Of a DNA stretch of 47,774 nt, positions 1 to 47,774 are shown one piece after another. This DNA comes from Microcaldota archaeon (lineage in GTDB: Archaea; Micrarchaeota; Micrarchaeia; Anstonellales; Bilamarchaeaceae): NCBI GenBank assembly GCA_018813505.1, contig JAHJBM010000003.1, positions 1 through 47,774 of the forward strand. The letters are read 5' to 3'. Below the pieces are notes generated by a model. That model saw nothing but the letters and a program-made list of their open reading frames with translations. It had not been told where the DNA came from and searched no databases. Position 1 is the stretch's first letter, and each line of letters starts with the position of its first letter. Both the position numbers and the translations under genes were made by a program.

Positions 1-507
1 ATATTCAATATGCTTGCAATCGCATACAACTGGAAATTAAAGGACTTGCCACTTATGGGAAATGTTTACATTGCAACAACTATGGCCATACCATTCATAT
101 TCGGGAATTTTGTGGTTTCTGAAACGCTCTCTAGCCTTGCAGTGATACTCGCTTTATTGGGATTCTTGGCAGGACTGGCACGGGAGATAATCAAATCTGT
201 TCAGGATATGGAAGGGGACATCAAGGCAAGGAAATCCAAAACTTTACCTGTAATGATCGGAAAGGGTGCATCAGTAAAGATCGCGATGATATTCTACCTG
301 CTCTTTTTACCTCTTACGGCATTGCCGTTTGTTTCAGGACTCAGATACGATGTTTTGCCCGCGATATTCGTAACCGCTGCTGATTTGATCATAATACTTA
401 TCTGCTATAACCTGATAAGCAAAGAGGATTTTGTATTCGCCAGAAACACGAGCCTGGTCGCATTTGTCCTAGGGATGATCGGGCTTTTTGTTGCGGCTTT
501 GTTGTGA
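1..507 (+). CDS. UbiA-family prenyltransferase (digeranylgeranylglyceryl phosphate synthase-like), 5' truncated by window edge
   Basis: C-terminal half of a polytopic UbiA protein with second Asp-rich motif REIIKSVQDMEGDIKARKSKTLPVMIG; ORF track starts at an internal Met (10). Confidence 0.8.
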   Translation: MFNMLAIAYNWKLKDLPLMGNVYIATTMAIPFIFGNFVVSETLSSLAVILALLGFLAGLAREIIKSVQDMEGDIKARKSKTLPVMIGKGASVKIAMIFYLLFLPLTALPFVSGLRYDVLPAIFVTAADLIIILICYNLISKEDFVFARNTSLVAFVLGMIGLFVAALL

Positions 508-540
508 GGCTATATAAATTATATAGGTGATAATTAACTT

Positions 541-1671
541 GTGGGGGATAACTTGATAGATAACAAAAAAGTGGAAAATTTTTTTAGAAACCGAAAGAAA
601 GAAGCAAGCATATTAAGGGCGGTTTTGGTTTTTGTAGTCGTAACTTTTTTCATGTCTTTATTGACACTGTTCAGTGATTATAGTCAGAGACTTGATCTTA
701 TATTCAATCCGCAGTTGCAGTCTTCTGTAATAGGAAGCGTGGTTTATAGTTTTCTTGCACTTGCAATATTGTTTTTTGTTCCTGCAATAGGACTGAACTG
801 GATCATAGGGAAGGAGATATACAAGTCAAAGGCACGCCTTGTTGAGGTTGCATATGTCTTTATGCTGGCGTTTTCATCATTCCTTATCCCATTCATAGTT
901 GCAGCCATGTTGGAGTTTGTATATGCACCGATAGCCCCACTTGCCTTGATATTTTTCCTTTTTTTCTTTTATATCATAATAGTTGCAACAAAAGAACTAC
1001 ATAATTTGAGTTATTGGCATTCATTTGTACTAATGACACTCAGTAACGGTGTGGCTGGTATAGTAAGACTTGGAATGGCGATGGTTTACGTTTATTTCCT
1101 GATGAGCAGCCCTGTCCATTATGAGAATAACATAACGGACAACAGTGATGGAACTATCACTGCGACTTTTGCCGAGATACATACTGAAACTGGCATTCCA
1201 AGAGACATATGTTATGTTATGTTGCCTGAAGGCTGGAAAGTTGTCGATAATGAAAGTGAAACAAGAATAGAAACGTATTTAGACACCCATGTGCCTTCAG
1301 ATGCAACTTTTACTAATGGTAATAATACGTTTTTGTTTTTTGAATATGGACTTCCTCGAGGCGGATATAAAACTGGACCACATATAAAATGCGATGAAAC
1401 GATATCGGAGTATAGAGAATGGTGGTTTGAGAAGAACTTTGATCCGAAATATGATACATACCAAAATGATTTCATATCGTATGAAGAGAATTTAGTTGAG
1501 GCATGTGACTCCAAGATACTGAACAATAATGAAACAATAACACGACATATATCGTCTGGTAGTTTCATTGGAAACACACTTGGATTCGTAATAATATACC
1601 AGTCCCCAGCAGGAGAAGACGAAGATTTATATTTTATTATAAACAATATCCGCTGTTATAACAATTATTAA
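541..1671 (+). CDS. Multi-pass membrane protein, possibly Yip1-like, with C-terminal extracytoplasmic domain
   Basis: 376 aa ORF, GTG start, several hydrophobic segments in the N-terminal half, polar C-terminal half. Confidence 0.6.
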   Translation: MGDNLIDNKKVENFFRNRKKEASILRAVLVFVVVTFFMSLLTLFSDYSQRLDLIFNPQLQSSVIGSVVYSFLALAILFFVPAIGLNWIIGKEIYKSKARLVEVAYVFMLAFSSFLIPFIVAAMLEFVYAPIAPLALIFFLFFFYIIIVATKELHNLSYWHSFVLMTLSNGVAGIVRLGMAMVYVYFLMSSPVHYENNITDNSDGTITATFAEIHTETGIPRDICYVMLPEGWKVVDNESETRIETYLDTHVPSDATFTNGNNTFLFFEYGLPRGGYKTGPHIKCDETISEYREWWFEKNFDPKYDTYQNDFISYEENLVEACDSKILNNNETITRHISSGSFIGNTLGFVIIYQSPAGEDEDLYFIINNIRCYNNY

Positions 1672-1682
1672 CGGGGGATGAT

Positions 1683-4055
1683 ATGTCTGGTTGTAGATTT
1701 GACCTAGAAAGGTCAGCTGATTTAGAGACACGAAGGAACGAATTCCACACAAGAAGACCACTAGACGATGATAGGTTAGGTGCAAGAATTTGGAGGAACA
1801 TAAGAAGGTTTGCCTCTAATGCTGCTGTTGCTTTGGCTCTTACTGCTGGAACTGCCAGTATGCCTGCCTGTTCACAGGAAACTCAGGAAACACAAAGACA
1901 TGATGTCGTAACAAGGGCTGCACTAACTGATGAGAATGGCCGTGCTTCTTTTGATATACACAATGTACGATATGAATTGAATGTAACTGATTCTGAAACA
2001 GGGGACGGAGTTCCGAATATGCTTGGGATACTTTCTGCTACAGATGAAGGCGGATTGTATATGGTATTTGATCAGGAAGAGAACAGATATCCTCCTGCTA
2101 TGACCGGTGTGAGTGCTGAGGATGAAAATACTGAATCACATGTGAGGAGAAGCAATGTGGTTGTTGAGATACCTGAAACTATTTGTAATCTACCAAGGAG
2201 GTTAGTGGTTGGTGGAAGAAGTCCTGCTGAATTATTTGATGAGAGATCAGCAGATCAAAGAAGCGTATTGACAACTTTTTTTAAACCTATAGAGGATAGT
2301 GAGGGAAATGCTAGACGATTTACCCTTAGACAATTAGACGATGAGATGAGGCACCTCATAGAATTTGCTGTGGGGAGTGCAGTAAGTGAGGGAGCAGAAG
2401 AAGGAATAATAAAAATACTAACGGCAAGTGGGATAAAACTTGGAACTCGAGTAACCGAGACGACTAATGCAATTGGGTGGGTTTTAATGGCCATGGATCT
2501 CTGCGCTGTTTCAGACACATTAAGTTGGGCTTCATATTACAGAGGATTGTGTTACGACGATGAAGACAGATTTGAGATATGGGAATTGAAAAATTTTCCA
2601 GAGGTTGGTTGGGATATCTCAGGAGTTTATGTAGGCATAATCACAAATCCTGTTTTCATAATTCTCCCAGTGGAAAGGCCAGATGAATGGGAAGCACCAA
2701 TAGCACACATAGATGGCATGATAGACATAAGCGAAACTGCATCATTTCTAATGAGAAGAACTGCCACACTTGAACATGTTGACGGTATACTTCCAACTGT
2801 TGGTTACCTATTCAGTGGTTCGAGTAATAGATTTTTCTTTGATGCAGGGGCATGTGAGAATATTAATCCAGAGTATAACTTGACTGTAAATGTCCAGGAT
2901 CTCCAATATCTTTTTGCTGCTGAGCTTTCAACATCACTGCATGTAAGTGATGATGAAGAATATGAGATTGGATTCTATCCTGCTGAAGGATGTGAAAGTG
3001 AAGATGATTACTTCACATCATACCTGCTTGAGGATGAGATATGCAGTCCTTATGATATCGCGGTTTCTTGTTCTGCTGTAAATGGCTATGTGACAGCTGA
3101 GGAATGTAATATTGAAGAAGAACCTGAAGAAAGTTGTTTTACTTTAATTACTACAGAACCGGCAACATCACCACACATTTATGACATTGATGGAGATATA
3201 TTAGTCTTTGAAGTTGATAATAGATTCAGATATGCTAATATAGAAACACATGAGATCAGCCAACTACCAAATGGTGAGGATGAGGATTGCGTGGGAGTTG
3301 AAGGGGCACGGGTTTCTGGTCAGGATATAATTACAGGTTGTTGGAGATGTGGAGCTGACATATGTCATTACAGAATAGGTGATGAATTCCTAACTCCACT
3401 CCCACTTATTGAGACTAATGGTGCAGGTGCAATGGATATAAATGAAGGCGCCATCATCTATGAGGCTTATACAGGAACAGATTACCACCATGCACTTATG
3501 TCATATAACATTGAAACTGGAGAAATCAATGAAATAGCTTTACCGATAGATACATATGGCATTGGACAGTTAGTCTTCGATGGTTCTACGTTGGCAATTA
3601 AGACAGGTATGCCAAATATAAGTTTGTGGTACCAACAGATGGGTGGTGACTGGAACCAAATAGAATCTTTTGCAGAAAATCTAGAAAGTGGAGACAGTAC
3701 TCAATTTGTGATGTCAGAAGGAACTGTCGCTTATGATATCTGGCATGGATCATTGCCAGGTCAAATATACTTATATGACATGAATACTGGTTCCACCACA
3801 ACCCCCACAGCATTGAGCGATTATGAATTAGGATCTGGTATTTCATTGTGGGAAAACAGAATGGTTTTTCGACTATGGAACGACAGCAACATACAAATGC
3901 TTGATATGAGCACAAACTCAGTTGATGAAATAGTCCAGGTGTCTGGCTGGGTCGGCCAACTAATTCTGAATGGAAATAATTTGATACACGTAACCCTATC
4001 TTCAAACGGTTCGATACACGTATGCAACGTCGACAGATTAATAAACGAGTATTAG
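1683..4055 (+). CDS. Large exported protein with C-terminal TolB/beta-propeller-like repeats
   Basis: 790 aa ORF; hydrophobic segment NAAVALALTAGTASMPAC near N-terminus; C-terminal repeats of the type 'DGDILVFEVDNRFRYANIETHEISQLP' and 'INEGAIIYEAYTGTDYHHALMSYNIETGEINEI'. Confidence 0.65.
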   Translation: MSGCRFDLERSADLETRRNEFHTRRPLDDDRLGARIWRNIRRFASNAAVALALTAGTASMPACSQETQETQRHDVVTRAALTDENGRASFDIHNVRYELNVTDSETGDGVPNMLGILSATDEGGLYMVFDQEENRYPPAMTGVSAEDENTESHVRRSNVVVEIPETICNLPRRLVVGGRSPAELFDERSADQRSVLTTFFKPIEDSEGNARRFTLRQLDDEMRHLIEFAVGSAVSEGAEEGIIKILTASGIKLGTRVTETTNAIGWVLMAMDLCAVSDTLSWASYYRGLCYDDEDRFEIWELKNFPEVGWDISGVYVGIITNPVFIILPVERPDEWEAPIAHIDGMIDISETASFLMRRTATLEHVDGILPTVGYLFSGSSNRFFFDAGACENINPEYNLTVNVQDLQYLFAAELSTSLHVSDDEEYEIGFYPAEGCESEDDYFTSYLLEDEICSPYDIAVSCSAVNGYVTAEECNIEEEPEESCFTLITTEPATSPHIYDIDGDILVFEVDNRFRYANIETHEISQLPNGEDEDCVGVEGARVSGQDIITGCWRCGADICHYRIGDEFLTPLPLIETNGAGAMDINEGAIIYEAYTGTDYHHALMSYNIETGEINEIALPIDTYGIGQLVFDGSTLAIKTGMPNISLWYQQMGGDWNQIESFAENLESGDSTQFVMSEGTVAYDIWHGSLPGQIYLYDMNTGSTTTPTALSDYELGSGISLWENRMVFRLWNDSNIQMLDMSTNSVDEIVQVSGWVGQLILNGNNLIHVTLSSNGSIHVCNVDRLINEY

Positions 4056-4134
4056 CGATTTCGGACGATTGACGAATGGGTATACGCTAGATTTATAAAT
4101 AGTATTATTCCCACACACCATAAGGTGATATTTA

Positions 4135-4506
4135 ATGAAGATGAAATATGGTGAAATGGCCTTTTTAGGCGGTATTGTATTAGCTGTGCTTATTGGCCTT
4201 TTTTCAAGTTATATACCATTAAGTATGTTACCAATAGCAATGGCACTTCTAGTGGTGCTTGGTCTTGTTGTTGGAGTCATGAATGTTAGCGAAAAAGAAG
4301 TGCAAAAATTCTTGATAGCAACCATTGCGCTTCTTGCGGCAACCACATCACTCGGTCCTTTAACAACGGCAATGATTGGTTGGGGTGGAATAATGTTCAC
4401 ATTAGCAAGCTGGATAACTGGTTTCCTTGGAGCTCTTGCTGCTTTTATTGCACCAGCGGCTTTTGTAGTTGCACTTAAGGCAATCTATGACATGGCACAA
4501 AACTAG
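4135..4506 (+). CDS. Small multi-pass membrane protein
   Basis: 123 aa, four hydrophobic segments; TATA-like element upstream (atttataaatag). Confidence 0.65.
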   Translation: MKMKYGEMAFLGGIVLAVLIGLFSSYIPLSMLPIAMALLVVLGLVVGVMNVSEKEVQKFLIATIALLAATTSLGPLTTAMIGWGGIMFTLASWITGFLGALAAFIAPAAFVVALKAIYDMAQN

Positions 4507-4545
4507 ATTATAATTTTTTTCTTATTTTTTATTTTATTATAAAAA
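4507..4545 (+). terminator. T-rich terminator-like tract
   Basis: tagattataatttttttcttattttttattttattat directly after the stop; archaeal termination typically occurs on T-tracts. Confidence 0.4.
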
Positions 4546-4639
4546 GTATGTAGGAAGATTTCGATTTTGTATCTCAAACCCATCATCCAGACAGGAACAA
4601 CCAAAAAGTTGGTTTTTAAAGTCTATCGTATTATTAAAT

Positions 4640-4755
4640 TAGATATAATTCTGTTAGTTCCACAGTGGATGACATGCATAGTACCTTAGAATAGCACCAT
4701 GTGCTGATGCATCTGGTACGGATGCATCGGTAGTCGATGTGTTTATTAAGGATGA
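4640..4755 (+). promoter_or_regulatory. Structured leader/promoter region of the rpl18e operon
   Basis: GTACC/GGTAC, GCAC-CAT-GTGC and a repeated GATGCATC palindrome in the ~100 nt before rpl18e. Confidence 0.35.
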
Positions 4756-4761
4756 AAATAT

Positions 4762-5151
4762 ATGTCAAACACAGACTGGAGCGAGCCGAAGGTGGCGAAA
4801 ATGAAAAAAATAAACAAGGATAATGGAGTCCTTCTCTCTTTAATAGAGAAGTTGATGAAAAGCAAAAAACCAGTTTGGAAACGAGTAGCGAAAGAATTGG
4901 CTCGTCCAAGAAGGAGCAAAGTAGAGGTTAATCTCAGCAAAATCGAACAGTTTGCTCCTGAAGATTCAACAATAATAGTACCTGGAAAGGTACTTGGGGC
5001 AGGCATGCTTTCAAAGAAACTTACGATTGCTGCATTCTCATTCAGCAGCAGTGCAAAACAGTTGATAAGCAAGGCAGGCGGAAAAGCAATAAGCATTGAT
5101 GGCCTTCACAAATCAAATCCTGATGGAAGGAATACAATACTAATGAGATGA
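4762..5151 (+). CDS. rpl18e: Ribosomal protein L18e
   Basis: Sequence pattern (NLSKIEQFAPEDSTIIVPGKVLGAGMLSKKLTIAAFSFS) and order L18e-L13-S9-RpoN. Confidence 0.93.
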   Translation: MSNTDWSEPKVAKMKKINKDNGVLLSLIEKLMKSKKPVWKRVAKELARPRRSKVEVNLSKIEQFAPEDSTIIVPGKVLGAGMLSKKLTIAAFSFSSSAKQLISKAGGKAISIDGLHKSNPDGRNTILMR

Positions 5152-5573
5152 TGTTAATGTTAGTAATCGATGGTACGAATATGATATTTGGAAGAATGGC
5201 AAGTCAGATCGCAAAGAAACTTATTAATGGAGAAGAAGTGCATATAATAAATGCAGAAAAACTTGTCATAGTTGGAAATCCAACTCAAATATTCGACAGA
5301 TATAGAATCAAAAGGACACTCCAACACAAGGGAACTCCGGAAAATTCCCCCAAGTGGCCAAAACTACCACACTTGCTTGTTAAAAGAATGATACGTGGCA
5401 TGTTGCCAAAAAGAACATCAAGAAAAAAGGATGCTCTGACAAAGCTTAGAGTATATTCTGGAAATCCAAAGAACCTTGAACAGAATACAACATTGGAAGG
5501 GGTTTCATTTGATGGGATTTCCAAGCACATAAACATTTATGATCTTTGTATAAAGATTGGTTATTCGGGTTGA
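5148..5573 (+). CDS. rpl13: Ribosomal protein L13 (uL13)
   Basis: VIDGTNMIFGRMASQIAKKLINGEEVHIINAEK...RMIRGMLPKR. Confidence 0.95.
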   Translation: MMLMLVIDGTNMIFGRMASQIAKKLINGEEVHIINAEKLVIVGNPTQIFDRYRIKRTLQHKGTPENSPKWPKLPHLLVKRMIRGMLPKRTSRKKDALTKLRVYSGNPKNLEQNTTLEGVSFDGISKHINIYDLCIKIGYSG

Positions 5574-5577
5574 TATC

Positions 5578-6075
5578 ATGGTCAAGGAAAAGAAAACTGA
5601 TGAAAAAACTGCAGCAAAACCTATAACAGCTAAAAAACCAAGAAAAAAAAGGAGCACAGCAAAGAAAAAAAGCTCTGTAAAGGTTTGCGTGGCAAGAGGA
5701 AAGAGAAAGGAAAGCATTGCAAGGGCAACCATAAAAGAAGGGAAAGGAGTCATAAGGATAAACAGCCATAACATTTCATCGCTCCCTAACAGTTATGTTC
5801 GGGAGATAATAAGAGAGCCATTGAATTATGTGGGTCCTGAGGCAAATACCATCGACATCTCCATAAATGTAAATGGTGGAGGAATGATGGGACAGGCACA
5901 GGCAGCAAGAACTGCAATAGCAAACGCACTCGTTATGTATTTTGATACTATGAATCTCAAGGAAAAATTCATATTGATAGATAGAACACTTGTTGTTGAA
6001 GATACGAGACGTGTCGAACCAAAGAAATACCGTGGACCAAAGGCAAGAGCCAGGTTCCAGAAATCATACAGATAA
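5578..6075 (+). CDS. rps9: Ribosomal protein S9 (uS9) with basic N-terminal extension
   Basis: C-terminal RRVEPKKYRGPKARARFQKSYR; probable start is MVKEKK at 5578, not the ORF-track start at 5557. Confidence 0.94.
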   Translation: MVKEKKTDEKTAAKPITAKKPRKKRSTAKKKSSVKVCVARGKRKESIARATIKEGKGVIRINSHNISSLPNSYVREIIREPLNYVGPEANTIDISINVNGGGMMGQAQAARTAIANALVMYFDTMNLKEKFILIDRTLVVEDTRRVEPKKYRGPKARARFQKSYR

Positions 6076-6086
6076 AGGGGGATTAA

Positions 6087-6275
6087 ATGGAATTTCCAGT
6101 AAGATGTTTTACGTGTGGTTCTGTGATAGGACATTTGCATGATGAATATAAGGAGGGGATAAAGAATGGTAAAGGTCCTGAAATTATCCTTGATGAATTA
6201 GGAGTACCAAGGTACTGTTGCAGAAGGATGTTCATTGGACATGTTGACATCACAGAAAATATTTTGAAATACTGA
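6087..6275 (+). CDS. rpoN: DNA-directed RNA polymerase subunit N
   Basis: 62 aa MEFPVRCFTCGSVIGHLHDEY...LGVPRYCCRRMFIGHVDI. Confidence 0.96.
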   Translation: MEFPVRCFTCGSVIGHLHDEYKEGIKNGKGPEIILDELGVPRYCCRRMFIGHVDITENILKY

Positions 6276-6421
6276 ATTTTTTATTTATTTTTTATATTTT
6301 ATAAGCGACATCAATGTTTGCCTTATTTTCAGTATTGATTCTATCTTAAATACAAATAGCTGGTTTATTTAAAATTTAAATCCAGAACTTTCAAAATTTG
6401 ACAGGATACTTTAAATGCGTG

Positions 6422-6486
6422 GGCCAGAGAAATCCCCGGAAGTAAAATCTAAGAAACATACCTTTAGGTATGGGCTGAATCTGGCC
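6422..6486 (+). other. Compact structured element, 7-bp closing stem plus internal hairpin
   Basis: GGCCAGA (6422-6428) / TCTGGCC (6480-6486) enclosing CATACC-TTTA-GGTATG (6457-6472); followed by TACA; TATA-like ctttaaatg just upstream. Confidence 0.4.
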
Positions 6487-6594
6487 TACAACAATCTCAT
6501 CAACTATTAACACAGTATTCATAGAACTGAGTTATTCTCTACGGAAATGAACTGGTCTCTAAGTATATAAATACCATTTTCTAGTAATTCCTTT

Positions 6595-6798
6595 ATGGGG
6601 ATGATGAGAAGCTGGAGATACAGATTATATCCTTCCAAAATACATCGGCAACAGCTAAACAACCATTTCCATGGATGCAAAAATCTCTGGAATTCTCTTC
6701 TTGATCATCAGCCTGCGAAGCAGGCAGAACTCTCGGCGATCAGCCCGGCGGGGGGTTTGGGCGGTCTCGGACTAAGGGAGGTCAGCAGTTTATACTAA
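6595..6798 (+). pseudogene. IS200/IS605-family TnpB (OrfB) N-terminal remnant
   Basis: MRSWRYRLYPSKIHRQQLNNHFHGCKNLWNSLLDHQ matches the TnpB N-terminal pattern 'YRLYPTKEQ..LN..F..C..LWN.LL'; the frame then runs into hairpin DNA and stops. Confidence 0.65.
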
Positions 6799-6817
6799 GC
6801 AACCCCCCTTGGGCTGA
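6740..6817. repeat. Long stem-loop, candidate RE/omega-RNA-like end of the TnpB remnant
   Basis: TCAGCCC-GGC-GGGGGGTT (6740-6757) pairs with AACCCCCC-TT-GGGCTGA (6801-6817). Confidence 0.6.
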
Positions 6818-6819
6818 GA

Positions 6820-7956
6820 TTAGATAGAATTACAGTCAGGAGAAGCATGATCCCCAATGCGAGGACCGGTACTCACCTCAACATCAGGAGATTTGTATGG
6901 AAAATAAACAACAACAAGTGATTCAAATTGTGGACTTTCATCACCATGATTATTTGATGCCGAAATAAGAGTATGGGATGGTAAAATACCAGCACGCAAC
7001 ATACCGGCGTTGAATACTGCACGCAATATTGGATTGAATAATCGCGCTTCAGCAAATATTACTGCATCAGGATGCAGTTCCAGTATATTAGCTCGCATTT
7101 GTAAGAGTAGATAAGTCATTATACCCGATGCACGGTATGGTTCAGAAGTTGCAGCACTACCCATTTCATAAAGATGGATGATCTGCCCCCCAAATTCAAG
7201 TTCAGCATGTTCTGCTATAAGTGAAGCTGCAACTTTACCACAACAACCAGTCATGAGTAAAGGAATGTTATTTGGAACAAGTAGATGCTCAACAGTTCCC
7301 ATATTCAATGGTTCCGGATATTTTGAATACGTGGCACGAAGAAGGGATAATAATTGATCCTTTCTTTGATATGGATCATCAATGAGTTTTAAATCCTCAT
7401 TAAGCCTTGCGCGTGCTTCAGAAATGGTCGTAGGTGTTTTTGCAGATTCTATACGACTGATTGATTGAGTGTCCCTATGAAATCTTTCCCAATCTCTTCT
7501 CTCGTGAGCATTTACACCAAGATGAGCCAACTGGACTGAACCAGATAAACTATCTAGAGATCTAAAAGCATAAGATATATCAAAATTAGAATCAAGAAAC
7601 AAACTAGGTCGTAGATGTGATAATTGACGTGCTACACGCAGTTTTATTTCATCTTTAGGTACACCGGCAACCGATAATGCACGTTTTAACTTGGTTTTGG
7701 CACGATCATAGTCGGATTCAGCTCGTAACAACGCTTGTTCAGTATCTGAGGTAATCATAGCTAATACAGAGGCTCGCGTTATTCCTTCGATAAGAACTCC
7801 CTTGTTAAATGCTCCGGAATTTTTGACCAAAGTTGGGAGATATTTGGCTGAGACCATTAAACCTGGGAATGTACCTTTGGCCCTTTGAACTTTTGGATCC
7901 TTATTTAATTTTAAGGGCCACCCAGCTTTTAAACTTCCTTCGCAACCTTCTCCCAA
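6820..7956 (-). CDS. GNAT-like acetyltransferase domain protein (putative)
   Basis: C-terminal half has acceptor-loop-like 'HLYEMGSAATSEPYRASGIMTYLLLQMR' followed by a GNAT-like 'FAEARLFNPILRAVFNAGM'; N-terminal ~200 aa unassigned. Confidence 0.55.
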   Translation of the reverse strand: MGEGCEGSLKAGWPLKLNKDPKVQRAKGTFPGLMVSAKYLPTLVKNSGAFNKGVLIEGITRASVLAMITSDTEQALLRAESDYDRAKTKLKRALSVAGVPKDEIKLRVARQLSHLRPSLFLDSNFDISYAFRSLDSLSGSVQLAHLGVNAHERRDWERFHRDTQSISRIESAKTPTTISEARARLNEDLKLIDDPYQRKDQLLSLLRATYSKYPEPLNMGTVEHLLVPNNIPLLMTGCCGKVAASLIAEHAELEFGGQIIHLYEMGSAATSEPYRASGIMTYLLLQMRANILELHPDAVIFAEARLFNPILRAVFNAGMLRAGILPSHTLISASNNHGDESPQFESLVVVYFPYKSPDVEVSTGPRIGDHASPDCNSI

Positions 7957-8155
7957 AGTATCACCGTATTAATCATTTATATGAATATTCTGAATATGTG
8001 TCATGCAACAATCAATATGACAACTGGCCAACACACCAATATATCTAAGCACACAATATTTTTAAATGATATGTTTTTTCTTTAAATATAAACGAGATAG
8101 CATTTACCCGAATTATTATGATTTGTTCATTCAGTCATCACCATCGGGCAGAAGA

Positions 8156-8455
8156 GCAAAACTTTTGCAATTCGGCGCTTTCGATTGAAACGCAAGGCGT
8201 TTCAATGGATGTTGAGAATGACCAATTGAAAGACGATTCTTTCAACATTGCAAACGACGTTTCGTTTGCAAGGTGCTCAGGAACGAAATGTCGTTCCTGA
8301 CATGATCCATTGTTTGGGTACGCCGAACAATCGGACGATTCATTCTCGAGCATGCTCGTGATCGAGTATCGATCACGACACCATTGGAGCAAGTGCGCTT
8401 CAATTGATCCGATGGAATTTGATTCCATGAACCATAAATCGAAACGTTGATTTAT
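8156..8455. repeat. Array of ~10 consecutive unrelated short hairpins ('hairpin comb')
   Basis: Inverted repeats read directly: 8156-8168, 8184-8206, 8226-8245, 8248-8271, 8277-8300, 8309-8331, 8356-8378, 8383-8404, 8412-8428, 8434-8455, most with 7-10 bp stems and short loops. Confidence 0.85.
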
Positions 8456-8552
8456 CAATCCTCCCAAAGCTAAAGACTTGAGGTATCCGCGCCGAATTTC
8501 AAATGATAAACCACACCAATTTAAATCTTTTCCACTCACCGATTGTAAAAAG

Positions 8553-9047
8553 TTACCGTTTTTCTCTTTTTTCAGATATGATATCCACAAGGGGATTGAA
8601 ACAACTTGGCCCTTTATGTGTATATAGGATATGATAGGTGTTGGTTCTTAAAATGGCCTGACTGGCCTGTATATGTTTGAGCAATACCAAAAGGCTTTCT
8701 CTGGTCCTAACCTTGAAAATCGCCATACAGTCAATTCCACCAGTAACAGAATATAATGCAACGATCTCAGGTAATTTTGCAAGATCATTCAAAACTTCCT
8801 CGTTTTCTAACTGGCTTGATTTTACTTTCATGATTATTACGCCTTGAATGTCATAACCAACTGCAGAATAGTCAATATCAGCTTGATACCCCCGAATAAA
8901 TTTGGAACTTTCAAGTTTTTTTATTCTTTGGAGAAGAGTATTTGGATGCATTTTGAGCTTTTGTGCCAGTTCCCTCATTGGCCTTTTGCAATCATTTCTT
9001 AATTCTCTCAAGATCATCAGATCGATCGTATCGATTTTATCTTTCAT
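8553..9047 (-). CDS. Lrp/AsnC-family transcriptional regulator
   Basis: N-terminal HTH (DTIDLMILRELRNDCKRPMRELAQKLKMHPNTLLQRIKKLESSKFIRGY) and RAM-like domain; probable start at 9047. Confidence 0.88.
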   Translation of the reverse strand: MKDKIDTIDLMILRELRNDCKRPMRELAQKLKMHPNTLLQRIKKLESSKFIRGYQADIDYSAVGYDIQGVIIMKVKSSQLENEEVLNDLAKLPEIVALYSVTGGIDCMAIFKVRTRESLLVLLKHIQASQAILRTNTYHILYTHKGPSCFNPLVDIISEKREKR

Positions 9048-9268
9048 ATGCATCACCAATTTATAATAAACAAACAACACAATGAATTAAATCTGTATTT
9101 TTTTATAATGTTTCTATAGTTTTTATGTGTTTTACCATTATAAATATGTAACATATGATTTAAAAAGCCATTGTTTGCCATAGGATGACACCGATCACCC
9201 TTATTTTTGGTTTATAAAATAGAAAGATTTAAAAAACTCAAACAAAAGGGCTATACATAGATTTAGAG

Positions 9269-9967
9269 GTGAACATAATGGTTGAATTAAATAATGCTAC
9301 GGATGTATTGATGGCTACAATTAGTTCGGCGGTTGAGAATACGGCGAACAATATTGCTACTGCCCTCCCAGGACTTGTATTTGCAATTCTGTTGTTTATC
9401 ATAGGTTGGGTTTTGGCAGTGATTATAAGCAGGATATTTGCAGGTTTGCTTAAGGCAATAAAATTCGAAATTTTCTTGAAAGAGCACAGGGTAGATGATG
9501 CTCTCGGAACTGTTAAAATAAGTAATGTGTTTGTAAAAATATTAAAGTATTATATTATACTTATATTCTTGCAAGCAGCAGTATCTATGATAGAATTAAA
9601 CACACTAAGCTTTTTCATGGCTTCGGTGCTTGTTTATGCCCCAGTATTAATAGGAGCAGTACTTCTTGCTCTGATGGCAGTTATCATAGGTGAATACGTA
9701 AAAGAAATATTACTTGATCTTGGAAGCAAATCCCCTTTCGTAATACTTGTTGCAAGAGGTTCAAAACTTCTTATAATATATATCGGTATCACAATGGCAC
9801 TTGAAACTATCGGGTTTAGTACAACATTATTAAACCAGATATTTGTGACTGTGTTACAGGCAGCAGTATACGGTATTGCACTTGCAATAGGCATTTCATT
9901 TGGTCTAGGTGGCCAGAAAGATGCACAGGACTTTGTATCAAGATGGAGAAAACATTTTAGAATATAA
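9269..9967 (+). CDS. Membrane protein with MscS-type conserved TM helices
   Basis: 232 aa, repeated TM segments, terminal 'ALAIGISFGLGGQKDAQDFVSRW' typical of TM_helix/MscS-related proteins. Confidence 0.7.
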   Translation: MNIMVELNNATDVLMATISSAVENTANNIATALPGLVFAILLFIIGWVLAVIISRIFAGLLKAIKFEIFLKEHRVDDALGTVKISNVFVKILKYYIILIFLQAAVSMIELNTLSFFMASVLVYAPVLIGAVLLALMAVIIGEYVKEILLDLGSKSPFVILVARGSKLLIIYIGITMALETIGFSTTLLNQIFVTVLQAAVYGIALAIGISFGLGGQKDAQDFVSRWRKHFRI

Positions 9968-9986
9968 TTTTTTATTTTTTTTATTT
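9968..9986 (+). terminator. T-tract terminator
   Basis: ttttttattttttttatttt immediately after the stop. Confidence 0.4.
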
Positions 9987-10306
9987 TAGAAACACATCAG
10001 ACCAACGGATAATGACACCGCATTACATATTAGACTAATTTTGAATGCAGCAACATAACGCATACTAAAAAGTTTTTGGTAGATAAACGACTCAAGAATA
10101 ATGGCAAATAACTCAGAGATAAAAAATCCAAGCAAGTATGAAAAGCCGATAAATGGAAAGAAAAACCAGACGAATGGGAGGGTTATGGTGTTTGCAATAA
10201 TAGAATTAAACACTATTCTTATTTTTGGATATGTATCACTAAGGATAATAATGGCAAGAGAAGTTTCCAATATCAATGTCAACACATATGCAAATAGAAA
10301 CTCCAT
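9986..10306 (-). CDS. Small membrane protein
   Basis: 106 aa, hydrophobic throughout; adjacent to 10308-10823 on the same strand. Confidence 0.6.
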   Translation of the reverse strand: MEFLFAYVLTLILETSLAIIILSDTYPKIRIVFNSIIANTITLPFVWFFFPFIGFSYLLGFFISELFAIILESFIYQKLFSMRYVAAFKISLICNAVSLSVGLMCF

Positions 10307-10307
10307 G

Positions 10308-10823
10308 TCAGTTCCTCACAAACAGAGAGAAACAAATTAAGAAGATGAATGCAGAAACTCCAAAACATGAAAGATTGTCAGGACCATTATCGTGAGGGAA
10401 TTGATTTATTTCACCAGTATCAAGATTGATCTCAAACCGAGCACCACGGTTGTCAAAAGAAACAATTGTAGTTTCAGAATATACTGACCCAGATTCTTTA
10501 TATAAGAACTGACCCCCACCATGGTCAAAACAGGGGTTTAATTTGTAGAACCATTCTGGATTAGTACAAAGACCTGCATTGCAAGATAATTCAACCTCCC
10601 GCTCACCGATAGGACTTGAATCATCACTCAAGAGATTACAATGATAAATGAGTTCCACTGGACCATCGTATGTCAAATTTGATTTCGTAAATGTAACTAT
10701 AAGCTGAGGTGGATCGGGAGATGGACCAACATCGGCAAATGCCAAAGAACAAACCAGCAAAATCAGAATCAGTATTTTTGATTTCATGTTAGATAGAATA
10801 GGATAACAAATAAAAAAGTGCAT
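10308..10823 (-). CDS. Exported Cys-containing protein with signal peptide and C-terminal TM
   Basis: MKSKILILILLVCSLAFADVGPSPDPPQLIVTF signal peptide (internal Met) and terminal hydrophobic segment. Confidence 0.6.
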   Translation of the reverse strand: MHFFICYPILSNMKSKILILILLVCSLAFADVGPSPDPPQLIVTFTKSNLTYDGPVELIYHCNLLSDDSSPIGEREVELSCNAGLCTNPEWFYKLNPCFDHGGGQFLYKESGSVYSETTIVSFDNRGARFEINLDTGEINQFPHDNGPDNLSCFGVSAFIFLICFSLFVRN

Positions 10824-10925
10824 GTTAGATTAGATGTGTTTTGATGAAATGACCAAAAAGCAGGTTTCACTCGATTAAAAGATAGTATTTAAATCCTACT
10901 GATAAAAAATCATAATACAATAGAC

Positions 10926-11135
10926 TGGGGCCGTGAGGTAAAGATTTGGATCGGCGTCAAAAATAAATGTCGATTTAAAGCGCACAACCTGGTATCCTGC
11001 GTGCTTGGGGTGCACGTTATCTGAGAAACTTTTTAACAAAAACTTGATCAGAATTGATCGGTTAAAAAGATTCGGAAATTCAACTCTTCGATTACAAATA
11101 CCTGCGATCGGAGAGAATTAATCTCAGCGGCCCCA
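10926..11135 (+). ncRNA. Candidate structured RNA or structured 5' leader upstream of rps2
   Basis: Closing helix TGGGGCCG (10926-10933)/CGGCCCCA (11128-11135); internal CGTGC/GCACG (11000-11016) and CTTTTTAAC/GTTAAAAAG (11029-11069) enclosing GATCA-GAAT-TGATC; TATA-like tatttaaat upstream. Confidence 0.45.
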
Positions 11136-11217
11136 TTTCCCACTAATTCCAGGTTGTGGAATTGGTTTGTTTTGGGAAATGAGGCGGAAGTGAACAACGT
11201 TCACAATCGCCCCATTT
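11134..11217 (+). promoter_or_regulatory. Mutually exclusive helices in rps2 leader
   Basis: GGGAAATG (11174-11181) can pair with upstream CATTTCCC (11134-11141), or its AAATG with CATTT (11213-11217) in a hairpin containing GGCG/CGCC and GTGAAC-AAC-GTTCAC. Confidence 0.45.
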
Positions 11218-11286
11218 AATGTTTTCGGTTCCGGGTTCTAGGTTTTTAGTACCGGCACATGAAAACAATTTCAGGAGGTTGAGAAA

Positions 11287-12078
11287 ATGGCAGAAAAAGA
11301 AGAAAACAATGAAAAAGGATTGCCACTGAAGCAAGAGATGTTTCTTGAAGCTGGCGTACATATAGGAACAAAGATAAGAACAGATGACATGAAGGATTAT
11401 ATCTTCAAGAGAAGAGATGATGGGTTATATATTCTGGATATCAGACAAAGTGCAGAAAGACTAATAACTGCAGCTAAAATTATTGGCAAGTATCCCCCAG
11501 AAGAAGTCGCAGTGGTAGCATCACGTGTATATTCTAGTAATCCTGCGAATAAATTTGCTGAATTAACAGGAGTAGATATAATAAAAGGCAGATTTATCCC
11601 AGGAACTATGACAAACCTTGAATATAAAGGATTCCTTGAACCAAAACTTTTGATAGTTTGTGATCCAAAGGGTGAAAGAGAAGCACTTACAGAATCAGTG
11701 AAAAACGGAGTCCCAGTTATTGCATTTTGTGATACAGACAATGAAACAAAGTTTATTGATTTTGTCATCCCCATAAATAACAAAGGTAAGAGAGCACTCG
11801 CACTTGCTTTTTATATTCTAACAAGAGAACTGCTCATGTCTCAGGGTAAGATAAAAACCTATGATGAATTTAGATATGATATAGGATATTTTGAACAAAT
11901 GATCGTTGTAGATAAGAAAAAACAAGAAGATGATGCAGAAGAAGTAGAAGAGGCAGTGCAGGAAGAAACGCCAGAGGAAACGGAGAATAATGGTAAAGAA
12001 AACAAAGTAGAACCAAAGAAATCTGATGAGAAAGAAAACAAACCAGAACCAGTAAAGGAAGAGAAAAAAGAAAATTAG
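11287..12078 (+). CDS. rps2: Ribosomal protein S2 (uS2) with charged C-terminal tail
   Basis: FLEAGVHIGTKIRTDDMKDYIFKRRDDGLYILDIRQ...; SD-like aggaggttga before ATG. Confidence 0.94.
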   Translation: MAEKEENNEKGLPLKQEMFLEAGVHIGTKIRTDDMKDYIFKRRDDGLYILDIRQSAERLITAAKIIGKYPPEEVAVVASRVYSSNPANKFAELTGVDIIKGRFIPGTMTNLEYKGFLEPKLLIVCDPKGEREALTESVKNGVPVIAFCDTDNETKFIDFVIPINNKGKRALALAFYILTRELLMSQGKIKTYDEFRYDIGYFEQMIVVDKKKQEDDAEEVEEAVQEETPEETENNGKENKVEPKKSDEKENKPEPVKEEKKEN

Positions 12079-13316
12079 TCCTCTTCCCTATTATTTTCTT
12101 TATATACATTATAAGCGATTTGACACGCTTCTTTTGCGTATGGTACGTCTATATTATCGCATATGGCAATATCATCCTGAACTTTAGCTGCCTCATTGTA
12201 GCATTTGTGATTCCAGTCAAAGTCAGTAATGTTCGCACAGTTTCTGTAGTCAAGATTGTCATTCAAATATAGAATAGAACCCTGATAACAGGTGGTTCTA
12301 CTTGGAGCATAAACGATTGCTTGACAACCTGATGGATCTCCATGAAGTTTTGCAAACTCAAATGCGCATGCAAAACGACTCGTTGTAGCTAGTTCGTCTA
12401 TGGCATAACAACCAGCAATATCACCAGACATAAGTGAATAGTTGGTATAACAGTCCCATCTGCTATCCAATGAAACTGAAGCACGATTGCATATGGAAAC
12501 ATTGCCTCTGCTTATGGCGAATGACGCATAACAATCAACTATATAGTGAGTATCAGAAGTTATCTGACTGCACATAAGGATCTCGTCTGTATAGATCGCA
12601 TAGAGTTGATAGCAATAATCACGTTCGAATTGACTTGACAGATCATAGCAGAGATCGCTCTGTTTTACTGCCGCGCGGCATGCAACTGTCGCTGCGTTGC
12701 CTGATACCATATCGCATAAGGCCCCATCATTCTTTGCAATACTATATTTTATCTGGCATGATAGTTCTTTGCATTCTGATGGATCTTCATTGCGCAGGGC
12801 GTAACAAAGATCCTCATCATCAGCATCAAGACATTTGTCAAATTCATCATAACAAGCTTGTGCGTTTTCCCCAAGTAATTCACATATTGACCGGTCATCC
12901 GTTTCTATGGCAAAATCGATCGCACAGTGTGTTTTTACTGTGAGATTGTCAAGTAGTATACATGCATCCAATGAAAGTGTTGAAAGACCCGAATAACATT
13001 CTTGTTTTTTTGCCCCATCAATTATTGTATTGCATTCGCCGACATCGATATTCAATAATGCCAGATCATAATGGCACTGATCATCACATTCGACAGTATC
13101 ATTAGTAGTACTGTTGTCAGGAGGCATATCAGGAATAATAGTTTGATTCTGATTTCCTACACCAATTTGACCGCCGTTCCCGGGCTGTTCTGACAAAATA
13201 AATATTAGTAGTGCACCGATCACGACTATAAGTACGAGCAAAATGCCAATAACCATAGTTGCATTCTTGTTGTCATCAGCACCACGTTTAAAATTATACA
13301 CCTTGCTTCCAGTCAT
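12075..13316 (-). CDS. Membrane-anchored Cys-pair repeat protein
   Basis: N-terminal TM followed by ~10 repeats of pattern C-x(8-13)-C-(Y)...A...D...C. Confidence 0.7.
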   Translation of the reverse strand: MTGSKVYNFKRGADDNKNATMVIGILLVLIVVIGALLIFILSEQPGNGGQIGVGNQNQTIIPDMPPDNSTTNDTVECDDQCHYDLALLNIDVGECNTIIDGAKKQECYSGLSTLSLDACILLDNLTVKTHCAIDFAIETDDRSICELLGENAQACYDEFDKCLDADDEDLCYALRNEDPSECKELSCQIKYSIAKNDGALCDMVSGNAATVACRAAVKQSDLCYDLSSQFERDYCYQLYAIYTDEILMCSQITSDTHYIVDCYASFAISRGNVSICNRASVSLDSRWDCYTNYSLMSGDIAGCYAIDELATTSRFACAFEFAKLHGDPSGCQAIVYAPSRTTCYQGSILYLNDNLDYRNCANITDFDWNHKCYNEAAKVQDDIAICDNIDVPYAKEACQIAYNVYKENNREED

Positions 13317-13449
13317 GTGGGGATATGCGAAGAGAATATTTAAAAACCAGATATTGCAGAAAATCGCAAAAAAAGAGTTTTTATGTTTATGATAAATCGA
13401 GATAAAGGTTCAGGTATTTAAACTTTGGTAGAAAAACGCAGTATCTCTC

Positions 13450-13530
13450 TGATCAGATATGGGAAGGGAGAAAGAGTGGGAGAACGATGGAGCCTTTGGG
13501 TGTACCATCACTCCCCGAGATATAGTTCTG
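13450..13530 (+). ncRNA. Possible small RNA with two-part hairpin
   Basis: TATA-like gtatttaaac at ~13420 and hairpin GGGAG-AAC-GATGG (13478-13490)/CCATC-A-CTCCC (13505-13515) in intergenic space. Confidence 0.25.
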
Positions 13531-13585
13531 GTTTTGAGTTTTATGTTTCGAATTTGACATTTCTTTAGTTGAATAAAAATAAAAA

Positions 13586-14509
13586 TTAGATAACCACATC
13601 TTCGCCGGGAACGCGTGGGAACATGCATACGTCCTGGATCTGCTTTTTTCCAGTCAGATACCTTACAAGCCGCTCCACCCCGAAACCACCACCGGCAGTT
13701 GGTCTGAGAATCCCTTTTTTTGCGATCTCGAGATAGGATTTATAGGAGGTTGGATCAGTCTTGCGTTCCTTCATCTTCCTTATTATCACGTCGTAATCTG
13801 TCTCGCGTTCTGCACCTGATAAACCTTCGCCAAAACCTTCGGGATAAATAATATCATAGTTGATGTGTTTCCTGGTTATAGGATCTTCTTTATCGTAAAA
13901 CTCCCGATAGTGATCAGTCACCCAAAAGGGTTGAGTTTCTTGCATCGAAATCAGATGTTCCCACTCAGCCCCGAATTCCGTTTCCAATTCAGTTGAATCG
14001 TAAACAGGAAATGGAACGGAGGGCAACTCGATCTCGCGGCCCAGACTTTTCAACGAATCTCGGCATTCGCTTCTAACAAAACTGAACATGTGTAGGTAAA
14101 GACGTTCCATAAACCGCATGAAATCAGTATGCGATGCACCCTTGAGTTCGATATCAACCTGACTAAACTCAAACAGATGTCTTCCACTTGATGACAGTTC
14201 ACCTCTTTCAAGCCTGACGTTCGGTGAAATGACGTAAATCCCATGGATATCATCTCTGAGCATTGAAAGTTGCTTGTGCAAAATCATGCTTTTTGTAAGC
14301 TGGAGTTTCTGACCACTGTACTCAATTGCACTTTCAGAAACTGTATGTGCAAGGGGATCTGTGAATGGAGCAAGAATTACTGGCATAAGTTGCACCAAAT
14401 TTTCATTCCACATAAAATCATGAAGTGATTTGAGCACGGCACTCTGAACGTGCAGGATTTCTTTCATTTCAGGTCTTGTTATGTGTTTTATTGTTCTTTC
14501 CATATTCAA
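13586..14509 (-). CDS. Archaeal asparagine synthetase A-type enzyme (AsnRS paralog lacking the anticodon-binding domain)
   Basis: Class II aaRS catalytic core (GRHLFEFSQVDIEL..., GGGFGVERLVRYLTGKKQIQDVCMFPR) without N-terminal OB domain. Confidence 0.85.
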   Translation of the reverse strand: MNMERTIKHITRPEMKEILHVQSAVLKSLHDFMWNENLVQLMPVILAPFTDPLAHTVSESAIEYSGQKLQLTKSMILHKQLSMLRDDIHGIYVISPNVRLERGELSSSGRHLFEFSQVDIELKGASHTDFMRFMERLYLHMFSFVRSECRDSLKSLGREIELPSVPFPVYDSTELETEFGAEWEHLISMQETQPFWVTDHYREFYDKEDPITRKHINYDIIYPEGFGEGLSGAERETDYDVIIRKMKERKTDPTSYKSYLEIAKKGILRPTAGGGFGVERLVRYLTGKKQIQDVCMFPRVPGEDVVI

Positions 14510-14613
14510 CTACCTCTATTTGTGGTACTTAACGCTACAAAACTACTATATATAATTTGTCCTGAAAATTCTGAAGAAATGATCAAAAAATACATATATT
14601 TATAATAGATTTG

Positions 14614-14625
14614 GAACACTTGTTC
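14614..14625. promoter_or_regulatory. Palindrome at the asnC-like promoter, candidate operator
   Basis: GAACA-CT-TGTTC just upstream of the Lrp/AsnC start, ~15 nt after TATA-like tatatttataatag. Confidence 0.35.
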
Positions 14626-14629
14626 TGAT

Positions 14630-15076
14630 ATGGAAGACAAAATCGACGAAAAGGATATTACGATTCTTTATATACTGGAAAAACACGCAGAATATACAGT
14701 AAGACAAATCGCAAAAAAAAGCTTGCTGGCACCGACTACAGTACATGCCAGGATAAAAAAATTAAAAAAACTGGGAGTAATTAAAAGATATACGATAGAG
14801 ATAGATAAAAAGAAGATAGGTAAAAAAATCGGAGCGTATGTAATGATATCAGTTGACCTCAAATCATTAAAAGAAAAGAACAAAACGCAATATGACTTAT
14901 ACGAAGAAATCAAAAAACTTCCAGGTGTTGAAAGAGTAAATATAGTAACAGGAGGCACTGATCTTATCGCTAGAATTAGAGTAACTGATATGGAAGAATT
15001 TGACAAGGTTCTTATGGAGAAAATACAATTATTAGAAGGAGTTTCGAAGACCCAGACTATGGTTATAATGCATTAG
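14630..15076 (+). CDS. Lrp/AsnC-family transcriptional regulator
   Basis: HTH 'KDITILYILEKHAEYTVRQIAKKSLLAPTTVHARIKKLKKLGVIKRY' plus RAM domain. Confidence 0.88.
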   Translation: MEDKIDEKDITILYILEKHAEYTVRQIAKKSLLAPTTVHARIKKLKKLGVIKRYTIEIDKKKIGKKIGAYVMISVDLKSLKEKNKTQYDLYEEIKKLPGVERVNIVTGGTDLIARIRVTDMEEFDKVLMEKIQLLEGVSKTQTMVIMH

Positions 15077-15197
15077 GCTAAGGAAACCGCAGAGGAAAGG
15101 TTTTAAAATTTCTCGTATTAAAGAATTGTTACCTTTTTCTAAAGGTTTGAGTATATAGTTAGTTATTTTGAAATGTATTAATGGAGGTTAGAACAAT

Positions 15198-16469
15198 ATG
15201 GCAAAGAAGGAACACTTGAATTTGGTGTTTATAGGACACGTTGACTCTGGTAAGTCAACATCAGTAGGAAGGATATTGTATGAAACAGGAGCTATCTCTG
15301 AGCAGGTTTTGAATAAGCTCAAGGATGAAGCATCAAAACTCGGTAAGGCAACATTCGAGTATGCATTTGTCATGGACGCCCTTAAAGAAGAAAGAGAAAG
15401 AGGTGTAACCATAGATATTGCACATCGTGAATTCGAAAGTAAAAATTACCATTGCACTATTATAGATGCCCCAGGCCACCGTGACTTTGTTAAAAACATG
15501 ATCACAGGTGCAAGCCAAGCAGATGCCGCAGTTCTGGTAGTCTCGGTAAAGGACGGTGTCCAACCACAGACAAAAGAACACGCATTCCTTGCAAAAGTTC
15601 TTGGTATTAGTCAACTGGCAGTAAATTTGAACAAAATGGATGCTGTAGGCTATAGCAAAGAACAACATGATAAAGTAAAGGCAGATGTTGAAAAATTGCT
15701 TACAGGTATTGGATACAAGGTTGCAAACGTGCCATTTATTCCATGCTCTGGTTATGTTGGAGATAATCTTACAAAGAAATCAGCAAACCTCGGATGGTAC
15801 ACTGGACCAACTTTGCTTGAAACTATTGACAGCTTCAAGATACCTCCAAAACCATTGGACAAAGCACTCAGACTTCCAATTCAGGACGTATTTACAATCA
15901 CTGGACATGGTACAGTGCCAGTAGGAAGAGTTGAAACCGGAAAAATGAAACCAGGAGACAGCGTAATTGTTATGCCATCAGGAGCAAAGGGTGAAGTAAA
16001 GAAAATAGAAATGCACCACCAAGAACTCACTGAAGCAGTTTCTGGAGATAATGTCGGATTTAACCTTAAGGGTGTTGATAAAAAGGATATTAAGAGAGGA
16101 GATGTACTTGGTCCTTCAAGTGCGCCACCAACAGTCGCAGATGAATTTACTGCACAGGTAGTGGTCTTAAATCACCCAACAGCAATTTCAGTTGGATACA
16201 CACCAGTACTTCACATCCACACTGCACAATTTGCAGGAAGAGTAATTGAGATTGTTGAAAAGAAAGATCCGAAGACAGGCCAACCAGTTCCAGGTAAAGT
16301 TGATTTTATCAAGACTGGAGATGTTGCAGTCATAAAGATAAAGCCATTGAAACCAGTTGTCATCGAAAAATTCTCTGAATATCCACCACTTGGTAGATTT
16401 GCTATTAGAGATATGGGTCAGACAGTCGCAGCTGGCGTTGTGCTTGACATCAAGCCAAAAGTTCTATAA
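15198..16469 (+). CDS. tuf: Translation elongation factor 1-alpha
   Basis: [39 protein letters not shown] motifs. Confidence 0.97.
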
Positions 16470-16588
16470 TTTTTTCTTTTTAATTTTATCTCTATTTTTT
16501 GTTGCCTAACCAAAAGAATAGTATTATAATCAATATAACCCCCAGGTTGTGCAATTCTTTATATTTCTTTTGAGATAAAGTACGTCTT

Positions 16589-17887
16589 ATGTTTACTGAT
16601 ATAGGTACTATTTTTGCTAAGAAAATGGAAGGAACAGAAGTTTCATTGCGAGGCTGGGCCCATAGGCACAGAACCAGTGGAAAAATGGTATTTGTAACCA
16701 TGAGAGATTCTACTGGAATTATCCAACTTGCAGTCAAACAAGATAAAGTAGATGAAAAAAGTTGGAAAGATGCAAATGACACATATGTGGAAAGTTCATT
16801 TATGGTTAAGGGAAACGTTGTAAAAGACGAAAGGGCGCCAGGAGGATATGAATTGCAAGCAACAAACTTTGAACTCGTATCAAAAGGAGAGCCATTTCCA
16901 GTTGCAAAGGACCTTAGTGAGGAGTACCTGTTAGATATAAGACATCTTTGGTTACGAAGTCAAAAATTGACAAAGATATTGCAGATAAGAAGCACAGTCA
17001 TAGCAGGAATTCATGAATTTTTCCAAAAAAGAGGATATACATTATTTGACCCACCAATATTTACACCAAATGCATGTGAAGGTGGATCAACATTATTCGA
17101 AGTGCAATATTTTGATAGAAAAATGTACCTCACCCAATCATGGCAATTATACGCAGAAGCAGCAATTTTTTCCCTTGGAAAGATATATGATGTTGCACCT
17201 ACTTTCAGAGCGGAAAAAAGCAAAACATCGAGACATTTAGCTGAATTTTGGATGGCAGAAATGGAAGCACCTTGGATGAACCTGGATGATGTAGTTCAAG
17301 TAGCAAAAGACGAAGTCAAATTTCTTGTTGAAAAAGTTTTGGAAAAACATGAAGAAGATCTTAAATTCTTAGGTCGGGATGTTGAAAAATTAAGAAAGGC
17401 AATTTCCAAACCATTTCCTACAGTAAAATATTCGGAAGTTTTAAAGATACTCGAAGAAAAGGAACAGATGCAAGTTGAATGGGGCAAAGATCTCAGAACA
17501 GTAGAAGAGGAAAGGATAATGAATCATTTTGAGACCCCAATTGTTGTTACGCACTATCCAAAAGAAATAATGGCATTCTACAAACCCGTGGATCCGAAAA
17601 ATAAAAAAGAAGCTTTGTGCTTTGATATGCTTGCTCCTGAAGGATTTGGAGAGATTGTCGGGGGAAGCCAACGATCGATCGATATAAAGGAAATTGAAGA
17701 AGGTCTGAAAAAAGAAGGCGAAAAGATTGAGAAATATCAATGGTATCTTGATCTTCGTAAATATGGTTCAGTTCCGCATTCTGGTTATGGTCTAGGAGTT
17801 GAAAGGGTAGTACGCTGGATCTGTGGTTCAGATAACATAAAAGACACAATTGCATTCCCAAGAACTATGGCACGCTTTGAGCCATGA
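16589..17887 (+). CDS. asnS: Asparaginyl-tRNA synthetase
   Basis: OB-fold N-terminus and class II core (FRAEKSKTSRHLAEFWMAEMEAPWMN; SGYGLGVERVVRWICGSDNIKDTIAFPR). Confidence 0.93.
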   Translation: MFTDIGTIFAKKMEGTEVSLRGWAHRHRTSGKMVFVTMRDSTGIIQLAVKQDKVDEKSWKDANDTYVESSFMVKGNVVKDERAPGGYELQATNFELVSKGEPFPVAKDLSEEYLLDIRHLWLRSQKLTKILQIRSTVIAGIHEFFQKRGYTLFDPPIFTPNACEGGSTLFEVQYFDRKMYLTQSWQLYAEAAIFSLGKIYDVAPTFRAEKSKTSRHLAEFWMAEMEAPWMNLDDVVQVAKDEVKFLVEKVLEKHEEDLKFLGRDVEKLRKAISKPFPTVKYSEVLKILEEKEQMQVEWGKDLRTVEEERIMNHFETPIVVTHYPKEIMAFYKPVDPKNKKEALCFDMLAPEGFGEIVGGSQRSIDIKEIEEGLKKEGEKIEKYQWYLDLRKYGSVPHSGYGLGVERVVRWICGSDNIKDTIAFPRTMARFEP

Positions 17888-17927
17888 AAACAGTCGCATG
17901 ACTGACGAAATAGTAAATATTAGAATT

Positions 17928-18503
17928 TCAAAGACCGAAATTCGTTATTCCGGTCAGGATAAACTGCAACCCCCATGCGATAGTTATAATCCCCATTATA
18001 GTCGACAATATACGTATTCCGATTACACCGATGATTCGGCTAAGATATGTTGACAGAAGAAGTGCAGTCATGGTAATCAAAAGTGCACCAGTCCCTGCAA
18101 TCAAAGTTGTTATCAGACCAGACTCTTTGACCAAAAGTATTGCGGTTGTGATGGTTGCTGGTCCTGTTATCAATGGTGTACCAATAATAACTGCAACTTC
18201 ATGCACTCCATTTTTTTCTTTTGGAAGTGAGAGCCCAAGACTCATTTGAATTCCTAGAAGTACAAGAATTATCCCTCCAGCTGCCCTGAAACTTTCAATG
18301 TTGACACCTAAAAGATCAAGAAGATTGCCACCGAATATAGCAAATACAAAAAATACTAGGGATGCTACAAAAACGCTTTTTAATGCAATTCTTCGTTTTT
18401 TCTTTTCGTTCATTTTTTTTGTGAATGACATAAATGCGCCAAAACTGGCAGGCGGATCGATAATGCCCAACAAAAGAATAAACGCTTCAATAAGTGATGC
18501 CAT
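17928..18503 (-). CDS. MarC-family membrane protein
   Basis: FILLLGIIDPPASFGAFMSFTKKM... and GPATITTAILL pattern. Confidence 0.85.
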   Translation of the reverse strand: MASLIEAFILLLGIIDPPASFGAFMSFTKKMNEKKKRRIALKSVFVASLVFFVFAIFGGNLLDLLGVNIESFRAAGGIILVLLGIQMSLGLSLPKEKNGVHEVAVIIGTPLITGPATITTAILLVKESGLITTLIAGTGALLITMTALLLSTYLSRIIGVIGIRILSTIMGIITIAWGLQFILTGITNFGL

Positions 18504-18589
18504 GTTTCAATTTCAATAGTGAATATTAAAAGTATATCTATGAACTTTGCAAATGAACTGGAAGTGAAAAGCCCTAGTAAATCAAACTG

Positions 18590-19456
18590 CTAGTTATAAT
18601 CGATATGTATGAATGCATGTGATACTTCCTGAATTGATTCGACAGATCGTTGCACCCGCACTGCAATACTGTGACTTTCCGGACCAGGAGTATTTTTTTC
18701 AAGTATTATTACGATCTCGGTATGTATCCTGTCGCCAACATAATGTGCACGAACTCGGGCTACCTTCTTTACTCCAGGTATTTTTGCTTTCTTTGCGATT
18801 AAATTAACCGTACTTTCATCAGGTCGTGCACCAACAATATAATCAAAGTTCTTTCTTGCAATCATATAACCAGAATAAGCAATATATATTGAGATTATAA
18901 TTGCAGCGATATCATCGAGCATAAAATGACCGAAGTACGCACCGATAACCCCTATGAGAGCCACTGAATTGGATAATACATCATTACGACTGTCCACAGA
19001 CATCGCATCAAGAGCAGCACTTAGTGTTTTTTTGGCAGTGTTTTTGAGGGAGATGTGCATACCAACTTTTACGATTATGGTTATGATGAGAGCACCAAAT
19101 GTGTAGATAGTTATGTCCACAGTATGTGAGTTTGACAATAGATTTGAGATTGCAGACTTAAGTATTTCAAATGAAAGAATGCCTGCAAAAACAGCAATAA
19201 GCATACCGGCTAATGGTTCCATTCGCCTGTGACCAAAAGGATGATCCTGATCAGGGCCACGGGATGATTCTTTTATGGAATAGTAACCTATGAGATATGA
19301 GATTATATCATTCAATGAATCAAAAGCGCTTGAAAGCACAGCTATGCTTCCTGACAGCATTGCAGCAAATATCTTGATAAAGAATAGGATGATATTTATG
19401 AATAGTGAAACCAACGCACTTTTTTCTTCAATTTTCATGAATAATGAAAAGAACAA
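18590..19456 (-). CDS. Cation diffusion facilitator (CDF) family transporter
   Basis: SSAFDSLNDIISY, DQDHPFGHRRMEPLAGM, DAMSVDSRNDVLSNS motifs. Confidence 0.92.
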   Translation of the reverse strand: MFFSLFMKIEEKSALVSLFINIILFFIKIFAAMLSGSIAVLSSAFDSLNDIISYLIGYYSIKESSRGPDQDHPFGHRRMEPLAGMLIAVFAGILSFEILKSAISNLLSNSHTVDITIYTFGALIITIIVKVGMHISLKNTAKKTLSAALDAMSVDSRNDVLSNSVALIGVIGAYFGHFMLDDIAAIIISIYIAYSGYMIARKNFDYIVGARPDESTVNLIAKKAKIPGVKKVARVRAHYVGDRIHTEIVIILEKNTPGPESHSIAVRVQRSVESIQEVSHAFIHIDYN

Positions 19457-19496
19457 TGAAGATTAAAAATATATTGAAAAAGAAGAAATGAAAAAT

Positions 19497-19955
19497 TTAC
19501 TCATCAGATGCCTTCAGATAGTCTTCGTTTTTGAAAGCATATGAAAAGAGTTCTTCTGGTTTAAAGAACCGAGTTATCTCATTCTTTGCAGTTTCTTTTG
19601 AATCTGAAGCGTGAATAACATTTCTTGATGTGCTATTTGAGAAATCGCCCCTTATGCTTCCGGCAGGCGCTTTTGAAGCGTTTGTCGGCCCTACAATAAG
19701 CCTCACAACTTCAACAGCTTCTTTTCCTTCAATAACCATTGCTATTACTGGATGATGAGTCATGAATTTTTCAAGATCATGATAGAATGGCTTGTCAACA
19801 AGATGGGAATAATGCTCTTTTGATTTTTCTTTTGCCATATGAAACATTTTTAATCCAACTATTTTCAGTCCTTTGTTCTCAAATCTTGAGAGAATGCTGC
19901 CTACTAACCCCCTTTGTAATGCATCAGGCTTCAAAAGGATCAGAGTTTGTTCCAT
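19497..19955 (-). CDS. ndk: Nucleoside diphosphate kinase
   Basis: MEQTLILLKPDALQRGLVG, RGDFSNSTSRNVIHASDS; true start probably at 19955. Confidence 0.95.
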   Translation of the reverse strand: MEQTLILLKPDALQRGLVGSILSRFENKGLKIVGLKMFHMAKEKSKEHYSHLVDKPFYHDLEKFMTHHPVIAMVIEGKEAVEVVRLIVGPTNASKAPAGSIRGDFSNSTSRNVIHASDSKETAKNEITRFFKPEELFSYAFKNEDYLKASDE

Positions 19956-19974
19956 ATAATCCAACCACGAAACA

Positions 19975-20235
19975 TTATTTGTTTGACTTTTTACCGGAAG
20001 TGCCTTTTTTGCCACCAGTTTTTTTATCAACCACAGCTTTCGTTCCACCTAGTTGACGTTCTTTGAACTCCCTCGAAGTTACGGTCCATTTCTGTCGCCG
20101 CCCCTCTCTTTTGAGTTTAAGGAAGTTCTTTTTGCACTTGCTTGATGCAAAGGTGTACATAGTCCCGTCTTTCTTCACATAGGTTATCCCCTTACCTTTC
20201 TGAATAGTTTCACCTGAAAAAAAGCATCTGGACAT
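19975..20235 (-). CDS. rpl24e: Ribosomal protein L24e
   Basis: CFFSGETIQKGKGITYVKKDGTMYTFASSKCKKNFLKLKR. Confidence 0.93.
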   Translation of the reverse strand: MSRCFFSGETIQKGKGITYVKKDGTMYTFASSKCKKNFLKLKREGRRQKWTVTSREFKERQLGGTKAVVDKKTGGKKGTSGKKSNK

Positions 20236-20240
20236 CAATA

Positions 20241-20447
20241 TCACCTTGATTTTATTTCTTTAGCTTCTCTATCTGTCTCGAGCAGTACTATAACCATGCC
20301 TTTCCTGACAGGACCTTTGATATTCCTGAGGATAACTCTCCCAGCATCAGGACCTTCCAGAACTTTGCATAGTACCTGGTAAATCTCCCCATATACGCCT
20401 GTTTTGGTACGTATCTCCATAATCTCAGCAGGATATCCTTCAGCCAT
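20241..20447 (-). CDS. rps28e: Ribosomal protein S28e
   Basis: [63 protein letters not shown]. Confidence 0.95.
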
Positions 20448-20452
20448 TTAGA

Positions 20453-20827
20453 TCACTTTTTTTCTTTTTGTTCTGGTTTTGGCAATTTCTTAACTATGCC
20501 CTGAAGTTTTTCTGCTGCACCACCAGCATTTTCAACAGCCACAGCTGATGTACCTACCAAGATACCAACTGCAGACCCAAGATCTTTTCTTGTTGGAAGA
20601 AATGCATATGGAATGTTATTTGCCTTGCATAATATAGGAATGTGAACTACAACCTCTTCTGGACTTACATCACCAGCTATTACAACTAACTGTGCAGATT
20701 TCCTTTCAATTGATTTTGTTGTTTCGTTTACACCCTTTTTTATCTTGCCACTATCTTTTGCTACTGAAAGCATTTCCATAATTTGTGGCACTAATTCCTC
20801 TGGTATTTCTAGATCTACATATCCCAT
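20453..20827 (-). CDS. rpl7ae: Ribosomal protein L7Ae
   Basis: KKGVNETTKSIERKSAQLVVIAGDVSPEEVVVHIPILCKANNIPYAFLPTRKDLGSAVG. Confidence 0.95.
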   Translation of the reverse strand: MGYVDLEIPEELVPQIMEMLSVAKDSGKIKKGVNETTKSIERKSAQLVVIAGDVSPEEVVVHIPILCKANNIPYAFLPTRKDLGSAVGILVGTSAVAVENAGGAAEKLQGIVKKLPKPEQKEKK

Positions 20828-20968
20828 TTATTACACCTCGATATAATGTCATCGGTTATAAAAATTGTACGCCTAGAACAATGATTTGTTCCAGATTGTT
20901 GCTATTGCAACAAGAAGTATTGTAAGAAGACAGGTTTAAAAGCCTGCCGTCAATCTGTAAGCACTTGA

Positions 20969-21358
20969 TCAAAGAACTGCACAGTTTACAGAGCGAACTT
21001 CATTCTGCTTTTTTATGACTATGAATAAATCCCGCACTTTTTTTGCATCCCCACACACAACAAGAATACGGAGACAGGTACCTGCATGATGCTGGTGAAT
21101 TTCGGTTCTTATAATATCCTCAAAGGATTTCATTATTTTTGCGAGACACACTCCAGCATGATCACGGTAAGTGATCGTAAAAACAACATCACAATGACCA
21201 CGCATACCCTCAAGAACGCGGTATTCGTTAATAAGCGAATTAATAGTTGCTCTGAGTAGCTTTGAACGACTTTTGAAATCGAGCATGATTTGCAACTTGT
21301 TAAATTCATCAAGTGTATTATTGTCTATAGATATACTAATGATTTTCATCCAATCCAA
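20969..21358 (-). CDS. NikR-like metal-responsive transcriptional regulator
   Basis: RHH-like N-terminus plus ACT-like domain with 'EIHQHHAGTCLRILVVCGDAKKV' metal-site pattern. Confidence 0.75.
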   Translation of the reverse strand: MDWMKIISISIDNNTLDEFNKLQIMLDFKSRSKLLRATINSLINEYRVLEGMRGHCDVVFTITYRDHAGVCLAKIMKSFEDIIRTEIHQHHAGTCLRILVVCGDAKKVRDLFIVIKKQNEVRSVNCAVL

Positions 21359-21472
21359 CTCCGATATTTAATCTTTCAATTAACTGGTTTTTATTAACAG
21401 TGAGATAATTTTTTATCTAAAGTTAATAAGTTATGTGCAAATATTTAATAACTATTGTAAAGGAATGATGGT

Positions 21473-22210
21473 ATGGCTGGAGAACTGATATGGATACTTG
21501 GAGCTGCAATCCTTGATGCAGGATTGGGATTTGCAGGAGTGTTTTCACTTTGGATCAGTAAGAAAAATCTTACGGAGATATCCGCCATATTAATGGCTTT
21601 TGCAGCAGGAAGCCTTCTTGGAGGCGCTTTCCTCCATCTTTTGCCTGAAGCCATGGAAAATCTTGATACTGAACAAGCATTTTTAATGACTCTGATAGGT
21701 TTTTCATTATTCATATTACTTGAAGCATATGTACACTGGCACCATTGCAAAGAATGTGAAATACACCCATTCTCATATGTGATGCTTGTTGGTGATGGAG
21801 TCCATAATTTCATTGGTGGACTCGTACTTACTGCAAGTTTTCTGGTAAGTATACCACTTGGAATTGCAACCATTGTTGCCATAGTGGCACACGAACTTCC
21901 GCAGCAGCTCGGAATATTTGGAGTCTTAATAAAAGGCGGACTTAAGAGAGATAAGGCATTATTGTACAGCTTTGCGGCACAGTCAACAATTATTCTTGGT
22001 GCTCTTGTAGGTTATTTTTTATCTGGAATAGTTGGAGGGATTGCAATATTTCTTGTACCTTTTGCCGCAGGGAATTTCATATACATTGCAGCATCGGATC
22101 TGATTCCGGAAATGCATAAATCAGAAGGTCTGGAAAAGATAAGAAATATCGTAGTGTTCATAGTCGGGATTCTGTTTATGTGGGCCCTCAAAATATATGG
22201 AGCCGGATAA
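21473..22210 (+). CDS. ZIP-family metal transporter
   Basis: GDGVHNFIGGLVLTASF and HELPQQLGIFGVLI motifs. Confidence 0.92.
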   Translation: MAGELIWILGAAILDAGLGFAGVFSLWISKKNLTEISAILMAFAAGSLLGGAFLHLLPEAMENLDTEQAFLMTLIGFSLFILLEAYVHWHHCKECEIHPFSYVMLVGDGVHNFIGGLVLTASFLVSIPLGIATIVAIVAHELPQQLGIFGVLIKGGLKRDKALLYSFAAQSTIILGALVGYFLSGIVGGIAIFLVPFAAGNFIYIAASDLIPEMHKSEGLEKIRNIVVFIVGILFMWALKIYGAG

Positions 22211-22229
22211 GTAGGGGAATGTAACTGGT

Positions 22230-23186
22230 TTAGAAAAACCAGTCGAATACATAACCGATGATCACTATTCCGATTGCAACAAGCCCAAAGAACAATAAGA
22301 GAAGCCTGATCTTCATCACCCTCCTCAGGATTATCGCTTCTGGAAGGCTGAGAGCCGCGGTAGCCATCATAAATGCCAACGCAGTTCCAAGAGGAACACC
22401 TTTCTGGAAAAGTGCAACTGCAATTGGAACCACTGCACTGCAATTTGCATAGATGGGTATGCCGACTAAAACTGCAAGTGGAACTGCAAAAATGCCACCG
22501 GCAGAAAGAAGTGATTCTATTGTTTCTTCAGGAACAAAACCATGGATTGCTGCACCAACCCCAACTCCCAAAATTACCCAAATCCAAAGTTTAGAAAGCA
22601 TGGTTTTTGCTTCGGTATAACCAAAAGATAATCGCTGGACAAAAGAAACGAATTTTTGTTCTTTTACCTGCTTTTTGTTTAGCTTTAAATCATCCTCAAG
22701 TTCATCCCTTAAACTAGATTTACCTATAATAAGACCGATTGATGTTCCAAGAAGAATGCCAAGTACGACATAAGAAATAGTTACTTCTACTCCAAAAAAT
22801 CCTAACATTAACACTGCCACATACTCATTGACCAGTGGAGAGGTTGCAAGAAAAGAAAATGCCACACCTGGAGAAACGCCTGCTTCCAAAAAACCAATGA
22901 AAATAGGTATTGATGAACAAGAACAGAATGGAGTTAATGCTCCAAAGCTGGAGGCTAAAAGATTTGGTAATACTGGAATTTTAAATGAAAGTAGATTTCT
23001 TATGGTTTTTTGAGTTAAATATGTTCTTAGTATACCCATTACAAAAATCATCACGAACAGCAGAAACAAAATTTTTGGGCTGTCGTAAATGAAAAATTCT
23101 AAAGAACTGGCGAGTGTGGAACCAGGTTCGAGTTTAATTAATTCGTAAACAACCCATTTTGAAAAAAGTTCGAAAGGATCAGTCAT
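22230..23186 (-). CDS. Permease of the UPF0718/ArsP-like family
   Basis: TPFCSCSSIPIFIGFLEAGVSPGVAFSFLATSPLVNEY motif and polytopic hydrophobicity. Confidence 0.88.
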   Translation of the reverse strand: MTDPFELFSKWVVYELIKLEPGSTLASSLEFFIYDSPKILFLLFVMIFVMGILRTYLTQKTIRNLLSFKIPVLPNLLASSFGALTPFCSCSSIPIFIGFLEAGVSPGVAFSFLATSPLVNEYVAVLMLGFFGVEVTISYVVLGILLGTSIGLIIGKSSLRDELEDDLKLNKKQVKEQKFVSFVQRLSFGYTEAKTMLSKLWIWVILGVGVGAAIHGFVPEETIESLLSAGGIFAVPLAVLVGIPIYANCSAVVPIAVALFQKGVPLGTALAFMMATAALSLPEAIILRRVMKIRLLLLFFGLVAIGIVIIGYVFDWFF

Positions 23187-23311
23187 TTACATTTACCCTC
23201 ACAACAACACGACTTCTTTTTTGATTCCTTTTTCAAGAAACTATCAAGTTTTTTGGTTACTGAATGCAAAATTCCCTTTTTTTCTTCTTTTTTATTTTTT
23301 TCATTTCCCAT
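23183..23311 (-). CDS. Small Lys/Cys-rich protein (42 aa) translationally coupled to the permease; absent from the ORF track
   Basis: Hand translation: MGNEKNKKEEKKGILHSVTKKLDSFLKKESKKKSCCCEGKCK*; stop overlaps permease start as ATGA. Confidence 0.65.
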   Translation of the reverse strand: MGNEKNKKEEKKGILHSVTKKLDSFLKKESKKKSCCCEGKCK

Positions 23312-23333
23312 TTTATCACCAAATAAGGTTAAT

Positions 23334-23585
23334 CTAAAATGCTATTCCAATGAAATGTAATATAAGCACTATCATCAGGCCAAAAAATCCACCCAACCCA
23401 ACTGTGAGGAGGGACCAGAAATTTATTTCTATCCCAAATCCAAAAAACCAATTCAATGCCAGGAAAACAAGCAGACCTGCAATTGAGTTGATTATGATTG
23501 GAATGATGCTTTTCATTACTTGATAGAAGAAATACACTGCAACCAGAACAACAATCAGCACGATTAACTGGATAAATAACGACAT
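23334..23585 (-). CDS. Small membrane protein resembling the BofA family
   Basis: 83 aa with 'SIIPIIINSIAGLLVFLALNWFFGFGIEINFWSLLTVGLGGFFGLMIVLIL' pattern. Confidence 0.6.
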   Translation of the reverse strand: MSLFIQLIVLIVVLVAVYFFYQVMKSIIPIIINSIAGLLVFLALNWFFGFGIEINFWSLLTVGLGGFFGLMIVLILHFIGIAF

Positions 23586-23752
23586 ATGTAACTATCACTA
23601 ACAAGCATTTTAATTGTTAGATTTTAATTATTAGCCAATATGCTTCGGATAATGTGGGGAGATAGTTGCATTAGAATGGCAAACACAGATAAATTTATCA
23701 TGCAACAATCAAATAGAAACATACTCTGATATAATAAAAAATAAAAGAATAG

Positions 23753-24262
23753 TTAGTCAGAACCAGGAATTTCTGTATCAAGACCCTCATCAGAGACAGG
23801 CGAATCAGTATCGATTTCGAAAAGATCCGCAATTTCATCATCTGATGGTGTAGAAGTCGAATTGGCCTCATTTGAAACAGTTTCGTCTTCTACTTGTTCA
23901 GTTTCTTCTGATACTTCTGTTTCATCTGTTGGTTCTGTTCCGAGTTCACCTTCAGGAGCTACTTCGGTTTCTTCAGAGGTAGTTTCTTCTTCAGAAGGTT
24001 CTTCGGCTTCAACTGATGAATCATCTTCCGCAGCAGTTTTATTCGTTTCATCAGAAACTATGGTTTCTTCTGGCTCTTCTGTGCTCAAGGATTCATTGTT
24101 ATCTTCTGTTGAGGCTGATGAATCCGAACTTATATTAGTCCCATTTTCATCTGTTGCTTCAAGCACATGATCATCTTCTTGAGGTTCTGCAGATTTGGCT
24201 GCACAACCAAAGAAGATGAATGTTACTGCCAAAAGTAATAACACCAATATCTTTGTATTCAT
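23753..24262 (-). CDS. Acidic low-complexity (Glu/Ser/Thr) lipoprotein-like protein
   Basis: Signal segment LVLLLLAVTFIFFGCAAK with lipobox-like cysteine, then E/S/T-rich repeats. Confidence 0.65.
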   Translation of the reverse strand: MNTKILVLLLLAVTFIFFGCAAKSAEPQEDDHVLEATDENGTNISSDSSASTEDNNESLSTEEPEETIVSDETNKTAAEDDSSVEAEEPSEEETTSEETEVAPEGELGTEPTDETEVSEETEQVEDETVSNEANSTSTPSDDEIADLFEIDTDSPVSDEGLDTEIPGSD

Positions 24263-25170
24263 TATAACACACCATCCAATATCAAGAGTTTTATTGAATT
24301 GAAATCATGGAAAAGTTCTGCTGCATCAATCCAGCACTCTGCATTTTGTGAACTGTATTGAACAGGAGATGAGATCGAACTTGAGTATTCACATTCTTCA
24401 ATAAGAGTTAGAGTATCTACCTCAAGGACATTGCTCTTTTCTAAAATTTCCTCTTTGTTCCTATTGTATCCTGCTTCTATTATAGGCTTTGCATATTCGA
24501 TTGTGGATACCATCTTCTCAAGTCTAAATAATAGTAGTAATCTTGAATGCCTTAGATAAAGTTTACGCACTTCAGTTGGATTCTGACTATCAAATGCAGG
24601 ATCTATATCATCAACAAGACCTTCAGCATGTGTTACTACTGCTTCCATTCCAGATGTATCAGCACCTATTGCATCAAGTTCCTCGATCTGAGTATTTGCA
24701 TAGTCGATTTCATTATTTACATATTGTTTTGATGCATCTCTTTCATTTTCCATAGCCGCGACTCTACAATCTGCAAGATTTTCTTGGAAATGAATTTCAT
24801 TAGTCCTTACACATGCAAAGAATCCTAATGATTTGTTTGCCAGTGCATCGACAACAAGCGCACCCAAGAGATCGAGAGAGTGTTTACTTAATTGCAGACT
24901 ATTAATTCCAAAATCAACTGAGTCATCTTCATCGGCAGCTTCCCGAATATCTGCAAGGTCTGATCTTAGGTCATCCATATAATCAGACGAATCAAAAACA
25001 GATACATTATGCTCAGAAGCACATTCTCCCCTCATAAGAAGCCAATTACCTGCATAGTCCACATTGCAAACCATATAATCATATCTTGCATCAAGCATAT
25101 CAGTTGTTGCATCATTCGTCCATGCAAAAGATAAGCTTGCTAAAATCAGTAAAGCAATAATATATTTCAT
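24262..25170 (-). CDS. Exported predicted helical protein
   Basis: 302 aa, N-terminal signal peptide MKYIIALLILASLSFAW; immediately precedes the acidic lipoprotein on the same strand. Confidence 0.6.
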   Translation of the reverse strand: MKYIIALLILASLSFAWTNDATTDMLDARYDYMVCNVDYAGNWLLMRGECASEHNVSVFDSSDYMDDLRSDLADIREAADEDDSVDFGINSLQLSKHSLDLLGALVVDALANKSLGFFACVRTNEIHFQENLADCRVAAMENERDASKQYVNNEIDYANTQIEELDAIGADTSGMEAVVTHAEGLVDDIDPAFDSQNPTEVRKLYLRHSRLLLLFRLEKMVSTIEYAKPIIEAGYNRNKEEILEKSNVLEVDTLTLIEECEYSSSISSPVQYSSQNAECWIDAAELFHDFNSIKLLILDGVL

Positions 25171-25283
25171 AGAATCACTAATGGAATTGAACGTAGTACT
25201 TTTAAAAGATTATGAGGTAGAGTGTTTATTTGTGGAAACTAGAGTATTTTTAAATGGTTTTATTTAGGTAATATATTAGATAT

Positions 25284-26030
25284 ATGGTTAGGGATATTAT
25301 GGAACCAGAATGGGTAACTAAAAAAGATGATAATTCAATTCTATTCGAGGTTAGTATTAACCATCCGTGCTGGTTTTGTGATGTTACTGAAAAAAATCGA
25401 GATGCAATATTGATTTCAACAATGTCTTCAATCCACGAAGACAGCATAACAAATATTGTACAATTGACATCCTCAACACCAGAAAAGGACATTGAATTTA
25501 TAAGAAATCATAAATTAGTGAAAAAGGTGGATGTGCTTCTACTCAATATCAATGGTGCTTTGCTAAAAGTAATTTCAAGTTACAAGGCAATGACCTACAA
25601 TATATTGCATCAAACAGATGTAATGCTTTTAGAATCACCAACAACGGCAGACGGTAATGATTCTGAGATATTATTAGCTAAATCACACAAATCAATGAAT
25701 GAACTTTTAAGTAGATGGAAAGAACAGGAAGGATATGAAGTTAGATTAAAAAAGAAAAAACATTTCAAAACGGATGATGCAAATGGATATGGTGTTTTTA
25801 GCAAAAGTGGATTTTTTGATCTTAAATCTGCAAAGGAATTGCTAAGTGGTAAACAACTTGATATATTTAGACTCGCTGGCGATTATGGATATTACGAAAT
25901 GCCAAAAAGAATTACAATAGAAGAACTTGCGGAAAAAGTTGATCTCGCCCCATCAACTGTTGCTGAGCATCTGAGGAAAGCAGAAATGAAATTGTTACCA
26001 GTTCTTAGTAAAGTTTTGAGAAAAATATAG
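25284..26030 (+). CDS. Bat-type (HTH_10) transcriptional regulator
   Basis: C-terminal 'LSGKQLDIFRLAGDYGYYEMPKRITIEELAEKVDLAPSTVAEHLRKAEMKLL'. Confidence 0.85.
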   Translation: MVRDIMEPEWVTKKDDNSILFEVSINHPCWFCDVTEKNRDAILISTMSSIHEDSITNIVQLTSSTPEKDIEFIRNHKLVKKVDVLLLNINGALLKVISSYKAMTYNILHQTDVMLLESPTTADGNDSEILLAKSHKSMNELLSRWKEQEGYEVRLKKKKHFKTDDANGYGVFSKSGFFDLKSAKELLSGKQLDIFRLAGDYGYYEMPKRITIEELAEKVDLAPSTVAEHLRKAEMKLLPVLSKVLRKI

Positions 26031-26089
26031 TTCATAAAACAAAAACAGAACTCAGATCAAAACTCGAAATTGCACATTGAAAACATGAT

Positions 26090-26107
26090 TACCGCTCTAT
26101 AGCGGTA
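26090..26107. promoter_or_regulatory. Palindromic candidate operator upstream of the Cys-rich repeat operon
   Basis: TACCGCT-CTAT-AGCGGTA directly upstream of TATA-like gatatatag. Confidence 0.55.
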
Positions 26108-26144
26108 TTAATGATATATAGACGAAAATGAATAACTCTTAAAT

Positions 26145-26924
26145 ATGGAGCGCGAGCCATACAATATTCTTAATAAAGGTTGGAAAACAACATGTAAAAT
26201 TCTTTTCGGAGAGGAACTAGGTGAGTTGCAAGAGTACGACCAGTATTTGAAAGAAGCGATGGTTGGTAAGGCAGTGAAATCGGATTTTTCCGGAAAGGAG
26301 TTGTGGGTTGCATCTGAACAGTATTGTAACGATGCAAAATTTTTTGATTATGCTAACGAATTAGAACTCGCTTCAAAAGAACTATCAAAACCAATTAATG
26401 TAAATAAGATAAAAGATATTGATTCATTGGTTAATGAATTACAAGAGAAGATAATATATTGTGGAAACAAAACCCTTGGAAACTCTAAATATGTTGAGTA
26501 TTCTGATGACATAACTGATAGTGTATATATACTGAATTCTGCCAACATTGTGCGCAGCAAGTATATGGCATATTGCTATTTGATTTATGATGGTGAATCA
26601 AATTTTGCAGTGACAACAAGTGGAGAAAGTACGAATTGTATCAGGTGTTTTTACAATAACAGTTTAAGACGTTGTTTTGAGATCGTATCATCAGTGGCCC
26701 TTTCAGATTGCTATTTTTGTTTTAATATAATGAACTCTGGAAATTGCATGTTTTCATTCAACCTTAGAGCAAAACAGAACGTGATTGGAAATGTTCAGCT
26801 TAGTAAGGATCAATACAATGAATTGAAAAACAAATTACTTGGTGAAATGATTGATGAACTGAAAACAAAGAAACGACTCGGATTTTCTATAGTAGATATT
26901 CTCAATGGGTGGAAACATGATTGA
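26145..26924 (+). CDS. Cys-rich probable beta-helix module protein, copy A
   Basis: Shares with the following ORFs: 'C.I(L)FGEELGELQEYD', 'CGNKTLGNSKYV..SDDI', 'RCFEI...SDCYFCFN', 'MFSFNLRAKQNVIGNVQLSKDQY'. Confidence 0.75.
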   Translation: MEREPYNILNKGWKTTCKILFGEELGELQEYDQYLKEAMVGKAVKSDFSGKELWVASEQYCNDAKFFDYANELELASKELSKPINVNKIKDIDSLVNELQEKIIYCGNKTLGNSKYVEYSDDITDSVYILNSANIVRSKYMAYCYLIYDGESNFAVTTSGESTNCIRCFYNNSLRRCFEIVSSVALSDCYFCFNIMNSGNCMFSFNLRAKQNVIGNVQLSKDQYNELKNKLLGEMIDELKTKKRLGFSIVDILNGWKHD

Positions 26925-27693
26925 AGAATTAGAAAAAGAATTTTCCAATACCACTAAACTATTACTTGGTGCTGAACTTAAAGGACTTGAAGAGTATGGG
27001 GAATGGATTGGTAAACGAGTCCCGATACCAGAGAGAACAACATCAGCAATTAGTGGCAACGATGTTTGGATACCTACGTGCCCAATATATCTGAAAAAAA
27101 GATTTTATAATGCAAGGTCAATATCGCTTGATGAGATGGAAAAATTACCAAAAACTCATTTTAACGCAGATGAAATCAAAAATAGCACAATAAAGGATAT
27201 GATAAACAAATTCATCGAACCAGTAAATTATTATTGTGGAAATTTTAGACATTGGACATATGCTAACGTAGAAAAATGCAGTGGCGCTGGAGATGGAAGG
27301 AATATCATGTACGGAGATGACACCTATAGAGGAGTGAAAAATATTTCACATGGTTGGTATGTGTTATTTTCTCAAAATGCATTTGGATGTTATGGAGTAA
27401 TGAATTCAAGTTTCCTGATCCATGCATATAATTCTACTAAGATCACGCGTTGTTTTGAAGTTGATGGGTGTAAGAGTTCAAGTGGACTGGTGTTTTGTTA
27501 TAACTGCGAAAACGTTCAGGATTCTATGTTTTGTTTTAATACGAAAAATCTCAGATATGCCATTGGGAATACTGTTATTGGTGCTGAGGAATACAAACGA
27601 ATCAGATCAATGGTTTTGAATGAAATCGTAAATGATTTACAGGAAAAAAAATCTTATGAACGTGATATTTTCAACATAAGGTATATGGGTTAG
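26905..27693 (+). CDS. Cys-rich probable beta-helix module protein, copy B
   Basis: 'LLLGAELKGLEEYGEWI', 'RCFEVDGCKSSSGLVFCYNCENVQDSMFCFNTKNLRYAIGN'; overlaps copy A by 20 nt. Confidence 0.75.
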   Translation: MGGNMIEELEKEFSNTTKLLLGAELKGLEEYGEWIGKRVPIPERTTSAISGNDVWIPTCPIYLKKRFYNARSISLDEMEKLPKTHFNADEIKNSTIKDMINKFIEPVNYYCGNFRHWTYANVEKCSGAGDGRNIMYGDDTYRGVKNISHGWYVLFSQNAFGCYGVMNSSFLIHAYNSTKITRCFEVDGCKSSSGLVFCYNCENVQDSMFCFNTKNLRYAIGNTVIGAEEYKRIRSMVLNEIVNDLQEKKSYERDIFNIRYMG

Positions 27694-29265
27694 ATGTCAA
27701 TGGATGCTACATATGAGACGTTAGATAAAGTTTGGAAAATAACCTGCAAAACGCTTTTAGGAGATGAGATTGGAGAGCTTAAACAGTATGACAAATGGCT
27801 TAGTGAATACGTAGAACCAGTTAAACAGAAAAAATCCACAGTATCAGGTAAAAATGTTTATTTTGCGGTCCCATATTATTGTGAAGATGGGAAATTTGTA
27901 TCATTAGACGAAATAGATTTCAATAAAAGATTTAGTCCACTTGACATCAACGAAATAAAAGATATTGATTCCATTGCAGATGCGTTCAGAGAGAGATTTC
28001 AGTATTGTGGAAATGTAGTACTTGGAAATTCGAAAAATATCGGAGAAAGTTCAAACATCCAGAATTCACATTATGTTTACAAATCAGATTATGTCTATGG
28101 TTGTGAATATGTTGCTTATTCTTCACACGTCAAAAATTGCAAGTACGTATTTACTACCAATAGTGATTGTGGATCTGATTTTCTTATAAGATGTCTTGAG
28201 GGATTTAACGGACATAGATCATTTGAAACATGGACTTGTTTTAACTGTAGCGATTGTTATTGTAGTTTTGGAGCAAGAGGATCACAAAATGTGATGTTTT
28301 CTTTTAATACAGATACAAAAAGTTTTGTTATTGGAAACCTAGAGTTAGGTAAAGACAAGTTTTTACAAATCAAAAACAAATTAGTGGAACAAATAAGAGA
28401 CGAATTAGAGGATAAGAAATACTTGCCTTCAGTAATTGATATGGCAACTGAACCAGGAAAAAAAGCAAGGATTGAACTGGATTTCGAAAACTGCGACGAA
28501 AAAAAGAACTTAGAAACCATAGAAAACGTATTTAGAAAAACATCAAAAACGATTCTTGGAAAGGAATTAACAGATCTTGACAGATATGACAGATGGCTGA
28601 CAAAACACATACCCCCAGTTCAAAAAGCAAAATCATGTGTAAGCAACAGCACTTTATTCAAAAGCAGCAATTATCCTCTTTCAGTATTGCCAGGAGATAG
28701 GTTGGTAAAGGAACATGAAGCAAGAAAAATTGCTACAATTACAAAACTAGATGAAACTGACCTGGAATCCTTTGAAAGTATAAAAAGTTCGCTTTGGAAA
28801 ATAGCTTTTTTCATATCAGAATTCAGGCTAGGTGAAAACAACAATGTCTTTGAAAGCGCCCTATCAAACAGTTCTGTAAACTGTTGCCGCGGCTGTGTTT
28901 ATAATGACAGCAAGAACTCTGCATACTGTTTTTGGCCAAGGAATTCCGAATATATGTTTGGAAGTCAATTAACCGTTGAATCAAGTTTGGGCATAAAATG
29001 TTATAATTCACTAAAACTCTCAAGAGGATTTGAAGTTGATAGCTGCAGTAATTGTTCGGATATTTACTATTCACATAACTGCGAAAACGTGCAAGATTCC
29101 ATGTTTTGTTTTAATGTGAAGAATATGAGACATGGAATAGGAAATGCAGTTTATGCTCTGGATAAATACAAACAAACGAAAACGGCCATACTTGAACAAA
29201 TAATAAACGAATTAGAAGATAAAAAAGATTTGAAATGGGATATATTTAACATTGGATGTGAATAA
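27694..29265 (+). CDS. Cys-rich probable beta-helix protein with two tandem modules (C1+C2)
   Basis: 523 aa with the ~255 aa module twice; 'CGNVVLGNSKNIGESSNIQNSHYVYKSDYVYGCEYVAYSSHVKNCKYV' in C1, 'NCENVQDSMFCFNVKNMRHGIGN' in C2. Confidence 0.75.
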   Translation: MSMDATYETLDKVWKITCKTLLGDEIGELKQYDKWLSEYVEPVKQKKSTVSGKNVYFAVPYYCEDGKFVSLDEIDFNKRFSPLDINEIKDIDSIADAFRERFQYCGNVVLGNSKNIGESSNIQNSHYVYKSDYVYGCEYVAYSSHVKNCKYVFTTNSDCGSDFLIRCLEGFNGHRSFETWTCFNCSDCYCSFGARGSQNVMFSFNTDTKSFVIGNLELGKDKFLQIKNKLVEQIRDELEDKKYLPSVIDMATEPGKKARIELDFENCDEKKNLETIENVFRKTSKTILGKELTDLDRYDRWLTKHIPPVQKAKSCVSNSTLFKSSNYPLSVLPGDRLVKEHEARKIATITKLDETDLESFESIKSSLWKIAFFISEFRLGENNNVFESALSNSSVNCCRGCVYNDSKNSAYCFWPRNSEYMFGSQLTVESSLGIKCYNSLKLSRGFEVDSCSNCSDIYYSHNCENVQDSMFCFNVKNMRHGIGNAVYALDKYKQTKTAILEQIINELEDKKDLKWDIFNIGCE

Positions 29266-29270
29266 CCCAC

Positions 29271-29300
29271 AATGTTCCATAAAAGAACATTTAAAAACAT
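29271..29300 (+). promoter_or_regulatory. Promoter module of PLP-like paralog 1
   Basis: AATGTTC-N7-GAACATT inverted repeat overlapping TATA-like catttaaaaacataaa; nearly identical module before paralog 2. Confidence 0.5.
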
Positions 29301-29328
29301 AAACCAGCAATGTAAATACTGAACAACG

Positions 29329-30801
29329 ATGAAACAAATAAGAAAAGAAAGACCAGCATATTTAGGCCTAAGGATAGGGGAAACCCCATGTTTGCGTCAC
29401 AATCGCCTTAGTTCACTAGAAACAAGGATTATAATAAAAGACGAATCAGAAAATGAAGCCAGTGGAACCGCTAAAGATAGAAAGATGCGTGCAGTAATAG
29501 AAAGATACAGACATAGTGACAATGTAGTGTTGGTACAGATTACTGCAGGAAATGCAGGTTTGAGTCTTTTAGAACTTGTAAAAAGATTCCGGGAAAAATA
29601 CCCTGAAAAAGACTGGAAAGTAGTGAATATTATTTCTTCAAAAATGGATGAAAAAATAAAGGCTAAATTCAGAGAATATGATGAAGAATATTCTACTCTT
29701 GTTGAACATGACAGCAAACAATTGATAACAGATAAAGAGATGATGGAATTTGCAGAATCAGCAGCTCCAAATGAACATTATGAGATCATACAAGTCGAGT
29801 CACACGAACACATTAAATTAGAAGAAGGTTATTGGAAGATATGGCAGGAAATAGTTGATGCTGATATAAGACCAGATTATGTATTCTTACCTGCCGGAAG
29901 TGGGGAGACATTACTTGCCATAGTGACTGCTGCACTTAATTGGACAGAAGAGCATGGAGAGAAGCTCCCAATATTTGTCGGAATGTGTTTACCAGACAGT
30001 CCACTTTTATTAAACCAGGAATTTGTAGAAAATGATGATGATAGCCCAAACAAGATTAGAACGCCACATAGTCCATTTTTAGGTGAAGTAAAAAGATTAG
30101 AAAGAGAGAAAATATTGCATCTTGTAGGAGTGGATGATTTAGAGATTGGACAGAAACTTATGCAACTAACAGACTTGCGAATAAACGTAGAACGAGCATC
30201 TGCAACTGCATTTTGTGGACCAGATAAATTCAGATTAGAAGGAAAAGAAGTAGTTATAATCAATACAGGAAAGGGGAAATATAGTGGTGATGAAGAGAAA
30301 AGATTTGTGAGGAGAAAAATCAGGAGATTGGCTACTTTTCTTACTGCAGTTGTCTTGAGCGTAATAAGTCTAATAACATTTGGTGCTACCACAACATGTA
30401 CAATGAGGAATGGAGTTGCCACAGTGCATAATACTTTGTTAGGTTCTTATGCATTTGGGGTTCTGGAAACAAGTTATGAACAAAGGAGGGCATACCTAGC
30501 ATTAGCTAAAGTAGAGGAAAGTGCAGATTTAGATAAGGATGGGAGAATTGAAACAAACGAGATTGGAGATATTTGCAAAGTTCTTCAGACAGAAAGGAAC
30601 AAAGAATGTAGAACCAAAGCGCAGGAAGGATCATTGACATTAGTTGATTTTAGAATTGATGAACTCGACTGTTATCACAGAATACGGGAAACCCCACCAA
30701 TGATTGGGCAATTTAGTATGGTAAATGAATCAAATAATGCACAATGTATGGGCATTTTACATGATAGTGAGCCAACGATAAGAGAGATACTAAATGAATA
30801 G
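29329..30801 (+). CDS. Fold-type-II PLP-enzyme-like domain + TM + EF-hand-like loop, paralog 1
   Basis: IKDESENEASGTAKDRK (PLP-Lys region), TAGNAGLS, PAGSGETLL, INTGKG; TM 'ATFLTAVVLSVISLITFGA'; EF-hand loop DLDKDGRIETNE; C...C pair after it. Confidence 0.8.
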   Translation: MKQIRKERPAYLGLRIGETPCLRHNRLSSLETRIIIKDESENEASGTAKDRKMRAVIERYRHSDNVVLVQITAGNAGLSLLELVKRFREKYPEKDWKVVNIISSKMDEKIKAKFREYDEEYSTLVEHDSKQLITDKEMMEFAESAAPNEHYEIIQVESHEHIKLEEGYWKIWQEIVDADIRPDYVFLPAGSGETLLAIVTAALNWTEEHGEKLPIFVGMCLPDSPLLLNQEFVENDDDSPNKIRTPHSPFLGEVKRLEREKILHLVGVDDLEIGQKLMQLTDLRINVERASATAFCGPDKFRLEGKEVVIINTGKGKYSGDEEKRFVRRKIRRLATFLTAVVLSVISLITFGATTTCTMRNGVATVHNTLLGSYAFGVLETSYEQRRAYLALAKVEESADLDKDGRIETNEIGDICKVLQTERNKECRTKAQEGSLTLVDFRIDELDCYHRIRETPPMIGQFSMVNESNNAQCMGILHDSEPTIREILNE

Positions 30802-30926
30802 TGAAACTAATCCTTATTAATCCCTCTTCTTCTTAGGGTTCGTTTTTCCTTTTTTAATATAAGATCTCCGTTTTTAGCTATTCCATGCACAACAGGAACA
30901 CCACTGGCAGAATAAGAAGTTTCATC

Positions 30927-32747
30927 TTATGAATTTTCTTCAGCGATAGGTTCTGGAAGTTCGGGCTTCGCAATCTTCTCTACAGAAGAAGAACCAGACT
31001 CGCCATTCGAATCATCAGATGAATCCGATGAATAAATAGGAATTTGAGGATTTGTAGCTTCACCTAACCCCCACCGTGCCATATCAACGATCTTTAATTT
31101 CATTGGAAGTAGATATTTTGTACCGTCAAAAAGCCTCACAATACACTCCCTTTGATGCAAACGAACAAACATCTCTTTCTTTGATTCCTCCAATTCTGTC
31201 TGACCTCTGCTTTTCTTGAAATATTCCTCGACTTTAATTTCCATTATCGAACTAAGCATAGCTGCATCCTGTTTGTTTACTTTGAAGGCGATAATATTTC
31301 TAGTATTTGAAACAATACTATCAAGCACTTCTTTACTCAGCTGACCAAGATATTGGCATGATAGATAAGCAAATAGATTGAATTTTCTTGTTTCTGAAAG
31401 GATATCTCTAGTTACTCTTGTTTCAACTCGGGGAAATTCATCCACAACCAACACTGTCGGTTTATCCATCAGTTTTTCAGTGATGGCAAGGATATACATC
31501 TGGTTTATGATTGCGCCTGCAAGAAAACTGATCATTCGCCTTCCAAAGAAGTGTGGATTGAATGATACCACAGTTATGCGATTATTTTTTATCGATTCGA
31601 GCAGATTTTCTCGTTTCTTTTCTTTTCCAAGATAAAGCTCATATTCACCAATAAAATTTAGGATTGGTAGAATCGCATTATTGAAATGATGAATGTAGAT
31701 ATCATTGTATTCTTCATCAAAAAATCGTTTGACTTCGGAATTGTCAGACATACTTACAAATTCTGCTTTGACAGCTGAATCGGTCAGAAGTTTGCTTATG
31801 TTTGCCAATTCGAGCTTGTCGATCGAAACCAGGAGATGTATTGTATAGAAAAGAACCCGTTCTGAATATTTGTTTTCCTGCCCGATACTTGAGGAGATCA
31901 ATTGCGAAATAAGCTGAGTGAGCATCGGTGATTTTTCTTGTCCTACGTCAAGAGGTTCAATGTAGTTATCTATGAAATTTATAACTTTTGAACCTTTCAG
32001 GATTTTGCCAAATTCACCATGCGGATCGATTACAATGGTTCTGGTAGTATCTTTATGTTTTGCTTCAAGCGCTTTTAGAAGTACAGCAAGAGCTTTGCTT
32101 TTACCTGCACCCGAAGTACCAACGATTAGAGTGTGTTGAAGGGAATCGTAGTTATCCACACCCAAACTCATCCCAGTTTCTTCAAAAACAGGAAATTTTG
32201 AACTCATGTGCATTGTTTTTGGCAATGGTTCCAATAGCTCGATATAGATGGACGGATTTTTTTCAAGATCAAATCTAAGAAACTCTGTGGGCTTGCGTAC
32301 GATTACAACTCCCTTTTTCCCATGTGCATTGGTAATTGTTCCGATTGTTATGAATTTACCCAAGATCTTGCTTACGTTCAAGGAGATCTCTTCGATATCA
32401 GCTTTAAGTATGAAATCAAGAACATCATGCCTTGAACCGTTGATCAGGAAAAAACTTGGAAATGGAAAAAACGAGCCAGGAATTTTTTGTATTGTGGTTG
32501 TTTCGCATAAACGGAATGGGAATATTAATGCTGAGAGATTTTTAAGGCATGATTTTTCCCGAATGTATAATTTGACAGTATTCTCTTTTCTCCTTAAAAT
32601 GAAATTAATTGGATTGATGGAGAAGATATCTGAAAAGGCAATGAACCCCAAAAGAGGGAATTTTGCCTTAACGATAAGATTGAAGAGATTCGCTACATCT
32701 AACATTTCCACCTTTGGTGAATAAAGGTGCATTTCCCGAACTTCCAT
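30927..32747 (-). CDS. HerA/VirD4/TraG-like P-loop ATPase
   Basis: Walker A LIVGTSGAGKSKAL, Walker B-like PTVLVVDEFPR; C-terminal Ser/acidic tail; in-frame open codons continue after the TAA to 30807. Confidence 0.8.
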   Translation of the reverse strand: MEVREMHLYSPKVEMLDVANLFNLIVKAKFPLLGFIAFSDIFSINPINFILRRKENTVKLYIREKSCLKNLSALIFPFRLCETTTIQKIPGSFFPFPSFFLINGSRHDVLDFILKADIEEISLNVSKILGKFITIGTITNAHGKKGVVIVRKPTEFLRFDLEKNPSIYIELLEPLPKTMHMSSKFPVFEETGMSLGVDNYDSLQHTLIVGTSGAGKSKALAVLLKALEAKHKDTTRTIVIDPHGEFGKILKGSKVINFIDNYIEPLDVGQEKSPMLTQLISQLISSSIGQENKYSERVLFYTIHLLVSIDKLELANISKLLTDSAVKAEFVSMSDNSEVKRFFDEEYNDIYIHHFNNAILPILNFIGEYELYLGKEKKRENLLESIKNNRITVVSFNPHFFGRRMISFLAGAIINQMYILAITEKLMDKPTVLVVDEFPRVETRVTRDILSETRKFNLFAYLSCQYLGQLSKEVLDSIVSNTRNIIAFKVNKQDAAMLSSIMEIKVEEYFKKSRGQTELEESKKEMFVRLHQRECIVRLFDGTKYLLPMKLKIVDMARWGLGEATNPQIPIYSSDSSDDSNGESGSSSVEKIAKPELPEPIAEENS

Positions 32748-32795
32748 TTAAATACACTAGAAACTATTTACTACAACCTTGTATATATGATTAGA

Positions 32796-32811
32796 GCCGT
32801 TCCAGAACGGC
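32796..32811. promoter_or_regulatory. Palindromic candidate operator between ATPase and PLP-like paralog 2
   Basis: GCCGTT-CCAG-AACGGC, same 6-4-6 architecture as 26091-26106 with symmetric transitions. Confidence 0.55.
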
Positions 32812-32851
32812 GATTATCGCACAATGATGGAGGATCCACCATAAATAACCA

Positions 32852-32874
32852 TAAAGAAACATTTAAAAACATAA
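32852..32874 (+). promoter_or_regulatory. Promoter module of PLP-like paralog 2
   Basis: ataaagaaacatttaaaaacataaa, near-identical to the paralog 1 promoter at about 29278-29303. Confidence 0.5.
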
Positions 32875-32893
32875 ATAGACAAAGAAAATAACT

Positions 32894-34552
32894 GTGGGAC
32901 TAATCAGACGAAGAGATGAACCTCAGACAGGCAAAAAAACTGCAGCTATATCCTCAGCCAAGCCAAAAATAGGCCACACTCCATTGTATGAAAGTACTGA
33001 ACTTAGTTCAACACATTGTACGTCAGTATGGATTAAGGATGAGAATGGAAATGAAATTAGCCATACTGCTAAAGATAGGAGAAATATAGCACTAATTGAG
33101 AAGTATGCAGATAGAACTGAAATCGCATTTGTCCAGATAACTGCAGGCAATTCTGGATTTAGCATGGCAAAAATTGCAAAACAATTTGAAGATGAGAATC
33201 CAGGAAAAACAAGAATAGTAGTGAATATTGTTTCAAAAAATACTCCTAAAAAGATAAAAAACGCATTATGCAACGCAGGTTCGCTAGTTGTAGAAATGGA
33301 CTTGAACGAAAAAATAATTAGCGTTCCTGAAATGCAACAGATTGCACAGGAAGCTGTTAGGAAAAAATTGACACGTGAACTCAATGAATCTGATATAGTT
33401 CAGGTTGAACAGTATGGGATTGTAGGAGGATATGATCAGATAACACAGGAAATTTACGATCAAATGACTGGAGAAGGTAGAAAACCAGCTAGAATATTCG
33501 TATCTGCAGGTTCAGGACACACTCTTCTTGAAATAACAGAAAAAGCAATTGAATTGTGGGGCGAAGAATGTCCAGAAATTATTGGTGTAACCACTGATGG
33601 CAGTCCCCTTTTATCTGATGAGTTTTTTGTAGAACAACATGATGGAAATGAAGCTGAAAAACTCTGTACTTCATACACTCCATTCAAATCAGCAATAGCA
33701 AAACTTCGAACGAAGGAAGGAAAGAACGTAGTTGAAATAATTGCTGCATCAGATGAGCGAATACGCCAGATTCAAGAAAAATTAAGTAGATATGGAATTC
33801 AAACTGAAGGAGCATCGGCAGCTGCTTTCTGCGGATTGGAAATCCTAAAGAAGAACGGAGTGTTAAAACCAGATGAGATAAACATAGTAGTGAATACTGG
33901 AACGGGAATTGTAGATGATTCAACCAGTGGAAAAATTTTGAAAAAGATAAAAAGAAAGTTGAGAAATAATCGAATTACCATCTTGGCTGCTGCAATTCTT
34001 GCTAACATACTGATATCAGTTTGTTTGATGCCCCAGACAGATGTTGAAAAAGAGAGATTTTTACGATTGCAAAGAAGAGAATATGAGATGCAGACAGAAT
34101 ATACTAAAATACAAAGGACAATGGATAGAGTTAGATTGTATCTGAATAGAGATGGTAGCCAGGTACTCAGTGAAGAAGAACTAATTAGGGGCTGTAGATT
34201 ACTTCCTGATATGAATGATCACCCATGTCAAAATGGACCACAGAGAATAATATTCTCTGAACAGGATTTTACAATGGATGAGGCCATATTCATAATCCAT
34301 TTATCAGAACTGGGTTCTGACGTTATAACTATTCCGAGTAGGCAACGAATTACACAGGAGTATCTTGAAAAAAGAAGAACAGTGAGAGAAAGAGGACCAA
34401 CACTTGGAGAACTTAGTTATGATATATATACACAACGACTAGTGAGAAGAAGAGTACCCTGGTCTGATGAGCCACAATACCGATTCAGAGAATTTGATCC
34501 AGACAATCCGTTTGATCCTGAAAAAGAAGAACTTTGTGGTGATCATAGGTGA
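32894..34552 (+). CDS. Fold-type-II PLP-enzyme-like domain + TM + EF-hand-like loop, paralog 2
   Basis: IKDENGNEISHTAKDRR, TAGNSGFS, SAGSGHTLL, EGASAAAFCGL, VVNTGTG; TM 'ITILAAAILANILISVCLM'; loop NRDGSQVLSEEE. GTG start. Confidence 0.8.
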   Translation: MGLIRRRDEPQTGKKTAAISSAKPKIGHTPLYESTELSSTHCTSVWIKDENGNEISHTAKDRRNIALIEKYADRTEIAFVQITAGNSGFSMAKIAKQFEDENPGKTRIVVNIVSKNTPKKIKNALCNAGSLVVEMDLNEKIISVPEMQQIAQEAVRKKLTRELNESDIVQVEQYGIVGGYDQITQEIYDQMTGEGRKPARIFVSAGSGHTLLEITEKAIELWGEECPEIIGVTTDGSPLLSDEFFVEQHDGNEAEKLCTSYTPFKSAIAKLRTKEGKNVVEIIAASDERIRQIQEKLSRYGIQTEGASAAAFCGLEILKKNGVLKPDEINIVVNTGTGIVDDSTSGKILKKIKRKLRNNRITILAAAILANILISVCLMPQTDVEKERFLRLQRREYEMQTEYTKIQRTMDRVRLYLNRDGSQVLSEEELIRGCRLLPDMNDHPCQNGPQRIIFSEQDFTMDEAIFIIHLSELGSDVITIPSRQRITQEYLEKRRTVRERGPTLGELSYDIYTQRLVRRRVPWSDEPQYRFREFDPDNPFDPEKEELCGDHR

Positions 34553-36006
34553 CAGTAAGAACTCTGACATATGTTTCAAAACTCGTACGAAGTCCACTCG
34601 ATCCTAATCCCAGATATAAAGGCAGATGTAACGGAGCCAATGTTTTAATCAAAGATGAAAGTGGAAGAAGAGGTGGCTCGCTGCCATGTACGATAAAGGC
34701 AGTAAGAATGGAACCATTTGTTGAAAAATATTCAAGAACTGATGATGAAATAGTGTTTGTTCACATAACTTATGGTAATTCAGGATATGAACTAGGAAGA
34801 ATTGCAAGGGACTGGGAAACACAAACAGGTCAAAAAAGGACAGTTGTCAATCTTGTGCCCAAAGGAAAAATGACAAAAGCAATGATAAGAAAACTAGAAG
34901 AACATTCGATTGTGATTGAGGTAGATATCACAAAAGAGATATGCCTGAACGAAATGAGGCGTATAGTAAAAAAGACTTTGAATAGAGAGATAGCTGATGA
35001 CAGGATAATAAAAGTCGATGATACTGAACCAAAAAATGGTTATCAACGGATTGTAAGAGAGATGAGAGAACAACTGGAAGAACAAAATGAGTCAGTACCA
35101 AAATACCTATTTTGCCCTGTTGGTGATGGCGAACTTGCAGTGGCACTTGCAAAAGCAGCTCAAGAAGAATGGGTTGGAAATGCACCAAAAATAATTGGTG
35201 TAACAGTAAGTGGAAATATTCTGGCACCAGAAAATGAAAACAAAGATTTCCTTGGGCATCCAAAGGAAAGTGTTGCAGACAAACTGGTTTGTGGTCATTC
35301 TAATCACAAGGAAGAGATTAAATTATTGGTTGATAAAGGCAGACTTGAGATAATCACAGTAAGTGATAAGGCGATAAAAATAGAGCACGAATTTCTACAA
35401 ATGATTGATATGGATGCAGAGCCTTCGGCAGCAGTCGCTTTTGCAGGTGCAGTAGGATATAAACTAACACCAGAAGACATGGTAGTTGTTGTGAATACGG
35501 GTGAAGGAATTTATGATAAAAAAAGCGCTGAAAAAAGAGTGAGGAAACAATTTAGAAGAATGATAGCAGTTGCAGCTGCTACAACAGCAATTGCATTAGT
35601 AGCCATAGGATTTGCCATTACATTATACTTGCTTTATAGAACCGAATATCAGAGAAGAGTTTACATGGAACTGGTCCAACAAAGAGATAAACAATTAAAT
35701 TATGAAAAAGAGATAAACATAATTAATAGAAGAATTAGATACACGACAATTGCAGAGGTTGCTGCTGACAAAAATAGGAATTTCAATGTGGATGATGATG
35801 AAGCACATGAACTTTGCCAAAGAGTGTATGGTGGAGGTTCGGAAAATGCAGCAAAAAGATGTACTGGAATCTCGTGGCCCAGATTGACTAGCAAAGAAAA
35901 GAGATATTATGGAATGTTAGTTGAGTTAGATATAAATGCGGATTCATTCACATGGAGGATATATGATAGGTTAAGAAGTGAGTGGGATACCGGAACTTTT
36001 GAATAA
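34549..36006 (+). CDS. Fold-type-II PLP-enzyme-like domain + TM + EF-hand-like loop, paralog 3 (divergent)
   Basis: IKDESGRRGGSLPCTIKA, TYGNSGYE, PVGDGELAVAL, VVNTGEG; TM 'IAVAAATTAIALVAIGFAITLYLLY'; loop DKNRNFNVDDDE. 4-nt overlap with paralog 2, GTG start. Confidence 0.78.
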   Translation: MTVRTLTYVSKLVRSPLDPNPRYKGRCNGANVLIKDESGRRGGSLPCTIKAVRMEPFVEKYSRTDDEIVFVHITYGNSGYELGRIARDWETQTGQKRTVVNLVPKGKMTKAMIRKLEEHSIVIEVDITKEICLNEMRRIVKKTLNREIADDRIIKVDDTEPKNGYQRIVREMREQLEEQNESVPKYLFCPVGDGELAVALAKAAQEEWVGNAPKIIGVTVSGNILAPENENKDFLGHPKESVADKLVCGHSNHKEEIKLLVDKGRLEIITVSDKAIKIEHEFLQMIDMDAEPSAAVAFAGAVGYKLTPEDMVVVVNTGEGIYDKKSAEKRVRKQFRRMIAVAAATTAIALVAIGFAITLYLLYRTEYQRRVYMELVQQRDKQLNYEKEINIINRRIRYTTIAEVAADKNRNFNVDDDEAHELCQRVYGGGSENAAKRCTGISWPRLTSKEKRYYGMLVELDINADSFTWRIYDRLRSEWDTGTFE

Positions 36007-36978
36007 TCATTTTGTCGGATTTTCCCTAAACGGATAATACTCAAGTTTATGTTGTCCGGTTATTTGTGTAGTTTCCATATCACGAATTATATTTGGAAAT
36101 TTATTCCTTAGATCCCTTAGAAGATTATCAATTTCTTCCTGTCTATTAACCTCGATTTCAAGATCCATCTCATGATCCCCAAGAAGATTGACAAGGTAGA
36201 TAACATTGGAATGGGATTTGCAGTAATCTTCAAGTTTTTTCCTTGATACTTCTGAAGTACTCGAAAGAGTCACTGACACCAAAAAGAACAAGATATTAGT
36301 TTTGGAATAAGATATGGCAACCTTATGTGCTTTGATAATACCTGATTTTTCTAATTTTTTTATCTTTGACCTTACCGTATCTGGAGCAGTGTGCGCTTTT
36401 TCAGCCAAAGATAGTATTGTAATTCTTGAATTTCGTGCCAGTTCAAACAAAATTTTGTGTTCTCTTTCATCCATTTTAATGTTCTCAGTTACTCCACCAT
36501 AAACAGAAACAAAACTATTTGCATCCTCAGACAAGTAGTTTCGAGTTAAGAAAATTACATTTCTTATCAAAACGATTTTCTTTTTCAGGATGTTTTTCTG
36601 GAACTTGTCTACCATAGATTGAAAATTATTGGAGAAATGCTCGGTATCTTTAGCATAGATACTTATGATTAAATCCCATTGCCCGCGACATTTGACAACC
36701 CAGGTAATGTATGGATTTGAGATAAGCGATTGGATAAGTTCTGCTTCTTGCTCCTCTGCCACACCTTGAAGACGGATATAAACACGAAAATAAATAAGAC
36801 CGAATTTTACTCCATTTATTACGGTGTAAAACTTCTCAATAACCCCATGATTAAGAAGAGTACCTAGGCGGTATTTCAGGAGTTGTTTTGAAATCCCAAC
36901 ATTCTTGGCGATTTCAGTGTTCTGAGCACGACTATTTGTATCAAGAGCATGGATTATGCGTCTATCGATTTTATCCAT
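36007..36978 (-). CDS. Tandem Lrp/AsnC regulator (two HTH-RAM units in one chain)
   Basis: HTH 1 'DKIDRRIIHALDTNSRAQNTEIAKNVGISKQLLKYRLGTLL' and HTH 2 'DEREHKILFELARNSRITILSLAEKAHTAPDTVRSKIKKLEKSGII'. Confidence 0.85.
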   Translation of the reverse strand: MDKIDRRIIHALDTNSRAQNTEIAKNVGISKQLLKYRLGTLLNHGVIEKFYTVINGVKFGLIYFRVYIRLQGVAEEQEAELIQSLISNPYITWVVKCRGQWDLIISIYAKDTEHFSNNFQSMVDKFQKNILKKKIVLIRNVIFLTRNYLSEDANSFVSVYGGVTENIKMDEREHKILFELARNSRITILSLAEKAHTAPDTVRSKIKKLEKSGIIKAHKVAISYSKTNILFFLVSVTLSSTSEVSRKKLEDYCKSHSNVIYLVNLLGDHEMDLEIEVNRQEEIDNLLRDLRNKFPNIIRDMETTQITGQHKLEYYPFRENPTK

Positions 36979-37072
36979 ATGTTTTATTTTTATACAAAAA
37001 GGATTAAAAAGTTAGGCATAAGTAAAAAAATTCTTAAAGAAGTTTTAAATTGTGGAAAAACAATAATAGATT

Positions 37073-37417
37073 ATGACCAATATAGCAACATGGGAAGATT
37101 TCCAGAAAATAGATATACGCGTAGGCACAGTCATTAAAGCAGAAGAGTTCCAAGGAGCAAAAATACCGGCATATAAACTTGAGATTGATTTTGGAACTGA
37201 ACTAGGTATCAAAAGATCATCAGCAAGGCTTGTGAGAAATTATAAGAAAGAAGATCTTGTTGGAAGGCAAGTAATTTGTGTAGTTAATTTTCCAAAAAAA
37301 CAAATTGCGAACTTTTTCTCTGAAGTCTTAGTAATGGGAGTTTATGCAGGTTCAGATGATAATGTGGTTTTACTTCAAGCAGAAAGAAAAGTGAATAATG
37401 GAGATAAGATAGGTTGA
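37073..37417 (+). CDS. CsaA-like tRNA-binding-domain protein
   Basis: WEDFQKIDIRVGTVIKAEEFQGAKIPAYKLEIDFG...VICVVNFPKKQIANFFSEVLVMG. Confidence 0.9.
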   Translation: MTNIATWEDFQKIDIRVGTVIKAEEFQGAKIPAYKLEIDFGTELGIKRSSARLVRNYKKEDLVGRQVICVVNFPKKQIANFFSEVLVMGVYAGSDDNVVLLQAERKVNNGDKIG

Positions 37418-37451
37418 AGAATAAATAGAAAATAGAGAATATAGAATAATT

Positions 37452-39278
37452 TTATTCCCCATAAAAGATATCATCTTGTGGATGCCTGTACAACGGCTGT
37501 TTCATCCTTTTTTGGTCAAGAACATGACCGATCATGCCAATGGTTCGCGCAAGGACAAATATCCCGTTCAACCCGCCGAGATCAATTATTTCCTTGATTT
37601 CATCTTTGCTGAATTCATTGCTTGTTGCTAACAAATCAACAAATAGAATGCCTATACATCCATCAACGTTCAGGATAAGGTTGTTGGCCTTTTGCAAAGT
37701 ATATTTCTCCACACCAAGTGCATAGTCAAGATATTTTGTTGATGGGAAATTCTTTTTTGCGTAATCTTTCAGCAACTCAACACGTTTGTCTGGATTCTTC
37801 GCACTTTTGATCCTGTGGCCTATACCTGGCACATTCATACCCTGTTTTTTCATACCTTCTACGAATTCATCTGGTTGAAGTCCACGATCACAAGCATCCC
37901 TGAAATATCTTGCCGCATCATCTATGGCACCGCCAAATCGAGGTCCTATTGTCAAAGTACCTGACGCGACACACGAAACAAGATCTTTTCCTGCTCTGGC
38001 AGCTACAATTGCATTGTGAGCACCTGAAACACATGGTCCATGATCAGCAGTGATAATAATGCACATTTCAATAAATTTGGTAGCGTATTTTGGCAGTTTC
38101 TTTTTGAACCAGAGAAGAGAGATAACATCTCCGATTGAATATCCATCTTCCACAACCTTTGACATTGGAATGCCAACATAGGTTGGTTCTTCACCACAGT
38201 CATTACATATGGTTGACATAAATCCAGTTGGCCTGCGTACCTTACCTGATTTGGCAGCAGCTTTGAAATCATCAGGAACTGTTTGGGGCAGCACATCTTT
38301 TGCAGGTTGAATTGTTCCATTAGCTACAAGCTTTTGGTATGTTTCTGCAATGACTTTTGAAAATTCCTCGAATGAATTAGGTACAATAACGCCAGCTTCT
38401 TTCAATGCCTTGTTCTTTGCCTGTGCACTTTCCTGTTCTGCACCGCTCTTTGCACCAGCATGACCAAACTGCACTTCAGTTGGGAATATACTTGCACATG
38501 TACCAGTAACCCATGCAACAATTGGTTTCTTGACCTTGCCAGATTTGATTGCATCTACGATGTTGTATTCTTCTTTACCACCAAGTTCACCAAGAACAAC
38601 GATCATTTTTATTTCTGGGATTTTTTCAAAACGCAAGATATGATCCAACAACGATGAACCGGGATAGGCATCACCACCAATTGCTATTCCCTCGTAAAGA
38701 CCATCAGTAGTTTGGGCAAGAATATTGTACAATTCATTTGAAAGTCCACCTGATTTTGAAACAAACCCCACTGAACCAGGACGATAAAGCCTGCATGCAA
38801 TAATATTGTCAACAGTACCTGCGGTATTTCCTATCTTGAATGCGCCAGCTTGAACTCCGCCAACAGTAGCTGGCCCAATAATCATCTTGTCTTTTTTCTT
38901 TGCTAACAAGGTAAGGTCTTTGATCTGATTCTCTGGGATACCTTCTGCGATTATAACTACGGTTTTGATACCATCTTTATGAAGTGCATCTTTTGTTGAA
39001 TCATATGCGCTACGGAACGAAGCGAAATTTATCATTACATCGGCTTTTGGATGGGCCTTTGAAGCGTCTCCAATGGTACCGTAGATAGATAGTAATATTT
39101 CTTTTGGACCAAAAAAGGCCTTTTGAATTCCGCCTTTTGAACCTGGTGAAACAAGTGCTGCTATCGACGGATTTTTTCTTTTACAGAGATAATCAAAATC
39201 AAGCATTCTCTGTACTGGATTTGCCTTGAAATTGTAGATTATTGCCTGTGTTTCCGGTGAAAAAAGTTTTGCATCCAT
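37452..39278 (-). CDS. aclB: ATP-citrate lyase, large subunit (succinyl-CoA synthetase alpha-like + citrate synthase-like lyase domain)
   Basis: GHAGAKSGAEQESAQAKNKAL, HGPCVSGAHNAIVAARAGKDLVS, GIGHRIKSAKNPDKRVELLKDYAKKNFPSTKYLDYALGVEK, LDQKRMKQPLYRHPQDDI; probable start at 39278. Confidence 0.93.
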   Translation of the reverse strand: MDAKLFSPETQAIIYNFKANPVQRMLDFDYLCKRKNPSIAALVSPGSKGGIQKAFFGPKEILLSIYGTIGDASKAHPKADVMINFASFRSAYDSTKDALHKDGIKTVVIIAEGIPENQIKDLTLLAKKKDKMIIGPATVGGVQAGAFKIGNTAGTVDNIIACRLYRPGSVGFVSKSGGLSNELYNILAQTTDGLYEGIAIGGDAYPGSSLLDHILRFEKIPEIKMIVVLGELGGKEEYNIVDAIKSGKVKKPIVAWVTGTCASIFPTEVQFGHAGAKSGAEQESAQAKNKALKEAGVIVPNSFEEFSKVIAETYQKLVANGTIQPAKDVLPQTVPDDFKAAAKSGKVRRPTGFMSTICNDCGEEPTYVGIPMSKVVEDGYSIGDVISLLWFKKKLPKYATKFIEMCIIITADHGPCVSGAHNAIVAARAGKDLVSCVASGTLTIGPRFGGAIDDAARYFRDACDRGLQPDEFVEGMKKQGMNVPGIGHRIKSAKNPDKRVELLKDYAKKNFPSTKYLDYALGVEKYTLQKANNLILNVDGCIGILFVDLLATSNEFSKDEIKEIIDLGGLNGIFVLARTIGMIGHVLDQKRMKQPLYRHPQDDIFYGE

Positions 39279-39279
39279 A

Positions 39280-40578
39280 TTAAGCACCTCGATTATTGCT
39301 TTTGTTATTGTCTTTAACATAATTGATAGCCATCGGCACTATTTTAGTCATGCTCGCCTCTGGACCGAACACCTCGATCGGCACACCAAGTTCCTTCCCA
39401 AGATCACGCATGAGTTTTAGTCCGGTTTGATAATTTGGACCGCCACGACGAACATAGATATGAGTTTTGGAATCAATTAACTTTTGTTTATAATCCTTAA
39501 GCGCACGGATAATGCCCTTAAAAGTATTTGCAACATCAGTAAAATTAGCAATGCCACCACCGATTAGCAGGGCACGGCCTTTTTCATCAGGATTTCGAGT
39601 TGCGAGATCAAGCAAAACACTTGCATATTGATAGGTTTCTTCCTCGTTTGGATCTCCGCTATATTCTCCATAATTTCCAAGTTCAGCGCCATAGCCAAGA
39701 TCGACTACAGTATCTGTATAAATAACACTTGCACCGCCACCTGCAACCATCATCCAAATATGACCTTGTGGATTGAGTAATGTGAGTTTGAGCGATGCAC
39801 CGGTTTTCTCGTCCATTTCTTTTACCATCTGCTCTTCTTTATAGAGAGTTCTGCCAAACGGTTTTGGAAATTCGATGTCCCCCCATTTTTTCATATTCTT
39901 AAATGCAGAAGTGTCATCCAATTCTCCACGCATATCCAAGGGGAACGGATTTCCATTTGGATCAAAGGTAAATGGATTCATCTCAAGAAGACTGAAATCT
40001 AAATCAAGATAAACTTTATAGCATGCCTTGACAAAATCAATGATTTTTTGCTTCTTGTCATTTGGAAGTTTGTCTCCGATTGCAGTATTGAAATCAAACT
40101 GATCGATAGGCATGTCGATTGGAAGCGAGATGTGAGCCATTTTATCCCAATTTTCTTCAACTTCCATACCACCGGTGGCAGAAACGTGTATCATGCAACC
40201 TTCTCTTGTGGAAACTATTGATAGATAATATTCATTATTATGTGGAACAAACGGCTCGACGATAAAATGAGTTATGAATCCTTTTACTCCACTTATCTCG
40301 ACTTCCTTTCCAAGCTTTTCTTTTATGAATTTCTGTGCTTCATGGAAATTTGCATTAAGCAAGACAAGATTATGCTTTCCTCGTTTACCGAACAGCATAT
40401 CTGGTTTTACCACGAGTTTTTCATCATTGAGCCACTGGTGCTCTTTTGCCAATGTCTCGAGGTTTGTTTCCGCAGTTACCTGCACTGATTTCAATGCGAT
40501 ATTAACGCTAGAAATCTCCGTTAGATGTCTGCTCAATAATTGCTTTGCATCATGTTCACGAATTTTTTTTCTTGCCAT
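39280..40578 (-). CDS. aclA: ATP-citrate lyase, small subunit (ATP-grasp/CoA-ligase beta-like)
   Basis: [89 protein letters not shown]. Confidence 0.93.
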
Positions 40579-40622
40579 GTTTGTTCAGCTCCAATATTTA
40601 TTTACAAAAAGAAAATAAAAAA

Positions 40623-41849
40623 TTACATATTCTCGATTAATGCATCTCCGAATTCAGAACACTTGACAAGCGTTGCACCTTGAATCTGCCTTTCGAGATC
40701 ATAGGTGACTTTTTTGGAACGTATTGTGGCTTCAAGACCATCTTCGACAAGCTTTGCTGCTTCTTTCCAACCCATATAATGAAGCATCATTGCCGCAGAA
40801 AGTAGAAGTGAACCTGGATTTATCTTGTCCTGACCGGCGTGTTTTGGTGCGGTTCCATGAGTTGCCTCGAAAAGAGCGTGACCGGTTTTATAATTAATAT
40901 TTGCACCAGGAGCAATACCAAGACCACCGACCTGTGCAGCACACGCATCTGATATGTAATCACCATTCAAATTGGGTGTTGCAATAACATCATATTCATC
41001 AGGCCTTAGAAGCAATTGCTGGAACATGGCATCGGCTATTCGATCGTTGATGAGAATCTTTCCTTCAGGTACCTTGCCACCATACTTTTCCGTAACTTCT
41101 GTTTCGGTTACGGTTTTGTCACCAAACATTTCCTTTGCAACCTCATACCCCCATTCTCGGAAAGCGCCTTCAGTAAATTTCATTATGTTTCCTTTGTGGA
41201 CAATGGTTACTAATTTGCGTTTGTTGTCGATAGCATATTGAATTGCAGCTGCAACAAGGCGTTTTGTTCCGTATATAGAAATTGGCTTTACTCCAATACC
41301 TGAATCTTCCCTTACTTTTTTGCCCATTTCGTTGTTAAGAAATGCGATCACTTTTTTCACTTCAGCTGTTCCCTGCTTCCATTCTATTCCAGCATAAACA
41401 TCTTCCGTATTTTCCCTGAATATCACCACATCAAGCTTTTCAGGTTCTTTAACAGGTGCAGGTGTTCCTTCAAACCAACGCACAGGTCTTACACAAGCAT
41501 AAAGATCAAGAACCTGACGCATTGTAACATTCAAACTTCTATGACCTCCACCCACAGGTGTAGTGAGCGGCCCTTTTATGGCAACAATATGATCACGTAT
41601 TGAATCAACAGTCGTATCAGGAAGATATGTGCCTTGAGTTTTGAATGCATCTTCACCAGCAGGTATTTTTTCCCAAACGATTTTTCTTTTACCATCATAC
41701 GCTTTTTCAACAGCAGCATTAACTACTTTGATCATAACCGGCGAAATATCAATACCGACACCGTCACCCTCGATGTAGGGAATGGTAGGGATATCCGGAA
41801 CTTCCAATTTTCCATTTTCCATTTTTATTTTTTGTCCTTCTTGAGTCAT
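40623..41849 (-). CDS. icd: Isocitrate dehydrogenase (NADP-type)
   Basis: [72 protein letters not shown]. Confidence 0.93.
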
Positions 41850-41876
41850 AGTTTCACCTTAGATAATGTATTACGT

Positions 41877-41904
41877 CGATCATATTATTTCGATCATATT
41901 ATTT
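41877..41904. repeat. Perfect 14-bp tandem duplication at acn 3' end
   Basis: CGATCATATTATTT x 2, the second copy covering the aconitase stop codon. Confidence 0.9.
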
Positions 41905-43833
41905 AGCACTTGTATTGTGTTTTACGTACATGATATTCCCACCAGCAAGTAAAACATCTTTTGACTGCTCGCCAAGATCGCATAGTACATTAAAATGCGC
42001 ATTCTTTGTTTTGTTGGTTATTTTCACTTTCCCGCTTTTTATACCAGCCCGTAGGTTTTCGATTACGAGAATATCACCCTGATTGATTTTGTCATAATCT
42101 GTCGCTTGCTCGAATTCAAGTGGTACTATGCCCCAGTTCACCAGATTGGCTTTGTGTATTCTGGCAAAATTTTTGACTATAACCACCTTAACACCAAGAT
42201 ATAATGGCGCAATGGCCGCATGTTCACGTGAAGAACCTTGGCCATAGTTTTCACCACCAATAATGAACCCGCCTTTTTTCTCTTTTGCTCTTTTTGGGAA
42301 CTCTGGATCAACACTTATGAAAACATGCTCGCTTATCGCCGGGATATTGCTTCTTAATGGAAGAACCTTTGCACCAGCAGGCATTATCTGATCTGTAGTT
42401 ACATTGTCACCTGTTTTCAGCAGGACTTCTTTTTCGATCGTATCTTCCACTGGTCTTAGATCAGGAAGAGGTGCAATGTTTGGCCCACGGATTATTTCAA
42501 CTTCTGAACCATCTTCAGGCGGTTTGAGTATCATACTGTCATCAATGACCAGTTTTGGTTTTGGAATTTTTGGCGCATCACCAAGTTTGCGCGGATCTGT
42601 GAAAATACCACTAATAGCGATTGCTGCAGCCGTCTCTGGAGAAACAAGGTATGCGCCAGCATCAGCGGTACCGCACCTGCCTTTGAAATTACGGTTAAAT
42701 GTTCTTACAGTAACTGCCCCGCTTCTCGGAGCTATGCCCATGCCTATACACGGACCGCATGCAGATTCGAGAATGCGTGCACCAGATGAGATAAGATCTG
42801 CTAATGCGCCGTTTCTTGCCAATGTTTCATAAACCTGCCGTGAACCAGGAAGAATACAAAATGAGATGTCTTGGTGGACTTTTTTGCCTTTTAGTGCAGC
42901 TGCAACAACCATAAGATCATAGTATGAAGAGTTTGTACAACTTCCAACTATAACCTGATTTACTTTCTGGCCTTCGATTTCAGATACCTTGCAGACCTGA
43001 TCAGGCATGTGCGGCTTTGCTACATTTGGCTCGATTTTTGAAAGATCGAGTTCGATAGTTTCGGAAAAGTCAGACTTTGAATCTGCTTTCATTTCTTTCC
43101 ATTCTGATTCGCGACCCTGGTTTTTCAAGTATTCGAGAGTTTTTTTATCAGATGGGAAAATTGAGGATGTTGCCCCAAGTTCTGCACCCATGTTTGTTAT
43201 GGTTGCTCTTTCAGGAACGCTTAATGATTTTACACCAGGGCCAACGTATTCGAATATCTTACCAACGCCGCCTTTTACAGTAAGCATGCGAAGCAATTCT
43301 AATATAACGTCCTTTGCACTCACCCATGGCTGAAGTTCCCCAATAAGCTTAACACCGACAATTTTAGGCATATTAAGCACAAAAGATGCGCCACCCATTG
43401 CAAGTGCAATGTCAAGCCCTCCGGCGCCAATGGCTAGCGAACCAACACCGCCAGCAGTCGGAGTATGCGAATCAGAACCAAGAAGAGTTTTGCCTGGAGC
43501 AGCAAACCGTTCAAGATGAACCTGGTGGCATATTCCATTTCCAGGTCTTGAATATAATACACCATATTTCGCTGCTACGCTCTTTAGATAATCGTGGTCA
43601 TCTGCATTCTTGAAATCTGTCTGAAGCATATTGTGGTCAACATAACTCACAGAAAGCTCTGTTTTTACCTTTGGAATGCCCAATGCCTCGAATTCTAGAT
43701 ACGCCATAGTACCAGTGGCATCTTGGGTAAGTGTTTGATCTATTTTTATGCTGATCTCAGTTCCTGCTTCAGGAAGCTTTTGTCCATCGGTCAAATGTTC
43801 TAAAAGTATTTTTTCTGATATTGTCGCCATCAT
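41899..43833 (-). CDS. acn: Aconitate hydratase
   Basis: LLGSDSHTPTAGGVGSLAIGAGGLDIALAMGG, VIVGSCTNSSYYDL, ESACGPCIGMGIAP, GENYGQGSSREHAAIAPLYLGVKVVI. Confidence 0.94.
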   Translation of the reverse strand: MMATISEKILLEHLTDGQKLPEAGTEISIKIDQTLTQDATGTMAYLEFEALGIPKVKTELSVSYVDHNMLQTDFKNADDHDYLKSVAAKYGVLYSRPGNGICHQVHLERFAAPGKTLLGSDSHTPTAGGVGSLAIGAGGLDIALAMGGASFVLNMPKIVGVKLIGELQPWVSAKDVILELLRMLTVKGGVGKIFEYVGPGVKSLSVPERATITNMGAELGATSSIFPSDKKTLEYLKNQGRESEWKEMKADSKSDFSETIELDLSKIEPNVAKPHMPDQVCKVSEIEGQKVNQVIVGSCTNSSYYDLMVVAAALKGKKVHQDISFCILPGSRQVYETLARNGALADLISSGARILESACGPCIGMGIAPRSGAVTVRTFNRNFKGRCGTADAGAYLVSPETAAAIAISGIFTDPRKLGDAPKIPKPKLVIDDSMILKPPEDGSEVEIIRGPNIAPLPDLRPVEDTIEKEVLLKTGDNVTTDQIMPAGAKVLPLRSNIPAISEHVFISVDPEFPKRAKEKKGGFIIGGENYGQGSSREHAAIAPLYLGVKVVIVKNFARIHKANLVNWGIVPLEFEQATDYDKINQGDILVIENLRAGIKSGKVKITNKTKNAHFNVLCDLGEQSKDVLLAGGNIMYVKHNTSAK

Positions 43834-44164
43834 ATCATCTCGCAAAATAGTTTTATTCATACTGTGGATTAAAGAGATTTGATCGCCACAGATTGGTGAA
43901 ATAATTGCAGATAGGATTTAAAAATCATGGCATTGGCTTAACATAACTTCGACAAAAAGCGTAGAATTTGGTTATGAAATTAATAGAATAGAACAAATAT
44001 TTAACAGATAACAATCAGAAATTTTGATAGACTTTATTACTATAACTGGATCGGTATTGAGAAATCTTGGTATAAAATACAAAATGAAGAGAATTATCAG
44101 ATCAAAACAAGTTATAGAGAGATAAAATAAAGATAATAAAAAAAGAGATAAAAAAGGAAAGATG

Positions 44165-47020
44165 TTACTTCTTCCCATTACCTTTCTTCATGCCAAAGTA
44201 GTACCACAGTCCACCTACGACCGCTATTACTACTAACAATAGCACGATTCCACCCAGCATTTCACCGAGCCCCCCACTCTGAGTCTGTGCACCGGTTTCA
44301 GTTGTTGAACCGGCTTGACCAGGTTGTTGGGAATCTTGTTGTTGAGATGGTGGTGGTTGTACTGGAGGAGCCACTACTTCTTCCTCTTCTACTACTGGAG
44401 GTAGTTGCTCTTCTTCAGTTACTTCTGTTTCCTCTTCTGAAGTTTCTTCTTCAGGTTCTTCATCTGTTGAACCAGTTGAAAGATCTTCAGGTGGAGTTAC
44501 AGGCGTTATTGGAGTAACAGTTGTTGTTTCTCCTTCTTCACCCGTACACATTGTAACTGTGGATTCGCCAGTTTCAGATATGTAACCTGATTTTGTAGCA
44601 CTTATCTGATAGGTGCCACTGGCACTGATATCAAACTCTGCTTCACCATCAGCATCGCTGTAAACTACGCCAAGACCTGATATGAACACCCTGACATTTG
44701 ACAATGGTGTGCTTCCACCAAGTGCAGTTACAACCAACTTGCTGCCTGGACAAACGAATTCAGATTCCAGAGTTAATGATTTGGACGAGCTTGATGTACC
44801 TCCTCCCGTAGCTGGACCAACATCGTATAATGTGTATCCGCTCCATCCTAAAACCTGGAATTTCTTTACTCCTGCTGAACAAGAGTCATAACCAGTGACA
44901 TAGTCTGAACCTCCACTGACAACTGACGCCCTCGTTGTTGGGAATCCAGAAGCATGGTAGATTGCATCACCACATGCGCTTACAACTGCCAAGCTGACGT
45001 TTGCAGACCTGTTACACTCGGCAGCATCAGTGTTGGAGATATTCAATGCAACAAACTGAGCTTCCAAGATTATATTAGATTGTTGGACCAAGCTAATGTT
45101 GGTTGCATTTATAAGTGACCAGTTTATCAGACCAGTAGTGTCCGAATAACCAACCGTAAAGTGGGTCAGGTTATTTTCCAATCCTGGAGCAACTGCTGTC
45201 CCAAAGATGGTTGTGGCATTTATCCACATAAATTTGGTCATATTGTAGATCTTATCATAGGTAAACATGTTCTGATTACCTGCATGGACCATAAGACCGT
45301 AACCAAGCTCATCCGTGTTATTTTGCACACCATAAATGATGTTACCTGTAAAGGTATTGTTGTGGCTTGTGTTCAGGTAAACCCCGTAGAGCGTGTTGTT
45401 ATACACAGTATTATCCCTAAGAGTGTTGTTATCCGAACTGTAATTTAATACGAGACCTGCAATGGTATGATTGTAGATGGTATTGCTGCTTACAGTGTTG
45501 TTGTCACTAGAATTAAGCAGGACACCATACAGTGTGTTATTATAGACGGTGTTGCTTGATACAGTATTGTTGTGTGAACTATCATTAACCACAATACCAA
45601 TACCAGTGTGGTTATACACTGTGTTGCCGCTTATAGTGCTATTTATACTGTAGTTCACGTATATTCCAAAGATACCATTGGTATATAGTGTGTTGCTGTT
45701 TATTGTGTGATTAACACTATTAGTGACATTAATCCCAGAAAGACTGTGGTTATACATTGTGTTACTTACGATACTGTTGTTGTGGCTCTCGTTAAGATAG
45801 AAACCATGGATACCTCCAGTGCCACTACCACTATTATTATATGCACTACTGCCAGTTATTGTATTGTTATCTGATGCGTTCAACACATAACCTATTAATG
45901 TGTAATTGTATGCATACCCAGTGTTGACTGTATTGTTGTGGCTTTCATTAAAGTAAACCCCATAGTTTGTGTTGTTGTATGCATAAGACAGGTACAGTGT
46001 ATTGTTTGTAGAACTTCCATTAAGCACATACCCTATAGAGTTATTCCATGATGTACCTTGATTTATGCTAAGGTTTGTACTTTTATTTACATATATACCT
46101 GTAAGGGTATTGTTATATGCATATGGTTTGTGTAGAGTATCATTATTAGTCGCATTCACAACAAAACCATACACCGTGTGATTGTATGCATAACAACTAC
46201 TTAATGTATTGTTCTTTGTCCCATTCATAAAAAATCCATAAAGCGTGTTATTATATGCCATACCGGCCACTGAGTTATTTTCAGAATTATTCAGAACAAA
46301 CCCAGTATCCTTGTTTATAAATAATTGCAAACCGGTAAAGGCGTTGTTATGACTATTGTATAGATTAATACCGTAAAACGTGTTATTATATATGCCACTC
46401 GTACTAAACGTGATTTCGTTGCTTGCATTTATTAGGTAACCATAACTGTTGTTGTATGATGTGCCATTCGTTACTGTATTATCTGAACTTCTGTTGAAAA
46501 CGAAACCGTACACTGTATTATTATAGGAAGTAACATTGGTTAAGGTCGCGTTGTTAGTATTGTCAAGCAAAATACCGGTATCGGTATTATTACGTACTGT
46601 AATATTCTGCAGGGTAATTGACCAATTCGTATTATTGAGAGCAATGGCCATAGTATAATTTTGAATTATGCAGTTCATGATAGTAATGTTGGTAAGTGGT
46701 GATGTTCTAACGCTATTGTAGGTATCATTAATGATGATACCATAAACACTGTGCCCTTCAACAGCAGTTGAATTTCCAGTTAATGTAGCACCAGAACAGT
46801 CAAGAGTAATGTTGCTGTTGTTTATTCTCCAACATGCACCTATACCAGTAGTATTACCTTCGAAAATAGTACTTCCTGACATGTTATATTCAGTATGAGA
46901 CCAGCTAAGATTGCTGCAGTTTCCAATGCCACCATAAGCTATGGTTACGGCAGTAGCAAAGCACATACTTGAAAATCCCAATAACGCCAATATGGCGATT
47001 AATACAAATATTTTTCTCAT
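44165..47020 (-). CDS. Surface-anchored right-handed beta-helix (NosD/PbH1-like) protein, extremely rich in N-X-S/T sequons
   Basis: Signal peptide MRKIFVLIAILALLGFSSMCFA; many ~23-aa repeats 'NNTVSSNTVYNNTLYGVLLNSSD'; PEGA-like domain; E/T/P/Q-rich stalk and C-terminal TM. Confidence 0.85.
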   Translation of the reverse strand: MRKIFVLIAILALLGFSSMCFATAVTIAYGGIGNCSNLSWSHTEYNMSGSTIFEGNTTGIGACWRINNSNITLDCSGATLTGNSTAVEGHSVYGIIINDTYNSVRTSPLTNITIMNCIIQNYTMAIALNNTNWSITLQNITVRNNTDTGILLDNTNNATLTNVTSYNNTVYGFVFNRSSDNTVTNGTSYNNSYGYLINASNEITFSTSGIYNNTFYGINLYNSHNNAFTGLQLFINKDTGFVLNNSENNSVAGMAYNNTLYGFFMNGTKNNTLSSCYAYNHTVYGFVVNATNNDTLHKPYAYNNTLTGIYVNKSTNLSINQGTSWNNSIGYVLNGSSTNNTLYLSYAYNNTNYGVYFNESHNNTVNTGYAYNYTLIGYVLNASDNNTITGSSAYNNSGSGTGGIHGFYLNESHNNSIVSNTMYNHSLSGINVTNSVNHTINSNTLYTNGIFGIYVNYSINSTISGNTVYNHTGIGIVVNDSSHNNTVSSNTVYNNTLYGVLLNSSDNNTVSSNTIYNHTIAGLVLNYSSDNNTLRDNTVYNNTLYGVYLNTSHNNTFTGNIIYGVQNNTDELGYGLMVHAGNQNMFTYDKIYNMTKFMWINATTIFGTAVAPGLENNLTHFTVGYSDTTGLINWSLINATNISLVQQSNIILEAQFVALNISNTDAAECNRSANVSLAVVSACGDAIYHASGFPTTRASVVSGGSDYVTGYDSCSAGVKKFQVLGWSGYTLYDVGPATGGGTSSSSKSLTLESEFVCPGSKLVVTALGGSTPLSNVRVFISGLGVVYSDADGEAEFDISASGTYQISATKSGYISETGESTVTMCTGEEGETTTVTPITPVTPPEDLSTGSTDEEPEEETSEEETEVTEEEQLPPVVEEEEVVAPPVQPPPSQQQDSQQPGQAGSTTETGAQTQSGGLGEMLGGIVLLLVVIAVVGGLWYYFGMKKGNGKK
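45330..46600. repeat. Degenerate tandem DNA repeats (~66-75 bp units) encoding the beta-helix coils
   Basis: Recurrent '...gtgttgttatacacagtattg...' blocks on the + strand. Confidence 0.7.
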
Positions 47021-47333
47021 CCATAAACACCTATTTTTGTATGAATAAAGAAATAACATTTATAAATGTTTCCCAGATCAGACGATTTTACGTCGAAGAA
47101 TAATAGGTATAAACAGGAGGAGGGAAATTTGGTACGAGAAGAAAATTTTTTACAAGAAACCTAATAAAAAAAGGAAAACTATGGTTTAGAATAAAAATGT
47201 TTCGATTTTTTATTTGTTTAGAAAAAGCTGAAAATTCCAAAAAATACGGCCAAAAATGAGCTCAATATATTAGTATGTTATATATGTTATTTCATCATTT
47301 CACTTCATTTGTGTTGTTTGTCAGATTATCAAT

Positions 47334-47537
47334 TTGCATTTCAATTATAGTGAAACAGAAAAGTTCTGCCCCACAACTAGCAAACAACAGTCGTCTTGCA
47401 ACTGTTGTACAGTGATCAAAGACCACTCAAACCATGCTGAGATGACTCAACTGTCAAAAAGTTGCATTACTTTCGTGATTTGTTATAGACCGAGTAATAA
47501 ACTGCATCAACACCGTTTCAGCAGTTCTGGTTCTTGA
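47334..47537 (+). pseudogene. Decayed TnpB C-terminal zinc-ribbon remnant
   Basis: 'EKFCPTTSKQQSSCNCCTVIKDHSNHAEMTQLSKSCITFVICYRPSNKLHQHR' resembles TnpB 'RFYPTSKQCSCCGTVKD...LSDRTFVC..C...LDRD'. Confidence 0.5.
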
Positions 47538-47553
47538 AAGTATTTCTACAACG

Positions 47554-47597
47554 TGACATACTCCCCGCCCTAAAGGACAAGGATTTCTTGGCTGTCA
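47554..47597 (+). repeat. IS200/IS605-type right-end-like hairpin
   Basis: TGACA-tactccccgccctaaaggacaaggatttcttggc-TGTCA, similar to the 'CTCCCCGCCCTAAAGGGCGGGG' motif seen after many tnpB genes. Confidence 0.5.
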
Positions 47598-47652
47598 TGA
47601 GGAACTACTGCTTATTAAGTTCGCCAGTTATCCCGATCCAACAAAAAAGTTC

Positions 47653-47773
47653 CAGAGAATTTTATTCTCTGTCTCTTCAAAAGCTTCGCTTTATGAAGAC
47701 GGATCGATCTATTCTCAACCACTGAGATAAACTCAAAAAACAAAAATCTGAAAGACTTATTTGGTTGAGAATA
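47653..47773. repeat. Cluster of hairpins at the window end
   Basis: CAGAGAAT-TTT-ATTCTCTG (47653-47671); TCTTCA-AAAGC-TTC-GCTTT-a-TGAAGA (47674-47699); TATTCTCAACC/GGTTGAGAATA (47710-47720/47763-47773). Confidence 0.75.
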
Positions 47774-47774
47774 C

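Follow-up and report, generated by a model that had tools for sequence, protein, structure and literature searches.

A hairpin comb in a micrarchaeotal genome is probably a nested pile of dispersed double-hairpin units

A comb of hairpins that lies between two genes of an archaeal chromosome raises a simple question: is it one structured RNA gene, or is it built from units of another kind? The window, which is the whole 47,774-nt stretch of DNA analysed here, is contig C67 of a 1.54-Mb MAG (G000; 91% complete, 95 contigs), whose asparaginyl-tRNA synthetase has 71-74% identity with those of Candidatus Micrarchaeota MAGs and of one archaeal MAG. The comb (8156-8455) is flanked by an Lrp/AsnC gene (8553-9080, minus strand) and by a 378-aa ORF (6820-7956, minus strand). 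The C-terminal part of this ORF is possibly GNAT-like, as judged by eye; regulators of the Lrp/AsnC type are strongly multiplied in the genus (17 tblastn matches in G000 with one query). We read the comb as a nested pile of short, mobile, non-coding double-hairpin DNA units and not as one RNA gene, with a probability of about 0.82.

Anatomy of the hairpin comb

The hairpins that an earlier note on this DNA had listed are present where it placed them, and their density far exceeds that of shuffled sequence. Counted as non-overlapping and perfect (stem at least 7, loop 3-9), seven hairpins lie within 8156-8455; 1000 dinucleotide shuffles gave 0.27 on average and never more than 3, and this stretch has the highest hairpin density within the window. 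It folds at -128.8 kcal/mol, against -87.2 +/- 5.3 for the shuffles (z -7.9 on the plus strand, -6.2 on the minus strand). The picture of ten consecutive hairpins stands in so far as the hairpins are real; they do not form a plain row, as distant arms pair around other hairpins and the whole is thus nested. Indeed, TTGAGAATGA (8212-8221) pairs with TCATTCTCGA (8340-8349), with several other hairpins enclosed between the two. The stems had also been described as unrelated in sequence, whereas family motifs (TCRNGRWCGA; ATTGAA) are common to them. No direct repeats of the CRISPR kind were found, which agrees with the earlier view that this is not a CRISPR. No tRNA or tmRNA was found, and an ORF across the comb (8138-8590, minus strand) is without a family match and is taken as accidental.

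The building block is a unit of two 9-12-bp stems, with loops of mostly 3-5 nt and with 1-6 nt between the hairpins, near-palindromic as a whole. The BC unit (~58 nt) is built as TG-hairpin-GCATGC-hairpin-CA, with the consensus TG-[TCRNGRWCGA NNNN + complement]-GCATGY-[hairpin]-CA, and the AD unit follows the pattern CRAT..ATGG-a-CCAT..ATCG. The recurring unit that contains them, T3, is larger than 8156-8455. The features in the window are the following:

8118-8507, unstranded: T3, the outer element, with left end ATGATTTG and right end CAAATGAT, closed by 15-nt outer arms (8164-8178 and 8489-8503) that are 93% complementary; based on copies on C93, C76, C75 and C40, which have both ends in common and unrelated flanks.
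8182-8406, unstranded: AD1, with left hairpin CGATTGAAACGC-AAG-GCGTTTCAATGG (8182-8208), an A, the BC1 insert and right hairpin CCATTGGAGC..GCTTCAATTG (8381-8406); based on reading of the sequence, empty AD units elsewhere and AD covariation.
8210-8380, unstranded: BC1, with TG, left hairpin arms (8212-8221 and 8340-8349) opened by an insert, GCATGC (8350-8355), right hairpin (8356-8378) and CA; linker and arm by pattern, and a match of the BC covariance model (R1) at 8326-8384 with 39.9 bits.
8222-8333, unstranded: AD2, in the loop of the BC1 left hairpin, with hairpins at 8222-8247 and 8307-8333 and BC2 between them; based on reading of the sequence and on a left hairpin that has the same sequence in another G000 comb (L006).
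8248-8302, minus strand: BC2, with TTGCAAACGA-CGTT-TCGTTTGCAA, linker GGTGC, TCAGGAACGA-AATG-TCGTTCCTGA and CA; R1 match at 8242-8305 (minus strand) with 55.7 bits.
8407-8461, plus strand: AD3, with CGATGGAAT-TTG-ATTCCATGA and CCATAAATC..GATTTATCA; match of the AD model (R2) at 8407-8461 with E 1.2e-9.

From the outside inwards, the nesting order is T3, AD1, BC1, AD2 and BC2, with AD3 beside AD1.

Copies, distribution and insertion of the units

The earlier note had set the comb apart from an amplified REP-type unit. That distinction has to be given up, as the comb consists of dispersed, multi-copy double-hairpin units. A DNA search of G000 and 58 other genomes gave scattered partial matches, in which, on reading, the joints are the same and the stems differ. 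In a family-wide search, the linker with one arm (GAGCATNYTCGTNATC) occurs at 13 places, and the control matches none. Eleven of these places lie in units with both hairpins intact (some are identical copies); the other two are the window, where an insert opens up the left hairpin, and a place in G013 that looks like chance. With places taken as half of the both-strand match counts, the BC covariance model finds ~18 in G000, ~29 in G024 and none in six congeners. Of the 301 genomes available for the phylum, 16 carry BC, of which 15 belong to a single family and the last to a sister family; the AD model matches 23 of 43 family genomes, several of which are without BC. The units are missing from congeners and from whole sister genera; mobile elements typically show such a scattered occurrence and changing copy number. 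A BC pattern scan of viral contigs gave no match.

Strictly intergenic positions account for 30 of 39 units; ORFs, most of them small, or the ends of genes extend over the others. The neighbouring genes may be tandem, divergent or convergent; an array of terminators was ruled out, since units also occur between divergent genes. Two near-identical BC copies (L172 and L173, on C12 and C55 of G024) lie just upstream of the genes for ribosomal proteins L10 and L19e, with similar leaders. G000 also holds a second, AT-rich family of hairpin combs, with the hairpins TTTGACATGATACTTCATGTCAAA and TTTTTATTGTACTATAAAAA in common, at three places at least:

5911-6049 of L018 (C36): AT-rich comb.
1286-1420 of L022 (C76): AT-rich comb.
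13929-14012 of L026 (C40): AT-rich comb.

Copies on C4, C74, C77 and C78 are 98-100% identical over 138-151 bp and have unrelated left flanks, with the contig ending inside or just past each of the four; the G000 copies in general lie partly at contig breaks. The gap between the enolase and TPR-AAA genes is 276 bp long with a comb in G000, and 37-75 bp long without hairpins between the same gene pair in six congeners. There is no hairpin comb downstream of the Lrp orthologues of congeners, and no congener retains the two flanks of the window's comb together, so that the empty site of this comb is visible on the Lrp side only. The T3 copies on C93, C76 and C75 are without the AD/BC material found at ~8180-8457 in the T3 of the window. 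The AD joint ATGG-A-CCAT is empty in L012, L015 and L022 and filled by BC in L004, L006 and L010, with no duplication. BC also occurs in hairpin loops, and flank-to-flank stems of at least 6 surround BC in 9 of 40 units, where 2.8 are expected. A T3 copy on C76 of G000 (minus strand; L022 ~14640-14770) splits a HEPN ORF, which comes into frame once the insert and one ATGATTTG are taken out, with a PF05168 match of 1.3e-12; the junction lies only about seven residues into the domain match, thus the split is supporting and not decisive. Since the sequence differs among most units, the demonstrably recent copies are only a few. The elements are non-coding, dispersed, nested, recently multiplied and conserved in structure.

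Covariation and rival explanations

The earlier suggestion that it is the pairing, and not the sequence, that is kept is borne out by co-varying stems in the BC and AD units. Across 11 BC units, pairing holds in 98.6% of cells, and both sides change at 14 of the 20 pairs, which no shuffle matched. The 796 cells of 41 distinct units comprise 767 Watson-Crick, 13 G-T, 7 A-C and 9 other cells, counts that may be affected by the collection of many copies with a model that rewards pairing; G-T, at 1.6%, is barely over A-C at 0.9%. All four Watson-Crick pairs are used at several stem positions, and two-arm changes between copies exceed one-arm changes by ~5:1 (643 vs 134 at 20-30% divergence, 4116 vs 897 beyond it). 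Covariation in the AD unit is like that in BC, and the models score similarly on both strands of each unit.

Three other explanations deserve consideration. First, the comb could belong to a multi-copy family of structured non-coding RNA, or be an RNA gene built of many hairpins, in which selection acts on the transcript and so preserves the stems. The strong covariation and the stable plus-strand folds would suit such a family; however, structured RNAs usually contain many G-U pairs, and the rarity of G-T here, the similar scores on both strands, the varying order and number of the units, their nesting and the occurrence of every gene orientation around them all argue against it. An Rfam scan of the comb gave no match at gathering score. 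A discrete transcript had been suggested from a TATA-like stretch (~8080) and a T-tract (~8560), but neither belongs to the portion found again at other places, and no promoter or terminator travels with the unit; together with the strand and orientation evidence, this leaves the suggestion unsupported. We consider an RNA family improbable. The few G-T pairs and the matching strands point instead to hairpins of DNA, or else to template switching from arm to arm, a process that homogenises the arms of inverted repeats (PMC8604942). The earlier alternative of an ssDNA or recombination substrate comes nearest to the evidence.

Second, the units could be binding arrays useful to the host (sites for a nucleoid protein, a topoisomerase, replication or recombination), spread and kept by selection. 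The motif TCRNGRWCGA conserved at the base and top of the stem, the conserved linker GCATGC and the extragenic position are consistent with this, but the absence of the units from congeners and whole sister genera, a number that ranges from 0 to ~29 places per genome, and the HEPN ORF split by one copy make it very improbable. Third, an origin of the palindromes on the spot, by chance or by local slippage through template-switch errors and with no insertion of units, is scarcely credible: such switching (PMC8604942) would explain the scarce G-T intermediates, but linkers and ends common to unlinked places, near-identical copies whose flanks are unrelated and the orthologous gap of 276 bp vs 37-75 bp all require the transfer of units.

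We keep to the reading of the comb as a nested pile of dispersed mobile units, which are most likely genomic parasites, a benefit to the host being unproven. Units go into the DNA between genes and, in many cases, into one another, at a hairpin loop or at the joint between hairpins; later arrivals thus lie inside earlier ones, and the whole still folds. How they spread is a more tentative matter. The mover may be a trans-acting enzyme, or replication in which the template is switched on single-stranded hairpins. The units would travel as single-stranded hairpins or by way of them, with an exposed loop or joint as the likely target. The arms may be kept matched, even as their sequences drift, by arm-to-arm template switching, perhaps together with selection by a hairpin-binding enzyme. 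We also propose, as an idea that is unlikely to hold in full, that the spread is tied to no known transposase: single-stranded hairpins would enter exposed loops or joints, and arm-to-arm copying would rewrite both arms, so that shape is inherited while sequence drifts.

As for an enzyme, Y1_Tnp (PF01797) and RAYT (NF047646) have no match in G000, and RAYT is over cut-off in 0 of 43 family genomes. Neither Y1 (5 of 15 BC-bearing family genomes vs 5 of 28 others) nor reverse transcriptase, RT (7 of 15 vs 7 of 28), gives a usable co-occurrence signal. A Y1 remnant adjoins a comb on C97 of G024, and RT genes lie ~200 bp from BC units on C26 of G011 (L125) and on C105 of G031. The RT of G011 was not adopted as mover; by eye, it resembles those of diversity-generating retroelements. 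G000 has an RT gene of its own (L196, C15:7529-8005), which is split into two frames and is also diversity-generating retroelement-like by eye. The 378-aa protein next to the comb was likewise set aside as a mover; it has no Pfam or PDB match, and a close-relative scan gave no relatives in named genomes.

Comparison with known elements and implications

The palindromes of Volvox carteri organelles average ~50 nt, are intergenic and are inserted into one another (PMC2670323), and Allomyces mitochondria carry double-hairpin elements according to the account that PMC2670323 gives in citing Paquin et al. 2000. The archaeal units are like the organelle palindromes (PMC2670323; PMC2800124) in that they are short, have loops of 3-5 nt, are intergenic and come as single and double hairpins, with units within units and composite repeats at several places. 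They differ in being chromosomal elements of a DPANN archaeon. Such elements are too short and too divergent for homology to be read from them, and the likeness is one of architecture. In the sponge RHE, stems are conserved and loops change, whereas here the stems vary nearly freely with compensation.

REPINs and BIMEs (PMC3116915, PMC6006769) have in common with the present units a mobile pair of inverted hairpins, an extragenic position, compensatory changes and clusters formed by insertion. However, there is no unit-flanked Y1 gene in G000, and in place of a GTAG/GTGG foot, BC has TG..CA or GCATGC and AD has RTCC/CC; thus, with no RAYT over cut-off and no such foot seen, we do not count the units among the REPIN/RAYT family. 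They are also like archaeal and bacterial MITEs (PMC10969869), being short, non-coding and dispersed, with near-identical copies in unrelated flanks, but they differ in being self-nesting hairpin pairs. Neither a consistent target-site duplication nor a parent transposon with matching ends came to light among the copies read. One T3 copy does have ATGATTTG on both sides, but every T3 copy that was read carries ATGATTTG at its left end. In the open-access literature, we found nothing relevant on such elements in Micrarchaeota or DPANN. We regard the comb as a newly recognised archaeal version of the nested, mobile palindromes that are known from organelles and have bacterial cousins.

Units of this kind sit at the assembly breaks of MAGs and can be confused with structured regulatory RNAs in covariation screens. 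With ~40 distinct copies, almost free stems and natural filled and empty sites, their movement and the matching of their arms are directly testable. If our reading is true, self-nesting double-hairpin parasites of algal and fungal organelles also inhabit the chromosomes of DPANN archaea.
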